Below, piece by piece: positions 1 to 64,000 of a stretch of DNA of 64,000 nt. A program made the position numbers and the translations under genes. Position 1 is the stretch's first letter; the number at the start of each line of letters is the position of its first letter. Source of the stretch: Chitinophagaceae bacterium (lineage in GTDB: Bacteria > Bacteroidota > Bacteroidia > Chitinophagales > Chitinophagaceae); the NCBI GenBank assembly GCA_018335935.1, contig JAGXRG010000026.1, positions 186,001 through 250,000 of the forward strand. Reading direction: 5' to 3'. The notes beneath the pieces are model-generated. The model was not told where the DNA came from and made no database searches. It saw only the letters and a program-made list of their open reading frames with translations.

Positions 1-522
1 TCCATTAAAAATAAGATAAATGCCAATGAAGAAGCTATTGCTATTGCCAATACAAGTAGGCAGTTAGTTAAAAGTATGAATGAAATAATTTGGAGCATAA
101 GCAATGAATACAATACATTACAAGATTTATTAATTTATTTAAGAGAACAAATAAATTCTCTTTTAGAATTTTCAAACATAAATTATACTATAATTTTTCC
201 TGAAAATAATATTCATTTCAAGCTAACGAGTCACCAAAAAAGAAACATTATTTTAATTGTAAGAGAAAGTATGAATAATGTTTTAAAATATAGTCAGGCA
301 ACAGAGTTAAAAATTCAAATTAAAGTTGAAGAAAATACTTTAAACATAACAATAAAAGATAATGGAATTGGCTTTGACCCTGCAGCAATCAAAAAAGGAA
401 ATGGAATTAAAAATATTAAATTTCGAATTAAAGAAATTAATGGAAGTTGTAAAATTGATTCAATTGTAGGTGATGGAACTCAATTTATATATTACATTCC
501 ACTGACTAATTCTACTACTTAA
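1..522 (+). CDS. NarL/LytS-type sensor histidine kinase, C-terminal part (5' end outside window)
   Basis: The reading frame is open from base 1, so the gene starts before the window; the ATG at 76 is internal. What remains is the end of the dimerisation helix (NEIIWSI, equivalent to the WxxN segment that follows the phospho-His helix in HisKA_3 kinases) and an HATPase_c domain. The N-box is RESMNNVLKYS, the G1 box is DNGIGFDP and the G2 box is GNGIKNIKFR. The phospho-accepting His itself lies upstream and cannot be checked. The response regulator starts 41 bp downstream on the same strand, so the two form a two-component pair. The sensed signal is unknown because the sensory part is missing. 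Confidence 0.88.
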   Translation, partial: SIKNKINANEEAIAIANTSRQLVKSMNEIIWSISNEYNTLQDLLIYLREQINSLLEFSNINYTIIFPENNIHFKLTSHQKRNIILIVRESMNNVLKYSQATELKIQIKVEENTLNITIKDNGIGFDPAAIKKGNGIKNIKFRIKEINGSCKIDSIVGDGTQFIYYIPLTNSTT

Positions 523-563
523 ATCACATTTCGCATCCGTTCAATAATCCTCATATTTGAAAA

Positions 564-1193
564 ATGAAAATTGATTCTTTAGCATTAATAGAAGATGATG
601 ATCAAATTAGAATGTACTTATCTCGTCAAATTCAATTAAATATTGATGTAAAGGAACTAAAGGTTTTCTGTGATGCAGAATCTGCACTTCTAGAATTAAC
701 AAAAAAGCCTGTAGAAATTGCTTTATTCGATATCAATCTTCCTGGAATCAGTGGAATAGATTGCATTCAGAAATTAAAACTTTTACATCCTAAAATGCAA
801 ATGATGGTATTAACTGTTTACGATAATACTGAGAACATTTTTAATGCGTTAAAAGCAGGAGCTGTTAGTTACTTACTTAAAAGTACTCCACCAGAAAAAA
901 TTTTAGAAGCCATTGAAGAAGTATATAAAGGTGGTTCACCTATTAGTAGCCAAATTGCCAGAAAAGTAATTGATGCTTTTGCAGTTAAAGAAAAAACCAA
1001 CCAATGTTTTCAAGATTTAAGCAGAAGAGAGCAAGAAATTTTAGAACAACTTAGTAAAGGATATAGGTATAAAGAAATTGCAGATAAATTATATGTTAGC
1101 ATAGAAACTGTAAGAACCCATATTAGAAATATTTACGAAAAATTACACGTAAATAGTAGAGTTGAGGCTTTAAAAAAAACAGGCTTACTTTAA
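564..1193 (+). CDS. LuxR/NarL-family response regulator
   Basis: A 209-residue two-domain regulator. The receiver domain (about residues 4-125) has the acidic pocket EDDD at 10-13, phospho-acceptor Asp56 in LFDINLPG, the conserved Thr in VLTVYD and Lys106 in YLLKS. The C-terminal LuxR-type helix-turn-helix (about 150-209) carries LSRREQEIL and the recognition region VSIETVRTHIRNIYEKL. It should be phosphorylated by the kinase encoded just upstream and bind DNA as a dimer. The next genes encode exported proteins of unknown function, which are possible but unproven targets. Confidence 0.93.
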   Translation: MKIDSLALIEDDDQIRMYLSRQIQLNIDVKELKVFCDAESALLELTKKPVEIALFDINLPGISGIDCIQKLKLLHPKMQMMVLTVYDNTENIFNALKAGAVSYLLKSTPPEKILEAIEEVYKGGSPISSQIARKVIDAFAVKEKTNQCFQDLSRREQEILEQLSKGYRYKEIADKLYVSIETVRTHIRNIYEKLHVNSRVEALKKTGLL

Positions 1194-1258
1194 AATTACT
1201 ACTATTCTCACATTTTTTAATTATTAAGAGAATTAGAGATTTGTATAAATTAATTTTT

Positions 1259-2896
1259 ATGCAAAAAAATCTAAATAACTTTTTCACTAAACTAGCCACT
1301 ATTATTTTTCTTTTAATAAGTAATGCCGCTTTTAACCAATCAAAAAGTGTAATTACTGACTTATCTAAATCAGCAACAAAAGGACTTCTAGACGATGTTG
1401 TTTTAGAAAACAATGGCAACATTAGAGTCACTTATAAAATGAAAGTTGATAAAAAAAGTGATGAAGCCAAGTTCGAGGATTATGTTTTTGATAATAATTT
1501 AAATTTTAAAGGCATTGAACCTTATAAGGTTCCTAACGAGCCTAAAGTTGTTAAGCCCGATTACAACCTTACATCTTTAGCAGCTTATGTTGGAGGCAGC
1601 AATTCATTTAATGTGTTAAGCATGACTCTGAAATTCGAAAAAGAAGTTTGGGAAAGAAAATGGAATACAAAAAATCAGAAATATGATTGGGGTAAAAGAC
1701 TTTCTAAAGAAACGGTTAAAATGAAAGACTCTGATGGTAAGTACAGAGGATTTGCAAATTACCCAAATGATGATGATGGTAGTCAATTTGTATTTGCAAG
1801 TCTTGAATCAAAAAGCGATGATGATGCTTTTGTAGCTTTATATGCTACAAACGACATGAATATTAAAGAAACCAAACTAACATTATCAGGCAGTTATTCT
1901 TTGGCCTTTTGCGGTCAATTAAAAAACACAAATGTTTTTGCAATATTTGCACCTAATAAAGGAAACTCCAATTCAAAATATGTATTCTATGAATTTACAA
2001 ATAAAGCAGAATTAGTAGCATCTTACGAATTTTCAACCCCATCTCCTAATTTGGCAATTACAGATTTTTTTGAAGAAAAAGGTAATATTTATTTATTAGG
2101 TGGTTCTACAAAAGATAATGACCCCTATAATAAAGTTTTTACAAGTTATGCACCTATTGATAATCCTGGATATTCTACTTCAAAAAATGCTCAAATGTTT
2201 AAATATGAAAAGAGTATTAGAAATAATGATTTCGATAATTTTCATTTCATTAAATTATCAAATCAATCAATAGGTTTCATAAGTTCTATTCCAGTAAAAT
2301 TATTAAAGTCAAAAATTAAAACACCACCAGCTTTTAAGAAAGGTGTTGCATTTAATGGAAATAAATTTATGTTTCAGAATTATGTAATAACGCCTAATAA
2401 CGAGTTTTTAATTACAGGTCAATTATATGAAGCCAAAATTGAAAATGGTGGTACAAGCATTGCTAACAAATATGCAGAAGTGGTTTGCTTACATTTAAAT
2501 AGTAATGGAGAATTAATTACTCAATATTGTGTTGACAAAGTAAATGACGATAGCAAGAGTGAATATTTTAGAAATAAACAAAATTTCATTTTAAGCTCTG
2601 ATGGAAATACAATGTATTGGGAAATACTTGAAGTAAAAGGAACAAAATCTTATGATTCATGGATTGATGCTTATTTGGGAAATAAGTCATTAACAGGAAA
2701 TCTATTTCCAAGAATTGGTAAAATTGATTTAAAGAATGCTTCATTATCTGATTTTGAGAATTTTGGTAATGATGGTAAATATCTTTTATACAAATACAAT
2801 ACTTCAATAATCTCGCCTGATAAAAAAACCTACTATTATTTCGGCCATGATGAAGATTATGAAAAGCTTTGGGTATCTAAATATCAATTCAATTAA
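1259..2896 (+). CDS. Exported protein of unknown function
   Basis: About 545 residues from the ATG at 1259. A TTG 18 bases upstream is in frame, but the ATG directly precedes a good signal peptide (basic N-terminus, TIIFLLISNAAFNQ, cleavage near residue 26), so I prefer the ATG. The mature part is rich in Lys, Asn, Asp and aromatic residues, with repeated short strand-like segments such as FVFASLES and FVALYATND. That could fit a beta-propeller or other all-beta fold, but I do not recognise a family. No lipobox and no C-terminal sorting domain is evident. The lipoprotein gene follows 22 bp downstream, suggesting co-transcription. Confidence 0.75.
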   Translation: MQKNLNNFFTKLATIIFLLISNAAFNQSKSVITDLSKSATKGLLDDVVLENNGNIRVTYKMKVDKKSDEAKFEDYVFDNNLNFKGIEPYKVPNEPKVVKPDYNLTSLAAYVGGSNSFNVLSMTLKFEKEVWERKWNTKNQKYDWGKRLSKETVKMKDSDGKYRGFANYPNDDDGSQFVFASLESKSDDDAFVALYATNDMNIKETKLTLSGSYSLAFCGQLKNTNVFAIFAPNKGNSNSKYVFYEFTNKAELVASYEFSTPSPNLAITDFFEEKGNIYLLGGSTKDNDPYNKVFTSYAPIDNPGYSTSKNAQMFKYEKSIRNNDFDNFHFIKLSNQSIGFISSIPVKLLKSKIKTPPAFKKGVAFNGNKFMFQNYVITPNNEFLITGQLYEAKIENGGTSIANKYAEVVCLHLNSNGELITQYCVDKVNDDSKSEYFRNKQNFILSSDGNTMYWEILEVKGTKSYDSWIDAYLGNKSLTGNLFPRIGKIDLKNASLSDFENFGNDGKYLLYKYNTSIISPDKKTYYYFGHDEDYEKLWVSKYQFN

Positions 2897-2918
2897 TCCA
2901 ATTCAAAAACACAACATT

Positions 2919-3518
2919 ATGAAAAAAAATATCAACCTATTTCTCTTATTATTTAGCATCACTTTTTTTGCATGTACAAAAGATAGTGGACAACCAACAA
3001 CCCCATCAAACAATGATCCAAAAGATGGCACAATTTGGGTTTACAAACAAACATACTTTAATGAAGCCGGTTCAGTAACAGGCACTTCTAATGTTACATT
3101 TAAAGGTGTTAGTGTAACTATCTCGGGTTCTACTTGGATTAACTTAGTAAATCAAGCTAATTCTCAACCTCAAATTGCTATTCAAAAAAGAACAGATGGT
3201 TGGTGGTATATTACATATCCTTCATCGACTCCTAGTTTATGGTTTAAAAATCCTGCAGCTGTAAATGATATTTACCCTTATACTTATGGTACTTGCAAAG
3301 TATTAAGTATTACAGAAACTGTTACTGTGCCTGCAGGCACTTATACAAATTGTACACTTGTACAAGGTGACGATACTAATAGTAAAGAAGATGAATTTTG
3401 GTTTACTACTGCAGGACCTCTTTTAGTTAAATTTAATACTTATGATGAAAGAACAGGTGGGCCAGCATCAAATGTTTATAAAAAAGAAGGTATTGAATTA
3501 GTAAGTTATACTCCCTAG
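2919..3518 (+). CDS. Putative lipoprotein of unknown function
   Basis: 199 residues from the ATG at 2919. An in-frame upstream ATG at 2847 would lie inside the preceding gene and bury the signal peptide. The N-terminus MKKNINLFLLLFSITFFAC is a lipoprotein signal with the lipidated Cys at 19, followed by a Ser/Thr/Pro linker. The mature domain has beta-rich stretches and WFTTAGPLLVKF near the end, seen in small Bacteroidota lipoproteins without known function. It is followed by a clear intrinsic terminator. Confidence 0.75.
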   Translation: MKKNINLFLLLFSITFFACTKDSGQPTTPSNNDPKDGTIWVYKQTYFNEAGSVTGTSNVTFKGVSVTISGSTWINLVNQANSQPQIAIQKRTDGWWYITYPSSTPSLWFKNPAAVNDIYPYTYGTCKVLSITETVTVPAGTYTNCTLVQGDDTNSKEDEFWFTTAGPLLVKFNTYDERTGGPASNVYKKEGIELVSYTP

Positions 3519-3548
3519 TTTTTTATTCAGTCATTTTATGAAAAGTTT

Positions 3549-3584
3549 AAATCCTGATTAATATATTAATTGGGATTTTTTTTA
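3549..3584 (+). terminator. Intrinsic terminator after the lipoprotein gene
   Basis: AAATCC at 3549-3554 pairs with GGATTT at 3573-3578, with inner ATTAAT/ATTAAT pairing. A run of T residues follows directly. It lies 30 bp after the stop codon and separates this unit from the TonB receptor gene. Confidence 0.8.
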
Positions 3585-3662
3585 TTTAAAAACTAATTAT
3601 AAAAGTTAATCAATGTTTTAGTATTTACACAATTTGTTATCTTTCCGGCATAATTCATTTTA

Positions 3663-6164
3663 ATGCGTTGTATTTTTTTTGCTGCACTTTTTCTACTCTC
3701 AACTTTTTCTTATTCTCAAAATAATAATGCAACCTTATTAGGAAAAGTTGTAGATGAAGATGATAGTCCTTTACAACACGTATCAGTTCAACTTTTAAAT
3801 AAATCAAAGGGCACTTATACCGATGAAAATGGAAATTTTAAACTCATTATCCCTTCGAATAAATTAGTAGCTGTTGAATTTGTTTTTACAGGATTCATTA
3901 CAGTTCAAAAGAATTTTAATATTAATGCTGGCAAAGAGGAGCAAATAAAAATTTTATTAAAAAAAAGTATCGACACTATTGCAGGTGTAACTGTTAAAAG
4001 TGATTTTGATAGAAGACAAAGTGGGTCTATTGCAATTGATCCTTCAAAAACTTTATTAAACCCATCGCCCAATAACAGCATTGAAAGTTTATTGAAATTC
4101 TTTGTAGGTAGCAGTTCTGAGCTAACTTCTCAATATTCTGTTCGTGGAGGTAGTTATGATGAAAACTTAATTTATGTAAACGATTTTGAAGTTTACAGAC
4201 CATACTTAATAAGAAATGGACAACAAGAAGGCTTAAGTTTTATAAACCCAGAGTTAACTGGAAATGTAAAGTTTTATGTTGGTGGATTTCAAGCAAAGTA
4301 TGGAGATAAAATGAGTAGTGTTTTAGACATCACTTATAAAAAACCAAAATCATTTGGTGGCTCTGCATATATTGGTTTACTTGAACAAGGATTGCATTTA
4401 GAAGGAGTTTCATCTAATAAAAAATTAAGCTTTTTAGTTGGGGTACGAAATAGAAGTAATAGAAATTTATTAAGTAGTCAACAAACAAAAGGAAACTATA
4501 TTCCTTCCTCATCAGATATTCAGGGAATCATAAGTTACAACTTAAATAAAGCTTGGAATGTTGAACTTTTTGCAAATTCATCTAGTACAAAATTTTCTTT
4601 AGTACCAGAAGAAGCTAAACTTTCAACATCAGTATTTACTCCTGTATTTTCTGCTAATCTTGGTTTAGATATTTATTTTCAAGGTGCAGAAAAAGATAGT
4701 TACAGTACTAATTTCATTGGATTCACTGCAACCAACCAAGTCAATACAAATTTAAAACTAAAATATCAAGTCAGCTATTTCACAGATAAAGAAACTGAGA
4801 ATATTGATATTACCGGAGCCTATCTTTTTGGCGAAAGAGATTTCGATAAAACCAAGGCAACATTCGGTTTAATCACAAATCCATTAGGTGCTGGAGTATT
4901 TCAGAATTTTGCTAGAAACAAGTTAGATGTTTCTATTTTAAGTGTTACCCAAAAAGGATATTTAGATTTTAAAAATCATAGAATTCAATGGGGTGCCAGT
5001 TTTGAACATCAAAATATTAAAGACAAACTTCATGAATGGGAGTATAATGATAGTGCTGGTTATTCCTTACCCTACAACCCTTCAGTATTAGCTTTGAATA
5101 AAGTTTTAAGAGGTCAGTCAGATTATAATGTTACTAGAACTACAGGTTTTATACAAGATAATATTATAGTCAGAGACTCGAACGATTTTGTAATAAATGC
5201 AGGTATCAGATATAATTTCAATACGCTTAATAATCAGCTTATTATTTCACCAAGAATTGGCATTTCGTTCAAACCAAAAAATTGGGTAAAAAATGTAATT
5301 CTCAAAGCTTCTGCAGGTGCTTATCATCAACCTCCTTTTTATAGAGAAATGAGAAGATATGATGGCACTTTAAATACAGCATTAAGGGCTCAACAAAGTT
5401 GGCAATTTAGTGCTGGATTCGATTATAATTTTCAATGGATGAACCGACCAGCAAGAGTTACAACAGAAGCTTATTATAAAACTATGAGCCAGATTGTGCC
5501 TTACGATTTGGATAATGTTAGAGTAAGATATTTTGGTGAAAACATAGCAAAAGCTTATGCTACAGGTATTGAAACAAGATTATATGCCGAGTTGGTTAAA
5601 GGTGCTGAAAGCTGGTTGAGTGTTGGCATTATGAATACCAAAGAAAAGATTGACAATTTTGGCTACAAAAACTATTACAATGCAGCAGGAGAATTAATCA
5701 CTGCAGCAACACAAGATCAAACTATTGCTGATAGTTCATATACACAATTGGGATATTTAAGAAGACCCACAGATCGATTGTTTACAGTTGGTGTATTTTT
5801 TCAGGATTATTTAAGCACTAATAAAAATATCAAAGTATATTTAAGTGGAATTTATGGAAGTAATTTGCCTTATAATATACCGGGTAGTGTTAAATACAGA
5901 AATGCTTTAGTGATAGATCCATACATTCGAATTGATATAGGCTTTGCTGCCTTACTTTTAGATGGAGAGAAACAAAATAGAAGAAGCCACTCTCCTTTTA
6001 GAAAATTCCAGAACATTTGGGCAAGTTTAGAAATTTTTAATATCATAGACCGACCAAACACTATCAGTTATTTACTGATAAAAGATTTTCAAAACAATAC
6101 TTTTACTATTCCAAATAGACTTACACCAAGAATGATTAATTTAAAATTAATTGCAAGGTGGTAA
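3663..6164 (+). CDS. TonB-dependent outer-membrane receptor with carboxypeptidase-regulatory-like domain
   Basis: 833 residues. Signal peptide 1-19 (ending SYSQ), then a CarboxypepD_reg-like beta-sandwich (about 24-105; GKVVDEDDSPLQHVSVQL, GTYTDENGNFKL). The plug domain follows (about 110-225), with SVRGGSYDENLIYVND and KYGDKMSSVLDI, then a beta-barrel with many alternating aromatic strands ending in LIARW. It would import a substrate across the outer membrane using TonB energy. No SusD partner is adjacent and no RagA signature is seen, so it is not a SusC-type glycan importer. A second receptor of the same architecture follows 66 bp downstream. Substrate unknown. Confidence 0.9.
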   Translation: MRCIFFAALFLLSTFSYSQNNNATLLGKVVDEDDSPLQHVSVQLLNKSKGTYTDENGNFKLIIPSNKLVAVEFVFTGFITVQKNFNINAGKEEQIKILLKKSIDTIAGVTVKSDFDRRQSGSIAIDPSKTLLNPSPNNSIESLLKFFVGSSSELTSQYSVRGGSYDENLIYVNDFEVYRPYLIRNGQQEGLSFINPELTGNVKFYVGGFQAKYGDKMSSVLDITYKKPKSFGGSAYIGLLEQGLHLEGVSSNKKLSFLVGVRNRSNRNLLSSQQTKGNYIPSSSDIQGIISYNLNKAWNVELFANSSSTKFSLVPEEAKLSTSVFTPVFSANLGLDIYFQGAEKDSYSTNFIGFTATNQVNTNLKLKYQVSYFTDKETENIDITGAYLFGERDFDKTKATFGLITNPLGAGVFQNFARNKLDVSILSVTQKGYLDFKNHRIQWGASFEHQNIKDKLHEWEYNDSAGYSLPYNPSVLALNKVLRGQSDYNVTRTTGFIQDNIIVRDSNDFVINAGIRYNFNTLNNQLIISPRIGISFKPKNWVKNVILKASAGAYHQPPFYREMRRYDGTLNTALRAQQSWQFSAGFDYNFQWMNRPARVTTEAYYKTMSQIVPYDLDNVRVRYFGENIAKAYATGIETRLYAELVKGAESWLSVGIMNTKEKIDNFGYKNYYNAAGELITAATQDQTIADSSYTQLGYLRRPTDRLFTVGVFFQDYLSTNKNIKVYLSGIYGSNLPYNIPGSVKYRNALVIDPYIRIDIGFAALLLDGEKQNRRSHSPFRKFQNIWASLEIFNIIDRPNTISYLLIKDFQNNTFTIPNRLTPRMINLKLIARW

Positions 6165-6230
6165 TAATTAACGTTTTTCGTAAACAGAAAGTAATCGTCT
6201 TGTAGAATTTTGCCTACAAACAATTAGTTC

Positions 6231-8666
6231 ATGAAATTAGTTCTTAGATATTCAATTTTACTGATTTGCCTCTTTCCTATTTTTTTAAGTGCTCAAAATT
6301 CTGGTAATCTTTCAGGCATAATAATAGATGCAAATAGCAAACAACCCTTAAAAGGAGTAACAGTTAATATTAAAGAACTTAATCAAACTACAATTTCAGA
6401 TAGTTTAGGTAAATATAGATTCAAAAATATTAAGACAGCTGCATATACAATTACATCGTCTTTTCTTTCTTATCAAAATCAAACTAAATATAATATTCCT
6501 ATTACCAGTGGAAACGAAAATGAGGTATCGTTTGAACTAATTCCAAGTTTTAAAAATATTGACGAAATCATTGTAAAATCGAGCAGAAGAACTGCACGAA
6601 TTGCTTCTTTAACAACACCTTTAAGTGTTCAACTATTAACCACAGAAGAAATAAAAACCAACCCTGGAGGTAATTTCGACATCAGCAGAGTCATCAATTC
6701 TTTACCTGGAGTTACAGGTTCTGCAGGTAGTGTTGGAGGGTTTAGAAATGATATAATTGTAAGAGGTGGTGGACCAAGTGAAAATGTTTTTTATTTAGAT
6801 GGAATTGAAATTCCTGTGATCAACCATTTTGCTACACAAGGTAGTGGAGGTGGACCAACAGGCATTTTAAACGTATCTTTTATTGAGGATGTAAAACTTT
6901 CTACAAGTGCCTTTGATGCAAGGTTTGATAATGCTTTATCTAGTGTTTTTGAATTCAAACAAAAACAAGGTAATACCAATAAAACGCAAGGTAATGTAAG
7001 ATTGAGTGCTACAGAACTGGCAGCTACTTTAGAAGGACCACTTAATAAAAAAAATAATTTAACATACTTGGCATCCATAAGAAGAAGTTATTTACAATTA
7101 CTTTTCTCAGCAATAGATTTACCTATTAGACCAAATTTTTGGGATTTTCAATATAAAGTCACCTATAAGCCCAACACAAAAAGCACTTTAACTTTTTTAG
7201 GTGTTGGTGCAATTGATCAATTTAGTTTTGGAAGTATTAAAACGCCAACTCAGGATAAAATATACACTTTAAATCAAGCTCCATCTGTTCAACAAAAAAG
7301 TTATACTGTTGGTACAAGCTATAGAAGAACTATTTCAAATGGATTTTTAAATATTGCTTTAAGCAGAAATTCACTAAATAATGTCATTGAAAAATATGAT
7401 AATAATGATGCTTCTTCAATTAACAATTTAAGATACCTCATCAACTCAAAAGAAATTGAGAATAAGCTTAGAATAGATGTCAATAAAAATTATAATGCTG
7501 TAAAATTATCTTATGGAGCAGTGCTTCAATATGTTGAATATGATGCAGCTAATAATATAAGAGTGAGAGCACAAGTTGGTAGTCAACCAGAACAGCGATT
7601 ACTATTTAATAGTAATATCAACTTTTTTAAGTTTGGAGGATTTGTACAAGCCGGCACAAGAATTTTAAATAATAAATTGGGAATTAATTTTGGAATAAGA
7701 ACAGATGCTAATTCTTTTACAACCAACCATAACGATTTTATTGAAAATATTTCTCCAAGAATTGCATTCAATTATGTACTAAGTAATACTTTAAACTTAA
7801 ATGCTTCAATAGGAAGATATACCAAACTTGCCCCATACACAATTTTAGGTTATAGAGACAATAATGGTTTATTTGCAAATAAGCATATCCCCTACATTAA
7901 AAACACACATTATGTATTAGGACTAGAATATTTACCAAAATCAACCACAAGATTTACATTAGAAAGTTTTTATAAAAAATATAATAATGTACCTATTACT
8001 TTAAGAGATGGTATTAACATAAATAATTTAGGAGCAGATTTTGGTTCAGTTGGAAATGAAGCCATTTCTTCAACTGGAGTTGGTGAATCGTATGGATTAG
8101 AATTTTTTGCTCAGCAAAAACTTACAAAGAAATTTTTTGGCATATTTAGTTATACATTTTTCTATAGTAGATTTAGTAATCTAGATGGTCAGTTAAAAGC
8201 AAGTTCTTGGGATAACAGACATTTAATTAACCTCACTTTTGGATATAAGTTTAAACGTAATTGGGAATTAGGTATTAAATATAGATTTCAAGGTGGTGTT
8301 CCATTTACTCCATTTGATCTAGCTGCTAGTCAACAAAATTTTTTAACTCAAGGACAAGGAATTTTAGATTATGCTCAATTTAATACCCAAAGATTAGGTA
8401 ATTTTTCGAGTAGTGATTTTAGAATTGATAAAAAATGGAATTTTAAAAAAACAACTTTAGATATTTTTCTTGATGTTACAAATTGGTGGGCTGCAAGAGA
8501 GGTTGCTTATCCAAAATATAGTTTCGAAAGAGATTTAACTACACAGCAATTTAAAACTACAGATGGTCAACCTATAAAAGCAGATGGCAGTAATGGTATT
8601 CCAATTATATTGAAAAATGAAGAGGGGAATCTAATTCCAACGATTGGATTTATACTTGAATTTTAA
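6231..8666 (+). CDS. TonB-dependent outer-membrane receptor with carboxypeptidase-regulatory-like domain
   Basis: 811 residues with the same layout as the preceding receptor. Signal peptide 1-22 (ending LSAQ), CarboxypepD_reg-like domain (about 25-110; GIIIDANSKQPLKGVTVNI), plug (about 115-235; IIVRGGGPSENVFYLDGIEIP), then a barrel ending IGFILEF. The terminal Phe is the usual outer-membrane barrel signal for BAM. The two receptors differ clearly in sequence, so this is not a recent duplication. The stop codon lies inside the stem of a strong bidirectional terminator. Confidence 0.9.
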   Translation: MKLVLRYSILLICLFPIFLSAQNSGNLSGIIIDANSKQPLKGVTVNIKELNQTTISDSLGKYRFKNIKTAAYTITSSFLSYQNQTKYNIPITSGNENEVSFELIPSFKNIDEIIVKSSRRTARIASLTTPLSVQLLTTEEIKTNPGGNFDISRVINSLPGVTGSAGSVGGFRNDIIVRGGGPSENVFYLDGIEIPVINHFATQGSGGGPTGILNVSFIEDVKLSTSAFDARFDNALSSVFEFKQKQGNTNKTQGNVRLSATELAATLEGPLNKKNNLTYLASIRRSYLQLLFSAIDLPIRPNFWDFQYKVTYKPNTKSTLTFLGVGAIDQFSFGSIKTPTQDKIYTLNQAPSVQQKSYTVGTSYRRTISNGFLNIALSRNSLNNVIEKYDNNDASSINNLRYLINSKEIENKLRIDVNKNYNAVKLSYGAVLQYVEYDAANNIRVRAQVGSQPEQRLLFNSNINFFKFGGFVQAGTRILNNKLGINFGIRTDANSFTTNHNDFIENISPRIAFNYVLSNTLNLNASIGRYTKLAPYTILGYRDNNGLFANKHIPYIKNTHYVLGLEYLPKSTTRFTLESFYKKYNNVPITLRDGININNLGADFGSVGNEAISSTGVGESYGLEFFAQQKLTKKFFGIFSYTFFYSRFSNLDGQLKASSWDNRHLINLTFGYKFKRNWELGIKYRFQGGVPFTPFDLAASQQNFLTQGQGILDYAQFNTQRLGNFSSSDFRIDKKWNFKKTTLDIFLDVTNWWAAREVAYPKYSFERDLTTQQFKTTDGQPIKADGSNGIPIILKNEEGNLIPTIGFILEF

Positions 8667-8703
8667 ACAAATAAGCCTGCATTTTGCAGGCTTATTTGTT
8701 TAA
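8663..8703. terminator. Bidirectional intrinsic terminator between convergent genes
   Basis: A perfect inverted repeat with 19-bp arms (8663-8681 and 8685-8703) and a TTT loop. It has a GC core GCCTGCA/TGCAGGC and A/T-rich flanks that give a U-tract in both directions. It contains the TAA stop of the upstream receptor gene and ends 10 bp before the stop of the convergent lipoprotein gene. Confidence 0.92.
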
Positions 8704-8713
8704 TCAAAAATCA

Positions 8714-9235
8714 TTATTTTTTAGGTACTGCTTGTGCATATTGATGTACCTCGCTTATTTTTCCTTGATCCATTTTGTAAACTTCATGCAAAGCAAGAGT
8801 TTCATTTTTTCCGTTTTTATAAAAATAACTTTCGTCTGCCCATTGCATTACCCATTCTGTTTTGTCTAAAACATTATCAATGGCATAAACAACTACATAA
8901 GTTTGTTTAGCACTATCCATCGAACTTCTCCAACCTTTGATAAAAGCTACAGCGGAATCTCTAGCAAGTTTTGTTTCAAATCCATCTGCTAAAGTAATTT
9001 TCATAGTGTCTGCTGTATATGCTGCACAATCATCTACATTACCTGAAATAATTGCTTTATTCCAATTCATTACAGTAACAACATTTTTTTGATTACCTGG
9101 AGCAGGATTTACTGGGTACATTACTTCTGCTGGAAGTTCTGCTTTAGCTGTATCATCCATTTTGTTAGTTGCTTCTTTTTCTTTACAAGACAAAAAGCAT
9201 AGTAGACAAAAAGAAACAAAAAGAATCTTTTTCAT
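8714..9235 (-). CDS. Lipoprotein with SnoaL/NTF2-like fold
   Basis: About 173 residues from the ATG ending at 9235; the slightly longer frame would need a TTG. The signal MKKILFVSFCLLCFLSC ends in a lipobox with Cys17, followed by a charged linker. The mature domain resembles the small SnoaL-like/NTF2 fold (VVTVMNWNKAIISGNVDD... and a late YKMDQGKISEVHQYAQ), common in secreted Bacteroidota proteins of unknown role. No catalytic set is evident. Upstream, TACCTTTA resembles a -7 box. Confidence 0.7.
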   Translation of the reverse strand: MKKILFVSFCLLCFLSCKEKEATNKMDDTAKAELPAEVMYPVNPAPGNQKNVVTVMNWNKAIISGNVDDCAAYTADTMKITLADGFETKLARDSAVAFIKGWRSSMDSAKQTYVVVYAIDNVLDKTEWVMQWADESYFYKNGKNETLALHEVYKMDQGKISEVHQYAQAVPKK

Positions 9236-9291
9236 ATACAAATAATTTTGGTGAAAACTAAAGGTAAATGAATTCTAGAATTGGTTAAAGA

Positions 9292-10065
9292 CTATTTTTC
9301 AGCAATAAAGAATAAATCGAGACAATTATCTTTAGCAGTAGCTACAAAAAAATCTGAATGATGAATACTGGAAACTAAAGTGTTATCAGCGTTCAACATT
9401 TTTTTTCTGTTCATTCTATTTAGAATGTCGAATGGAATTTGAAGGAATTGACGAGGCAACCTCCATTGTAATTTTAAAAAATCATATTTCATGATTTTAT
9501 TTACCGACTCTTTATTCTTATTGTAATATTCCATTACTTTTTCATTGCCATAAGTTCCCTTGGTTTCAACAGATGAAAAGCTTTTCTGTAATAATGTTTT
9601 TAATTCAAGAATGCTGTATTCACGAATATGCCATGGATTGCGAGATAAACTCATGGGTTTATTTGGTGTTGTAACAATAAATTTTCCTCCAGGTTTTAAT
9701 ACTCTATGAATTTCTTTTACATAAGCTGAATCATTCGAAATATGCTCTATTACTTGAAAAGAAATTACAAAATCGAAGCTATTATCTTCAATTCCTGTTA
9801 TAGGAGGAATAGTCATTTGAAGAAACTCAACATTGGTTAAATGAGCATTTTCTTCTTTAACTTTTGGGTCAGCAAATTTATCAATGGTAACAAATTGTGT
9901 TGCTTTAGGAGCAACTGTACTTATGCCATAACCACTGCCAGTACCAATTTCTAGTACTTTGCCATGAATAATTTTGGCAGTTTCTAAATATGCTAAAATG
10001 GAACGTTGATAAACATAATTATCACTTAAATCTCTATGAGAAACTCTTTCTGCTGTTTGAATCAC
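9292..10065 (-). CDS. Class I SAM-dependent methyltransferase
   Basis: 257 residues with a Methyltransf_11/23-type Rossmann fold. Motif I is VLEIGTGSGYG (about residue 35), the acidic post-I residue is in VTIDKFADP, motif II is FDFVISFQVIEHI and motif III is VLKPGGKFIVTTPN. Substrate unknown; quinone, lipid and polysaccharide methylases all look like this. It lies downstream of the hicBA module and the degraded dxs 3' copy, in the same orientation. Confidence 0.85.
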   Translation of the reverse strand: MIQTAERVSHRDLSDNYVYQRSILAYLETAKIIHGKVLEIGTGSGYGISTVAPKATQFVTIDKFADPKVKEENAHLTNVEFLQMTIPPITGIEDNSFDFVISFQVIEHISNDSAYVKEIHRVLKPGGKFIVTTPNKPMSLSRNPWHIREYSILELKTLLQKSFSSVETKGTYGNEKVMEYYNKNKESVNKIMKYDFLKLQWRLPRQFLQIPFDILNRMNRKKMLNADNTLVSSIHHSDFFVATAKDNCLDLFFIAEK

Positions 10066-10088
10066 TTAATCTCTTTTAATAATTTTAA

Positions 10089-10145
10089 TTAACCTTCAAT
10101 TGATAAACTCACCTTTACTTTTTCTTTCAACATTACTCTATACCA
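10089..10145 (-). pseudogene. Degraded duplicate of the 3' end of dxs
   Basis: Read on the minus strand, this stretch encodes RVMLKEKVKVS and ends, after a few divergent codons, with Gly-stop. The genuine dxs ends REMLKEKVKVS, three further residues, Gly-stop (10630-10680). Over the last 11 shared codons 29 of 33 bases agree, and three of the four differences are synonymous. The copy has no start and lies 541 bp beyond the true dxs end, on the far side of hicBA. Seen directly; the interpretation as an insertion footprint is inference. Confidence 0.7.
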
Positions 10146-10174
10146 TTTTTGTTGTTCTTCAACAACAATGGTAT
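10140..10174 (-). terminator. Stem-loop after hicA
   Basis: Inverted repeat directly after the hicA stop: ATACCATT and GTTGTT at 10140-10156 pair with AACAAC and AATGGTAT at 10161-10174, with a CTTC loop and a small T bulge. It lacks a clear U-tract, so it may be a weak terminator or a 3'-end protecting hairpin for the toxin-antitoxin mRNA. Confidence 0.5.
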
Positions 10175-10175
10175 T

Positions 10176-10388
10176 TTATTTAAAATCTTTAACATCCAAA
10201 TTTGCTTGTCTGCAAATTGAACGAAATGTACCAAATGGAATTTCTTTTCTATCAGCAGGAATAATAACTGTTAAAGTTGGGTTACCAATTTTTCTAAGTT
10301 TTATATGACTACCTTTTTGTGATACAAAAACAAATTCTAATGAATATAATACTTTTAGTATGTGTTCAGATGAATAAAGTTTAGGCAT
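10176..10388 (-). CDS. hicA: HicA-family toxin (mRNA interferase)
   Basis: 70 residues, the full length of HicA, a double-stranded-RNA-binding-fold RNase that cleaves mRNA during translation. The diagnostic GSHIKL with catalytic His28 is present, followed by VIIPADRKEIPFGTFRSICRQANL, the typical C-terminal half. It overlaps the upstream antitoxin gene by 8 bases, so the two are translationally coupled in the order antitoxin-toxin. Both frames are intact. Confidence 0.9.
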   Translation of the reverse strand: MPKLYSSEHILKVLYSLEFVFVSQKGSHIKLRKIGNPTLTVIIPADRKEIPFGTFRSICRQANLDVKDFK

Positions 10389-10596
10389 AACCTATTTCAG
10401 TATTAACTATCTCAGGTTTTGTAATTGAAGTAAAAGGTGCGTCATTATCTTCAAAATATAGTTCCAAAGCCTCTTTCAAATTATCTAATGCTTCATCTTT
10501 AGTTTCACCAAAACTTGAAACATCTACATTCAAACATTGGGCTACAAAAAATTTACCTTCTTGCCAAACAACATTATTTGATAGTATAGATTTCAT
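10381..10596 (-). CDS. hicB: HicB-family antitoxin
   Basis: 71 residues with the partial RNase-H-like fold of HicB: GKFFVAQCLNVDVSSFGETKDEALDNLKEALELYFED. It neutralises HicA by direct binding. The protein lacks the C-terminal ribbon-helix-helix or HTH domain that longer HicB proteins use to repress their own promoter, so autoregulation may need another factor. It starts only 33 bp after the dxs stop and could be read from dxs transcription. Confidence 0.87.
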   Translation of the reverse strand: MKSILSNNVVWQEGKFFVAQCLNVDVSSFGETKDEALDNLKEALELYFEDNDAPFTSITKPEIVNTEIGYA

Positions 10597-10629
10597 AAAA
10601 TCACTTTATTTAAAATTACAATTAATTTC

Positions 10630-12582
10630 TTAACCCATTAACTCACTCACTTTCACTTTTTCCTTCAACATTTCTCTTACAGTTTCAACAATTGCTTGTG
10701 CATCGTAATTGCATTCTCTATACAATTCTTTTAAACTACCATGTTCAACCAATCTATCAGGAATACCTAGCATTTTTACTTCTGCAGAATAATTATGTTG
10801 TGCCATAAATTCTAAAATAGCACTTCCAAAACCACCAATGGTTGTTCCATCTTCAATAGTCACAATTTTGTTGTAATTACTAAATACCTCATGCAATAAT
10901 TCTTCATCAATTGGTTTTACAAAACGCATATCGAAATGTGCAGGATCAATGCCATCTGTTCTTAATTCTCTTATAGCAGCTTGTGCAAAATTTCCCGGGT
11001 GACCAAAAGAAAGAATAGCAATATCTTTTCCATCTTTTAGTTTTCGTCCTTTACCAATTTGAATTTCTTCGAAAGGATATTTTTCAGCCATGGTATCTTT
11101 TTGCAAACCTGCCATCACTCCTTCTCCTCTTGGATAACGAATAACAAATGGATTTTTTGTTGATTCTAATTGAGAAGTGTACATTAAATTTCTCAACTCT
11201 TTTTCATTCATTGGAGCTGAAACAATCATATTTGGAATACAACGGAAATAAGGAATATCATAACATCCATGATGTGTTGGTCCATCTTCACCTACCAATC
11301 CTGCTCGATCTAAACACAAGACAACAGGAAGTTTTTGTATAGCAATATCATGCACTACTTGGTCGTATGCACGTTGCATAAAAGATGAATAAATATTGCA
11401 AAAAGCCTTAATACCTTGAGTAGCTAATCCAGCACTTAAAGTAGCTGCATGTTGTTCACAAATGCCAACATCAAAAGCCCTATCAGGCATTTCTGCCATC
11501 ATATATTTTAAAGATGAGCCACTTGGCATTGCTGGTGTTATTCCCATTATTTTATCATTAGATTTTGCTAATTCAATAATAGTATAACCAAATACATCTT
11601 GATATTTCATGGGTTGAGGAACATCAATTTTTTTCTTGATAATTTCTCCTGTTACTTTATCGAACAATCCTGGTGCATGCCATTTGGTTTGATCTTTTTC
11701 TGCCAACTCATAACCCTTTCCTTTTACAGTAACAATATGCAATAATTTAGGTCCGGGAATATTTTTTAAATCTTTTAAAGTATCTACGAGTTTAGTGATA
11801 TTATGACCATCAATTGGTCCAAAATATCTAAACTTCAAAGCTTCAAATAAATTACTACTTTCACTCACAACACCTTTAACGCTGGCTTCTAATTTGCTTG
11901 CCATGCTTCTACTGAAGTTTTTACCAACAGGCAATTTACCCATAAGGTTCCAAACTTCATCTCTCATTTTATTGTAAGTTGGAGAAGTGGTGATATCTGT
12001 TAAGTATTCTTTTAAAGCCCCAACATTAGGGTCAATACTCATGCAATTATCATTCAAAATAACCAACACATCACTATCTGCAACACCTGCATGATTCATT
12101 GCTTCAAATGCCATACCAGCTGTCATACTTCCATCACCAATTATTGCTACACTTTTTCTATCTTCTTTTTTATACTTTGCAGCAATAGACATACCCAAAG
12201 CTGCAGAAATTGAAGTGGATGAATGGCCTACACCAAAAGTATCGTACTCACTTTCGCTTCTTTTCGGAAAACCACTTAAACCCTTGTATTTTCTATTAGT
12301 AATAAAATTATCTCTACGACCAGTAAGAATTTTATGACCATATGCCTGATGACCTACATCCCAAACTAATTGATCATAAGGAGTATTATAAATATAATGC
12401 AATGCAACAGATAGTTCAACAACACCAAGACTTGCAGCAAAATGACCACCATGAACACTTACAATATCAATAATGTATTGTCTAAGTTCTTCACAAACCA
12501 AATGCAAATCTTCTCGATTGATTTTTTTTAAATCATCGGGGTTATTGATTTTTCTTAAGAGTTCACCAGCTTCTATCTGCAT
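10630..12582 (-). CDS. dxs: 1-deoxy-D-xylulose-5-phosphate synthase
   Basis: 650 residues, usual length. Condenses pyruvate and glyceraldehyde 3-phosphate to DXP, the first step of the MEP isoprenoid pathway, with thiamine diphosphate. The ThDP/Mg motif runs from GDG at 149-151 to NDN at 177-179. GVGHSSTSIS (about 117-126) and the transketolase pyrimidine-binding part (GICEQHAATLSAGLA, GPTHHG) are present, as is the C-terminal transketolase domain. The last codons (MLKEKVKVS...) are duplicated beyond hicBA. A perfect TAnnTTTG box lies 16 bp upstream of the ATG. Confidence 0.96.
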   Translation of the reverse strand: MQIEAGELLRKINNPDDLKKINREDLHLVCEELRQYIIDIVSVHGGHFAASLGVVELSVALHYIYNTPYDQLVWDVGHQAYGHKILTGRRDNFITNRKYKGLSGFPKRSESEYDTFGVGHSSTSISAALGMSIAAKYKKEDRKSVAIIGDGSMTAGMAFEAMNHAGVADSDVLVILNDNCMSIDPNVGALKEYLTDITTSPTYNKMRDEVWNLMGKLPVGKNFSRSMASKLEASVKGVVSESSNLFEALKFRYFGPIDGHNITKLVDTLKDLKNIPGPKLLHIVTVKGKGYELAEKDQTKWHAPGLFDKVTGEIIKKKIDVPQPMKYQDVFGYTIIELAKSNDKIMGITPAMPSGSSLKYMMAEMPDRAFDVGICEQHAATLSAGLATQGIKAFCNIYSSFMQRAYDQVVHDIAIQKLPVVLCLDRAGLVGEDGPTHHGCYDIPYFRCIPNMIVSAPMNEKELRNLMYTSQLESTKNPFVIRYPRGEGVMAGLQKDTMAEKYPFEEIQIGKGRKLKDGKDIAILSFGHPGNFAQAAIRELRTDGIDPAHFDMRFVKPIDEELLHEVFSNYNKIVTIEDGTTIGGFGSAILEFMAQHNYSAEVKMLGIPDRLVEHGSLKELYRECNYDAQAIVETVREMLKEKVKVSELMG

Positions 12583-12598
12583 AGTTACAATTTAGGTA

Positions 12599-12606
12599 CA
12601 AAATTA
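12599..12606 (-). promoter_or_regulatory. -7 box for dxs
   Basis: TAATTTTG on the minus strand matches the Bacteroidota -7 consensus TAnnTTTG exactly. Its last base is 16 bp before the dxs ATG, predicting a leader of roughly ten bases. No convincing TTTG -33 box at the expected distance. Confidence 0.5.
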
Positions 12607-12647
12607 AGGTATTACAATGGGCAATTTAAGTGCTTTTGCTTACGATA

Positions 12648-13880
12648 TTAATTAAATTTTTCGAGTGTTTTACCAATTATTGCAACACACTCTAAAATTT
12701 GTTCTTTTGAAATTAATAATGGTGGTGCAAATCTTATTTTATCTCCATGAGTAGGTTTGGCTAAAAGACCATTATTCTTCAACTCTAAACAAATATTCCA
12801 AGCAACTTCTGAATTTTCATGATTAATTACAATTGCATTCAACAAGCCTTTACCACGAATAGTTTTAATTAAAGGAGAATTAAGTTTAGCTAATTCATCT
12901 CTTAATAATTGACCCATATTCTCAGCATTTTCTGCCATATTCTCGTCTTTCAAAACTTGCAAAGCTTCCATGGCAACTGCACAAGCCAAAGGATTTCCAC
13001 CATAAGTGCTTCCATGTTCACCAGGTTTAATATTCATCATAATTTCATCATCACACAAAACAGCACTTACAGGTAAAACACCACCACTTAAAGCCTTACC
13101 TAAAATTAAAATGTCTGGTCGAACATTTTCATGATCACAAGCCAACATTTTACCAGTTCTACATAAACCAGTTTGAATTTCATCTGCAATAAATAACACA
13201 TTATATTCAGTACATAGTTCACGAACCTTTGTTAAATAGCCTTCATCTGGTAATACTACACCAGCTTCTCCCTGAATAGGCTCAACCATAAATGCTGCTA
13301 CATTTTTATCTTGAAAAGCTTTTTCTAAAGCAACTGTATCGTTATAAGGCACTAATTCAAAGCCTGGCATAAAGGGCCCAAAACCCTTGTAACTACTTGG
13401 ATCTGTAGAGCTAGAAATAGCAGCTAAAGTTCTTCCCCAAAAATTACCATTGGCAAAAATAATTTTTGCTTTATTTTCTTCAATACCTTTTTTATCGTAA
13501 CCCCAACGTCGAGCCAGTTTCACTGCTGTTTCCCCACCTTCAACACCTGTGTTCATTGGGAGTACTTTATCATATCCAAAATACGAAGTAATATATTTTG
13601 CATAATTTCCTAAAAGATTACTATGAAATGCTCTTGAAGTAAGTGTAAGTTTTTTTGATTGATCTATTAAAGCATTAATTATTCTAGGATGACAATGACC
13701 TTGATTGACTGCTGAATAACCACTTAAAAAATCGAAGTATTTTTTTCCATCAACATCGTACAAAAAAACACCTTCACCTCTTTCAAGGACAACAGGAATT
13801 GGGTGATAATTATGTGCTCCAAATTGTTCTTCTAATAATAAATAATGAGCTGTTTGCTCAGATAATTGTTGCGTTTGCAT
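12648..13880 (-). CDS. rocD: Ornithine aminotransferase
   Basis: 410 residues, class III PLP aminotransferase. Converts ornithine and 2-oxoglutarate to glutamate-5-semialdehyde and glutamate, linking arginine and proline metabolism. PLP-binding Lys262 is in [17 protein letters not shown], the cofactor Asp is in [16 protein letters not shown], and [16 protein letters not shown] and [13 protein letters not shown] are characteristic of OAT. It is followed 65 bp later by dxs on the same strand. Acetylornithine or GABA aminotransferase are relatives, but the N-terminal [16 protein letters not shown] favours OAT. Confidence 0.93.
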
Positions 13881-13981
13881 AACGATTAATTATGAGTTAT
13901 GAGTTAAGAATTATAAATTTACGAGGAATATGATACAATTATGAAGAGAGTTCAATATTCATAATTCATCATTCAATATTA

Positions 13982-14053
13982 CTAAACGTGGTGGTCTAAA
14001 AAATCGAGGTTATGAGATAGGAATTCCATGGCTGCAAGATAACCTTTTTTAGT
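13982..14053 (-). pseudogene. Coding-like remnant directly after the methyltransferase stop
   Basis: Reading on in the same frame past the TAA of the methyltransferase gives 23 sense codons to a TAG: TKKGYLAAMEFLSH followed by NLDFLDHHV. It uses C-ending codons (GCC, TTC, CTC, AAC) that are rare around it and is flanked by A/T repeat DNA. It could be the end of a lost gene, a lost extension of the methyltransferase, or chance. The rest of the spacer (13881-13981) is TTATGAG/ATAATTCA-type micro-repeats with no other feature. Confidence 0.3.
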
Positions 14054-14851
14054 TTAATATTTTACTGTAAAGTGTTGTTTGATCCTGAAATCTTTATTAA
14101 AAATTACAATTCCAATAAAAAATAAATCAATTGTTGCAGTTACTTTTTCATGTAGTTGCACATATTTCCAAGCAGTTTCCATTTCTTCACTCCAATGAAT
14201 ATCATCTAAAATAAAAATGCTTTGTTCATTAGATTTTGAAAGCAATTGATTGAAATAATTAATGGTGGGTTCATAACGATGATTGCCGTCGATAAAAGCA
14301 AAATCAACTTTATTTATTGTAGACAATACTTTTTCTAAAGTATTATCAAAATTTCCAACATTTAAATTAATATTTTTTAGTTGAAGCGATTCAAAATTTT
14401 GTTCAGCAATATTTGCAATTGAAGGCGCTCCTTCAAAAGTATAAACTACACTATATACGTTAGAAGAAGCCAAATATGATGTTGTAATTCCTAAAGAAGT
14501 TCCTAACTCAATAATGGTTTGAGGTTGATAATAATCAACAAACCTAAACAACAATTGACTATATTTTTTTGGCTTAAGTGATGATTTTGCAATTGCACTT
14601 ATTTTCCTTTTTTTATTTGAAAGATTTTTTGAACCAGCACCAAAGTCTACTACTTCAATTTCAGTTTCATTTTTCAACAATAGTTTTCTGAGTTGTTCAA
14701 TAGATTCAAATTGATAAAATTTTCTTTCATCTAATAAAACATCCTGAATTAAATTAAATACATAAGGCGAATGCATTCCATGACCTTTTCTATTACTAGC
14801 TGTAAGCCAATAATGACAATACTTTAAAGCCATTTTGAAATGAGAATACAT
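14054..14851 (-). CDS. Class I SAM-dependent methyltransferase (Methyltransf_24-like)
   Basis: 265 residues from the ATG at 14851; an ATG six codons later (MALKYCHYWL) is also plausible. N-terminal helical part with NRKGHGMHSPYVF. The SAM fold has motif I IIELGTSLGITTSYLA, an acidic residue in YTFEGAP, DFAFIDGNHRYEPTINYF and FILDDIHWSEEMETAW. This resembles O-methyltransferase/class-24 enzymes that use a metal-binding Asp pair. Substrate unknown. It ends the minus-strand run thyA-folA-membrane protein-methyltransferase; spacing to the membrane protein gene is 14 bp. Confidence 0.82.
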   Translation of the reverse strand: MYSHFKMALKYCHYWLTASNRKGHGMHSPYVFNLIQDVLLDERKFYQFESIEQLRKLLLKNETEIEVVDFGAGSKNLSNKKRKISAIAKSSLKPKKYSQLLFRFVDYYQPQTIIELGTSLGITTSYLASSNVYSVVYTFEGAPSIANIAEQNFESLQLKNINLNVGNFDNTLEKVLSTINKVDFAFIDGNHRYEPTINYFNQLLSKSNEQSIFILDDIHWSEEMETAWKYVQLHEKVTATIDLFFIGIVIFNKDFRIKQHFTVKY

Positions 14852-14865
14852 GTACTATTATTGAA

Positions 14866-15381
14866 TTAAGATTGATGATTTATGGATTGAGAAGGTAATT
14901 TTTTTGCAAAAAAAAGTATTGCATAAACCACAACAAACCATGAAAAATAATGAATGAAATTAAGATGAAAATTAACAAATGAAAAATTGACTAAAGTAAA
15001 ATTAAATGAAGATGCTTTGTGAGCAATGATTTTAATAATTATGTCTGATAGCAAAAGAAATAACATTAGAATAGAAAGAAATTTATTTGCAACTAATTTC
15101 TTGATTAAAAATAAAAATGGCAGAACTATAATTAAAACAATTCTGATATGTTCCCAAGTAATTGAGTTGAATAAAACAGCATAAACATCCACTCCCATAA
15201 ATTCAGCTATTTGTTTAAACCCATTTAAGTATTTTAATAACATAAAAGTTGAACAAATCAACATAACATTAACAGTGGCAGAAATGTTGTGTAGAAATAA
15301 TTTTTGTTTTCCTTCTGTTATTAGTTGTAGCAAGATTAAACAAGAAGCAAGAATGACAAAAGCTGTATTAAAAAATTGCAT
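14866..15381 (-). CDS. Integral membrane protein of unknown function
   Basis: 171 residues with about five hydrophobic helices: residues 3-20, 32-50, about 80-95, 103-120 and about 143-160 (YFSWFVVVYAILFF). No recognised motif. It starts 5 bp after the folA stop, so it is co-transcribed with folA. The Asn/Phe-rich loop before the last helix may be periplasmic. Confidence 0.7.
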   Translation of the reverse strand: MQFFNTAFVILASCLILLQLITEGKQKLFLHNISATVNVMLICSTFMLLKYLNGFKQIAEFMGVDVYAVLFNSITWEHIRIVLIIVLPFLFLIKKLVANKFLSILMLFLLLSDIIIKIIAHKASSFNFTLVNFSFVNFHLNFIHYFSWFVVVYAILFFAKKLPSQSINHQS

Positions 15382-15386
15382 GTAAC

Positions 15387-15875
15387 TTATTTACGAATCC
15401 AAGTTTCAAAGGTATAATCGAAAGCATGTTTTTCATCCTTAAGATGATTTTCTGAGAAACTTAATTTCCAACCAGATTTATCAAAATCAAAATAAGCATC
15501 ACCCTCAATTGTAGTATGTACTTTGGTTAAATAAATTTTACTGGCTTTATCTAAAAATTGATTATAAATTTCACTGCCTCCTATAACAAATATTTCTTTG
15601 TAATCGTGTTCCTTGGTTACAAAAAAAACATCATTAATATTATGGACAACCACAGCATTAGCTTTATATTTTTTTTGATGTGTTAAAATAATATTTACTC
15701 TACCAGGTAAAGGTTTTGAACCTATTGACTCAAAAGTTTTTCTACCCATAACTAAAGGCATTGCCCAAGTGGTTTGCTTAAAAAACTTCATATCATTAGG
15801 CAAATGCCAAAGCAATTGATTGTTTTTGCCAATTACATGATTTAGTGAAGAAGCTACTATGATTGAAACGTTCAA
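15387..15875 (-). CDS. folA: Dihydrofolate reductase
   Basis: 162 residues, usual length. Reduces dihydrofolate to tetrahydrofolate with NADPH. Hallmarks: SLNHVIGKNNQLLWHLPNDMKFFKQTT with the substrate-binding Asp in LPNDMKFF, VMGRKTFESIG (NADPH binding) and FVIGGSEIYNQFL. It is paired with thyA 97 bp upstream on the same strand, the functional partner that regenerates dihydrofolate. Confidence 0.96.
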   Translation of the reverse strand: MNVSIIVASSLNHVIGKNNQLLWHLPNDMKFFKQTTWAMPLVMGRKTFESIGSKPLPGRVNIILTHQKKYKANAVVVHNINDVFFVTKEHDYKEIFVIGGSEIYNQFLDKASKIYLTKVHTTIEGDAYFDFDKSGWKLSFSENHLKDEKHAFDYTFETWIRK

Positions 15876-15888
15876 ACTATTTAAGATT

Positions 15889-15965
15889 TAATATTGATTA
15901 TTGATTATTGATTATTGATTATTAGAAACAACATTCACAATTTATAATTCATAATTTACAATTTA
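15889..15965. repeat. A/T micro-repeat spacer between folA and thyA
   Basis: Four tandem copies of ATTGATT (about 15892-15922), then AATTTATAATTCATAATTTACAATTTATAATTC-like units. These are simple slipped repeats; no promoter box stands out. Confidence 0.7.
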
Positions 15966-15972
15966 TAATTCA

Positions 15973-16788
15973 CTAAACTGCCACTGCAGCTTTGATATGT
16001 GGATGAGCTTGATAATTTTCTAGATTAAAATCTTCGAACTTAAAACTAAAAATATCTTTTATTTCAGAATTTATTTTCATGGTTGGCAAATCGAATGGCG
16101 TTCTTTGCAATTGAAGTTTGGCTTGCTCTAAATGATTATTGTATAAATGCACATCTCCAAAACTATGTATAAACTCTCCTGCTTCCATATCACAAACTTG
16201 AGCTATCATCATAGTTAATAATGCATAAGATGCAATGTTGAAAGGAACACCTAAAAAAACATCTGCACTTCTTTGATATAATTGACAAGATAATTTTGGT
16301 TTTGAATTTTCATCTTTTGCAGGAGCAACATAAAACTGAAACAATGCATGACAAGGCATTAGTGCCATTTCTTTTAACTCACCTACATTCCAAGCATTCA
16401 CAATCATTCTTCTACTATCTGGATTGGTTTTGAGCTGATGAAGCACATCAGAAATTTGATCTATAGTTTCACCATTTTTTCCTGACCAGCTTCGCCATTG
16501 TTTACCATAAACAGGACCTAAGTCGCCATTTTCTCTTGCCCATTCATCCCAAATTTTTACACCATTTTCGTTTAGATATTTAATGTTAGTATCGCCATTT
16601 AAAAACCAAAGTAATTCGTAAATAATACTTTTTAGATGCAATTTTTTTGTGGTAACTAAAGGAAATCCTTTTTGCAAATCGAATCTCATCTGATAACCAA
16701 AACAACTTAATGTTCCTGTTCCTGTTCTATCAGATTTAGAAACGCCATGATCTAAAATATGTTGAAGTAATTGATGATATTGTTGCAC
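15973..16788 (-). CDS. thyA: Thymidylate synthase
   Basis: 271 residues. Methylates dUMP to dTMP with methylene-tetrahydrofolate. Catalytic Cys146 sits in [12 protein letters not shown], the phosphate-binding pair Arg126-Arg127 is in [12 protein letters not shown], Arg21 is in [10 protein letters not shown], and the dUMP/folate contacts are in [22 protein letters not shown] and HLYNNHLEQ. Numbering coincides with the E. coli enzyme. The presence of thyA, with no thyX seen here, fits with the adjacent folA. Confidence 0.97.
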
Positions 16789-16875
16789 TTTTTAAATTGT
16801 AAATTATAAATTTTAAATTATAAACAAATATTGCAAATAATTTACAATTTACCGCTAACAATTTATAATTGAAAT
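16789..16875. repeat. A/T micro-repeat spacer between thyA and the next gene
   Basis: Repeats of TTGTAAATTATAAATT type and their inverse (ATTTACAATTTA, AACAATTTATAATTG). They are similar in character to the spacers at 13.9, 15.9 and 52.7 kb but different in exact unit. Confidence 0.6.
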
Positions 16876-17520
16876 TTATTTCTTTCTTTTAAAATCTCCA
16901 CGTTTCCAAGCCTTAATAAAATCGGCCCAAGCTAAAGGATTAAGAATATTTTGAGGAGGAATTTGACCGGCATAATAATATTTCACAGCTTGCTGACGAA
17001 ATTGAAAATTAATAGCTTCTCTTCCATCTGCTGGTAATGTAGCCATTAAAGCTCTAAGTTTACTTTCTTCTGTATTTTGTCGTGCAATTTCATAAGCATC
17101 ATCATCAACTCTGGTATTTGCAAAATCTCTTTCAAATTGCTCACGAGTTGGTTTTGCTTTAATAATAGTTGCAGGTAAATAGGCAGTATCATCTACCAAT
17201 AATTGAATTACACTGTATTGATTCTCTGTTAAGTTAGATGGGATGGTGATTGTTTTTTCTTTGAATCCTACACTACTAAAACTTATTTTATCTCCTTTTA
17301 AGACAGCAATTGAAAAAACACCAAATCCATTAGTTATGGTACCTCGCCCTTTTCCTACAACCACAACACTAGCAGCAGGCACAGCACGTAAACTATCTGC
17401 AGTCATTACAACTCCATAAAGTTGAATTACACTATCTTTTGGAGTTTGTGCTGTTGCATTATAAATGCTACTGCATAAAACAATTATCAATAAAAAAATA
17501 AATTGTACAACTTTTTTCAT
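16876..17520 (-). CDS. Exported carboxypeptidase-regulatory-like domain protein
   Basis: 214 residues from the ATG ending at 17520; the ATG nine codons upstream precedes a basic tract that would spoil the signal peptide. Signal peptide MKKVVQFIFLLIIVLC... cut after TAQ, a CarboxypepD_reg-like domain (about 32-115; LYGVVMTADSLRAVPAASVVV, TITNGFGVFSI, SFSSVGFKEK), then a charged helical tail with no barrel. Similar stand-alone proteins are common in Bacteroidota and have no assigned role. A -7-like TATCTTTTG lies 6 bp before the ATG. Confidence 0.75.
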   Translation of the reverse strand: MKKVVQFIFLLIIVLCSSIYNATAQTPKDSVIQLYGVVMTADSLRAVPAASVVVVGKGRGTITNGFGVFSIAVLKGDKISFSSVGFKEKTITIPSNLTENQYSVIQLLVDDTAYLPATIIKAKPTREQFERDFANTRVDDDAYEIARQNTEESKLRALMATLPADGREAINFQFRQQAVKYYYAGQIPPQNILNPLAWADFIKAWKRGDFKRKK

Positions 17521-17572
17521 AATACGCAAAAGATAAATGTTCAACAATAAACAAAGTAAACTACTCAGGTGT

Positions 17573-17580
17573 TAAATTTG
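17573..17580 (+). promoter_or_regulatory. -7 box for mrp
   Basis: TAAATTTG matches TAnnTTTG exactly, 40 bp before the mrp ATG and directed away from the divergent exported protein gene. No clear -33 TTTG. Confidence 0.45.
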
Positions 17581-17620
17581 CACACACAAAAGCTTTTTAA
17601 CAAATAATTTTTAAAATAAA

Positions 17621-18712
17621 ATGACCGAAGCCGATATTCTAAAAGCACTCAGTAATGTACAAGAACCCGATTTAGGTAAAGACCTTGTTACTCTGAATAT
17701 GATAAAAGATATTGTGATTAAAGATAATGAAGTTTCATTTACCATTATCCTCACAACACCAGCATGTCCAATGAAAGAAATGATGAAAACTGCTTGTGTA
17801 AATGCAATAAAACTTTTAGTTAATAAGGAGGCTATTGTTCAAGTAAACTTTACATCTAAAACAACAACCAATAGAAAAGATGATAAAGTTTTACCAGGCG
17901 TAAAAAATATTATTGCTGTAATTAGTGGCAAAGGTGGTGTTGGTAAAAGTACAGTAGCTGCCAATTTAGCTATAGCTTTATCTGCTGGTGGTGCAAAAAT
18001 TGGTCTAATGGATGCTGATATTTATGGACCAAGTGTACCCATTATGTTTGGTGTGAGGGGAGAAAGACCTATGATGAAAGAAGTTGATGGAAAGGGTGTA
18101 ATTATTCCTTTAGAAAAATATGGAATTAAATTAATGAGTATTGGATTATTGGTTGATGAGAAAAATGCTGTAGTTTGGCGTGGACCCATGGCAAGCAGTG
18201 CCATTAAACAATTTGTAACTGAAGTAGATTGGGGCGATTTAGATTATTTAGTTATTGATATGCCTCCTGGAACTGGAGATATTCATTTAACCATTATGCA
18301 AACTGTTCCTGTAACTGGTGTGGTAATTGTAACTACTCCTCAAGATGTTGCTTTAGCAGATGCAAAAAAAGGAATTGCCATGTTTGGGCAAGCTCAAATT
18401 AATGTACCTATACTAGGTTTAGTAGAAAATATGGCTTACTTCACTCCTGCTGAATTGCCAGAAAATAAATATTACATTTTTGGTAAAGAAGGTGGAAAAA
18501 GACTAGCTGATGAATACGATTTAAGTTTCTTAGGTCAAATTCCTTTGATTCAAAGTATTAGAGAAGCTGGAGATTCAGGTACACCAGCAATGGCTAATAC
18601 CGATGAACTCTCTAAAGAAGCTTTTTCGAACTTTGCAGGAAATGTAGTGAGAAATATTGCCATAAGAAATGCCAATCTGCCTCAAACTAAGATAATTGAA
18701 ATGGTAAATTAA
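17621..18712 (+). CDS. mrp: Mrp/ApbC family P-loop ATPase, iron-sulfur cluster carrier
   Basis: 363 residues. N-terminal DUF59/MIP18-like domain (1-75; with TTPACPMKEMM), then a ParA/MinD-like NTPase with the deviant Walker A GKGGVGKS (103-110) and DADIYGPS, DYLVIDMPPGTGD, ENMAYF. Members scaffold or transfer Fe-S clusters. The CxxC that in many homologues holds the bridging cluster is absent: after ENMAYFTPAELPENKYYIFGK there is no Cys pair, though the DUF59 Cys49 remains. rnhA starts 9 bp later and the protease follows, suggesting an operon. Confidence 0.92.
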   Translation: MTEADILKALSNVQEPDLGKDLVTLNMIKDIVIKDNEVSFTIILTTPACPMKEMMKTACVNAIKLLVNKEAIVQVNFTSKTTTNRKDDKVLPGVKNIIAVISGKGGVGKSTVAANLAIALSAGGAKIGLMDADIYGPSVPIMFGVRGERPMMKEVDGKGVIIPLEKYGIKLMSIGLLVDEKNAVVWRGPMASSAIKQFVTEVDWGDLDYLVIDMPPGTGDIHLTIMQTVPVTGVVIVTTPQDVALADAKKGIAMFGQAQINVPILGLVENMAYFTPAELPENKYYIFGKEGGKRLADEYDLSFLGQIPLIQSIREAGDSGTPAMANTDELSKEAFSNFAGNVVRNIAIRNANLPQTKIIEMVN

Positions 18713-18721
18713 AATTACATT

Positions 18722-19201
18722 TTGAATCCTGTTCACATTTATACAGATGGTGCTGCAAGAGGTAATCCTGGCCCTGGAGGTTATGGAGTAGTAATGCTTT
18801 GGGGTGAAAAAAGAAAAGAAATTAGTGCAGGCTATAGATTAACTACAAACAATAGAATGGAGTTGATGGCTGTTATAGTTGCTCTTCAACATCTTTCAAA
18901 AAAAAATATACCCATAACCATTTTTACAGATAGCCAATACGTTGTTAACAGCATTGAAAAAAAATGGTTGAACAATTGGATTAAAACTAACTTCAAAGGT
19001 GGTAAAAAAAATAAAGATTTGTGGTTACAATATCATGAACTCTCTAAACACTTTGATATTAAAATGAAATGGGTAAAAGGTCATGCAGAAAATGTTTTTA
19101 ATAATCGTTGCGATGAACTAGCTACTACAGCTGCAGATGGGAAAAATTTACTTATTGATGAAGCCTACGAAATAGAAAATAAATCAACTAAATTATTATA
19201 A
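18722..19201 (+). CDS. rnhA: Ribonuclease HI
   Basis: 159 residues starting with TTG at 18722; there is no ATG in frame before the first catalytic residue. Degrades RNA in RNA-DNA hybrids. The catalytic set is complete: Asp9 in IYTDGAARGNPGPGG, Glu47 in NNRMELMA, Asp70 in FTDSQYV, His121 in KGHAENVFNN and Asp131 in RCDELA. The basic handle WIKTNFKGGKKNKDLW is present. Confidence 0.95.
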   Translation: MNPVHIYTDGAARGNPGPGGYGVVMLWGEKRKEISAGYRLTTNNRMELMAVIVALQHLSKKNIPITIFTDSQYVVNSIEKKWLNNWIKTNFKGGKKNKDLWLQYHELSKHFDIKMKWVKGHAENVFNNRCDELATTAADGKNLLIDEAYEIENKSTKLL

Positions 19202-19205
19202 AAAG

Positions 19206-20795
19206 ATGCAGCACAAAAGTAGAATGAGTTTGATGCCAGTAGTTTTTGCACTATTATTTTTAGTGGGTTTAGCTATGGGCTATGCTTTAAACAATAAAGC
19301 AGGTGGAGGTAGTATTTTTAGTAAAAACAAGAATACTACTTTACAAGAAATATCTAACCTTATTCAAGCAAAGTATGTAGATCCTATTGCAGTAGATAGT
19401 TTAAATGAATATGCTATAGAAGAAATGTTACGACATATAGATCCTCATTCAGTCTACATTCCACCAATTGACTTACAAGCTGTAAATAATGAAATGGAGG
19501 GTCAATTTGTTGGCATAGGAATAATTTATGATGTAATTGATGATACCGTTACTGTAATTAATGTATTAAAAAATGGACCAGCCCTAAAAGCTGGAATTTT
19601 AGTTGGAGATAAAATTTTAAAAGCAAATGATACTATTAACTTGGTGAACAAAAATCAACAAGCAAAAGAAATACGAAATTATTTACGTGGAAAAGAAGGT
19701 TCTAGTGTTAAAATCTATCTTAAAAGAAATCAACAATTCAAAGAAGTAAATATTACAAGAGCATCAATTCCTATTCCTTCAATAGATGTAGCTTATAAAT
19801 TAGATTCAGTAACAGGTTATATCAAAATCAACAAATTTGCTGAAAGAACTTATGAAGAGTTTATGCAAAGTTTAGAAGCTCTTCAAAAACAAAAAATGGA
19901 TAAACTCATCATTGATCTTAGAGAAAATGGTGGTGGATATATGAGTGCTGCAACTGCAATAGCAGATGAATTACTAGCTGGTGATAAACTTATTGTATAT
20001 ACACAAGGCAACAAATCTGAAAGAGCAGTATTTCAATGCAAAAAAGAGGGCTTGTTCGAGAAAGGAGAATTAATAGTTTTAATAGATGAAAACTCTGCTT
20101 CAGCCAGTGAAGTATTAACTGGTGCTTTGCAAGATTGGGATAGAGCGACTATTGTTGGTCGTCGTTCTTTTGGAAAAGGTTTAGTACAACAACAGTTTAA
20201 TTTAAGTAATGGTGGAGCTATAAGACTAACTGTTGCCCGTTATTATACTCCATTAGGAAGAAATATTCAAAAGCCCTACACTAATGGTGTTGAAGCTTAT
20301 AAAGAAGAAGTTTTACATAGATTTATAGATGGTGAATTGTCGAATCAAGAATCTAAGTCGTTAGTTGGAAAACCTGTTTATAAAACGCCTAAAGGGAAGT
20401 TAGTTTATGGTGGTGGTGGAATTATTCCAGATTATTTTATTCCAATTGATACCATTCTTATGGATACCTCAAAAAGCAATTATAAATTGATGATGGGATT
20501 TAATAAATTTATTTATCAATATTTTTTTAGCCACCAAATTGAACTAAAAAAGTATACCAATTACAAAACTTTTTATCAAACTTTTAAATTAACTCAAGAA
20601 GATTGGAGAGCAATTGAAATCAATGCTAATAAGCATAAAGGATCTGAAATATATTTATCTCCTGAGTTAAAAGTTGTACTAGAACAAAAACTAAAAGAGC
20701 ACCTAATTAAACTACTTTTCAGCACTGAGGAATATTATAAATACAAAAATCTAAATGATGCTTTTATAAAGAAGGCAACAATGTTGAATGATTAA
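19206..20795 (+). CDS. S41-family C-terminal processing peptidase
   Basis: 529 residues. N-terminal signal anchor (about 8-28), PDZ domain (about 90-175; GIGIIYDVIDDTVTVINVLKNGPALKAGI), then the S41 protease core with catalytic Ser299 in ENSASASEVL and Lys324 in RRSFGKGLVQ, the Ser/Lys dyad of the CtpA/Prc family. It faces the periplasm and trims or degrades proteins from their C-termini. A C-terminal extension of about 150 residues is typical for Bacteroidota members. Four bp after the rnhA stop; the stop overlaps the convergent GNAT gene by 4 bp. Confidence 0.93.
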   Translation: MQHKSRMSLMPVVFALLFLVGLAMGYALNNKAGGGSIFSKNKNTTLQEISNLIQAKYVDPIAVDSLNEYAIEEMLRHIDPHSVYIPPIDLQAVNNEMEGQFVGIGIIYDVIDDTVTVINVLKNGPALKAGILVGDKILKANDTINLVNKNQQAKEIRNYLRGKEGSSVKIYLKRNQQFKEVNITRASIPIPSIDVAYKLDSVTGYIKINKFAERTYEEFMQSLEALQKQKMDKLIIDLRENGGGYMSAATAIADELLAGDKLIVYTQGNKSERAVFQCKKEGLFEKGELIVLIDENSASASEVLTGALQDWDRATIVGRRSFGKGLVQQQFNLSNGGAIRLTVARYYTPLGRNIQKPYTNGVEAYKEEVLHRFIDGELSNQESKSLVGKPVYKTPKGKLVYGGGGIIPDYFIPIDTILMDTSKSNYKLMMGFNKFIYQYFFSHQIELKKYTNYKTFYQTFKLTQEDWRAIEINANKHKGSEIYLSPELKVVLEQKLKEHLIKLLFSTEEYYKYKNLNDAFIKKATMLND

Positions 20796-21343
20796 TCATT
20801 CTTTACAAGTGAGAAAATTGCACTATCTAAAAATTTGCCATTAGAAAAATAATTTTCTCTGAAATAAGCTTCTTGAACAAACCCAAGCTTTAGCAAAATT
20901 TGTCTTGATGCTTCATTTACTGGATTAATATTAGCCTCTATTGAATGTAAATTAAGTTGATTGAACCCAAAATGAATTACGCTTTTTAAAGATTCAAGCA
21001 TAATCCCTTTTCTGTGAAAAGTAGGATTTAAAATATAACCTATCTCTGCTCTAAAATTTGGTTTATCCATTTTCCAAAAACCAATAGTACCAATAAGTTT
21101 ATGATCTTCTTTTAAACATATTGCCCAAGTAACTCCATCTTTTTTTTCATAAACTTCATCTATCACTTTAATTAAATTCAAAGCATCATCATACGAAGTT
21201 GCAATAGGTCGATCAATATATTTCATCGCAGATTCATTTGATCTAATGACAAATAAATCTGCGACGTCTTCTTTTACAATTCTTCGTAAATAAAGTCTTT
21301 CTGTTATTAATTCAGGAAAGTAACTAAAATCGTAAAGTGGCAT
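20792..21343 (-). CDS. GNAT-family acetyltransferase (RimJ/RimL-like)
   Basis: 183 residues, Acetyltransf_3 type. Opens with ITERLYLRRIVKEDV, the acetyl-CoA core is AEIGYILNPTFHRKGIMLESL (RxxGxG/A-like loop), and it ends with EASRQILLKLGFVQEAYFRENYF. RimJ/RimL relatives acetylate protein N-termini or small amines; the substrate here is unknown. It follows the nucleotidyltransferase gene by 5 bp and is probably the last gene of that operon, so an amino-sugar link is possible but unsupported by sequence. Confidence 0.85.
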   Translation of the reverse strand: MPLYDFSYFPELITERLYLRRIVKEDVADLFVIRSNESAMKYIDRPIATSYDDALNLIKVIDEVYEKKDGVTWAICLKEDHKLIGTIGFWKMDKPNFRAEIGYILNPTFHRKGIMLESLKSVIHFGFNQLNLHSIEANINPVNEASRQILLKLGFVQEAYFRENYFSNGKFLDSAIFSLVKND

Positions 21344-21348
21344 AAAAA

Positions 21349-22089
21349 TTATTTAAACATGGTTTCAGCAATAACAATACTTTCTGGTTTGCCAACATCA
21401 ATTAATTTATCTTTTGAATGGTTATAAGCCAATATTGTATTAGCTTTCAACAAATCTAAATACACATCTACCAGTGAAAATTTTCCAGTTTGGTTAATTA
21501 GTGATATTAATTTTGATTGCATAATTTGTATTCCACTAAATGCTAAAGGTTGATGTTTTGCCTCGTCAAATTGCTCTACTCCTCTTACTTGTTTAGTGGT
21601 ATTATTCATCCAACCACAAAGTTTTTGCTGTGTGTTAAATAAAAAATATCTCGAAGTGTTTCGTTCTGTAACTGCTAGTGTTGCTAGAACGTTTTTAGTT
21701 ATATGGAATAACAACATTTTGTTGATATCTAAATTAGTGAGCATATCAACATTCATCACCAGAATATTTTCATAACCCTTAAAAAAATGCTCAGCTTTTT
21801 TTAAACCGCCACCAGTTTCTAATACTTCTTCTGTTTCGTCGCTAATGAAAACTTCGCTGCCCCAACCCTTGTTTTCATTAATTATATTGATGATTTGTTG
21901 AGGGAAATGATGAACATTTACAACTACTTTTCTAATATTAAATTGTTGTAGATATTCAATATTGTGTTGTAACAAAGTTTTTCCATTCACCATTGCCAAT
22001 GCCTTAGGATGCTTATCAGTAAAAGGTTTTAATCTTGTTCCTAATCCTGCTGCAAAAAGCATGGCTATCATTTCCTTTTCTTGTTTCAT
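21349..22089 (-). CDS. Sugar-1-phosphate nucleotidyltransferase (MurU-like)
   Basis: 246 residues, NTP_transferase fold. The nucleotide-binding signature is LFAAGLGTRLKPFTDKHPKALA (residues 12-33), followed by GKTLLQHNIEYL, VMNVDMLTNLD (metal-binding Asp) and DVGKPES near the end. It is short, lacks the left-handed helix acyltransferase of GlmU, and is closest in shape to MurU, the MurNAc-1-phosphate uridylyltransferase of peptidoglycan recycling, or to mannose-1-phosphate guanylyltransferases. It starts 5 bp after an AmgK-like kinase gene, exactly the partnership known for AmgK-MurU. I infer MurU-like activity from both points. Confidence 0.8.
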   Translation of the reverse strand: MKQEKEMIAMLFAAGLGTRLKPFTDKHPKALAMVNGKTLLQHNIEYLQQFNIRKVVVNVHHFPQQIINIINENKGWGSEVFISDETEEVLETGGGLKKAEHFFKGYENILVMNVDMLTNLDINKMLLFHITKNVLATLAVTERNTSRYFLFNTQQKLCGWMNNTTKQVRGVEQFDEAKHQPLAFSGIQIMQSKLISLINQTGKFSLVDVYLDLLKANTILAYNHSKDKLIDVGKPESIVIAETMFK

Positions 22090-22094
22090 GTAAA

Positions 22095-23534
22095 TTATTT
22101 AACCCAATTTTCTTGGTTAAGATGCTTAAGTTCTACTTTTAATTTATACTTATTTTTTAAATGTCTTGCTGTTTGTTCAGCAGCATAAACACTTCTGTGC
22201 TGACCACCAGTACAACCAAAATTAATTTGCAAATGTTCAAAGCCTCTATTCAAATAATCTTCGACATTAATATCAATTAAATCCCACACACTATTTAAGT
22301 ATCTGTTCATTAGCGTTTCTTGTTCAAGATAATCCATTACTGGTTTATCTTTTCCAGTCAACTTTTTATACTCATCTTTTCTGCCAGGGTTTAAAATGCC
22401 TCGCATATCAAACATAAAGCCTCCTCCATTTCCAGAATCATCTTTTGGTAACCCTTTTTTATAACTAAAACTATTGATTTCAATTTTTAGCTTTGTTGAT
22501 TCATTTGCTTTTGTTGGGGTAAACTTTTTTATGGTAAGATTTGAGGTAACAAACTGTAATATTTTATCAAACTCTGGTGTATTTAAACCCAGATTTTTGT
22601 TTTCAATAAAATATTTAAGATTTTGTAAAGCCAAAGGAATACTAGCCAAAAAATGAGCTTTTCTTTCGAACAAACCTCTAAAACCATAAGCCCCTAACAC
22701 TTGCAATAACCTAATTAATACATAACCATAATATCGGTTGATGAATGTTGATTTATTAACTGAAGATTGCAGCAGTTGTTCTAATTCTTGGATATAATAA
22801 TCTAACAATTTTTCTTTCCATTCATTACTTAATTCGGCCTTTGCCTGCCATAATAAACTTGCTACATCATATTGTAAAGCACCTTTCATTCCACCTTGAT
22901 AATCAATAAAATAAACTTCGTTATTATTTACTAAAATATTTCTACTTTGAAAATCTCTGAACATGAAATTTTTATATTCTGCATGATCTAAATAATCAGC
23001 TAAAATTTCAAATTCCTTCAGTAACAATTGTTTATCGTATGGGAATTGAAGTGTATCTAAAAAATAATATTTAAAATACAACAAATCGGCAAGTATGGCT
23101 TCTTTTCCAAATTCTTTTGCTGTAATACATTGGTTATAATCAAAATTTTTATCTCCTTTAATTTGTAATGCTACCAAATGCTTTAAACTCTTTTTATACA
23201 AATCAAAAACAGAGTCAGCATGTCCTTGATTTTCTATATAACTCAATAAACTTTCAGCTCCAACATATTCTTGTAAATAAGCTGTATGGTCTTCGTTAAT
23301 TTCAAGTATTTTAGGTGTATTTAATTGTTGCTTTGCAAAATGATGACTACAATAAATAAAAGCTTTATTCTCTTTAATATTTAAACTAAAAGTGCCAATC
23401 ACTTTTTCATCTTCACTTGAAATAATGTAATAATTTCTGTCGCTGCCACTTTGAGGAATTTTAGTAATACTATCTGGATACTTGCCTTTATACTTAAAAT
23501 ACAAATCGTTTAAAATAGAAATATGTTCTTGCAT
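22095..23534 (-). CDS. AmgK-like phosphotransferase fused to a RapZ C-terminal domain
   Basis: 479 residues, two domains. Residues 1-310: aminoglycoside-phosphotransferase fold, with the catalytic loop FRDFQSRNIL (Asp194, Asn199), metal-binding Asp211 in FIDYQGGMKGALQYDVASLL. The RDF...DFQ...YDxxSLL pattern matches AmgK, the anomeric MurNAc/GlcNAc kinase, rather than antibiotic kinases. Residues 345-479: the RapZ/YvcJ C-terminal domain, with FMFDMRGILNPGR, KLTGKDKPV, NFGCTGGQHRSVYAAE (439-453) but not the N-terminal P-loop of RapZ. In E. coli this domain binds glucosamine-6-phosphate. Followed by the MurU-like gene. Confidence 0.85.
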   Translation of the reverse strand: MQEHISILNDLYFKYKGKYPDSITKIPQSGSDRNYYIISSEDEKVIGTFSLNIKENKAFIYCSHHFAKQQLNTPKILEINEDHTAYLQEYVGAESLLSYIENQGHADSVFDLYKKSLKHLVALQIKGDKNFDYNQCITAKEFGKEAILADLLYFKYYFLDTLQFPYDKQLLLKEFEILADYLDHAEYKNFMFRDFQSRNILVNNNEVYFIDYQGGMKGALQYDVASLLWQAKAELSNEWKEKLLDYYIQELEQLLQSSVNKSTFINRYYGYVLIRLLQVLGAYGFRGLFERKAHFLASIPLALQNLKYFIENKNLGLNTPEFDKILQFVTSNLTIKKFTPTKANESTKLKIEINSFSYKKGLPKDDSGNGGGFMFDMRGILNPGRKDEYKKLTGKDKPVMDYLEQETLMNRYLNSVWDLIDINVEDYLNRGFEHLQINFGCTGGQHRSVYAAEQTARHLKNKYKLKVELKHLNQENWVK

Positions 23535-23716
23535 GGTTCAACGAAAATAATCAACAAGTTTTAATTTCATCATCTTGCTTTTTTAGTTAAATCAGAAAAG
23601 AATAGGAAAAACTAAAATCCTTTGATGCTACAAAAGCAATTTGCCTTAATTTCACGGCCTGAAATAATTAATACAAAAAGCTTGAATGATTAAGCTTTCA
23701 AAAACAGCAAAAGCAT

Positions 23717-25339
23717 ATGGCAGAAGTGATTTTAATGCCCAGATTAAGTGATACCATGACAGAAGGTGTTATTGCAGAATGGCATAAAAATGTAGGTGAT
23801 ACCGTAAAAAAAGGTGATGTTTTAGCAGATATTGAAACTGACAAAGCCACTATGGAATTAGAAAGTTACCAAAATGGTACTTTATTGCATATTGGAACTA
23901 TTAAAGGTGGTAAACTTCAAGTAAATGATTTATTAGCCATTATTGGAAATAAAGGTGAAGACATTTCTGAACTTATTAAAGTAAAAGGAACTGCTGAGGT
24001 TGACACAGTTAAAGAAACACCTAAAGTTGATAATTCAAATGTTACATCAAAAAATGTTTCACTGGATATTAGTGCCATGGAAGAAGTGGTATTAATGCCA
24101 AGATTAAGTGATACCATGACAGAAGGTGTTATTGCTAGTTGGGTTAAATCAGTTGGTGATTCTGTAAAAAAAGGAGATGTACTTGCTGAAATTGAAACTG
24201 ATAAAGCTACTATGGAGCTTGAGAGCTATAAAGATGGGGTTCTTTTATATCAAGGAGCTCAAGCTGGAGAAAAAATTCAAGTGAACGATTTACTTTGCAT
24301 TATTGGCAAAGCCGATTTAAATATTGAGCCTATTATTGCTGCATCAAAAAATGGTTCAGCTACATCAGCGACTAATGAAACAGCACAACCAAACCAAACT
24401 GTAGCAAGTTCAGCTAAAGAAACTACAAGTCCAACTCCAACAATTCAAGAAGTAGTTGTTAATACAGGTAGAATTTTTGTTTCTCCTTTAGCTAAAAAAT
24501 TAGCTGAAGAAAAAGGTATAGATTTAAAATATGTTAAGGGAAGTGGAGATAATGGAAGAATAGTTAAAGCTGATATTGATAGTTATAAAGGAGAAAAAGT
24601 CAGTGCTTCAGTGAGTCAGGATTCAACAATCACCAATCAACCATTCAATCCATCAACTAATTCCTATACTGATGTTCCTGTAAGCCAGATGAGAAAAGTA
24701 ATAGCAAAACGCTTAAGTGAAAGTTTATTTACTGCTCCTCATTTTTATTTAACCATGAGTGTAGATATGGATGAGGCTGTTAATGCAAGAAAAAAACTAA
24801 ACGAAGATGCTGATGTAAAAATCAGTTTTAACGATATGGTTATAAAAGCTACTGCTATGGCTTTAAGAAAACATCCCAAAGTAAATAGTAGTTGGTTGGG
24901 AGATGTTATCAGACAAAATAATCACATTAATATTGGTGTAGCAGTTGCAGTAGAAGAGGGATTATTAGTTCCTGTAGTTAAGCATGCAGATCATTTAAGT
25001 TTTAGCCAAATAGGTACTCAGGTTAAAGATTATGCACAAAAAGCTAAAGATAAAAAATTACAACCAAACGATTGGGAAGGCAACACTTTTACCATTAGTA
25101 ATTTAGGTATGTTTGGAATAGAAGAATTTACTGCCATCATCAATCCTCCTGATAGTTGTATTTTAGCAGTTGGAGGTATTAGTCAAGTTCCAGTAGTTAA
25201 AAATGGCAATATAGTTATAGGCAATGTTATGAAACTTACTTTAAGTTGCGATCATAGAGTAGTTGATGGAGCCACTGGTGCATCTTTTTTACAAACTTTA
25301 AAAAGCTATTTAGAGCAGCCTTTAAAGATGCTAGCATAA
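23717..25339 (+). CDS. Dihydrolipoamide acetyltransferase (E2) of a 2-oxoacid dehydrogenase complex, probably pyruvate
   Basis: 540 residues. Two lipoyl domains (1-80 and 121-200) with lipoylated Lys43 and Lys163 in ETDKATMELES, a Pro/Thr-rich linker, the E1/E3-binding domain (about 255-290; VSPLAKKLAEEKGIDL), then the catalytic acyltransferase domain with His513 and Asp517 in CDHRVVDGATGASF. It transfers acetyl groups to CoA and forms the complex core. E1 and E3 genes are not adjacent. The leader holds an AAAGCTT/AAGCTTT stem-loop (23677-23698). The two lipoyl domains begin with nearly identical DNA. Confidence 0.95.
   Translation: MAEVILMPRLSDTMTEGVIAEWHKNVGDTVKKGDVLADIETDKATMELESYQNGTLLHIGTIKGGKLQVNDLLAIIGNKGEDISELIKVKGTAEVDTVKETPKVDNSNVTSKNVSLDISAMEEVVLMPRLSDTMTEGVIASWVKSVGDSVKKGDVLAEIETDKATMELESYKDGVLLYQGAQAGEKIQVNDLLCIIGKADLNIEPIIAASKNGSATSATNETAQPNQTVASSAKETTSPTPTIQEVVVNTGRIFVSPLAKKLAEEKGIDLKYVKGSGDNGRIVKADIDSYKGEKVSASVSQDSTITNQPFNPSTNSYTDVPVSQMRKVIAKRLSESLFTAPHFYLTMSVDMDEAVNARKKLNEDADVKISFNDMVIKATAMALRKHPKVNSSWLGDVIRQNNHINIGVAVAVEEGLLVPVVKHADHLSFSQIGTQVKDYAQKAKDKKLQPNDWEGNTFTISNLGMFGIEEFTAIINPPDSCILAVGGISQVPVVKNGNIVIGNVMKLTLSCDHRVVDGATGASFLQTLKSYLEQPLKMLA
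23732..24135 (+). repeat. Near-identical direct repeat inside the two lipoyl domains
   Basis: Bases 23732-23775 and 24092-24135 match at 43 of 44 positions, exactly 360 bp (120 codons) apart. The rest of each lipoyl domain is similar but more diverged, with several synonymous changes. Confidence 0.85.
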
Positions 25340-25363
25340 CATTTTCACATACAAATTCATTAC

Positions 25364-25392
25364 AAAGCCACAAAAAAAATTGTGGCTTTTTT
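25364..25392 (+). terminator. Intrinsic terminator after the E2 gene
   Basis: AAAGCCACAA (25364-25373) pairs with TTGTGGCTTT (25380-25389) around an A6 loop, followed by more T residues. 25 bp after the stop codon. Confidence 0.9.
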
Positions 25393-25514
25393 ATTTCTAT
25401 TATTATCCTCATTTGTTATTAACTCAAAAAAAACTTAATTTTTTGCACATCTAATAACAAAAACACAATATAAAACGTTCTAATAGAGTATAGTTGATCT
25501 GTAAACCCTTGTTT

Positions 25515-27560
25515 ATGAAAAAACAAATTCTTATTTTATTGTCAATAGCTTGCATTTCAAACTCTTATGCACAAAGTTATACAATAAAAGGTAGTTTAAC
25601 CCCTACTAAAAACAGTGGAATAACCATTTTACCCAACTCTTCTATTGTTGATCCTAACGAAAAAACTACAAATTTTGTTGAGAGAAAAACTCCTCAAAGA
25701 GTCTATAAAACTTCTCTGCAACCACAATTAATAACAATTGGACCCGGAACAGTTGTTCTTCCAGTTAAAGAGTACAATAGTTATTCAAAGGAAACTATAA
25801 CCTATAGACCTAATTATGAACTTAAAGCAAATACCTTTAATGATAAGTTAACACAACCACCTATTGTAAAAAAAGAAGAGCAAGTAAATCCGCCTAACAA
25901 TAATAGTTTAAGACCATTAACAGAGCCAACAAAATTATTGGTCACTGAAAACCCGTTGACAGACAATATAGACTTTAGAAGTCTTACTGATGTAACTACG
26001 CCTTTGAATAATGCCTCAACCGAACTAACAAGTTTAGAGCCATTGACTGCTTACACACCAAACTTTAAAGAAAAGGAAACCATTGACCCTGCTTTAATTA
26101 AACAACCAGAACTAACTGCTTTAACTAATGGAACAGAAAAAAAAGTTTTAGGTAGAACATTACCTGAATTAGCACCTATTGAAGCTGGTACTAAAACTGT
26201 TCAAAAGAATTCAGAATTAATTTTACCTGAACTTGCTCCTATTGAAGGAGGAATTTCAAATCAAAAAACTTCTACTGGCATTCCAGAATTAGCACCCATT
26301 GAAACAGAACAAAGTCAAAGAAGTTCAAGTGGTTCAAAAGGCTTAACCATTCCAACAGGTGTTAAATTGAGTTCAGAAAAAGGCTCTTCATATATTTTTA
26401 AACCGATTACTATAGTTGAACAAAAACAAAATACTAGTTCAACAACAGATTATGTACCTTATAGAAATAAGCCATCAGCAGGTGGAGGTTTTGTGTTGCC
26501 CGAATTAGCTCCTATTGAAAAAGAAAGTGCAGCAAAAGATAATGTAATACCTGCTTTAGCTCCCATAGAGAAAATGGAGGCTGCAAAAGAGATCGCTATT
26601 CCAGAATTAGCTCCTTTACCTAAAGAGAATAATAATTTTGAAGCAGGAATTCCATCATTAGCACCATTAAGTGGTGAGCATTACCAACAACCGGTTAAAA
26701 CAAATGCTTCCAAAAAGAATGCTCCTTGCGTTCATGTTCATGCACCAGATTGCCCATGTTATCATGCTCCAACTGTAACTAAAACTACTCCTAAGAAAAA
26801 GTACACTTCATCAAAAAAGAAAACTACTAGTAGTCCTAAAGTAATATATGTATATAGAGATGCTCCAAAACCTGTTCAAACTACAGAGAGAATTGTTTAC
26901 GTTCCACAAGAACATTATGTAGAAACCAAACAAGAAGAACAAGAACAAAAACAAGAAAAAATATTGTATAGAGATTATACGAATGCTTACAACAAACAAA
27001 CACAACAAAACTCAAAACCAGTTGTAACTACAAAACCTGGAAATTTACAAGAAGCTCAGAAATATTATAACCCTAGTAACTATGCACAAGGGTTAACAGC
27101 TGGACCTACTTCTGGAGATTATCCAATGACTAGTAGTAATGTAGATGCCAATATGAGATATACTTTTCATGTAGGTGAAAGAGGAAAATATGGAGTGAGT
27201 GTATATAATGATGTATGTTATATTATGTTATCTCAAAATGGAAAAGTAATTGAATATCGTTCATCTGCTGATCCACAATATGGGAAACCTAAATTAAACT
27301 TTTTTGGAGCTCCAACAAATGTTGCAGGAATACCCATTGAATATAATTACAATAGAAGTGTAAGTAAAATTGGAAATGTAAAGTTTGAATACGATTTTGA
27401 AGGTTTCTTTAAAAAGGTAGGTCCATCAAATGTATTATATACCTCGAAATCTAGCATTTCAAATGTTGATAATATTTATATAAGATATGATGGCTCTGGT
27501 AATGTGGCAAGTGTTGACCCTAATATTGGGTTAGTGCAATTGAATAATCCTATAAACTAA
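25515..27560 (+). CDS. Exported repeat protein with PELAPIE motifs, unknown function
   Basis: 681 residues from the ATG at 25515 (an in-frame TTG 21 bases earlier is less likely). Signal peptide 1-20 (SNSYAQ). A long low-complexity region carries seven copies of PELAPIE or variants at 217-223, 238-244, 257-263, 329-335, 346-352, 363-369 and 380-386. Next comes a Cys/His cluster CVHVHAPDCPCYH (405-417) that could bind metal, a Lys/Thr/Ser-rich basic stretch (423-445) and a Gln/Glu tract. The C-terminal domain (about 545-681) begins MRYTFHVGERGKYGVSVYND and looks globular and beta-rich. I recognise no family. The stop overlaps convergent map by 4 bp. Confidence 0.75.
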   Translation: MKKQILILLSIACISNSYAQSYTIKGSLTPTKNSGITILPNSSIVDPNEKTTNFVERKTPQRVYKTSLQPQLITIGPGTVVLPVKEYNSYSKETITYRPNYELKANTFNDKLTQPPIVKKEEQVNPPNNNSLRPLTEPTKLLVTENPLTDNIDFRSLTDVTTPLNNASTELTSLEPLTAYTPNFKEKETIDPALIKQPELTALTNGTEKKVLGRTLPELAPIEAGTKTVQKNSELILPELAPIEGGISNQKTSTGIPELAPIETEQSQRSSSGSKGLTIPTGVKLSSEKGSSYIFKPITIVEQKQNTSSTTDYVPYRNKPSAGGGFVLPELAPIEKESAAKDNVIPALAPIEKMEAAKEIAIPELAPLPKENNNFEAGIPSLAPLSGEHYQQPVKTNASKKNAPCVHVHAPDCPCYHAPTVTKTTPKKKYTSSKKKTTSSPKVIYVYRDAPKPVQTTERIVYVPQEHYVETKQEEQEQKQEKILYRDYTNAYNKQTQQNSKPVVTTKPGNLQEAQKYYNPSNYAQGLTAGPTSGDYPMTSSNVDANMRYTFHVGERGKYGVSVYNDVCYIMLSQNGKVIEYRSSADPQYGKPKLNFFGAPTNVAGIPIEYNYNRSVSKIGNVKFEYDFEGFFKKVGPSNVLYTSKSSISNVDNIYIRYDGSGNVASVDPNIGLVQLNNPIN

Positions 27561-28369
27561 AAATTAATTATTGGAGAAGCCGTTAGATTCTTATTGTTTC
27601 TTTCGGCTTTTTCTATTATAGAAAAGTCTGATAATATTAATGCCTTATCCTTCTTTACACAAACATCATGTTCAAAGTGAACAGAAGGCTTACCATCAGC
27701 AGTTTTTACAGTCCATCCATCTTCAGCTGTAAATACATCTTTGGTTCCCATATTAATCATGGGTTCAATGGCCAGTACCAAATTCTCTTTCATTTTTGTA
27801 CCGGTTCCTCTTCTGCCATAATTAGGCACTTGAGGATCTTCGTGTAAAGATTTACCTAATCCATGACCTACTAATTCACGAACTACACCAAATTTATTTT
27901 TAAACTCTGTGTGTTCTTGAATGGCATAAGAAATATCTCCTATCCTATTATTGACGGTTGCTTTTTCAATGCCCTTGTATAGACTTTCTTTAGTAATATG
28001 TATTAATCTTTTTTCCTCTTCACTAATTTCTCCAACTGCAAAAGTGTAAGCATGATCGCCATGCCATCCATTTAAAATAACACCTAAATCTATAGAGACA
28101 ATATCTCCTTCTTGAATAGGATTATTGTTTGGGAAACCATGTACTACAACATCATTCACACTTGCACAAATGTTATGAGGATATCCATGATAACCTAAAA
28201 AAGAAGTTTTAGCTTTATGATCTTGTACTATTTCAGCACAAAGTTTATCAATATCTAAAGTAAGCATACCAGGCTTTAATACTTTAGCAACTTCGGCCAA
28301 AGTATAACTTACCAGCATGGCTGCAGCTTTCATTAATTCGATTTCAGCATTTGTTTTATAGTAAATCAT
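27557..28369 (-). CDS. map: Methionine aminopeptidase, type I
   Basis: 270 residues. Removes the initiator Met from nascent proteins. The five metal ligands are Asp94 (SIDLG), Asp105 (GDHAYTF), His169 (GHGLGKSLHE), Glu202 (AIEPM) and Glu233 (HFEHDV); His77 is the substrate-contacting His. It is last in the ribosomal cluster here, separated from secY by a strong terminator, and there is no infA after it. A C-terminal tail of about 20 residues beyond the core is unremarkable. Confidence 0.96.
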   Translation of the reverse strand: MIYYKTNAEIELMKAAAMLVSYTLAEVAKVLKPGMLTLDIDKLCAEIVQDHKAKTSFLGYHGYPHNICASVNDVVVHGFPNNNPIQEGDIVSIDLGVILNGWHGDHAYTFAVGEISEEEKRLIHITKESLYKGIEKATVNNRIGDISYAIQEHTEFKNKFGVVRELVGHGLGKSLHEDPQVPNYGRRGTGTKMKENLVLAIEPMINMGTKDVFTAEDGWTVKTADGKPSVHFEHDVCVKKDKALILSDFSIIEKAERNNKNLTASPIINF

Positions 28370-28380
28370 TGTACAATATT

Positions 28381-28415
28381 AAAAAAATAAACCTGTCAGA
28401 AAATCTAACAGGTTT
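28381..28415 (-). terminator. Intrinsic terminator between secY and map
   Basis: On the minus strand AAACCTGT (28415-28408) pairs with ACAGGTTT (28396-28389), extended by AGA/TCT, followed by a T-rich tract (28388-28381). It would end transcripts coming from secY, leaving map dependent on read-through or its own promoter, although only about 11 bp remain before the map ATG. Confidence 0.85.
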
Positions 28416-28440
28416 GATAAAAATATTTTTAAATTAGATT

Positions 28441-29796
28441 TTAAATAGCAGAAGAAGTTACTCCTTGTCTACCCATAACTCTTCCTGTATTCATCAATCC
28501 ATCATACTTTTTCATCAACAAATGGGTTTCAATTTGTTGTAAAGTATCTAAAATTACACCTACCATAATTAATAAACTTGTTCCGCCAAAAAAAGTACTA
28601 AACTGAGCAGTTGCACCTAAACGTTGAGCTAACCCAGGCATAATACCTACAAAAGCTAAGAATATAGCACCTGGTAAAGTAACTCTATCCATGATTGTAC
28701 CTATATAATCTGCTGTTGGCTGACCAGGTTTAACACCAGGAATAAATCCATTGCTTCGTTTTAAGTCTTCTGAAATTTGATTTGGATTGAAGATTAATGC
28801 AGTATATAAGAAAGTGAATCCAATTACCATAATGGCATAAATAATCATATACCAAATGTTACTATGATCGTTAAATATCCTTGTTATACCTTTAGCAGAC
28901 TCAATATTGGTAAAAGAAACTAAAGTTGGTAAAAACATAATTGCTTGAGCAAAAATGATAGGCATAACACCTGCACTGTTTACTTTTACAGGTAAAAACT
29001 GACGAGAACCAGATAAATCTAAGTTTCTGCTACCTACAATTTGTTTAGCATAACTTAATGGAATTTTTCTTAACCCTTGAACTAAAACAATTAAACTCAT
29101 TGTAATAGCTATTAAGATGAAAATTTCAATTAAGAAAATTAATAATCCACCACCAGCTTTTTGACTTTTAGCAGTAAACTCTTGTATTAAACTTTGAGGG
29201 AAACGTGCTAAGATACCTACCATGATTATGATAGAAGTACCATTACCTAAACCATTGTCTTGAATTCTTTCTCCTAACCACATTACAAATAAAGTACCTG
29301 CTGTTAGAGTTACTATTGTAGTGAATGTAAATAATACACCTTGCAACATGATAGCTTGTGCATACCCCCCTTGAGGAGCAGTTAAATAAGCTACATAAGC
29401 ACCTGCTTGGAATGCAGTTACAATAACTGTTAAGTATCTAGTCCATTGATTAATTTTCTTTCTACCACTTTCGCCTTCACTTTGTACTTTCTTTAACTGA
29501 GGTACTAAAATAGTCATCAATTGCATGAAGATTGAAGCAGAGATATAAGGCATAATACCTAATGCAAAAATAGATGCTTGAGAGAAAGCACCACCAGCAA
29601 AGGTGTCGAATAAACCTAATAAACCTTTATTAGCAGCTTGTAGTTTAGCATCATCCAATAAATTAGGATTGATACCAGGAAGTACAATGTGCGACCCAAT
29701 TCTATAAATGAATATTAGGATAAGAGTGAAAGTAATTTTCTTCTTTAGATCTTCTATTGACCAAATATTCTTAAGCGTTTGTATTAATTTTTTCAC
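28441..29796 (-). CDS. secY: Preprotein translocase subunit SecY
   Basis: 451 residues with ten membrane helices, forming the SecYEG protein-conducting channel. Typical segments: FRIGSHI-like first helix (IYRIGSHIVLPGINP), the plug region FDTFAGGAFSQASIFALGIMPYISASIF, GLGNGTSIIIMVGI and the cytosolic loop RSNGFIPGVKPGQPTADYI. The gene is in the usual position after rplO but preceded by a terminator hairpin. Confidence 0.97.
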   Translation of the reverse strand: MKKLIQTLKNIWSIEDLKKKITFTLILIFIYRIGSHIVLPGINPNLLDDAKLQAANKGLLGLFDTFAGGAFSQASIFALGIMPYISASIFMQLMTILVPQLKKVQSEGESGRKKINQWTRYLTVIVTAFQAGAYVAYLTAPQGGYAQAIMLQGVLFTFTTIVTLTAGTLFVMWLGERIQDNGLGNGTSIIIMVGILARFPQSLIQEFTAKSQKAGGGLLIFLIEIFILIAITMSLIVLVQGLRKIPLSYAKQIVGSRNLDLSGSRQFLPVKVNSAGVMPIIFAQAIMFLPTLVSFTNIESAKGITRIFNDHSNIWYMIIYAIMVIGFTFLYTALIFNPNQISEDLKRSNGFIPGVKPGQPTADYIGTIMDRVTLPGAIFLAFVGIMPGLAQRLGATAQFSTFFGGTSLLIMVGVILDTLQQIETHLLMKKYDGLMNTGRVMGRQGVTSSAI

Positions 29797-29830
29797 TAGT
29801 TAGTATGTTGTAAGAGTTAATGCCTTAAAC

Positions 29831-29856
29831 CAAAAAAGGTGCATCACAGATGCACC
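29831..29856 (-). terminator. Perfect intrinsic terminator/attenuator between rplO and secY
   Basis: On the minus strand GGTGCATC, a TGT loop, GATGCACC (8-bp perfect stem, 29856-29838), then TTTTTTGG. It is a textbook terminator 15 bp after the rplO stop and 34 bp before the secY ATG. No TAnnTTTG box is visible between it and secY, so it probably works as a partial terminator that lowers secY relative to ribosomal proteins. Confidence 0.88.
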
Positions 29857-29871
29857 GCAAATTTGTGGAAA

Positions 29872-30321
29872 TTATTTAATAATTTCAACTTTTCCTCCAG
29901 ATGCTTCAATTGCAGTTTTAGCTTTTTCGCTAATTGCATTTACTTTGAAGTTGAGGCTAGTTTTAATTTCACCAGTTCCTAATATTTTTACTTTGTCGGT
30001 TCTGCTAATTAAACCATTAATGTAAAGGTTTTCTAAAGAAAATTCGCTAAACGAATATTTTTCTTGTAATTGATCAATTTGTCCCAAGTTAAACACTACA
30101 AATTCTACACGGTTGTTATTTTTAAAACCACGTTTTGGAACACGACGTTGTAAAGGCATTTGACCACCTTCATGTGCATTCTTACGTTGGTAACCTGTAC
30201 GAGCTTGTTGACCTTTATTACCTTTAGTTGCTGTACCACCTTTACCAGATGCTTCACCACGACCTAATCTTTTTTCTTTGTGAGTTGAACCTGTAGCAGG
30301 TTTTAGAGTATGTAATTTCAT
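29872..30321 (-). CDS. rplO: 50S ribosomal protein L15 (uL15)
   Basis: 149 residues. N-terminal Gly/Lys/Arg-rich extension (KRLGRGEASGKGGTATKGNKGQ) that threads into 23S rRNA, then the globular domain ending IEASGGKVEIIK. In the standard spc order, rpmD-rplO-secY. Followed by a strong terminator hairpin. Confidence 0.97.
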   Translation of the reverse strand: MKLHTLKPATGSTHKEKRLGRGEASGKGGTATKGNKGQQARTGYQRKNAHEGGQMPLQRRVPKRGFKNNNRVEFVVFNLGQIDQLQEKYSFSEFSLENLYINGLISRTDKVKILGTGEIKTSLNFKVNAISEKAKTAIEASGGKVEIIK

Positions 30322-30390
30322 TTTTTAAAACTTAACGCAGTTCCCTACAACTGCTCGCTTAATAAATTTTGAGTTCTGTTAGGGAAGGAA

Positions 30391-30570
30391 CTATAATTGT
30401 TCTACTTTAATTAAATGGCTTACTTTATTTACCATTCCAAGAATTTGAGGAGTAGCTTCTACTTCTCTACTAGCGTTCATTTTTCTTAAACCTAAAGCAA
30501 TTAAAGTTTGCTTTTGACGCTCAGATCTATCGATTCCGCTTTTTATTTGAGTTATTTTAATTTTTGCCAT
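30391..30570 (-). CDS. rpmD: 50S ribosomal protein L30 (uL30)
   Basis: 59 codons read directly from the sequence: begins MAKIKITQIKSGIDRSERQK, has TLIALGLRKMNAS, and ends NKVSHLIKVEQL before a TAG. This is the standard compact bacterial L30, in the expected place between rpsE and rplO. The ATG is at 30570; the 79-bp spacer upstream holds a tandem CTTAAACTTTAAAC repeat. Confidence 0.96.
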   Translation of the reverse strand: MAKIKITQIKSGIDRSERQKQTLIALGLRKMNASREVEATPQILGMVNKVSHLIKVEQL

Positions 30571-30649
30571 TTTTATGAGTTTAAAGTTTAAGGTTTAAAG
30601 TTTAAGGTTGGAAAACATCCAACTTCCAACATAAAACTTCTAACTTAAT

Positions 30650-31171
30650 TTATCCGTTGAATACTTTGCTTAATTTAACATTTCTATCTTTAGCTACAGC
30701 AATGGGTTCTCTTAAGCTAGATAATGCTTTAATAGTAGCTTTAATTACATTGTGTGGATTAGCCGAACCTAAGCTTTTAGCTAAAACGTCAGTTACTCCA
30801 GCACTTTCTAATACAGCTCTCATAGAACCTCCTGCAATTACACCAGCACCATGTGCAGCTGGTTTAATTAAAACCTTAGCAGCACCAGCTTTACTAAATT
30901 GTTCATGAGGAATAGTACCGTGCATGATAGGAACTTTAACTAAATTCTTTTTTGCATCTTCAATACCTTTTGTAATAGCTTCTTGAACTTCTTTAGCTTT
31001 ACCTAATCCTTGTCCAACAATACCATTTTCGTTTCCTACAACTACTAAAGCTGAGAAAGAAAAAGTTCTACCACCTTTAGTAGTTTTAACAACACGGTTT
31101 ATGGCAACAACTTTATCTTTTAACTCTAAGTCTCCGCCAGCTTTAATTTTATTATCTATTGATTTTGACAT
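30650..31171 (-). CDS. rpsE: 30S ribosomal protein S5 (uS5)
   Basis: 173 residues. N-terminal double-stranded-RNA-binding-like domain ([40 protein letters not shown]), then the C-terminal domain ending in the species-variable tail. It helps decoding fidelity. Spacer to rplR is 73 bp and contains a long hairpin. Confidence 0.97.
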
Positions 31172-31200
31172 AATTATTTTTGATTTATTGATTTATTGAC

Positions 31201-31242
31201 TGATGATTGTGAACTAAAAAATCAACAATCATACAATCATCA
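31201..31242 (-). promoter_or_regulatory. 10-bp perfect stem-loop in the rplR-rpsE spacer
   Basis: TGATGATTGT (31242-31233 on the minus strand) pairs perfectly with ACAATCATCA (31210-31201) around a 22-base loop that repeats part of the same unit. It ends 29 bp before the rpsE ATG. There is no U-tract, so a role in RNA stability or translation is more likely than termination. Confidence 0.5.
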
Positions 31243-31244
31243 AT

Positions 31245-31598
31245 TTAAAATTGAAGTCCTCCTTCTCTTGCACCATCAGCAACAGCTTTAATACGACCAT
31301 GGTATAAGTTACCACCTCTATCAAAAACTACTTTTGTGATACCTAATTCAGTTGCTTTACGAGCAATTGCTGCACCAACTAATTTTGATTTTTCTGTTTT
31401 ATTAACTTTTTGAGCAACTACATCTTTTTCTTTTGAAGAACATGCTGCTAAAGTAACTCCATTATCATCATCAATTAATTGTACATAGATATCAGTATTA
31501 CTTCTAAATACAGATAATCTTGGCTTTGAAGCTGTACCAGATACTTTTTTACGAATTCTGTATCTGATTTTCTGTCTTTGTTCTAATTTAGTATTCAT
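31245..31598 (-). CDS. rplR: 50S ribosomal protein L18 (uL18)
   Basis: 117 residues, 5S rRNA-binding protein: [36 protein letters not shown] and the C-terminal [26 protein letters not shown]. Normal order between rplF and rpsE. Confidence 0.97.
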
Positions 31599-31611
31599 TG
31601 TTTATATTTTA

Positions 31612-31632
31612 TTTTCCGATGCTGCCGGAAAA
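31612..31632 (-). promoter_or_regulatory. Stem-loop in the rplF-rplR spacer
   Basis: On the minus strand TTTTCCG, a 7-base loop, CGGAAAA (7-bp perfect stem). Lies 13 bp before the rplR ATG. Could influence rplR translation or transcript processing. Confidence 0.45.
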
Positions 31633-31643
31633 ATTATTTATTA

Positions 31644-32198
31644 TTATTTACCTGCTGCTTTACCTGCTTTTCTTCTTAATACTTCACCAGCAAATTTCAC
31701 ACCTTTTCCTTTGTATGGTTCTGGTTTACGTAAGCTTCTTAATTTAGCACAAACCTGACCTACTAATTGTTTATCTGATCCTTCAATTGTAATTGTTGGA
31801 TTTTTACCTTTTTCAGTAGTAGTTGTTACTTTTAATTCTTTAGGAATTTCAAAAATAATATTATGAGAATAACCTAAAGCTAAATCTAAAACATTACCAT
31901 TATTAGCAGCTTTAAAACCTACACCCACTAATTCCATAGTTTTTACATATCCTTCAGTAACACCTTTTACTAAGTTACTTACCAAAGAACGATATAAACC
32001 ATGCATAGCACGATGACGAATTTGATCTGTTGGTCTTTTTACCAAAACTTCTGAACCAGCAACTTCAATAATCATATCTCTATCGATTAATTGAGACAAT
32101 TCTCCTTTAGGACCTTTTACAGTTACAACATTATCTTTTGATACATTAACTGTAACACCTGCTGGTAATACTACTGGTTGTTTTCCAATTCTTGACAT
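31644..32198 (-). CDS. rplF: 50S ribosomal protein L6 (uL6)
   Basis: 184 residues: MSRIGKQPVVLPAGV, TVKGPKGELSQ, and the C-terminal signature LRSLRKPEPYKGKGVKFAGE. Binds 23S rRNA near the factor-binding site. The 91-bp spacer upstream is the longest inside spc apart from the rplC leader. Confidence 0.97.
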   Translation of the reverse strand: MSRIGKQPVVLPAGVTVNVSKDNVVTVKGPKGELSQLIDRDMIIEVAGSEVLVKRPTDQIRHRAMHGLYRSLVSNLVKGVTEGYVKTMELVGVGFKAANNGNVLDLALGYSHNIIFEIPKELKVTTTTEKGKNPTITIEGSDKQLVGQVCAKLRSLRKPEPYKGKGVKFAGEVLRRKAGKAAGK

Positions 32199-32289
32199 AG
32201 TCGATTTTTTATTTTTTATTCAGATAATTTGTGTTCAGCCACGACTTGAGGCTTAATTGTCAAATCATCAACACGTTTATTATTTTTGT

Positions 32290-32688
32290 TTAGCTAATAT
32301 AGCATAGTACTTCACCACCAACATTTTGAGCTTTAGCTTGTTTGTCGGTTAATACACCTTTTGATGTACTAATAATAGCTATTCCTAAGCCATTAATTAC
32401 TCTTTTAATTTCAGAAGGTTTTGCATAAGCTCTTAAACCTGGACGGCTCACTCTTTCTAAACTCTTTATTGCAGGAGTTTTAGTTGCTGGATCGTACTTT
32501 AGAGCAATTTTAATTAAACCTTGCTTGTTGTCGTCTTCAAATTTATACTTCAAGATGTAACCTTGATCGTATAAAATTTCAGTAATCCTCTTTTTTAAGT
32601 TAGAAGCAGGAATTTCAACTAGTCTGTGACCAGCCATTTGTGCATTTCTAATTCTTGTTAGTAAGTCTGCTATAGGATCTGTAACCAT
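32290..32688 (-). CDS. rpsH: 30S ribosomal protein S8 (uS8)
   Basis: 132 residues: TDPIADLLTRIRNA at the start and the rRNA-binding C-terminal STSKGVLTDKQAKAQNVGGE. In E. coli this protein also represses the spc operon; no equivalent mRNA site was recognised here. Confidence 0.97.
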   Translation of the reverse strand: MVTDPIADLLTRIRNAQMAGHRLVEIPASNLKKRITEILYDQGYILKYKFEDDNKQGLIKIALKYDPATKTPAIKSLERVSRPGLRAYAKPSEIKRVINGLGIAIISTSKGVLTDKQAKAQNVGGEVLCYIS

Positions 32689-32754
32689 AATAATTTTGTA
32701 ATTTCTTTTTACTTAATTTCTAATTTTTAATTAGATGTTTTTTGTTGGATGATT

Positions 32755-33024
32755 TTACCAACTAGCTTTTTTAACTCCTGGAATTAATCCATTTAAAGCC
32801 ATATCTCTAAACATTATTCTCGAAATTCCGAAATAACGCATATAGCCTTTAGGACGACCAGTTAATTGGCAACGATTGTGTAAACGCACAGGTGAAGCAT
32901 TTTTTGGAAGTTTATCCAAAGCTGCATAATCACCAGCTGCTTTTAATTCTGCTCTTTTTTCAGCAAATTTTGCAGCTAATCTTTCGCGTTTTGCTTGTCG
33001 TGCTATTATTGATTTTTTTGACAT
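32755..33024 (-). CDS. rpsN: 30S ribosomal protein S14 (uS14), zinc-free form
   Basis: 89 residues with only one Cys, so it is the longer C-minus form without the CxxC zinc ribbon. Conserved [26 protein letters not shown] and C-terminal GVKKASW are present. Confidence 0.97.
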
Positions 33025-33062
33025 GTTTTAGTTCTATTTAATTTAAAAAACTATGTTCAGTT

Positions 33063-33638
33063 TTATTGATCTTTTTTATTTGTTCCTTTAAATGGCATTC
33101 CTAATTCTTTTAATAACTCAAATGCTTCTTCGTTGTTTGATGCAGTAGTTACAAAAGTGATATCCATTCCAGTAATTTTATTTACTTTATCAATATCAAT
33201 CTCTGGAAAAATGATTTGTTCTGTAACCCCTAAAGTATAATTTCCTCTACCATCAAAAGCTTTATCAGAAATACCTTTAAAATCACGTACACGAGGTAAA
33301 CTTACACTTACTAAACGATCTAAGAATTCGTACATTTTTTCACCACGTAGTGTAACTTTTGCTCCAATTGGCATACCCTTACGAAGTTTAAAGTTTGAAA
33401 TATCTTTTTTACTTGTAGTAGGTACTGCTTTTTGACCTGTAATTTGTTCTAATTCGTTAATGGTAATGTCAATTAATTTTTTATCATTAACTGCACCATT
33501 AACACCACGGTTGATACAAATTTTTTGCAATTTAGGAGCTTGCATTACAGTTTTGTAACCGAATTTTTTCATTAAAGCAGGAATTACATCTTTTCTGTAT
33601 TTTACTGCTAATCTTGGAGTATATGTTGTAGCACTCAT
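33063..33638 (-). CDS. rplE: 50S ribosomal protein L5 (uL5)
   Basis: 191 residues: [51 protein letters not shown] and [24 protein letters not shown]. Binds 5S rRNA with L18. Confidence 0.97.
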
Positions 33639-33679
33639 TGTTTTCTTTTTAAATCTTTCTAATTAAGTAAAGTGAATGA

Positions 33680-34015
33680 TTAAATTACGCTTCCACTTTT
33701 CTTACTAATTCTAACTAGTTTACCATTTTCTCTGGTACGAGTAATTTTAGTTGCTGCTTTTGCTTTAGCATCCCATAACATTACATTACTAATGTTTATT
33801 GGGGCTTCAACTTTTACAATACCACCTTGTGTATTTTGTGCAGTAGGTTTTGTATGCTTTGTTGCAATAGCAACACCTTCTACAACAACTTTAGCTTTAT
33901 CTACTAAAACTGATAAAACTTTACGTGGTTTTGTTAAGTCTTTATCATCACCAGCAATTACTACTACTTCGTCGCCTTTTTTAATGTTAAACTTTGGTTT
34001 AAATCTTTTGTTCAT
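33680..34015 (-). CDS. rplX: 50S ribosomal protein L24 (uL24)
   Basis: 111 residues with a KOW motif (NIKKGDEVVVIAGDDKD) and KHTKPTAQNTQGGIVKVEAPINISNVML. An early 23S assembly initiator. Its ATG is preceded by an exceptionally strong SD (AGGAGG, 5-base spacing) and two palindromic hairpins, unlike the other genes here. Confidence 0.97.
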   Translation of the reverse strand: MNKRFKPKFNIKKGDEVVVIAGDDKDLTKPRKVLSVLVDKAKVVVEGVAIATKHTKPTAQNTQGGIVKVEAPINISNVMLWDAKAKAATKITRTRENGKLVRISKKSGSVI

Positions 34016-34020
34016 TTTAA

Positions 34021-34074
34021 CCTCCTACTCTCTTAAGAGAGATTTATTTTTATTAAGTAGTTACTACTAACTAC
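34021..34074 (-). promoter_or_regulatory. rplX leader: full SD plus two hairpins
   Basis: On the minus strand: GTAGTTA-GTAG-TAACTAC stem-loop (34074-34057), then the perfect palindrome CTCTCTTAAGAGAG (34041-34028), then AGGAGG (34026-34021) five bases before the ATG. The palindrome ends one base from the SD, so its folding could mask or present the SD. Confidence 0.7.
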
Positions 34075-34086
34075 GATTTGATTTGT

Positions 34087-34455
34087 TTATAGTACTTCTG
34101 GTGCTAATGAAATAATTTTCATGTAGCCTTTATCTCTTAACTCTCTAGCTACTGGTCCAAAAATACGAGTTCCTCTAGGTTCATCTGAGTTGTTTAATAA
34201 TACTACAGCATTATCATCAAAGCGGATATAAGAACCATCTTTTCGTCTTAATTTGTTTGTAGTACGAACAATAACTGCTTTAGAAACTGTTCCTTTCTTA
34301 ATACCTCCAGCAGGGATGGCATCTTTAACAGTAACTACTATTTTGTCACCAATTTTAGCATAGTCTTGACCGCTATTGCCTAGTACTTTAATACAAAGTA
34401 CTTCTTTTGCTCCACTATTATCGGCTACATTGAGCCTACTTTCTTGTTGTATCAT
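34087..34455 (-). CDS. rplN: 50S ribosomal protein L14 (uL14)
   Basis: 122 residues: [26 protein letters not shown] and [28 protein letters not shown], diagnostic start and end. Lies at the subunit interface. Confidence 0.98.
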
Positions 34456-34464
34456 TTTACAATT

Positions 34465-34526
34465 TTTTGTCTTTGGGTTTTGGTCTTTGGCCTTTAATTT
34501 TTAATAACTTTAGACTAAAGACAAAA
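34465..34526 (-). promoter_or_regulatory. Stem-loop in the rpsQ-rplN spacer
   Basis: 10-bp perfect inverted repeat, TTTTGTCTTT at 34465-34474 and AAAGACAAAA at 34517-34526. The sequence between is made of repeated TCTTTGG/GGTTTT units. It ends 9 bp before the rplN ATG. Confidence 0.5.
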
Positions 34527-34541
34527 TTCGAATGACTGATC

Positions 34542-34796
34542 TTATTTTGCTTTTTCTACTACTTCAACTAGTCTCCAACGCTTTGTTTTGCTTAAAGGAC
34601 GAGTTTCCATAATTTTAACTACATCACCAATAGTGCACTCATTTTTTTCATCATGAGCATGAAACTTGGTAGTTTTTTTAACGAACTTACCATACATTGG
34701 GTGTTTTACTTTTCTTTCAACAGCAACGGTAACAGTTTTGTCCATTTTGTTGCTGGTAACTGTACCAATTCTTGTTTTTCTGAGATTTCTTTCCAT
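34542..34796 (-). CDS. rpsQ: 30S ribosomal protein S17 (uS17)
   Basis: 84 residues: [50 protein letters not shown]-fold 16S rRNA binder, ending [21 protein letters not shown]. Confidence 0.98.
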
Positions 34797-34840
34797 ATTA
34801 TTGAAAGTTTGCCAAGTAGTTTTTAACTAACTTGAGCTGA

Positions 34841-35044
34841 TTATTTTCTTTTACTTAATTCTGTTTGTAATCTTGCAATGTCTTTTCTTAAAGAACGAAT
34901 CATCATTGGGTTCTCTAATGGTGTCATAGCATGTGCAAAATGTAATTTCTTTAATCTTAATTGATCTTCAGAAATTCTGCCTTTAAGTGATTCTAAGCTA
35001 ATTTCACTTAGGCCTTCATTTTTATTTACTTGTTTCTTTGCCAT
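34841..35044 (-). CDS. rpmC: 50S ribosomal protein L29 (uL29)
   Basis: 67 residues, two-helix protein: LKGRISEDQLRLKKLHFAHAMTPLENPMMIRSLRKDIARLQTEL. Lies near the exit tunnel. Confidence 0.96.
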   Translation of the reverse strand: MAKKQVNKNEGLSEISLESLKGRISEDQLRLKKLHFAHAMTPLENPMMIRSLRKDIARLQTELSKRK

Positions 35045-35107
35045 TGTTCTAATTTGTTATTTCGACAACTATATAATTAGTTAATTATTATTGTTGACTA
35101 ATTTATT

Positions 35108-35527
35108 TTATGCTTGTAAATCTCTTCTAATTACAAACTTAGTTTTGATAGGAAGTTTTTGAGCTGCTAGGTGCATTGCATGTTTTGCAGTTTCTTCACT
35201 TACACCATCGCATTCAAAAATAATACGTCCTGGTTCTACTACAGCTGCCCAAAACTCTGGGTTACCTTTACCTTTACCCATTCTCACCTCAGCTGGTTTA
35301 CGTGTAATAATTTTATCAGGAAATACTCTGATCCAAACATTACCTTCACGTTTCATAGCACGAGTCATACTTTGACGAGCCGCTTCTATTTGACGATTAG
35401 TTAACCAAATAGGTTCTACTGCTTTTAATGCATATGAACCGAATGATATAGAAGCACCTCTTTTAGCTACTTCTCTAATACGCCCTTTTTGTTGTTTTCT
35501 ATGCTTACTTCTTTTTGGTTGTAACAT
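35108..35527 (-). CDS. rplP: 50S ribosomal protein L16 (uL16)
   Basis: 139 residues: [63 protein letters not shown], usual length. Binds near the A site and L7/L12 stalk base. Confidence 0.98.
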
Positions 35528-35614
35528 CTTTTTTAATTTGATAATTTAACAATTCGACAATTCGGCAATTAATTTTTTTGCATTGGCAAATTGGCTAATT
35601 GAACTATTGGCTAA

Positions 35615-36379
35615 TTACCTTCCTCTTCTTTCTCCTCCACCTCTTCTTTCTCCACCTCTTCTATCATCTCTTCTATCGCCACCACTTCTTCTATCTTGTG
35701 GAGCTGCAGAATCTTTTCCTGAAATGAAATTTGGATTTAAATCTCTTTTTCCTAAAACTTCACCTTTGCAAATCCAAACTTTGATACCGATTTTACCGTA
35801 AACTGTTTGTGCAAAAACATTAGCGTAATCAATATCCATACGGAAAGTATGTAATGGAGTACGGCCTTGTTTTAATTCTTCGCTACGAGCAATCTCAGCA
35901 CCATTTAAACGACCACTTAATTTAACTTTAATTCCTTCTGCACCCATTCTTAAGGTAGAAGCAATTGCCATTTTAGTAGCTCTTTTAAAGTTGATACGAT
36001 TTTCGATTTGACGAGCAATAGTATCTGCAACAATTGTTGCATCTAATTCTGGACGACGAATTTCTAAAATGTTAATTTGAACATCGTCTTTACCAGTTAA
36101 TTTCTTTAATTCTTCTTTAATACGATCAACCTCTCCACCACCTTTACCAATAATGATACCTGGTTTGCTAGTGTGTATAGTAATGATTAGTTTTCCTAAT
36201 GTACGTTCAATAACAATTTTAGCAATACCACCCTTGTTAATACGTGCCATTAAGTATTTACGGATTTTTTGATCTTCAATTAACTTGCCAGCATAGTCTC
36301 TGCTATTGCCAAACCAGTTACTGTCCCATCCACGGATGATACCTAATCTGTTACCAATCGGATTTGCTTTTTGACCCAT
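35615..36379 (-). CDS. rpsC: 30S ribosomal protein S3 (uS3) with Arg/Gly/Asp-rich tail
   Basis: 254 residues. KH domain with [20 protein letters not shown], then the C-terminal domain with [30 protein letters not shown]. The last about 30 residues form a low-complexity tail of [11 protein letters not shown] repeats encoded by a strongly pyrimidine-biased (plus strand) repeat. Such tails occur in Bacteroidota S3. Confidence 0.97.
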
Positions 36380-36406
36380 TTTGTTTATTTGATAATTTGG
36401 TAATTT

Positions 36407-36751
36407 TTAATTCTTTTTATCTACTATTAAAGTAACATGATTACTTCTTTTTCTAATTTTATATCCACGTCCTTGTGGTGCTGGTCTCATTCTTTTTAAA
36501 ACTCTACCACCATCTACAAAGATTGTTTTTACAGCTAAGCCACTATCTGCAGCACTAGCACCTTCATTTTTTTGTTCCCAGTTATTAATTGCACTTTTTA
36601 ACAATTTTGCTAAAGGTTTTGCATTATGCTGAGGGTGGTGTTCTAAAATTGCTAAAGCTTTTTCAACTTCCATACCTCTAATAACATCGGCCAATAAACG
36701 CATTTTGCGTGGACCTGTTGGGTAATTATTTAATTTAGCTACTGCTTCCAT
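36407..36751 (-). CDS. rplV: 50S ribosomal protein L22 (uL22)
   Basis: 114 residues: [30 protein letters not shown], and the tunnel-lining hairpin region ending [20 protein letters not shown]. Confidence 0.97.
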
Positions 36752-36816
36752 TTTTATTTAGTTATGAATTTTGAATTTAGAATTTACATTCTTAAATCAT
36801 TATTCTTAATTATTAA

Positions 36817-37086
36817 TTATTGTTTACTTCCTGAATGACCTCTGAAATTTCTAGTTGGTGCAAACTCTCCAAGTTTGTGACCTACCATAAATTCTGTTAC
36901 ATATACAGGAATAAATTTATTTCCGTTGTGTACTGCAAAAGTGTGGCCTACGAAATCTGGAGAAATTGTACTTCTACGACTCCAAGTTTTAATAACACCT
37001 TTTTTTGCTTTTCCCTCATTCATGCCTAAAACTTTACCTTCTAAGTTGGCATCGATATAAGGACCTTTTTTAATTGAACGACCCAT
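36817..37086 (-). CDS. rpsS: 30S ribosomal protein S19 (uS19)
   Basis: 89 residues: [39 protein letters not shown] and [17 protein letters not shown], all diagnostic. The 65-bp downstream spacer holds GAATTTTGAATTTAGAATTT-type repeats and an AGAAT/ATTCT hairpin. Confidence 0.98.
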
Positions 37087-37143
37087 ATTTTAATTTTCAA
37101 TTTGTTCTTTAGATTTCTAAGGAACGGTTATTATTAATTAATT

Positions 37144-37986
37144 TTAGTTCTTACTGATTTTTTTACCATCACGTCTTTGGATAATTAATTTATCGCTAGA
37201 CTTTCCTCTTGTTCTTGTTTTTTCTCCTTTAGCATATTTACCAGTTCTGCTTCTTGGATGACCCCCTGAAGCTCTACCTTCACCACCACCCATTGGGTGA
37301 TCAACTGGATTCATAGCTACCCCTCTTGTTCTTGGACGAATACCTTTCCATCTATTAACACCTGCTTTACCAGCTTGCTCTAAGTTATGATCACTATTAG
37401 AAGTTACCCCTACAGTTGCATAACAGTTTACCAATACTTTTCTCAATTCGCCACTTGGCATTTTAAGAACTGCATATTTTTCTTCTTTATTGGCTAATTG
37501 AGCAGAAGTTCCTGCACTACGAGCCATTTTACCACCTTGTCCAGGTTGTAATTCAATATTATGAATATTAGTACCTAAAGGCATATTCTTCATTGGTAAA
37601 GAATTTCCAACTTCTGGTGCTACATTTTCTCCACTCATTACTGTTGCTCCAACTTGTAAACCTTGAGGTGCCAAAATGTATCTTTTTTCACCATCAGTAT
37701 ATTGTAAAAGAGCAATAAATGCAGTTCTATTCGGATCGTACTCAATAGAAACTACTTTAGCTTCCATATCGCGTTTGTTACGCTTGAAATCAATGATACG
37801 ATATTGTTTTTTGTGACCACCACCAATATATCTCATTGAACGACGACCATTTGAATTACGACCACCTGTTCTTTTCTTTGGTTCAGTTAATGTTTTTTCA
37901 GGAACATTAGTTGTAATTTCTTCGTAAGCGTTACCAATTCTCCAGCGAGTTCCTGCTGTCATTGGTTTGTATTTCTTAAGTGCCAT
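37144..37986 (-). CDS. rplB: 50S ribosomal protein L2 (uL2)
   Basis: 280 residues. Peptidyl-transferase-proximal protein with [33 protein letters not shown] containing the conserved His of the [10 protein letters not shown] segment. N-terminal OB part with [19 protein letters not shown]. Confidence 0.98.
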
Positions 37987-38066
37987 TTCTTTTTATTTTA
38001 ATCTGAAGTTTTCACTTCTTTTTGTTTGCAAATTTTGCGGTATTGCTATACCATTCTTTGAGTTAA

Positions 38067-38366
38067 TTATATATTGCTATATAAGTCTATTGTTTCTCCT
38101 TCAGCAATAGTAACCATTGCTTTTTTGTAAGAAGATTTAGTGCCTTGAATATATCCTGCTTTTGTAAAGCGGCTTTTATTCTTAGCTGGAGCAACTGCTG
38201 TGTTTACACTTTTTACAGTTACACCATAGAAATTTTCAATTGCTTTTTTAATTTCTAATTTATTAGCTCTTTTATCTACTTTAAAAGCATAACAACTTAA
38301 TTTAGTTTGTTGCAAATTGGCTTTTTCAGTTAAGATAGGCTTGATTAATATTTCTGCTTGTTTCAT
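38067..38366 (-). CDS. rplW: 50S ribosomal protein L23 (uL23)
   Basis: 99 residues: ILIKPILTEKANL and CYAFKVDKRANKLEIKKAIENFYGVTVKSVNTAV. Docking site for trigger factor and SRP at the tunnel exit. Confidence 0.97.
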   Translation of the reverse strand: MKQAEILIKPILTEKANLQQTKLSCYAFKVDKRANKLEIKKAIENFYGVTVKSVNTAVAPAKNKSRFTKAGYIQGTKSSYKKAMVTIAEGETIDLYSNI

Positions 38367-38392
38367 TTAAAATCAGTTTTTACAGTTACGAA

Positions 38393-39025
38393 TTATGCTT
38401 CAGTTTCTGCTTCGTTAAAAATCTTTGCAGCATTTTCAGTAATTACTAAAACATCTGCATTCATAATATCGTATGTGTTAATATCAGCTAATAAAGTACT
38501 AGCAATATTTGGAACGTTACGAGTGCTTAAGTGTACATTATCGTTGTACTCAGCTAAAACCAATAAAGATTTTTTGTTAGCAACATTCAACCCTTTCATA
38601 ATACTTACCACTTCTTTTGTTTTTGGAGCAGCAAATACTAAATCTTCAACCACAACAATTGCAGCATCTTTAGCTTTATAACTTAAAGCAGAAATTTTAG
38701 CTAAATCTTTTACTTTACGGTTTAATTTAATATCGTAAGCATGAGGTTTTGGTCCAAAAATAGTACCACCACCTTTGTATAAAGGGTTACGAATATTACC
38801 TTTACGAGATCCACCAGTACCTTTTTGCTTGTGTAATTTTTTACTAGAACCTTTTACTTCAGCACGAGTTTTTACTTTGTGTGTACCTTGACGTTGAGCA
38901 CCCATATATTGCTTAACAGCTAAATACATTACGTGGTCGTTAGGATCTACACCAAAAATTTCTTCTGGTAATTCAACAGTTCTACCTGTTTTTTGACCCT
39001 GTATATTTAAAACATCTACTTGCAT
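38393..39025 (-). CDS. rplD: 50S ribosomal protein L4 (uL4)
   Basis: 210 residues. Conserved tunnel loop KLHKQKGTGGSRKGNIRNPLYKGGGTIFGPKPHAYDIKLN, and ARNPNIAST-like C-terminal domain. In E. coli it autoregulates the S10 operon through the leader; here a structured leader lies before rplC instead. Confidence 0.97.
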   Translation of the reverse strand: MQVDVLNIQGQKTGRTVELPEEIFGVDPNDHVMYLAVKQYMGAQRQGTHKVKTRAEVKGSSKKLHKQKGTGGSRKGNIRNPLYKGGGTIFGPKPHAYDIKLNRKVKDLAKISALSYKAKDAAIVVVEDLVFAAPKTKEVVSIMKGLNVANKKSLLVLAEYNDNVHLSTRNVPNIASTLLADINTYDIMNADVLVITENAAKIFNEAETEA

Positions 39026-39063
39026 CTTTTATCTTTTTATAAACCTTGGCGGCTTTATTAAAA

Positions 39064-39681
39064 TTATTTTTGAATTAAAACGATTGATCCGTTATGACCA
39101 GGAACTGATCCACTAACTAAAATGTAATTTTGTTCTGGAAATATTTTTACAATTTTCAATCCTTTCATTTTTACTCTATCGCCACCCATTCTACCAGCCA
39201 TTCGCATACCTTTAAATACTCGGCTAGCATCTGATGAGTTACCAATAGAACCTGGTGCTCTTTGACGATCGTGCTGACCGTGAGAAGCTTCACCAACTCC
39301 AGAGAAACCATGACGTTTTACAACACCTTGGAAACCCTTTCCTTTAGAAGTACCTACGATTTCAACATCTTCACCTTCAGTGAAAATATCTAAACCAATA
39401 GTTTCGCCTAAAGCTTTTGCTATTGAGTAGTTACGAAATTCTTTTGTAAATTTTTTAGGAGCTGTATTGGCTTTTGCGAAGTGATTAATTTCTGCTTTAA
39501 CAGAATGTTTTTCTTTTTTGTCGCCAATAGCTAATTGTAGTGCGTTGTAGCCGTCTATTTCTTGGGTCTTAATTTGAGTAACCACATTAGGTGTCGCCTC
39601 AATAATTGTGCAAGCTGTTTGCTTTCCGTCGGCAGCAAAGATGCTTGTCATCCCAATTTTCTTTCCAATAATACCTTTCAT
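39064..39681 (-). CDS. rplC: 50S ribosomal protein L3 (uL3)
   Basis: 205 residues: [49 protein letters not shown] and [18 protein letters not shown]. An early assembly protein. A 301-bp spacer with predicted structure separates it from rpsJ upstream, far longer than any other spacer in the cluster. Confidence 0.98.
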
Positions 39682-39982
39682 CGTTTTGCGGTTTTAATAG
39701 CCCCGCTGAGGTATGGAGGACATTCTGATGATGAATATCAGAATTCAATCCTTGTTCGCCATCGACCTTTTCTATGGTTTTCCTGCTAACCAGCAAGAAG
39801 TAGAAGTACCGATGGTAAACAAACCTCGAAGGGCCTGTTTATATGTTGCCGAGACATATAATTAAAATATATGTGTCTCGATTTATTTAATTGATCAGAG
39901 CTCTTTTTTGCACTTGGCATTGAGAGATGAAATACTGGTATAAAGAACTTAAGTGTTTATGAGTAAAAAACTCAAAGGCTAC
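39682..39982 (-). promoter_or_regulatory. Structured leader between rpsJ and rplC
   Basis: No convincing gene in 301 bp. On the minus strand I see four paired elements: CGAGAC...GTCTCG with AT extension (39850-39880), the long-range pair CCATCG/CGATGG (39810-39815 with 39759-39764), a TGCT/AGCA hairpin inside it (39784-39795), and ATTCTGAT/ATCAGAAT (39722-39744). Small hairpins AGGC/GCCT and GAGT/ACTC follow the rpsJ stop. The 3' half is more G+C-rich than the other spacers. A cis-acting ribosomal leader RNA is the best guess; I cannot name a family. Confidence 0.55.
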
Positions 39983-40288
39983 TTATGCCTTAATTTCAAC
40001 CTCAACACCTGAAGGTAAATCTAATTTACTTAGAGCATCTACAGTTTTTGAAGAAGAAGTATAAATATCCAACAAGCGTTTGTGTGTGCAAAGTTGAAAT
40101 TGTTCACGACTCTTTTTATTAACGAATGGAGAACGTAATACAGTAAAAATTCTTTTACGTGTTGGCAAAGGAATAGGTCCTGTTACTACGGCACCTGTGC
40201 TACGAACTGTTTTAACAATTTTTTCTGCAGATTTATCTACTAAATTGTGGTCGAAGCTTTGTAATTTAATTCTTATTCTTTGTGACAT
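39983..40288 (-). CDS. rpsJ: 30S ribosomal protein S10 (uS10)
   Basis: 101 residues: [65 protein letters not shown]. First gene of the cluster, also NusE in transcription antitermination. It has its own good promoter 30 bp upstream. Confidence 0.98.
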
Positions 40289-40298
40289 ATACTTTATA

Positions 40299-40314
40299 CC
40301 ATTTTTTCAAATGG
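40299..40314 (-). promoter_or_regulatory. 5'-terminal hairpin of the rpsJ mRNA
   Basis: CCATTT-GAAA-AAATGG on the minus strand: a perfect 6-bp stem with a GAAA tetraloop, beginning a few bases after the predicted transcription start. A hairpin at the very 5' end would be expected to protect the mRNA. Confidence 0.5.
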
Positions 40315-40318
40315 AGTG

Positions 40319-40349
40319 CAAAAGTAGGGGTATGATTCATACAAACAAA
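40319..40349 (-). promoter_or_regulatory. Promoter of the S10-spc cluster
   Basis: On the minus strand TTTG (40349-40346), 19-base spacer, TACTTTTG (40326-40319). Both boxes match the Bacteroidota sigma-A consensus TTTG / TAnnTTTG with normal spacing. Predicted start at about 40313-40315, 25 bases before the rpsJ ATG. Confidence 0.8.
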
Positions 40350-40762
40350 TTTTTTATTAAAGTATTTTTTCAACATGACAATTCTAGCACTAAAGACTTA
40401 AGTCTAAGTTATCCACTTATTAGATTATTTCAAATTAAGATATATTGATTATTAATTGCAATAATTTATTTTTTAAATAGAAGTTTATTTTAAACAGTGG
40501 AATAAAGTTGATATATAAGAGTATAGATCATTGCCCTAATTAAAAAAAATATTAACATGCTAAGCTCAATGATATCAATACTTTAATAAGATTTTATTCA
40601 AAAAAATTATTACATAATAATTCATCATTAAAAAAAAATCTGAACTTGGTAAAAAAAATCTTTACATAATATTGCAATTGATATGTGAGGTTTTGAAAAT
40701 ATATTTAAAACAACATTACAACATATAGTAACCTGTAAATAGGATTAAATCTTAGAAAAATA
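40350..40762. other. A/T-rich divergent intergenic region, rpsJ/topA
   Basis: 413 bp without a credible gene. The sequence is very A/T-rich with poly-A runs. I see no second TAnnTTTG box for topA, no strong hairpin, and no tRNA. The usual neighbours rpsL-rpsG-fusA are absent. Confidence 0.6.
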
Positions 40763-43309
40763 ATGGCAAAAAATTTATTGATAGTAGAGAGTCCAGCAAA
40801 AGCAAAAACAATAGAAAAAATTCTAGGTAAAGACTTTTTAGTGAAAAGCTGCTTTGGTCATATCAGAGATTTGGCAAAAGATGATATGGGAATAGATATC
40901 AATAAAGGCTATGAGCCCACATATATTGTGTCTCCAGAAAAACAAAAAGTGGTTTCAGAGTTAAAAAAATTAGCAAAAAGCTCTGAAGAAGTTTGGTTAG
41001 CATCGGATGAGGATCGTGAAGGAGAAAGCATTAGCTGGCATTTAGCTGAAGTTTTGGGCTTAGATGTTAATAAAACAAAAAGAATTGTATTTCACGAAAT
41101 TACAGCACCAGCCATCAAAAAAGCTGTTGCTTCTCCAAGAAAAATAGATATGAATTTGGTGCTTTCTCAGCAAGCACGTAGGGTTTTGGATAGATTGGTT
41201 GGTTTTGAATTAAGTCCTGTGTTATGGAGAAAAGTGGGCAGACAACAAGGTTTAAGTGCTGGTCGTGTTCAAAGTGTTGCTGTTAGATTAATTGTAGAAA
41301 GAGAAAGAGAAATCAATGCTTTTAATATTGAGAATAGCTTTAAAGTTGAAGCATTTTTTACTGAAACTGATATCAATCAAAAAGAAATTACGTTTAAGGC
41401 CGAAGCCAACAAGAAACTCACCGACTTCAATCAAGCTGAAGCATTCTTAAAATCCTGCACAAATGCAAGCTATAAAGTAAGTTCTATTGATATTAAACCT
41501 GCAAAAAGAACGCCATCAGCACCATTTACCACTTCTACCCTACAACAAGAAGCCTCAAGAAAATTAGGTTATGGTGTTAGCAAAACCATGCTAATTGCAC
41601 AACGTTTATACGAAGCTGGTCATATTACTTATATGAGAACTGATAGTGTTAATTTAAGTGATACAGCCAGAGCAGATATTCAAAACCAAATTGTAAATAA
41701 TTATGGGGAAGAATATTTTCAATCTAGAAGATATAAAAACAAAAACGATAGTGCCCAAGAAGCACATGAAGCTATACGTCCAACATACATGAACAATAAA
41801 ACCATTGTTGATGATGAAGGAAGAAGATTGTATGAGCTCATTTGGAAAAGAACAATTGCTTCTCAAATGAGTGATGCAGAATTTGAGAAAACAATAGCAA
41901 AAATTGATATTTCAACTAATAAAGAGCAACTTACTGCTACTGGTGAGGTTTTAAAATTTGATGGCTTTTTAACTGTTTATATGGAAGGTAAAGATGATGA
42001 GGATGATGAAGAAAATGAAGGTATGCTTCCTCCTTTAAAAGTGAATCAGAGCTTGACTTTTAGCCATATGAATGCAACTGAAAAATTTACAAAACCTGCT
42101 GCTCGTTATACAGAAGCCTCACTTGTAAAAAAGATGGAAGAGTTAGGTATTGGTCGTCCTTCTACCTATGCACCAACTATTTCTACTATTATTAAAAGAA
42201 ATTATGTTGAAAAAAGAGACAAAGATGCCATAAAAAGAGAAGTTAGAATTCTTACCTTAACAACTACTCAAGAAATTCAAAAGCAAACTATTCAAGAAAA
42301 TACAGGTGCCGAAAAGAGCAAGCTTTTTCCTACAGATTTAGGTAATGTTGTTACAGATTTTTTAAAGCAACATTTCGAAAATGTAATGAATTATAGTTTT
42401 ACTGCTCAAATAGAACAAGAGTTCGATGAAATTAGTGAGGGTAAAAGAGTTTGGCATAAAATGATTGATAGTTTTTACAAACCATTTCACGAAGACATTG
42501 AACATACTTTAGAAAATGCAGAAAGAGCAAGTGGTGAAAGAGAACTTGGACTAGACCCTGAAACACAGAAAAAAATTATTGCTCGTATGGGCAGATTTGG
42601 ACCTATGGTTCAAATGGGAGATACAGGAGACGAAGAAGAAAAGCCAAGATTTGCTAAATTAAAATCAGGGCAAAGCATTGAAACCATTACACTTGATGAA
42701 GCATTAGAGTTATTTAAATTACCTAAAACAATTGGTGAATATAATGGTCAAGAATTGACCATCAACCTAGGCAGATTTGGACCTTATGTAAAATATGGAG
42801 ATCAATTTGTATCTATACCAAGAGGTGAAGATTTAGATGATGTAGATGTAAACAGAGCCATTGAATTAATTGAGCAAAAAGAACAAGCAGATGCTCCAAT
42901 AGCTACTTATAAAGAATTACCAGTAACAAAAGGCAAAGGAAGGTTTGGTCCTTTTATTAAATGGAACGATTTATTCATCAACATACCAAAAGCCTATAAT
43001 TTCGATAATCTTTCTCAAAGTGATATTGAGGAATTAATTGAAAAGAAATTAGAAAAAGAAGCCAATAGATACATTCAACAATGGCCAGCAGAAAAAATTT
43101 CAATTGAAAATGGTAGATGGGGCCCATTTATTCGTTTTGGCAAAAACATGTTGAAACTCACCAAAAAAGCCGATGGAACTAAACATACAGCAGAAGAATT
43201 AGCTGTTGTTGGTATTGATGAAGTAAAGAAAATGATTGAAGAACAAATGCCAGATGCTTTTAAAAAGAAAACTGCAACAAAGAAAAAAGCTGCTAAGAAG
43301 AAGAAATAG
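40763..43309 (+). CDS. topA: DNA topoisomerase I
   Basis: 848 residues, type IA enzyme relaxing negative supercoils. TOPRIM domain with Glu9 (IVESPAKAKTI) and Asp82/Asp84 (SDEDREGE), active-site Tyr290 in HITYMRTDSVNL, and GIGRPSTYAPTISTI. The C-terminal third has glycine/arginine-rich topo-C repeats (MGRFGPMVQ, LGRFGPYVKYG, GKGRFGPFIKWN, GRWGPFIRFG) instead of zinc fingers, and a Lys-rich tail (KKKTATKKKAAKKKK). Confidence 0.97.
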   Translation: MAKNLLIVESPAKAKTIEKILGKDFLVKSCFGHIRDLAKDDMGIDINKGYEPTYIVSPEKQKVVSELKKLAKSSEEVWLASDEDREGESISWHLAEVLGLDVNKTKRIVFHEITAPAIKKAVASPRKIDMNLVLSQQARRVLDRLVGFELSPVLWRKVGRQQGLSAGRVQSVAVRLIVEREREINAFNIENSFKVEAFFTETDINQKEITFKAEANKKLTDFNQAEAFLKSCTNASYKVSSIDIKPAKRTPSAPFTTSTLQQEASRKLGYGVSKTMLIAQRLYEAGHITYMRTDSVNLSDTARADIQNQIVNNYGEEYFQSRRYKNKNDSAQEAHEAIRPTYMNNKTIVDDEGRRLYELIWKRTIASQMSDAEFEKTIAKIDISTNKEQLTATGEVLKFDGFLTVYMEGKDDEDDEENEGMLPPLKVNQSLTFSHMNATEKFTKPAARYTEASLVKKMEELGIGRPSTYAPTISTIIKRNYVEKRDKDAIKREVRILTLTTTQEIQKQTIQENTGAEKSKLFPTDLGNVVTDFLKQHFENVMNYSFTAQIEQEFDEISEGKRVWHKMIDSFYKPFHEDIEHTLENAERASGERELGLDPETQKKIIARMGRFGPMVQMGDTGDEEEKPRFAKLKSGQSIETITLDEALELFKLPKTIGEYNGQELTINLGRFGPYVKYGDQFVSIPRGEDLDDVDVNRAIELIEQKEQADAPIATYKELPVTKGKGRFGPFIKWNDLFINIPKAYNFDNLSQSDIEELIEKKLEKEANRYIQQWPAEKISIENGRWGPFIRFGKNMLKLTKKADGTKHTAEELAVVGIDEVKKMIEEQMPDAFKKKTATKKKAAKKKK

Positions 43310-43408
43310 TATTTAGTATTTAGTAGTAAGTATTTAGTAATTTGGATTTGTGGTTTGGGTATTGAGATTTGGGGTTTGGGAATTAGGAATTAATGTAAAA
43401 TAGTCTAT
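43310..43408 (+). repeat. Micro-repeat spacer after topA
   Basis: TATTTAGTATTTAGTAGTAAGTATTTAGTAAT, then GGTTTGGG/GGGGTTTGGG-type words. Slipped short repeats; no gene. Confidence 0.55.
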
Positions 43409-43448
43409 ATAAAAATAAAAAATCCCAAATTGGGACTTTTTATTTTTA
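43409..43448. terminator. Bidirectional terminator between topA and sucD
   Basis: TCCCAA/TTGGGA core (43423-43435) flanked by AAAAATAAAAAA and TTTTTATTTTT, giving A/T tails in both directions between convergent genes. A triple TATCGAC repeat (about 43479-43500) adjoins the sucD stop. Confidence 0.8.
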
Positions 43449-43491
43449 TAAATTATCTTCAACAATTAATATTTTAATTATCGACTATCGA

Positions 43492-44367
43492 CTATCGACT
43501 TTTTAACACATTAGCCATTGTAATTCCGATATCAGCAGGACTTGCAACAACATGTATGCCACACTCTCCCATGATTTTCATTTTTGCTGCAGCAGTATCA
43601 TCTGCACCACCTACTATAGCACCAGCATGTCCCATTCTACGACCTGGAGGGGCTGTTTGACCAGCTATAAATCCAACAACTGGTTTTTTAAGATTGTCTT
43701 TTATCCATCTTGCAGCATCAGCTTCCATGCTACCACCAATTTCACCAATCATAATGATACCATCAGTTTCATCATCCTCCATTAATAATTTAACAGCTTC
43801 AACTGTTGGAGTACCAATTATAGGATCTCCACCAATACCAATTGCAGTAGAAACGCCTAATCCTGCTTTTACCACCTGATCTGCAGCTTCGTAAGTTAAT
43901 GTTCCACTTTTACTTACAATACCAATTCTACCCTTCTTGAAAATAAAGCCAGGCATAATACCCACTTTTGCTTCTTCAGAAGTAATTACACCAGGACAAT
44001 TTGGCCCAATTAATCTTGTATTTTTTCCTAATAAATAATTTTTTACTTTAACCATATCCTGAACAGGAATTCCTTCAGTAATACAAACCACAAGAGCAAT
44101 ACCTGCTTCTGCAGCTTCCATAATAGCATCTGAGGCAAATGCAGGAGGAACAAAAATAATACTCACATTAGCACCTGTACTTTTTACAGCTTCTGAAACT
44201 GTATTAAAAACGGGTCTGTCTAAATGAGATGTTCCACCTTTACCAGGAGTTACACCACCAACTACTTGTGTGCCATACTCAATCATTTGAGTGGCATGAA
44301 AAGTTCCTTCAGAACCTGTAAATCCTTGTACAATAACTTTTGAATCTTTATTAACTAGTACTGACAT
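43492..44367 (-). CDS. sucD: Succinyl-CoA synthetase subunit alpha
   Basis: 291 residues. TCA-cycle enzyme converting succinyl-CoA to succinate with nucleotide triphosphate formation. Phosphohistidine His247 lies in [13 protein letters not shown]; CoA-binding Rossmann fold has [13 protein letters not shown] and GPNCPGVI, and [10 protein letters not shown] is diagnostic. sucC is not adjacent. A perfect TAnnTTTG box precedes the ATG. Confidence 0.97.
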
Positions 44368-44384
44368 ATATTATAAAATTGTTG

Positions 44385-44392
44385 CAAAAGTA
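44385..44392 (-). promoter_or_regulatory. -7 box for sucD
   Basis: TACTTTTG on the minus strand, 17 bp before the ATG, identical to the rpsJ box. No -33 TTTG at normal spacing. Confidence 0.5.
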
Positions 44393-44423
44393 AGGGTTTG
44401 CAATTGTTTATTGTGTTTAAAAA

Positions 44424-45671
44424 CTAATACTTCAAATTCTTTAATCTTGGTATTTTTAACCAGGTAAATGTTGCTACTCCAATAGTAACCATTCCTCCAA
44501 AAATTACAGATGCTACATTTCCCATGTATCTTGCAGCAACGCCACTTTCAAACTGCCCTAATTCATTACTGCTATTGACAAACATACTGCTAATACTCAT
44601 TACCCTACCCCTCATTTCATCGGGTGTTTTAAGTTGAGTAATGGTGCCTCGAACTACTACACTTACACCATCTAATATTCCACTCACTAATAAAGCCAAA
44701 AATGATAACCAGAAAACTTTAGAAATGGCAAAGACAATCATACACAAACCAAAGCCTGCCACTGCAAATAATAATTTTTTACCTTGATTGGTTTTAAGGG
44801 GGAATTTAAGAATTGTTACAATACAAATAATAGCACCTAAATCGGTTGCAGCATTTAACCAGCCAAATCCTATTGGACCAACATGTAAAATATCTTTTGC
44901 AAATACTGGAATTAAAGCAACTGCACCCCCAAAAAGTACAGCAAATAAATCTAAAGTCAAAGCACCCAAAAGTTCTTTTGTTTTGTACACATACTTTAAT
45001 CCTTCTGTAATATTGTCCCAAGAATTATCGTATCTTTTACCCTGAAATGCAGGATGTGGTTTTAGCTGAAACATAAAATAAAAGCCAGCAATAACTAATA
45101 ATACTATTACTAGTAAAGCACCATCTATTCCAAAACCAGCAATTAAAAACCCAACTAATGCATGGCCAAATACTGAAGCTGAAAGCCAAGTTCCTTGGCT
45201 CCAACTAATACCATTTTGTAAAATTTCTTTAGGAACAATAATGGCCACTAAAGTACCAAAGCTTGGACCTGTGAATGACCTAAAAATTCCAGTAAAGAAA
45301 ATGATGATGTAAATTGAATTGACTATGAAATTTTTAGTAAACAAGTGACTCATAGCATCCATTGCCAAAATCAGTAACAAAATGGAAGCAAATAAATACA
45401 ATAGCACACCGGTTAACAATAATTTTCTTTTCTCAGAAATATCAATTTTATAGCCAGCGTGTAAAGAAAGAGAAACTGCAGGAATCACTTCTGCCAAACC
45501 AATTAATCCAATTGCTAAAGGATTGCCAGTAAGTTCGTACATCCAATAACCTACTAAAGCCCCCATCATTCGTAAAGCCATAATAAATAAAAATCTGCCA
45601 TACATTAAGTTTCTAAACTCCTTAATTCGCATGGCTTCGAATGTATCTAACTGCTGAGGTGATTTTGACAT
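44424..45671 (-). CDS. MFS transporter (MFS_3/EntS-like exporter)
   Basis: 415 residues with about 11-12 membrane helices and the MFS_3 architecture of enterobactin-type and macrolide exporters. It opens AMRIKEFRNLMYGRFLFIMALRMMG and has the conserved second-half loop LKTPDEMRGRVMSISSMFVNSSNELGQFESG. Substrate unknown. Preceded by a -7 box only 10 bp from the ATG. Confidence 0.87.
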   Translation of the reverse strand: MSKSPQQLDTFEAMRIKEFRNLMYGRFLFIMALRMMGALVGYWMYELTGNPLAIGLIGLAEVIPAVSLSLHAGYKIDISEKRKLLLTGVLLYLFASILLLILAMDAMSHLFTKNFIVNSIYIIIFFTGIFRSFTGPSFGTLVAIIVPKEILQNGISWSQGTWLSASVFGHALVGFLIAGFGIDGALLVIVLLVIAGFYFMFQLKPHPAFQGKRYDNSWDNITEGLKYVYKTKELLGALTLDLFAVLFGGAVALIPVFAKDILHVGPIGFGWLNAATDLGAIICIVTILKFPLKTNQGKKLLFAVAGFGLCMIVFAISKVFWLSFLALLVSGILDGVSVVVRGTITQLKTPDEMRGRVMSISSMFVNSSNELGQFESGVAARYMGNVASVIFGGMVTIGVATFTWLKIPRLKNLKY

Positions 45672-45681
45672 GAAAGTGTTG

Positions 45682-45689
45682 CAAACTTA
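45682..45689 (-). promoter_or_regulatory. -7 box for the MFS exporter gene
   Basis: TAAGTTTG on the minus strand ends 10 bp before the ATG, predicting a leader of only about five bases. Confidence 0.45.
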
Positions 45690-45817
45690 AATGCATATTT
45701 GAAATAATGATTTATTAGCCACGACGAATTACTTAAAATTTTGATAAATGGAAGTATAAATGAATCTAAACTGTATTATTCTAAAAAAACATTCTTATTT
45801 TGTAACAACTGTTTATA

Positions 45818-47188
45818 ATGAATTATAATAAAAAGGTTGTTCAATTTACTGTGCTAATGTTGCTGAGTTTACTGGCAGTTTCGTTGTATGTACAATATGA
45901 AAATATTTCTATTAAACCATTACAAAATATAAGTATTTTAAGTGATATTGTTGTAAAACCCTCAGCACCTAAAAAAGATACTTTACCCCAACCCAGAATA
46001 ATTCAAAAAATTGATACAGCTGTTGCAGATTTACAAAATTTAGATAGCAGCTATAATACGTTACATCATTTTACCACTCCTAACCGACTCACCAATTTTT
46101 CAATTGATACTACAAAAATTATTGTCGAAAATTTTATTCAGAAACTCATAGCTCTTAAGAAAACAAAAAAAGGAAAAATTAGAATTGCCTATCTTGGAGA
46201 TAGCATGATAGAAGGAGATTTGGTATCTCAAACCCTAAGAAAAAAACTACAAGAATATTTTGGTGGCGAAGGTGTTGGATTTGTACCCATTACTTCTCCA
46301 GTTGCAGGATTTAGAACCTCTGTAAAACATAGTTTTTCTACAAAATGGAAAGAAAGTTCTTTCAGAAATAGAATTTCTGTAACTCCTTTATACTTGTCTG
46401 GCAAAACATTTTTTTCAGTAGGCTATAATTGGATGGATGCTACTGATAATACCTATGGAAAGACTACAACTCTTGAAAAATATTTATTATGTGGCTATAG
46501 AGCAAATTCTGCTAGAGTTGCTGTAAATTCTAGCTTTAATGCCATTAAGCCAACAAATAGTTTCAACAGAATTTTATTGGATAAAAGTTTCAACAACAAA
46601 CTTAAATTAGAAATATCTGATAATTTATTGCCTTTATATGGAGTAAGTTTTGAATCGGAAGATGGAGTAATTATTGATAATTTTTCTTACCGAGGTTCTG
46701 GTGGTTTTGAATTTGTAAGTATTGATACATCCTTTTTAAAACAAGTTGCCAAAACTCAGCCTTACGATTTAATCATCATGCAATATGGTGTAAATGTATT
46801 AAATCATCCTAATAACAATAATTTCAACTGGTATTATAAAGCCATGCTAACTTCTATTCAAAATCTAAAAGCATGTTTTTCTAATACCGATTTTATTTTA
46901 ATTAGCACTGCAGATAAATCTTTTCGCTATAGTGATGGAACTCACACTGCAATAGGTATGGATAGTTTAATTGCTACGCAAGAAAAAATAGCTTTCGAAA
47001 TGGGCATGGCATTTTTTAACACTTATAATAGCATGGGTGGTTATAATAGTATGGTTGATTGGGTAAACAGAAATCCGAGATTAGCAGCAAAAGATTATAC
47101 TCATTTAAATGCAAAAGGTGCAGAAGTTTTAGGCAATGGTATTTACGAAAGTTTGTTGTTTGAATATAAAAAAGCAGAACGCAAGTAA
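45818..47188 (+). CDS. SGNH/GDSL-fold hydrolase, membrane-anchored or exported
   Basis: 456 residues. One N-terminal hydrophobic segment (about 9-25) without a clear cleavage site, a Pro/Lys linker, then an SGNH hydrolase. Block I is IRIAYLGDSMIEGD with nucleophile Ser129, the block III-like Asn is in IIMQYGVN, and the late catalytic Asp426/His429 are in KDYTHLNAKGAEVLG. Family members deacetylate or esterify cell-surface polymers; the substrate is unknown. The MbnP-like gene starts 2 bp after its stop. Confidence 0.83.
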   Translation: MNYNKKVVQFTVLMLLSLLAVSLYVQYENISIKPLQNISILSDIVVKPSAPKKDTLPQPRIIQKIDTAVADLQNLDSSYNTLHHFTTPNRLTNFSIDTTKIIVENFIQKLIALKKTKKGKIRIAYLGDSMIEGDLVSQTLRKKLQEYFGGEGVGFVPITSPVAGFRTSVKHSFSTKWKESSFRNRISVTPLYLSGKTFFSVGYNWMDATDNTYGKTTTLEKYLLCGYRANSARVAVNSSFNAIKPTNSFNRILLDKSFNNKLKLEISDNLLPLYGVSFESEDGVIIDNFSYRGSGGFEFVSIDTSFLKQVAKTQPYDLIIMQYGVNVLNHPNNNNFNWYYKAMLTSIQNLKACFSNTDFILISTADKSFRYSDGTHTAIGMDSLIATQEKIAFEMGMAFFNTYNSMGGYNSMVDWVNRNPRLAAKDYTHLNAKGAEVLGNGIYESLLFEYKKAERK

Positions 47189-47190
47189 AT

Positions 47191-47877
47191 ATGAAGAATG
47201 ACTTAAAACGATATTTTCTTTTTTGTTTTGCAACTTTTTGTTTTACTCATCATTCCACGGCTCAATCATATCAAAATATTCAGATTAATTATCAAACAAG
47301 GTTTCAGCAACAACTTTTACATTTAGATTCAATTTATATAGTAGGTACAGATACTTTTCAAATTCAACAATTCAAGTTTTATATTACTGGGGTTGAATTA
47401 AAGAAAAATAACAAATGTGTTTTTAAAGAAAAGAACAGTGTACATCTGATAAATCTTATGAATCCAAAATCGTGTACTTTTTCTTTAAAAGTAAACAATG
47501 AATTTAAATTCGATGAGATTCAATTTAATTTAGGTATTGATAGTTTAACTAATAGTAAAGGAATTTCAGTAGGATCTTTAGACCCTACATTAGGTATGTA
47601 TTGGGCTTGGCATAGTGGCTTTATTAATTTTAAATTAGAAGGGAAATATAACAGCAAAAAATTTGAGTTTCACTTAGGTGGATTTAGAAATGGATTTTAT
47701 AATATGCAAACCACCAAATTTTTAAAACAACATTCTTCTACTATCAACATCACATTTGATTTATTTGAGTTTTTATCTACCATTGATTTAGAAAAAACAA
47801 ATCGTGTAATGTCTCCAAGCAGAATTTCAGTAGAGCTGGCTCAAAAAGCTATTAAAAATTTTCTATTCGTTAAGTAG
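47191..47877 (+). CDS. MbnP-like exported protein
   Basis: 228 residues. Signal peptide ends HSTAQ (about residue 25). The mature domain matches the MbnP family: IQQFKFYITGVELKKN, INLMNP, FNLGIDSLTNSKG, LDPTLGMYWAWHSGFINFKLEG, FEFHLGGF. MbnP proteins are periplasmic and are often encoded with the di-heme MbnH; no MbnH gene is adjacent here. The stop region overlaps convergent mscS by 8 bp. Confidence 0.8.
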   Translation: MKNDLKRYFLFCFATFCFTHHSTAQSYQNIQINYQTRFQQQLLHLDSIYIVGTDTFQIQQFKFYITGVELKKNNKCVFKEKNSVHLINLMNPKSCTFSLKVNNEFKFDEIQFNLGIDSLTNSKGISVGSLDPTLGMYWAWHSGFINFKLEGKYNSKKFEFHLGGFRNGFYNMQTTKFLKQHSSTINITFDLFEFLSTIDLEKTNRVMSPSRISVELAQKAIKNFLFVK

Positions 47878-48940
47878 TTCTTTCAGTAAATTCAACTTGC
47901 ATAGTTTCTGCTTTTTTTAATATAGAAATGTTGATGTTCTCCTTTAAATTATTGAATTCATCAAGTGTTATTTCAGGAGCAGTTGAAAAGTTATAAGCTA
48001 TAGTATTTGTAAATAGAGCTATATCTGATAAATGAACATGAAATGCAATTACTTCTTTATGATTTTGCAATATTAATTTTACCTCATTTACAAATTGAAA
48101 TAATTTTTCTGAAGGAGTTTGTAAACTAACATTGAGTTGCATAAATACTCTACGTTCTGTACGCAATGAAATATTATCTACCACAGAATCTACCATTTGT
48201 TTATTAGGCACTGTAATAAATGTTCGTAAATCTGTTCTTATTCTTGTACTTCTTAATCCAATTTTTTCTATGGTTCCTGAAAATTGTTGCACTTTAACCA
48301 TATCTCCTACTTTAAATGGTTTATCGAAAAAGATGATGAAAGATGCAATTAAATTTTCTAAACTTTCTCTGGTTGCCAAAGCAATAGCAGCACCTACAAT
48401 ACTTAAGCCAGTAAACAGATTTCCAATATCTCTACTGAATGCAAAATGCAAGACCATTAGAACACCAATAAGACCAACAATAACTTTTAAAAAGTCTTTG
48501 AAGAAAACAATAACTTGACCTTCATTTATATCTTGATCTTGTGTAGCTGATTCATTTAAAACAAAAGCAATAAAATCTATAGATCTTAAACATAACCAAA
48601 TAAAACTAACTATTACTAAGGTGGTAGATATGGTATCTAATATCTGACGAAATGTAAAACGAAAAACTTTAAACTCTAATACCTCAGGAAAGTTTAATTT
48701 ATCTAATGCAATAAATGAAACTATTAAAATAAGAAACAATTCTAACGGATGAACCACTAAATCTATAAATGCTTGTCGTTTTAATTTTTTAGTTCTATCT
48801 CCAAAAACTCTATAAATTAAGCCAGCAGTATATTTTGAAATTTTTCTTTTAATAATGAAAGTGAATAAAATAATACCCAAGACCACTAAATAACTTTGAA
48901 TAGTATTATTACAAAAAATATAATTTAAAATTTCTTTCAT
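47870..48940 (-). CDS. MscS-family mechanosensitive channel
   Basis: About 356 residues from the ATG at 48940; an ATG at 48970 lies within the dnaE end and would add ten residues. Four or five N-terminal helices, then the pore helix GAAIALATRESLENLIASFIIFFDKPFKVGDMVKV and the MscS beta domain (GTIEKIGLRSTRIRTDLRTFITVPNKQMVDS). Releases solutes on osmotic downshock. It follows dnaE by 16 bp. Confidence 0.9.
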   Translation of the reverse strand: MKEILNYIFCNNTIQSYLVVLGIILFTFIIKRKISKYTAGLIYRVFGDRTKKLKRQAFIDLVVHPLELFLILIVSFIALDKLNFPEVLEFKVFRFTFRQILDTISTTLVIVSFIWLCLRSIDFIAFVLNESATQDQDINEGQVIVFFKDFLKVIVGLIGVLMVLHFAFSRDIGNLFTGLSIVGAAIALATRESLENLIASFIIFFDKPFKVGDMVKVQQFSGTIEKIGLRSTRIRTDLRTFITVPNKQMVDSVVDNISLRTERRVFMQLNVSLQTPSEKLFQFVNEVKLILQNHKEVIAFHVHLSDIALFTNTIAYNFSTAPEITLDEFNNLKENINISILKKAETMQVEFTERTT

Positions 48941-48956
48941 GTTTTTAAAAATAAAA

Positions 48957-51900
48957 TTATAAGCCCACATTCACTTCAATATCTTCTTGTTTTAATAAAA
49001 AATCGGCTAATTCATCATTCATTTTAAATCCAATACTGTTATTATATAAGCTAACTTTTAATTGCTGAATCGGCTCAATACAATTGATTTTTATATTGGT
49101 TTCGCCAGGGTTGGTTTTAATATTTTTTGTGAGGAACTTAATAAAATCTTCATTCACCAATTTGGGATGGAGTGTAATATCTACACTTTTAGTTAAAAAG
49201 GTTTTAGCAGTCTCTAATAAACAAATATGGGTAACTTTAAATTCATAATTATCGGCATTCCATCTTTGTTTCATGTACCCTTGTACAAATACACAATTGC
49301 CTTTTTCTAAATAGTTCTGAAACTTTATATAATCATCACTCCATAAAGCAAATTCTGTATTACCACTAAAGTCTTCTAATTTTAAAATTCCAAATGGTCT
49401 GTTGTTTTTTGTAGTTCTATGTTGTGCATCAATCACCAAACCAGCAAGTTTAATGGTTTTATTAAGATTAGCTTGTGCTAAGGTTGTCGAATCTTTAATT
49501 TCAGTAAAATCTGCCAATGGCATAATTTGATAATACTTCAACTCGAACTTATAATTATCTAAAGGATGACCACTTAAAAACATTCCTGTTACTTCTTTTT
49601 CATGGGCCAACTTCTCAGTTAAAGTAAAAGGCTCACAATTTGGAATTTTTGGAGGAGGTACAAGCATAACCTCTTGTAAATCTCCAAACAAAGTATTTGT
49701 GGTGCCTTTGCTTAAATCGTTTTGCACCTGACCATAACCAATAATTTTTTCAATACCAGTTGTTCTATCACCATCTGGAATATTAAAATATTGTGCTCTG
49801 TGCAATTGTGTAAAACAATCAAAAGCTCCACTAAAAGCCAAACTTTCGAGTGATTTTTTATTGACTGCTTTTTGATTAACACGTTTTATAAAATCGAAAA
49901 TATTTTTAAACTCGCCTCCTTTATTTCTTTCCTCCACCAAATTTTCAATTGCATTCTCTCCTACTCCTTTTAAACCTCCTAAACCAAATCTTATTTCACC
50001 TTTTTTATTAGGTGCAAAACCTTTGATACTTTCATTAATGTCTGGACCTAAAACAACAATACCCATGCGTTTACACTCTTCCATGAAGAAAGTAATTTTC
50101 TCAATGCTGCCAGCATGATTCAACACAGCACTCATGTACTCACTCGGATAATGTGCTTTTAAATAAGCCGTTTGATAAGCCACATAAGCATAACAAGTAG
50201 AGTGTGATTTATTGAAAGCATATTGAGCAAAAGCTTCCCAGTCGGTCCATATTTTCTCTAATTTTTCTGCATTATGCCCTTTAGTTGAAGCACCATCAAT
50301 AAACTTACTTTTCATTTTATCGAGGGTGTATCTATCTTTTTTACCCATGGCTTTACGAAGTACATCGGCATCTCCCTTTGTAAAACCAGCCAAACTTTGA
50401 GACAATAACATTACCTGCTCTTGATATACAGTAATACCATAAGTTTCTTCAAGGTATTCCTTCATATCCTCCACATCATATTCAACTTTTTCTTTACCAT
50501 GTTTTCGAGCAATATAACTAGGTATATAACTCATAGGACCTGGACGATACAAAGCATTCATGGCAATTAAGTCATCGAATCTATCGGGTTTTAACTCGCG
50601 TAAATATTTTTGCATACCCGGACTTTCAAACTGAAAAGTGCCATTGGTTTCTCCTTTTTGATACAATAAAAATGTTTTTTCATCATCTAAAGGAATTTTA
50701 TCTAAATCTATTTCTACATGATGATTTTGCTTGATGAGTTCTAAAGCTGTTTTTAAAATACTGAGTGTTTTTAAACCCAAAAAGTCCATTTTAATTACAC
50801 CGGCATCTTCAATAATATTTCCTTCAATTTGTGTAATCCACAAATCAGTTTCCTTACTAGTTGCAACAGGTATTAAATCGGTTAAGTCAGTTGGTGCAAT
50901 AATAATTCCTGCAGCATGCAAACCTGTGTTTCTCACACTACCTTCCAATCGCTCTGCTTCATGTAAAATTTTGGTTCTTAAATCACCATCTTCTTTATGA
51001 TATATTTCTCTTAATCGTCTGGCATTATCAATATCTTCAGGCGAATAGCCCATATCCTCTAAACTCTTATCACCATCTTTCTTGGTTAATGGGGCTTGTA
51101 AAATTTTACCTAATTCAGTACCTGGTCTATCACTCACTAATTTCGCCAATGCATTACTTTCTGGCAAGGGTAAATCCATTACTCTAGCTACATCTTTAAT
51201 ACTACTTTTTGCAGCCATAGTACCATAAGTAATAATTTGTGCCACCTGATGCTGACCATATTTTTTAACGACGTAATCAATCACTTTTTGTCTGCCATCA
51301 TCGTCAAAATCTGTATCTATATCGGGCATTGAATTTCTGTCTGGATTCAAAAACCTTTCAAATAGTAAATTGTACTTTATAGGATCAATGTTTGTTATGC
51401 CAATACAATAGGCTACTACAGAACCTGCAGCACTACCACGACCAGGTCCAACAAAAACACCCATGTCTCTACCGGCTTTAATAAAATCGCTTACGATTAA
51501 AAAGTAACCGGCAAATCCCATGGTTTTGATGGTGAATAATTCAAAGTCAATTCTTTCTTGAACATGACTTTCAACTTCTCCATATCTTTCTTTTGCTCCT
51601 TTGTAAGTAAGTTCTTTTAAATATTCCCACTGATTATTAGCATCGGGTTTTATAATTTTATTTCCTACTACTTCATCAGTTTGATGAATTTGAAATTCTT
51701 TTGGAATAGGAAATGCAGGCAATAAAATATCTTTCTTCAGATTCAGAATTTCTATTTTATCTACAATAGCATTGGTATTATCTATACTCTCAGGTATGTC
51801 TTCAAACAATTGTTTCATTTCGTGTGTGGTTTTGAAATAAAACTGATCGTTAGGGAATTTAAAACGTTTGTTTTTGATGAGTAAATCATCATGAACAATA

Positions 51901-52661
51901 TCATCAAAACCTGGAGTAGCCTGCTTTTCGCCAGTGTTTATACACAACAAAATATCATGTGCATTATAATCGTCTTTATCGGTATAATGACTATCATTAC
52001 TGGCAATAATGGGCACATTATATTTAGCAGCAAACTTTAATAAAACTTCATTAACAATAATTTGTTCTCGAATATTATGCCTTTGAATTTCTATATAATA
52101 ATCTTCTCCAAATAAATCGAGCCACCATTTAAATTCTTCTTCAGCCTTAGCTTCTCCATGTTGTAAAATGGTTTGAGGCACATAAGCACCCAAGCAGCAT
52201 GTTGTAGCAATTAAACCTTCATGATATTTTTCTATTAGTTCTCTATCTATTCTAGGATACTTACTGTATAAACCTTCTATATAACCCAAAGAAGTTAGCT
52301 TAACTAAATTTCTGTATCCAATTTCATTTTTAGCTAAAAAAAGTTGATGGTATCTATCGTCTTTAACATCTTTAGTAAAAGCTTTTGCGAACCTATCTTT
52401 CACTACATAAAACTCACAGCCTACTATAGGTTTAACAATGGGTTGCTTAATATCGTTGCCGTTTTCATCTTTACCCACTACTTTGGTATGTTTCCAAGCC
52501 TGATTAACAAAATCGAAAACTCCAAACATGTTACCATGATCTGTAATAGCCATACCAGGCATATTATCTCTAATAGCTTTTTTATACAAACTATTAATAC
52601 TGGCTGCACCATCTAATAATGAATATTGGGTATGAACATGAAGATGGGAAAACTGGGACAA
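48957..52661 (-). CDS. dnaE: DNA polymerase III subunit alpha
   Basis: 1234 residues. PHP domain at the start (HLHVHTQYSLLDGA), C-family polymerase core with GPGRGSAAGSVVAYCIGIT and the metal-binding MPDIDTDFDDDGR, then tandem HhH and an OB-fold near the end (IKLAGLVIDAQHRTTKNNRPFGILKLEDFSG). It is of the DnaE1 replicative type in length. A TATTTTTG box (52707-52714) is 46 bp upstream. Confidence 0.97.
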   Translation of the reverse strand: MSQFSHLHVHTQYSLLDGAASINSLYKKAIRDNMPGMAITDHGNMFGVFDFVNQAWKHTKVVGKDENGNDIKQPIVKPIVGCEFYVVKDRFAKAFTKDVKDDRYHQLFLAKNEIGYRNLVKLTSLGYIEGLYSKYPRIDRELIEKYHEGLIATTCCLGAYVPQTILQHGEAKAEEEFKWWLDLFGEDYYIEIQRHNIREQIIVNEVLLKFAAKYNVPIIASNDSHYTDKDDYNAHDILLCINTGEKQATPGFDDIVHDDLLIKNKRFKFPNDQFYFKTTHEMKQLFEDIPESIDNTNAIVDKIEILNLKKDILLPAFPIPKEFQIHQTDEVVGNKIIKPDANNQWEYLKELTYKGAKERYGEVESHVQERIDFELFTIKTMGFAGYFLIVSDFIKAGRDMGVFVGPGRGSAAGSVVAYCIGITNIDPIKYNLLFERFLNPDRNSMPDIDTDFDDDGRQKVIDYVVKKYGQHQVAQIITYGTMAAKSSIKDVARVMDLPLPESNALAKLVSDRPGTELGKILQAPLTKKDGDKSLEDMGYSPEDIDNARRLREIYHKEDGDLRTKILHEAERLEGSVRNTGLHAAGIIIAPTDLTDLIPVATSKETDLWITQIEGNIIEDAGVIKMDFLGLKTLSILKTALELIKQNHHVEIDLDKIPLDDEKTFLLYQKGETNGTFQFESPGMQKYLRELKPDRFDDLIAMNALYRPGPMSYIPSYIARKHGKEKVEYDVEDMKEYLEETYGITVYQEQVMLLSQSLAGFTKGDADVLRKAMGKKDRYTLDKMKSKFIDGASTKGHNAEKLEKIWTDWEAFAQYAFNKSHSTCYAYVAYQTAYLKAHYPSEYMSAVLNHAGSIEKITFFMEECKRMGIVVLGPDINESIKGFAPNKKGEIRFGLGGLKGVGENAIENLVEERNKGGEFKNIFDFIKRVNQKAVNKKSLESLAFSGAFDCFTQLHRAQYFNIPDGDRTTGIEKIIGYGQVQNDLSKGTTNTLFGDLQEVMLVPPPKIPNCEPFTLTEKLAHEKEVTGMFLSGHPLDNYKFELKYYQIMPLADFTEIKDSTTLAQANLNKTIKLAGLVIDAQHRTTKNNRPFGILKLEDFSGNTEFALWSDDYIKFQNYLEKGNCVFVQGYMKQRWNADNYEFKVTHICLLETAKTFLTKSVDITLHPKLVNEDFIKFLTKNIKTNPGETNIKINCIEPIQQLKVSLYNNSIGFKMNDELADFLLKQEDIEVNVGL

Positions 52662-52706
52662 GACTTGTTGAGTTTAGAGTTAAGAATTAATAGTTATGAA
52701 TTGGTA

Positions 52707-52714
52707 CAAAAATA
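52707..52714 (-). promoter_or_regulatory. Possible -7 box for dnaE
   Basis: TATTTTTG on the minus strand fits TAnnTTTG; it lies within an A/T micro-repeat spacer, so chance occurrence is possible. The rest of 52662-52829 consists of GAATTATAAATT-type repeats. Confidence 0.35.
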
Positions 52715-52829
52715 TTGGTTTCAGATTTAAGAGTAATGATGAATTATAAATTATAAATTTTGAATTTTGAAAATATGTTTTTGTGGAAAAGATTATAAAG
52801 TGATGGTTAAGAGGAGTTGGGATTTTTGG

Positions 52830-52837
52830 TAAATTTG
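52830..52837 (+). promoter_or_regulatory. Possible -7 box for the membrane-anchored protein at 52891
   Basis: TAAATTTG, exact consensus, 53 bp before the ATG. No -33 box. Confidence 0.4.
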
Positions 52838-52890
52838 AAGGTAGCCTATATAATTTTCAAAAAATATTGTTAACAAAAGAAAACTAAAAT

Positions 52891-53502
52891 ATGAATCCTA
52901 ATTTTTTACAAACTATATGTCAATATGTAGTAGCAATAGGGATTATTTTAACTGCAATTGGTGGACTTGGGTCGTACTATTATGGGAAGAAAGCTGATGA
53001 GTTGAAAAATGCAACTTTAACTCCTATAACTCAAAATAAAATTAATGTTGTTTCACCTCTCAATAGCCCTACAATTGGTAAAGTTGAAAATCAAACTATT
53101 AATTATAATAATTTAAATTCAAAGCAATTGAAAAGTGAATTAAAAAAAGAAAACTCAGAAAATGAAAAAGACAACCATAAAGTCAATGTAACTAGCTATA
53201 ATCAGCAAGGAGGAATAACAGCTAACCAAGTAAATATTGGAAGCCAACCAAGAATTTTAAATCTTGAAGTTCAAAATCAACTTCTACAAATTTTGGAAAG
53301 TAAGAAAGGGCAAAAAATAACAATAGTTAGCATAATGGGAGATGGAGAAGCTTTTAGTTTTGCAACTCAAATTAAAAATTATCTTATTGAGCAAGGACAC
53401 ATTATTAGTGGAGTAGATCAAAGTGTTTACACAGAACCTGTAATGGGTCAAATTTTTAATCCAGAAAGACTTGAAATAATAATAGGTACAAAAAATAATT
53501 AA
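52891..53502 (+). CDS. Membrane-anchored protein with GGITANQVNIG segment, unknown function
   Basis: 203 residues: one membrane helix (about 8-30), a polar Asn/Lys/Glu-rich linker (31-100), the segment SYNQQGGITANQVNIG (about 101-116), and a compact alpha/beta domain (120-203). That domain has VSIMGDGEAFSFATQIKNYL, GVDQSVYTEPVMGQIFNPERLEIIIG. I have seen this linker plus domain pattern in uncharacterised Bacteroidota and other proteins but know no function. It stands alone beside a REP-like element, which suggests an accessory location. Confidence 0.65.
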   Translation: MNPNFLQTICQYVVAIGIILTAIGGLGSYYYGKKADELKNATLTPITQNKINVVSPLNSPTIGKVENQTINYNNLNSKQLKSELKKENSENEKDNHKVNVTSYNQQGGITANQVNIGSQPRILNLEVQNQLLQILESKKGQKITIVSIMGDGEAFSFATQIKNYLIEQGHIISGVDQSVYTEPVMGQIFNPERLEIIIGTKNN

Positions 53503-53527
53503 TTTTCTTTACTTTTTCCCCCGCTCA

Positions 53528-53546
53528 ATGAGGCTTGTAGCCTCAT
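53528..53546 (+). terminator. Stem-loop after the gene at 52891
   Basis: ATGAGGCT-TGT-AGCCTCAT, an 8-bp perfect stem 25 bp after the stop, followed by AGTTTTAAC. It may terminate transcription weakly, or belong to the neighbouring repeat element. Confidence 0.5.
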
Positions 53547-53658
53547 AGTTTTAACTTCAAAATATTTCAAGTCACTGCGAGTCACGAAGCAGTCTATACA
53601 TAAAAAAATGAGATTGCTTCGTTGGGCAGGAACCCAAACTCGCAAAGACGTTAAAACT
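53547..53658. repeat. REP/MITE-like imperfect palindrome
   Basis: Outer inverted repeat AGTTTTAAC (53547-53555) and GTTAAAACT (53650-53658). Inner arms CACTGCGAGTCACGAAGCAGTCT-like at 53573-53595, opposed by AGATTGCTTCGT (53611-53622) and ACTCGCAAAG (53638-53647), with a TTGGG/CCCAA side hairpin (53622-53637). The core resembles the widespread bacterial intergenic palindrome of the type TCATTGCGAGGAACGAAGCA. A further TTGGTG/CACCAA hairpin follows at 53673-53687. The rest of 53688-53870 shows an ATTAATT/AATTAAT hairpin (53824-53845) and nothing else. Confidence 0.65.
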
Positions 53659-53870
53659 TTTTTTACTAGAACTTGGTGTGTCACCAACCTATCAATTTCT
53701 GTTCATGAAGACATAAACCAATAGTTCAAAAAATAATCGTTTCAGCTAAGAACGAAGTAATCCATTCAAATAAACTAAAGATTGTTTTATTCATCAATAT
53801 TTCCGTTTAAAATAATAAAAGCTATTAATTACAAATACAATTAATTTTAAAAAAGAAAATCATTTCAACC

Positions 53871-54500
53871 ATGACTAACAAAGCTTTTTTATGTGGCATT
53901 ATAGGAGTAGTACTATTTATTTTAGGAACCATTTTAGGTGGATTACAAATACCCAATTATAGTCATGTTTCTCAGTTAATTAGTGAATCATATGCTATTG
54001 ATACCCCTTATGGAGTAGCACTTAGGTTCTTTGTTTTTTTACCAAGTGGTATTTTATTATTTTTATTTACATTGTTATCCATAAAAGTTTTACCAGAGAA
54101 CAACCTCACTAAAATTAGTATACTTGGTATTGGAATTTTTTATGGTTTGGGAACTGTTATAGTAAGTATTTTTCCCTGCGATGCAGGTTTCAATAAAGAA
54201 TTTATTGACCCTAGTATTTCTCAACTCATTCATAACTTTTCTGGGTTTATTACTTATACTTTTGTTCCAATATTCATTATACTTTTAGGTGTAAGTGCAA
54301 GAAAATGGGCAAATGGAAAAACTATTTTTTATGCTGGATTATTTTGTGGCATTATATCATTTCTTTTTGTAAATATTTTATCAGCAGACTTAAAGTCAGA
54401 CTTTGTTGGTCTATACCAAAGAGTTGTTGAATCTTCAATTCTAATATTTATCATTATCTGTTCATTATACATAAAGAACTATAAAAGTAAAATAAATTAG
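53871..54500 (+). CDS. DUF998-family integral membrane protein
   Basis: 209 residues, six predicted helices, with the family hallmarks NYSHVSQLISE after helix 1 and a conserved FPCDAGF loop. DUF998 proteins have no settled function. Stand-alone, 80 bp before the TraR/DksA-like gene. Confidence 0.8.
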   Translation: MTNKAFLCGIIGVVLFILGTILGGLQIPNYSHVSQLISESYAIDTPYGVALRFFVFLPSGILLFLFTLLSIKVLPENNLTKISILGIGIFYGLGTVIVSIFPCDAGFNKEFIDPSISQLIHNFSGFITYTFVPIFIILLGVSARKWANGKTIFYAGLFCGIISFLFVNILSADLKSDFVGLYQRVVESSILIFIIICSLYIKNYKSKIN

Positions 54501-54522
54501 TACTCATTTTTTTTTAAAAGAA

Positions 54523-54563
54523 TCTTGTTTAATTCTGTAATAATCATTAAATTACAGACAAGA
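54523..54563 (+). promoter_or_regulatory. Leader stem-loop of the TraR/DksA-like gene
   Basis: TCTTGT (54523-54528) and CTGTAAT (54535-54541) pair with ATTACAG (54551-54557) and ACAAGA (54558-54563): 13 base pairs with a six-base bulge and a nine-base loop. It ends 17 bp before the ATG. Confidence 0.5.
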
Positions 54564-54580
54564 ACTTTAAAACAAGAAAT

Positions 54581-54904
54581 ATGGATACTGAAATGATAAA
54601 AGAAAAAATACTTAAAGAAATAGCTAAAACAGAAAAAGTATTAGCAAAATCTAAAGAAATGGCCAAGCCAAATAGATCTGCTGAAGCAGTTGGTCGTGTA
54701 AGTAGAATGAACGACATCAATCATCAAACCATATCATTTGCTTTAGAAAATCAATCAAAAGCCAAGCTTGCAAGTCTCAAAAAAATTTTAGAAAAAGTTG
54801 GAACTCCAGAGTTTGGGCTCTGCTTAAAATGTAAAAAGAAAATTGCTATGGGAAGAATATTAATTAGGCCAGAGAGCTTGCTTTGTGTTAAATGTGCCAG
54901 ATAG
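54581..54904 (+). CDS. TraR/DksA-family zinc-finger protein
   Basis: 107 residues. N-terminal coiled helices with AVGRVSRMNDINHQTI, typical of Bacteroidota TraR/DksA homologues, and a four-Cys zinc finger CLKCKKKI...LLCVKCAR. The DksA DxxDxA coiled-coil tip is not recognisable. It may act on RNA polymerase secondary channel or another target; the role is inferred from the family only. Confidence 0.85.
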   Translation: MDTEMIKEKILKEIAKTEKVLAKSKEMAKPNRSAEAVGRVSRMNDINHQTISFALENQSKAKLASLKKILEKVGTPEFGLCLKCKKKIAMGRILIRPESLLCVKCAR

Positions 54905-54941
54905 CATGATGAATAAATTCTTAAAATCTAGAATTAAGCTT

Positions 54942-54946
54942 GGAGG
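54942..54946 (+). promoter_or_regulatory. Strong Shine-Dalgarno that fixes the start of the next gene
   Basis: GGAGG eight bases before the ATG at 54955. Complementary to the 16S 3' end and exceptional among the genes here, most of which have none. Confidence 0.7.
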
Positions 54947-54954
54947 TTATTTTT

Positions 54955-55491
54955 ATGAATAGCAATTTTCCAAATCTGAAAACAGATAATTTGTATTTAA
55001 GGCAATTTGAAGATTTAGATCTCGAAAATGTTTATCAAGGCCTTTCTGATCCTATTATCATAAAATATTATGGTGTAAGTTATGCTAGTTTAGAAGCCAC
55101 AAAAGCTCAGATACAATATTTCAAAGATTTAGAAGCCAATAACTCAGGATTTTGGTGGGCAATAACCGCTAAAAACAATGGTATATTTTATGGAGCTATA
55201 GGATTATATAATATTGATAAAAAAGAACTTAATGCAGAAATTGGTTTTTGGTTGCTTACAGATTATTGGGGTAAAGGAATTATGCTAGAAGCTTTGTTAA
55301 CTATTTGTGATTATGCTTTTGATGCATTGAAACTAAATAAAATTGAGGCTTTTGTTGAAACAGAAAATGAAAACAGTAAAAATTTATTGAGAAAATTAGG
55401 ATTTCAACATAATGGTACTATGAAAAATTGTGAACTCAAAAATGATAAATGGATTAGTTTAGATATTTTTTCAAAATATAATTTGAAATAA
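54955..55491 (+). CDS. GNAT-family acetyltransferase (RimJ/RimL-like)
   Basis: 178 residues from the ATG at 54955, chosen because GGAGG precedes it; a TTG at 54940 is part of the SD region. Acetyltransf_3 type: LKTDNLYLRQFEDLDL, acetyl-CoA site AEIGFWLLTDYWGKGIMLEAL, end ENENSKNLLRKLGFQHNGTMK. Substrate unknown. Only distantly similar to the GNAT at 21 kb despite the same layout. Confidence 0.85.
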   Translation: MNSNFPNLKTDNLYLRQFEDLDLENVYQGLSDPIIIKYYGVSYASLEATKAQIQYFKDLEANNSGFWWAITAKNNGIFYGAIGLYNIDKKELNAEIGFWLLTDYWGKGIMLEALLTICDYAFDALKLNKIEAFVETENENSKNLLRKLGFQHNGTMKNCELKNDKWISLDIFSKYNLK

Positions 55492-55514
55492 GTATCTTAT
55501 TTTTCTTAAATTTG
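55482..55514 (+). promoter_or_regulatory. Promoter with both boxes for the lipoprotein gene at 55519
   Basis: TTTG (55482-55485), 21-base spacer, TAAATTTG (55507-55514). The -33 box lies within the end of the upstream GNAT gene. The predicted start is at or within a base or two of the ATG, so the mRNA may be leaderless. Confidence 0.7.
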
Positions 55515-55518
55515 AATT

Positions 55519-56028
55519 ATGAAAAAGCTTAGTTTTTTACTGATATTCATAACAACATTAATACAATGTAAGAAAGACAATTCAACCACTGATCCTTCAG
55601 TTTGTAATATCGAAAACGCTCGAGCAGTTAATGCTACAAAAGTTACTATTACTAATGGTATTTGGGGAACTGTATCTTCTATGGAAGGCAATTGTATGCC
55701 ACCTACAAATCCTACATATTGCAAACATTGCCCAGTAAAAAGAACCATACAAGTTTATCAATATACACTACAAAATCAAGCAACTCCTTATGGAAATTCA
55801 GGTGTGTTTTTCGACAGTTTTTCTACCGCTTTAGTAGCACAAACTACTGCTGATGATGACGGTTTTTTTCAAATGAATCTACCCGCTGGCCATTATACCA
55901 TTGCAATCATTGAAAATGGAAAACTATATGCCAATGGTTCTGATGGGTTTGGAGGTATAACAGCTTTTACACATACATCAGGAACTCAGATGTTGAATCT
56001 CACCATGACATATAAAGCTGCTTTTTAA
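55519..56028 (+). CDS. Putative lipoprotein with carboxypeptidase-regulatory-like domain
   Basis: 169 residues. Lipoprotein signal MKKLSFLLIFITTLIQC with the lipidated Cys at 17. The mature part has a CNIENARAVNA stretch, a CMPPTNPTYCKHCPV cysteine cluster, then a Cna_B/CarboxypepD-like fold (TVQVYQY-like strand, DDDGFFQMNLPAGHYTIAIIENGKLYANG). Function unknown. The Cys cluster could be disulfide-bonded or metal-bound. Confidence 0.75.
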   Translation: MKKLSFLLIFITTLIQCKKDNSTTDPSVCNIENARAVNATKVTITNGIWGTVSSMEGNCMPPTNPTYCKHCPVKRTIQVYQYTLQNQATPYGNSGVFFDSFSTALVAQTTADDDGFFQMNLPAGHYTIAIIENGKLYANGSDGFGGITAFTHTSGTQMLNLTMTYKAAF

Positions 56029-56071
56029 ATTGTTTCTTACAAGTTTTTATAAACTTGAGTAGAATTTATTA

Positions 56072-56119
56072 ATTAAAGAAACTAAATAAAAGAGAATACT
56101 TTAACTTAGTTTCTTTAAT
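56072..56119 (+). promoter_or_regulatory. Long perfect stem-loop in the leader of the DoxX-like gene
   Basis: ATTAAAGAAACTAA (56072-56085) and TTAGTTTCTTTAAT (56106-56119) form a perfect 14-bp stem with a 20-base loop, ending 18 bp before the ATG. A smaller CAAGTTT/AAACTTG hairpin at 56040-56057 probably ends the upstream transcript. Confidence 0.6.
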
Positions 56120-56137
56120 CAACCAAAACATTTCATC

Positions 56138-56515
56138 ATGAAAAATAAAATCTTATTGGTAGTTTATGTGCTATTTGCTCTAATGTTTATTAATTCTGGT
56201 TTAAACAAATTTTTTCAATACATGCCAATGCCAACAGATATGCCAGAAAATGCTCAAAAATTATTTGGAGCTTTCATGGAAATAAAATGGTTAATGCCAT
56301 TAATAGCAATTGTTGAAATTGTAGGCGGACTATTATTTATTAGTAATAAATTTAGGCCATTAGCAGCTATTATGATTTTTCCTATAATGGTAGGAATTTT
56401 ATTAACGCATATCATTAATATACCCTCTGGTTTAATAATGGCTATTATTTTATTTGCAATTAATGCTTGGGCAATTTACGATAACAGAGCAAAATATATG
56501 CATATGATTCAGTAA
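56138..56515 (+). CDS. DoxX-like small membrane protein
   Basis: 125 residues with four helices in the DoxX/SURF4 pattern: LMFINSGLNKFFQYMPMP, WLMPLIAIVEIVGGLLFI, LAAIMIFPIMVGILLTHI and a final helix. DoxX-like proteins are of uncertain function, often oxidative-stress or quinone related. Its TAA overlaps the ATG of the next gene (TAATG), implying translational coupling. Confidence 0.82.
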   Translation: MKNKILLVVYVLFALMFINSGLNKFFQYMPMPTDMPENAQKLFGAFMEIKWLMPLIAIVEIVGGLLFISNKFRPLAAIMIFPIMVGILLTHIINIPSGLIMAIILFAINAWAIYDNRAKYMHMIQ

Positions 56516-56850
56516 TGAAAATTCATAAAAATATAGATTTAAAAAAGCTTAATATAATATCTTTTGCAACTTTTCAATCTGTTCTTTTTGCTTTAATTGG
56601 GTTAGTACTAGGAATAATTTATAGTATTGGTGGTTTTTTAGTTGATTGTTTAGTTAGCCTGAACTTACTTGAAGCAGAAAACATGAATACTCCTGGTCTA
56701 AGTTATGGTACCATTTTGGCTTTAGGAGCAATTATTGGAATGCCTATAATTGCTGCAATAATTGGATTTGCACTAGGTATATTAGAAGCTCTGTTATATA
56801 ACATTTTTGTTAAGTGCTTTCATTTATCTCCTCAAGATTTATTTAAATAA
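56515..56850 (+). CDS. Small integral membrane protein, unknown
   Basis: 111 residues with two long hydrophobic segments (about 15-40 and 65-95), the latter Gly/Ile-rich (ALGAIIGMPIIAAIIGFALGILEALLYNIFVK). It vaguely resembles DUF3566-type small membrane proteins. It overlaps the DoxX-like gene by one base and is co-translated. Confidence 0.65.
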   Translation: MKIHKNIDLKKLNIISFATFQSVLFALIGLVLGIIYSIGGFLVDCLVSLNLLEAENMNTPGLSYGTILALGAIIGMPIIAAIIGFALGILEALLYNIFVKCFHLSPQDLFK

Positions 56851-56998
56851 TTTAAAAATTTAGGATGACAAATGCAATTCTAATTGCTAAAAAATGTATA
56901 ACCAAAATGAATTTATCGCATCAAATGAATTAAATTTTAAAATATCAATAAAATTGTAATTGAATTTTGTAATCATCTAAAACAAGCATACCGTATCA

Positions 56999-57454
56999 AT
57001 GAATAATAAAAAATTAACTATTAAAGCCAACATTCAAATTCTTAAACCAACATCAGAAGTTTTTGAAGCAATTGTTGACCCTAATAAAATGTACAATTAC
57101 TTTATTTCTGAAAGTACTGGCAGAATGGAGGCTGGTAAAGAATTAGTATGGCGTTTCCCTGAATTTGATTTAAGCTTTCCTATTAAAGTAGCAAAAGTAG
57201 AAGCTCATCAATTCATTTCATTTTATTGGGAGACTGATGGAGTAGAAGATTTAGTTGAAATAACTTTAACTCCTTTTCAAGAAAACTATACTATTGTTAC
57301 AGTACAAGAAAAAGAAAGAAATGCAGATGAATCAGGAATAAAGTGGTTACAAGGCAATACAGAAGGCTGGGCAAATTTTTTAGCTTGCTTAAAAGCTTAC
57401 TTAGAATATGGAATAAATTTAAGAAAAGGTGCATTTGATTTTATGAAGAAATAA
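56999..57454 (+). CDS. SRPBCC-superfamily protein (AHSA1-like)
   Basis: 151 residues with a START/SRPBCC helix-grip fold: IQILKPTSEVFEAIVDPNKMYNYFISESTGRMEAG, FPEFDLSFPIKVAKVEAHQFISFYWE, and a final helix GWANFLACLKAYLEYG that closes the cavity. Binds a hydrophobic ligand or client in related proteins; here unknown. Confidence 0.82.
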   Translation: MNNKKLTIKANIQILKPTSEVFEAIVDPNKMYNYFISESTGRMEAGKELVWRFPEFDLSFPIKVAKVEAHQFISFYWETDGVEDLVEITLTPFQENYTIVTVQEKERNADESGIKWLQGNTEGWANFLACLKAYLEYGINLRKGAFDFMKK

Positions 57455-57550
57455 GTTGTTTAAAATCTAATTGTTTAAAATAAATTAAGTGGTATTAAAA
57501 AAACATATTATTTTCAGAGCTCAAATAATTTATAAAACAACTACTACAAA

Positions 57551-59245
57551 ATGAATGCTACTGCCAAACAACCAACTAACACAGGAGCTCTAACCACTTT
57601 AATTATAGTTTTCTTTTTCTGGGGATTTATTGCTGCAGGTAATAATGTTTTTATTCCTTTTTGTAAACACAAATTCAATTTAGATCAGTTTCAAAGTCAG
57701 CTCATTGACTTTGCTTTCTATTTTGCCTATTACCTTGGAGCACTAGGTTTGTTTGCGTATGGTGCTTTTGGAGGAAAAGATTTAGTTGGCAAATGGGGAT
57801 TCAAAAAAAGTATAGTATATGGATTATTGTTTTCTGCATTAGGAGCAGTTGCCATGATTATTGCTGTTAATGCCAACACATTTACAGGTATGCTAGTAGG
57901 GTTGTTTATTGTGGCATTAGGTTTTAGTTTACAACAAACAGCAGCACAGCCTTTTGCTATTGCATTAGGTGATCCATCAACAGGAACAAGCAGAGTTAAC
58001 TTAGGCGGTGGAGTGAATAGTTTTGGTACTATGATTGGTCCATTAGTTGTGGGCATTGCTTTATTTGGTACAACTGCAGCCATAACAGACGATAAAATTG
58101 CTGCTTTAAGTTTAAGTAAAGTCATAATACTTTATTCATGTGTTGGAGCATTATTTATAGGAGCTGCAGCCTTATTTTATTTTTCAAAAAAAGTTCCTGC
58201 TGGTATTAATGAAGAAAAAACTGAACAAGCTAATAAGGCATTAAACTTTTTATTAATCCTTACTGGTTTATTGATTATAATGTATGTACCTATTTTCAAT
58301 AGTTATAAAAACTTATCTGAAAACATTACAGCTGCTGAACAATATGCACTAGAAGTTTATAGAATGAAGTGGTTAATTGGTGCTTTAATAATTGTAATTG
58401 CAGGTTTACTTTTGGCTAATAAAACAGCACAAAAAAAATCTGAAGGTTGGGGAGCCATGCAGTACCCTCAATTAGTTTTAGGAATGCTTGCCATATTTTG
58501 TTATGTTGGGGTAGAAGTAACAATAGGAAGTAATTTGAGTGAGTTACTAAAACAAGAAGATTTTGGAGGCTTTCAATCCAGTCAAATTGCTCCTTATATT
58601 TCTATGTATTGGGGTAGTTTAATGATTGGTAGATGGACTGGGGCCATTAGTGCTTTTGAAATTAAAAGTACTACCAAACAAATCTTAACTTTTGTTGTTC
58701 CTTTGGTTGCATTTGGAATTATTATTGGTGTAAATACCATTTACCAGTACAACATGGCACCACTCTATTATTATGTTGTATGTGTATTAATTCAAATAGC
58801 AGCATTTTATGTCACAAAAGATAAACCAGCTACTACCCTCTTTGTATTTAGCTTTTTAGGAGTAGTTGCTATGGTAGTTGGATTGCTAACAACAGGAACA
58901 GTAGCAACTTATGCATTTTTAAGTGGTGGATTATTTTGTTCAATAATGTGGCCTTGTATTTTTTCATTATCAATTGCTGGTCTTGGAAAATATACAACAC
59001 AAGGTTCAGCATTTTTAATTATGATGATTTTAGGTGGAGGAATCATTCCACCTTTACAAGGAAAACTTTCAGATTATTTGCAAGCATCTCATAACGATAT
59101 AGCTGGTTATGGTATTCATCATTCATATATTATTCCTGTATTTTGCTTTGCTTATTTAGTATTCTTTGCAATAAAAGTAAAAGGTATTTTAAAGAAACAA
59201 GGAATTGATTACGATTCAGAAGTTAGTGCTGTCTCGGGTCATTAA
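57551..59245 (+). CDS. Sugar MFS transporter, FucP/glucose-galactose type
   Basis: 564 residues, 12 or more helices; longer than FucP (about 440) because of an extra central helix and loop (about 230-310). Opening [21 protein letters not shown] and the half-1 motif [29 protein letters not shown] are characteristic of the FHS family of hexose:H+ symporters. The next gene, 11 bp downstream, is a ROK sugar kinase, supporting a hexose uptake and phosphorylation unit. Confidence 0.9.
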
Positions 59246-59256
59246 AAATTATTTTC

Positions 59257-60225
59257 ATGGAGAAATTGAAATCAGAAAAATATGCTATAGGTATTGATAT
59301 TGGTGGAACTACAACAAAATTTGGAATAGTAAATACCAAAGGAGAAATTTTAGAGCAAGATAGAATACCTAGCAATGAACACGATGCTGTAGAAAATTTT
59401 ATAGAAGACCTCTACCAAAAACTACACCCAATGATCAATAAAGTGGGTGGCATTATAAATTTTGTAGGCATCGGAGTTGGTGCACCTAATGGTAATATTT
59501 ACACTGGCACAATAGATTATGCACCTAATTTAAAATGGAAAGGCATAATTCCAATTGCCAATATTTTAGAGCAAAAGTTTAATTTGAAAACTAAACTTAC
59601 TAATGATGCAAATGCAGCAGCAATGGGTGAAATGCAATATGGTGCTTGCAAAAACATGAAACATTTTATTACCATTACGTTAGGTACTGGTGTAGGTAGT
59701 GGAATTGTAATTGATGGAAAAATAGTAGTTGGTCACGATGGATTTGCTGGTGAATTAGGGCATACTGTAATAAGACCAGGTGGAAGAATGCACAAAAGCA
59801 CAGGAATGGCCGGTTCATTAGAAGCCTATGCAAGTGCAACAGGTGTAAGAGAAACTGCAATTGAGTTTTTAACTAAACATCCTGAAGAACCAAGTCTTTT
59901 AAGAAAATATACTATTAATGAATTAACCAGTGAAACAGTTTACGAATGTGCTATAAAAGGAGATAATATTGCCAATAATATTTTTCAATTTACTGGTCAA
60001 ATTTTAGGAGAATCATTAGCTAATTTTGTTATGTTTTCTTCTCCTGAAGCAATTGTTTTATTTGGAGGATTAACTAAAGCTGGCAATCTTTTGCTAAACC
60101 CAACAAAAAAACACATGGAACTAAATTTACTCCCTATTTTTCAAAATAAAGTAAAGCTTATTTTTAGCGAACTACAAGAATCTGATGCTGCAATTCTTGG
60201 TGCAAGTGCTTTGGTTTGGGAATAA
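59257..60225 (+). CDS. ROK-family sugar kinase (glucokinase-like) lacking the zinc-cysteine motif
   Basis: 322 residues. ATP-binding IGIDIGGTTTKFGIV, catalytic Asp117 in LTNDANAAAMGE, GTGVGSGIVI, and GELGHTVIRPGG with metal-ligand His169. The usual ROK signature CxCGxxGCxE is replaced by MHKSTGMAGSLEAY, so none of the three zinc cysteines is present although Glu189 is kept. Likely phosphorylates the hexose brought in by the adjacent transporter; exact sugar unknown. Confidence 0.9.
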   Translation: MEKLKSEKYAIGIDIGGTTTKFGIVNTKGEILEQDRIPSNEHDAVENFIEDLYQKLHPMINKVGGIINFVGIGVGAPNGNIYTGTIDYAPNLKWKGIIPIANILEQKFNLKTKLTNDANAAAMGEMQYGACKNMKHFITITLGTGVGSGIVIDGKIVVGHDGFAGELGHTVIRPGGRMHKSTGMAGSLEAYASATGVRETAIEFLTKHPEEPSLLRKYTINELTSETVYECAIKGDNIANNIFQFTGQILGESLANFVMFSSPEAIVLFGGLTKAGNLLLNPTKKHMELNLLPIFQNKVKLIFSELQESDAAILGASALVWE

Positions 60226-60250
60226 AAAAATTAATCAATTGAAATCAAAA

Positions 60251-60679
60251 ATGACATTAACCTTAGGAATTATTGTAACCCTTATTCTCATTGGCTTTTT
60301 TGCTGGTGTATTAAGTGGTTTAGTGGGTGTTGGAGGTGGTATTGTAATTGTTCCATGTTTGGTTTTTTTCTTAGCATTTACTCAGAAAATGGCACAGGGA
60401 ACTTCATTAGCTTTACTAACATTACCAGTAGTTATATTAGGTATGTTGCAATATTACAAAGAAGGTCATGTAGATTTTAGATTAGTAGGATTTTTAGCTT
60501 TAGGGTTTTTAGTAGGAGGATTTTTTGGAGGAAAGCTTGCTGTTTCTATTCCAGAGAATACTTTAAAAAAAGTATTCAGCATTATTCTATTTATAGTTGC
60601 AATTAAATTATATTACGAAAGCACAAGCACAAAAAAAGCAGCAACCAAAAATGTTCCTGCTCAAGAAATTAAACCTTAG
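60251..60679 (+). CDS. TauE/SafE-family membrane protein, half-size
   Basis: About 142 residues from the ATG at 60251; the longer frame would overlap the kinase end. Four helices. Family hallmark GFFAGVLSGLVGVGGGIVIVPCLV and TSLALLTLPVV. Full-length TauE/SafE proteins are about 250 residues with two such halves; this is a single half and could dimerise. It might export an organic or sulfur-containing anion. Stop lies 5 bp from the convergent HU-like gene. Confidence 0.8.
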   Translation: MTLTLGIIVTLILIGFFAGVLSGLVGVGGGIVIVPCLVFFLAFTQKMAQGTSLALLTLPVVILGMLQYYKEGHVDFRLVGFLALGFLVGGFFGGKLAVSIPENTLKKVFSIILFIVAIKLYYESTSTKKAATKNVPAQEIKP

Positions 60680-60684
60680 TTATT

Positions 60685-61266
60685 TTAAATATAATAATAC
60701 AACAAAGCTCCTAAACCCATAATGGCTAATACAATGGCAATTACCCACCAATAATCATCACTTTCTTTTACAATCATTTTTTCTGGATTAGTTTCAGGAC
60801 TATACTCTTTTATAGTTGCAGGTTTACCAGAACTATAAATATCTAATAATCCAGTATTTGCTGCTTGAGTTTTTGAAATCCATAAATCTTGTAAAACTTG
60901 CTTATTTTCATTCTCTGGTTCAACCACAAATCCTTTTTCAATATCTTTTCTTAATCTGCCTATACCTGGTAATAAAACAGTTTGATTAGCATTTGCTTGT
61001 TTTTGAATTTCATGAGCAAACTCTTGAAATCTTCTTGCAGCATCACTTTCATCTACTTTTAATTCTCTTGCTAAATAGTTATAGAGTGAATATGTATCTG
61101 TAGCAATATCAAAACTTTCTAATCGAATATTTTGTGTAGGTGGATTTAGTTTTTTATTTTCAAAATCCATAGTGGCAGGTACTTGTTCTACACCAAATGT
61201 TCCAATACCTGGCATTGAAGCTCTACCATTAAGAATTAAATATTTATAAAAAAGTTCGTATAACAT
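60685..61266 (-). CDS. CCDC81-like HU-domain protein with C-terminal membrane anchor
   Basis: 193 residues. Residues 1-55 and 60-110 form two HU-like modules (MLYELFYKYLILNGRASMPGIGTFG; RRFQEFAHEIQKQANANQTVLLPGIGRLRKD), the CCDC81-type tandem HU seen in Bacteroidota. A linker (about 115-165) leads to one terminal helix WWVIAIVLAIMGLGALLYYYI, so the protein is tail-anchored in the inner membrane with the HU part in the cytoplasm. It may tether DNA or another partner to the envelope. It follows the barrel protein gene by 15 bp. Confidence 0.82.
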   Translation of the reverse strand: MLYELFYKYLILNGRASMPGIGTFGVEQVPATMDFENKKLNPPTQNIRLESFDIATDTYSLYNYLARELKVDESDAARRFQEFAHEIQKQANANQTVLLPGIGRLRKDIEKGFVVEPENENKQVLQDLWISKTQAANTGLLDIYSSGKPATIKEYSPETNPEKMIVKESDDYWWVIAIVLAIMGLGALLYYYI

Positions 61267-61281
61267 ATATTCACAATTAGT

Positions 61282-62997
61282 TTAGTTAAACGAATATACG
61301 ACTCCTCCCACAACATTGAAACCAAAAACATTATATTGGTTCCATCTTTGGTATTCGTTATTAAATAAATTATTTAATTCTAAATAAAAATAAGTGTTTT
61401 TTAACACTTTTACTTCTGTTCCCACATTTAAATCTACAACCATTTTAGATTTACCTGATACATCATTTTTAATTCTATAGTAAGCTCCATCCCATATATA
61501 TATATCAGATTTTAATACTACATCTTTCAACACATGATATCTTATAGAACTATTTATCTCTAATGGCAAAAATCCGTATACTTTATCATACTTTTCTTGA
61601 GCTGTAAATTGTGTAAATGACACTCCAGTTATCAAGCTAAATTTATTTTGATCAACATAAGAAACTTCTCCACTTAATCTAATAGATTTTACATCTGGCT
61701 CATATAAAATATTAAAGTTCTGACTTTTGCTTTGTGCAGTATCATTTGCAAATAAAACTTGTTGGTTAGTTTTTATGAAAGATAATTTACCTAAAAAGCT
61801 GAAATGCTTACCTACAGCACCTTTTAAACCACCAAATATTTCGTTAGTAATAGAGTTTTTAAATTCTTTGGGCTGATCTAAAAACGGATTGATAGCAGCT
61901 AATGATTGATAAGTATTTTTTTGAAGGAATGATTTATAACCACCAATCACCATAAATTTTTCTTTTGCTAAATGGTAGGTAGCCTGAACATCTGGTAATA
62001 TTTCAAGTTCATTATTATTCCATGTTGGCTGAATGGCAGCAGAAATTAATAAATCATCTCCTGTAAATTTTAATTGAGGTTTTATACTAAATACATTATT
62101 ACTGATAGAAAGATTATTGTTTTTATAAAAAGAAAGGTCTGCTAAAATGCCCAAATCGACTGATAACTTCTTTGATATGCTTTTACTAAAAGGGGCTTGA
62201 AGTAAAGCATTAAATTCTGTGCCTTGCTGATGATCTGAGAATACATTAGCCTTTAAATTTGGATGATACTGTATTCCAAATTCACTTGCTGCTTTAGAAT
62301 GAAGTTGAACATCGGCTTGTATTGTATTGAAGTTTTGCTTTAACTGATCTTTAGTAAACACTAAATTAGGATTAGTTCCATAACGATTTTGAGCACTTCC
62401 ACTATAACCAACAGAAACGACTAAATCATGGTTTGAAATGGAATTAATTTCGGCTGTTGCTTTCAATAAAGCTTGAGTGGTTTCTTGATATAAAAGATTC
62501 CCTTTGGCTTGATGATATTTGGCAATGATAGAATAGATGTTAGATTCTGGAGAACCAAAACTAATAGCAGCTTCTGCATAAGGTTGAGCATAATTACCAA
62601 AGCCCAGTTTTATATAATTACTATTTACCCATTTGAATGTATTTTCAGCAAAATATGCAATTGGCTTAATAGGTACTGGCTGATAAGTAAAGAATAAGTT
62701 TTGTGCTGGAATACTATATGCCAAACTTAATCTATTGGTATCTAAAATGGGCATAGAAGCAGTAAAATTAATTTTACTAGCACTTCGTAAAAAAGGTTTA
62801 AAAGTTGAAGTAATGGTTAATACATTTGGCTTTACTGTATCTAATACAACTCCAGTAATGGGTTGATTAATATTTGATGATGTTGTAACTTTTTTGGTTA
62901 CAATAGATTTCTTTTTTTTCTTTGAACGTTGAGCTTGTACTTGCAAACAGCTCATTAAAAAAAAGAATAAGAAAATATATTTAATACAATGTTTCAT
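61282..62997 (-). CDS. Outer-membrane beta-barrel protein, TonB-receptor-like barrel without plug
   Basis: 571 residues. Signal peptide MKHCIKYIFLFFFLMSCLQVQAQ, a Lys-rich stretch (RSKKKKKSIV), then about 500 residues of alternating strands with aromatic girdles, ending EYQRWNQYNVFGFNVVGGVVYSFN, as in TonB-dependent receptor barrels. No plug domain and no TonB box are recognisable. Function unknown. Starts 6 bp after the TPR gene, hence co-transcribed. Confidence 0.78.
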   Translation of the reverse strand: MKHCIKYIFLFFFLMSCLQVQAQRSKKKKKSIVTKKVTTSSNINQPITGVVLDTVKPNVLTITSTFKPFLRSASKINFTASMPILDTNRLSLAYSIPAQNLFFTYQPVPIKPIAYFAENTFKWVNSNYIKLGFGNYAQPYAEAAISFGSPESNIYSIIAKYHQAKGNLLYQETTQALLKATAEINSISNHDLVVSVGYSGSAQNRYGTNPNLVFTKDQLKQNFNTIQADVQLHSKAASEFGIQYHPNLKANVFSDHQQGTEFNALLQAPFSKSISKKLSVDLGILADLSFYKNNNLSISNNVFSIKPQLKFTGDDLLISAAIQPTWNNNELEILPDVQATYHLAKEKFMVIGGYKSFLQKNTYQSLAAINPFLDQPKEFKNSITNEIFGGLKGAVGKHFSFLGKLSFIKTNQQVLFANDTAQSKSQNFNILYEPDVKSIRLSGEVSYVDQNKFSLITGVSFTQFTAQEKYDKVYGFLPLEINSSIRYHVLKDVVLKSDIYIWDGAYYRIKNDVSGKSKMVVDLNVGTEVKVLKNTYFYLELNNLFNNEYQRWNQYNVFGFNVVGGVVYSFN

Positions 62998-63003
62998 TTC
63001 TGC

Positions 63004-64000
63004 TTAATTATTTTCTACTTGATTGATTTTATTTTTTTCAGCTATTACTTCAGCTAATTTTTTATTGGCTTCAATTTTCAACTCTTCTATAGTTGAGTTT
63101 TCAGCAATACTTTTAAAAGTTGCTTCAGCATTAAACCAATCATTTTGCTTGAAATAAATATCACCTAAAAGCAAATAACTTTTCACTAACCAATAATTAT
63201 AAGAACCGAATTTCTTGATACAATCAAAAGCATTTTTTTCAGCTTCCTTTAAATTATTTTGTAAGAAATTGATTTCAGCTATTCTATAATTAGCTTCAGC
63301 ACTGTATTCTGTTTTTCCAAGAGATAAAACTTGTTTATATGCAATTAAAGCATCATCGAGTTTATCATTATCTTGATACTGTTTAGCAATAATTAGGTTT
63401 GCCATCATTTTATCATCGGTTGCAATTCCACTTTCTAATAATAATTCTTTGGCATTAGTAAATGCATTAGACCAATTTTTTAATTTATACTGACATCTTA
63501 ATAAACCACGCATTGCTTCTAACCTATTCTCTTGTTGTGTTGCTATTTTTTTGGTAATGCTAAAATATTTTTCTCCTTCACTGTAATTAGCTTGTTCAAA
63601 ATAATAGATCCTAGCTGTTTGTAAAGCACTTCTTTCAGCATAATCATTTGGTGCTTTATTAATAACAAAATCATAGCCATTTAAGGCCTGTGTAAACATT
63701 TTTTTATTGTAATACATTTCTGCTAATAAGAAATGAGCATTCAAATTAAATTTTCCTTCAGGATAATTTTTTAAATAACTATTTAATCCACTCATTGCAT
63801 TTGCTGTATCTAATGCCTGAAATCTTAAATAAGCAGCTGTATAGTTTAACGAATCTTCTTCACTATATGAAATGGCTTTACCATTTTGCTTCATAAAGTT
63901 CACAAATGCATTGGCCTGTTGCTTTTCTATAAAAATATTTCTGATATATTCAATTGAGTTATCAGATTCAACTGTATTGGGATATTCTTTAGTTAGAATT
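63004..64000 (-). CDS. TPR-repeat protein, 5' end outside window
   Basis: The frame stays open to the window edge, so the start lies beyond 64000; a GTG at 63903 is internal. The visible part has multiple tetratricopeptide-type helices: YFEQANYSEGEKYFSI, LIAYKQVLSLGKTEYSAEANYRIAEINFLQNNLKEAEKNA, and LLGDIYFKQNDWFNAEATFKSIAENS. Upstream in-frame text reads KEYPNTVESDNSIEYIRN. Probably periplasmic or outer-membrane-associated, partnering the barrel protein gene that follows. Confidence 0.82.
   Translation of the reverse strand, partial: ILTKEYPNTVESDNSIEYIRNIFIEKQQANAFVNFMKQNGKAISYSEEDSLNYTAAYLRFQALDTANAMSGLNSYLKNYPEGKFNLNAHFLLAEMYYNKKMFTQALNGYDFVINKAPNDYAERSALQTARIYYFEQANYSEGEKYFSITKKIATQQENRLEAMRGLLRCQYKLKNWSNAFTNAKELLLESGIATDDKMMANLIIAKQYQDNDKLDDALIAYKQVLSLGKTEYSAEANYRIAEINFLQNNLKEAEKNAFDCIKKFGSYNYWLVKSYLLLGDIYFKQNDWFNAEATFKSIAENSTIEELKIEANKKLAEVIAEKNKINQVENN

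Follow-up and report, generated by a model that had tools for sequence, protein, structure and literature searches.

The window, i.e., the whole 64-kb stretch of DNA analyzed here, encodes on its minus strand three closely spaced genes, with 5 bp between the first and the second ORF and again 5 bp between the second and the third. The following features were delimited:

22095-23534, minus strand: AmgK-like kinase/RapZ-C fusion gene, 479 aa
22560..23534, minus strand: AmgK-like kinase domain, spanning residues 1-325 of the fusion protein, with the APH fold at residues ~20-312
22098..22511, minus strand: RapZ C-terminal domain (RapZ-C), residues 342-479; PF22740, 2.1e-33 over residues 349-472
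21349-22089, minus strand: MurU-like sugar-1-phosphate nucleotidyltransferase gene, 246 aa; best match to NCBIfam MurU
20792-21343, minus strand: GNAT acetyltransferase gene, 183 aa; PF13302, 1.7e-32; same direction as the fusion gene

A sequence-only reading of this DNA had proposed a tight operon with 5-bp gaps that starts with a kinase fused to RapZ-C. Both proposals hold for the three minus-strand ORFs, as an APH domain (PF01636, 2.2e-12, residues 23-252) and RapZ-C reside in one ORF. The trailing GNAT gene, considered there as a possible member of the unit, did not prove to be a conserved neighbor and was rejected: it is found next to kinase, RapZ-C, and nucleotidyltransferase (the triad) in none of the 80 nearest named loci, and among 35 diverse loci only three reveal a GNAT, located upstream and weakly similar. 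According to locus clustering, the triad constitutes the only set of neighbors conserved across the phylum; no further gene conserved beside it was found in the diverse Bacteroidota loci compared.

By sequence and by fold, the kinase is nearest to AmgK. Its match to the NCBIfam AmgK model is remote but real (4e-10, 39.3 bits) and misses the curated AmgK cut-offs (NF045759, 39.3 of 550 bits; NF045698, 32.5 of 500 bits). The kinase motifs pointed out before are indeed present as RDFQSRN, IDYQGG, and YDVASLL, and the residues R193, D194, F195, R198, N199, D211, Q213, Y222, D223, and S226 are invariant in 30 relatives, including the catalytic D194 and N199 and the metal-binding D211 of the APH fold. 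A profile search of solved structures gives 3csv as best match (3e-24), and the same structure is the top Foldseek match (E 3.5e-12, TM 0.81 by target) of the AlphaFold2 model of the full 479-aa fusion (pLDDT 90.6, pTM 0.77). 3csv is itself AmgK-like, the matched 278-residue piece scoring 240 bits against NCBIfam AmgK. Thus structure prediction and superposition, proposed with the sequence-only reading as a check, place the kinase nearest to an AmgK-like protein and RapZ-C on its E. coli counterpart (see below). Phosphorylation of MurNAc/GlcNAc at C1, as by AmgK, is the predicted activity of the kinase.

The adjacent nucleotidyltransferase (Pfam NTP_transferase) finds its best NCBIfam match over full length in MurU (NF045761, 2.1e-32), again below the curated cut-offs (NF045761, 112.8 of 250 bits; NF045697, 108.9 of 370 bits). 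The signature AAGLGTRLxP..PK, NVD, and DVGKPE corresponds to invariant columns in 25 relatives. A choline kinase and cytidylyltransferase pair, LicA-LicC, likewise consists of an APH-type kinase beside a nucleotidyltransferase. Here, however, searches of Pfam and NCBIfam families yielded no choline-kinase match to the kinase, and the nucleotidyltransferase matches phosphocholine cytidylyltransferase (1jyk) just locally, in the N-terminal part. Because the scores of both proteins fall well short of the curated cut-offs for AmgK and MurU, their enzyme specificity could differ, and we do not file the unit as AmgK or MurU, the activity being a prediction. It is a diverged relative of AmgK-MurU to which RapZ-C is coupled, and the case for its working like AmgK/MurU rests on the distribution described below.

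The P-loop (Walker A) N-terminal domain of RapZ is absent from the fusion, its N-terminal part being the APH kinase; the protein is not simply RapZ, just as the sequence-only reading had it. RapZ-C occurs once in the genome of the window, which therefore holds no canonical RapZ. Modeled alone with AlphaFold2 (pLDDT 90.8), the domain superposes on E. coli RapZ-CTD (5o5s and others) with TM 0.82-0.84 at 30% identity. It carries the phosphate loop GCTGGQHRS (residues 440-448), an extra loop GNGGGF (residues 368-373), and NPG(R) in place of NPH190W of E. coli. All three features are widespread: among 114 Bacteroidota copies of RapZ-C, 113 retain the GCTGGxHRS loop unchanged, all 114 have NPG and none has NPH, and 110 contain a GNGGGF-like insert (GGG plus F or Y). 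The sole changed loop, GCTGGQHHS in L113:35-1483, has His instead of Arg, possibly due to a sequence error or to loss of function.

E. coli RapZ-CTD binds GlcN6P (PMC7073468), and a sulphate/malonate pocket was described that comprises H190, T248, G249, H252, and R253 near C247, with C247S being inactive (PMC9841335). T248, G249, H252, and R253 of this pocket are kept, and H190 is Gly in 18 of 18 compared copies. Since E. coli His190 is always Gly, GlcN6P is not to be assumed as the ligand. Of the residues that contact RNA in E. coli, K194, R211, R238, and K251 are replaced in the compared copies (mostly by E, by varied residues, by F, and by Q, respectively), R196 is mostly K, which leaves R184 and K170 as the only ones that most copies retain. 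With the loop kept, H190 lost, and RNA-contact residues replaced, the pocket for a phosphate-bearing ligand is retained but reshaped, and a role in RNA binding is unlikely. Judged from its residues, we favor RapZ-C as a putative phosphosugar-binding regulatory module. Fold and CTGGxHRS phosphate pocket are thus shared with RapZ/YvcJ of E. coli and B. subtilis, from which the domain differs in lacking the P-loop domain, in His190 to Gly, in the GNGGGF loop, in the loss of most RNA-contact residues, and in its linkage to a sugar kinase. Within the collection of papers searched, no report of a RapZ-C fusion was found, nor one of RapZ in Bacteroidota.

For the distribution of the unit, 296 Bacteroidota genomes were scanned for RapZ-C, kinase, nucleotidyltransferase, AnmK, and MurQ. 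RapZ-C is present in 36 of them, with one copy each, and co-occurrence of the triad is obligate: all 36 also encode the kinase and the nucleotidyltransferase, even where the genes are unlinked. The nucleotidyltransferase adjoins the kinase gene in 26 of 35 clustered loci; its orthologue is found in 36/36 RapZ-C genomes with E<1e-56, sometimes unlinked. The survey of fused versus split forms, suggested together with the fusion, reveals that RapZ-C is fused to the kinase in 27 genomes and stands alone in nine, seven of which have a three-gene operon in the order kinase, RapZ-C, nucleotidyltransferase, while in the other two RapZ-C lies apart from the kinase. In the kinase tree, the split three-gene operons branch among fused forms at three points. 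Hence, changes between fused and split forms have occurred repeatedly, with the operon retained. In the opposite direction, a close orthologue of the kinase without RapZ-C was found in only one further genome (G009), and 63 genomes, all from family f17, encode a kinase homologue that is more distant and likewise occurs without RapZ-C.

MurQ, the MurNAc-6P etherase, is the usual enzyme of muramic acid breakdown. True MurQ was set apart by a wide score gap, with the weakest genuine match at ~1e-51 and the matches to other sugar isomerases no stronger than about 1e-12. Outside f17, MurQ is present in 195/195 kinase-free genomes and absent from 21 of the 37 kinase-bearing ones (naive Fisher 3.5e-20, ancestry ignored); it is retained in the other 16. 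At the family level, the kinase is found in every one of the nine families in which MurQ was lost (p = 9e-8, or 4e-7 without f17, p-values that ignore ancestry beyond the family grouping). Family f16 shows a perfect split: six of six kinase-bearing genomes lack MurQ, and ten of ten kinase-free genomes have it. The occurrence of the kinase is thus complementary to that of MurQ. Furthermore, all 13 genomes with AnmK and without MurQ carry the triad. The genome of the window is one of these, with AnmK at G000:C57:59112-60173, two GH3 genes, and no true MurQ; a search with TIGR00901 did not find AmpG in this genome. AnmK is not a general companion of RapZ-C, as it is absent from 10 of the 36 RapZ-C genomes, and the idea that only AnmK-bearing genomes keep RapZ-C was rejected on these grounds. 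It is also absent from all 64 kinase-bearing genomes without RapZ-C, nearly all of which belong to one family.

MurQ and AmgK-MurU are reported to alternate in beta- and gammaproteobacteria, and MupP was discovered by that reasoning (PMC5371407). The either-or of MurQ and kinase in Bacteroidota follows the same pattern, and therefore the pair most likely works as an AmgK/MurU salvage route. Such a route is used by C. crescentus (PMC13046382), and AmgK/MurU of a Bacteroidota species, T. forsythia, permit labelling with MurNAc probes when expressed in E. coli (PMC13041923). We consider it probable that the unit is the Bacteroidota version of anabolic peptidoglycan recycling of the AmgK/MurU type, with RapZ-C as an obligate third part that adjusts the kinase. 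Most likely, the unit turns recycled muramic acid back into a precursor of the cell wall: the kinase domain would phosphorylate C1 of MurNAc, and probably of GlcNAc as well, and UDP-MurNAc would be made by the nucleotidyltransferase encoded next to it, a route that would bypass MurA/MurB and replace breakdown by MurQ. RapZ-C would bind a phosphorylated amino sugar of the GlcN6P or MurNAc-6P type in its CTGGxHRS pocket and adjust the kinase, acting in cis in the fusions and in trans where the two are separate genes. The substrate, the ligand, and the sense in which the kinase is regulated are predictions. Against this explanation count the scores short of the curated cut-offs, the 16 kinase-bearing genomes that retain MurQ, the 10 RapZ-C genomes devoid of AnmK, the loss of H190, and the missing AmpG match in the genome of the window. 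The salvage of amino sugars proposed by the sequence-only reading has thus gained strong support from the obligate triad and from the complementarity to MurQ, with 3csv as the nearest structure of the kinase, while the self-sensing by RapZ-C, with a phosphate pocket kept and H190 replaced by Gly, we still infer.

Compared with the AmgK-MurU systems of Pseudomonas, Caulobacter, and Tannerella, the unit agrees in the adjacency of an APH-fold kinase and a small nucleotidyltransferase, in the best profile matches, and in its presence where MurQ is absent. It differs in that RapZ-C is carried by or accompanies the kinase, in the scores far below the curated cut-offs, and in that no MupP orthologue was identified with TIGR01449, a scan weak in controls. 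The motif C-x5-R-S of RapZ-C is similar to the phosphate-binding loop seen in Cys-based phosphatases. RapZ-C might therefore be catalytic and, in the place of MupP, convert MurNAc-6P made by AnmK to MurNAc for the kinase, a reading that we regard as unlikely; in its wider form, RapZ-C itself would remove the phosphate from MurNAc-6P or from a different amino-sugar 6-phosphate, with fusion or operon as its link to the anomeric kinase, which seems improbable as well. In the model, the nearly invariant C-T-G-G-x-H-R-S comes after a strand and lies at the start of a helix, as in phosphate loops of the PTP type. For E. coli RapZ, in which C247S is inactive, the authors considered that the thiol might be catalytic, and a probably transformed GlcN6P was seen in the pocket (PMC9841335). 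RapZ-C is present in all 13 genomes with AnmK and without MurQ, which need such a step, and the 64 kinase-bearing genomes devoid of RapZ-C are devoid of AnmK, too, although these are nearly all one family. HAD proteins occur in 50/50 genomes without any exceeding the TIGR01449 cut-off; however, this cut-off is reached in just 1 of 14 control genomes, so that TIGR01449 was rejected as a non-discriminating proxy for MupP, and HAD phosphatases are abundant in every genome. NF045760, tried as a MupP model, was rejected since it represents YtpR. A fold search with RapZ-C returns RapZ and then nothing significant, DUSP26 appearing only at E = 2; a protein-tyrosine-phosphatase fold is thus not supported, and the resemblance is that of a local motif. 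Because of this missing fold match and of the ten RapZ-C genomes without AnmK, and hence without a known source of MurNAc-6P, we do not take the phosphatase as the lead reading. RapZ-C shares with MupP its occurrence with an AmgK-like kinase and in genomes lacking MurQ and, if catalytic, would fill the same step, whereas MupP is a HAD enzyme and RapZ-C a different fold with a putative phosphatase role.

Alternatively, the pair may serve another sugar, e.g., GlcNAc, GalNAc, or a sugar of capsule or O-antigen, with a likeness to MurU at the superfamily level only. The missed AmgK and MurU cut-offs, the ties of RapZ to GlcN6P and GlcNAc metabolism, and the 16 genomes that also keep MurQ are consistent with this. 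Yet a reciprocal relation to MurQ is a specific mark of MurNAc metabolism, no further conserved neighbor accompanies the unit across the phylum, and among the models of sugar kinases and nucleotidyltransferases the two proteins match AmgK and MurU best, so that we hold another sugar to be an unlikely substrate. Quite improbable is an incidental fusion, in which RapZ-C merely stabilises or dimerises the kinase: E. coli RapZ-CTD does dimerise (PMC5737377), and in G009 and f17 RapZ-C does not accompany the kinase, but the pocket is nearly invariant and RapZ-C is a separate protein in nine genomes, unlinked in two of them, neither of which an oligomerisation tag would need. A function in binding RNA or as an RNase adaptor, like that in enterobacteria, is suggested by the homologous RapZ-CTD of E. 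coli, to which GlmY and GlmZ bind (PMC5737377, PMC9841335), and is very improbable in view of the mostly replaced RNA-contact residues, the absent RapZ N-terminal domain, and an RNA-binding determinant reported as restricted to enterobacteria (PMC7073468).

As salvage of the AmgK/MurU type, the unit would bring this route to a large set of Bacteroidota, via a diverged kinase inseparable from RapZ-C. It would also connect RapZ-C, which has been investigated to date for its part in sensing amino sugars and in RNA decay, with the metabolism of MurNAc in bacteria other than enterobacteria. In Pseudomonas and Caulobacter, sensitivity to fosfomycin is lowered by this kind of anabolic recycling. Being one fused enzyme that also exists in naturally split forms, the kinase offers a simple system for learning the ligand or role of RapZ-C. 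If the phosphatase reading were true, MupP would be replaced, and the C-terminal domain of RapZ would have its first catalytic role.

The 80 nearest named relatives belong mostly to Chitinophagaceae, Saprospiraceae, Marinilabiliaceae, and Prolixibacteraceae, the very nearest to Chitinophagaceae, so that the window probably originates from this family. The two RapZ-C genes that stand alone, far away from the kinase gene (L037:9435-9836 and L039:9283-9693), are located in genomes G180 and G271, which have AnmK, lack MurQ, and encode diverged copies of kinase and nucleotidyltransferase elsewhere. Family f17 lacks both AnmK and MurQ; its kinase homologue adjoins a nucleotidyltransferase in five of five loci read (L155:2687-4680 and L156-L159), and the two nucleotidyltransferases examined both carry a C-terminal hexapeptide (GlmU/eIF2B-like) extension. 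One fused copy (L129) originates from a MAG titled Candidatus Delongbacteria and falls within the Bacteroidota diversity in the tree, which indicates either a binning error or a transfer.
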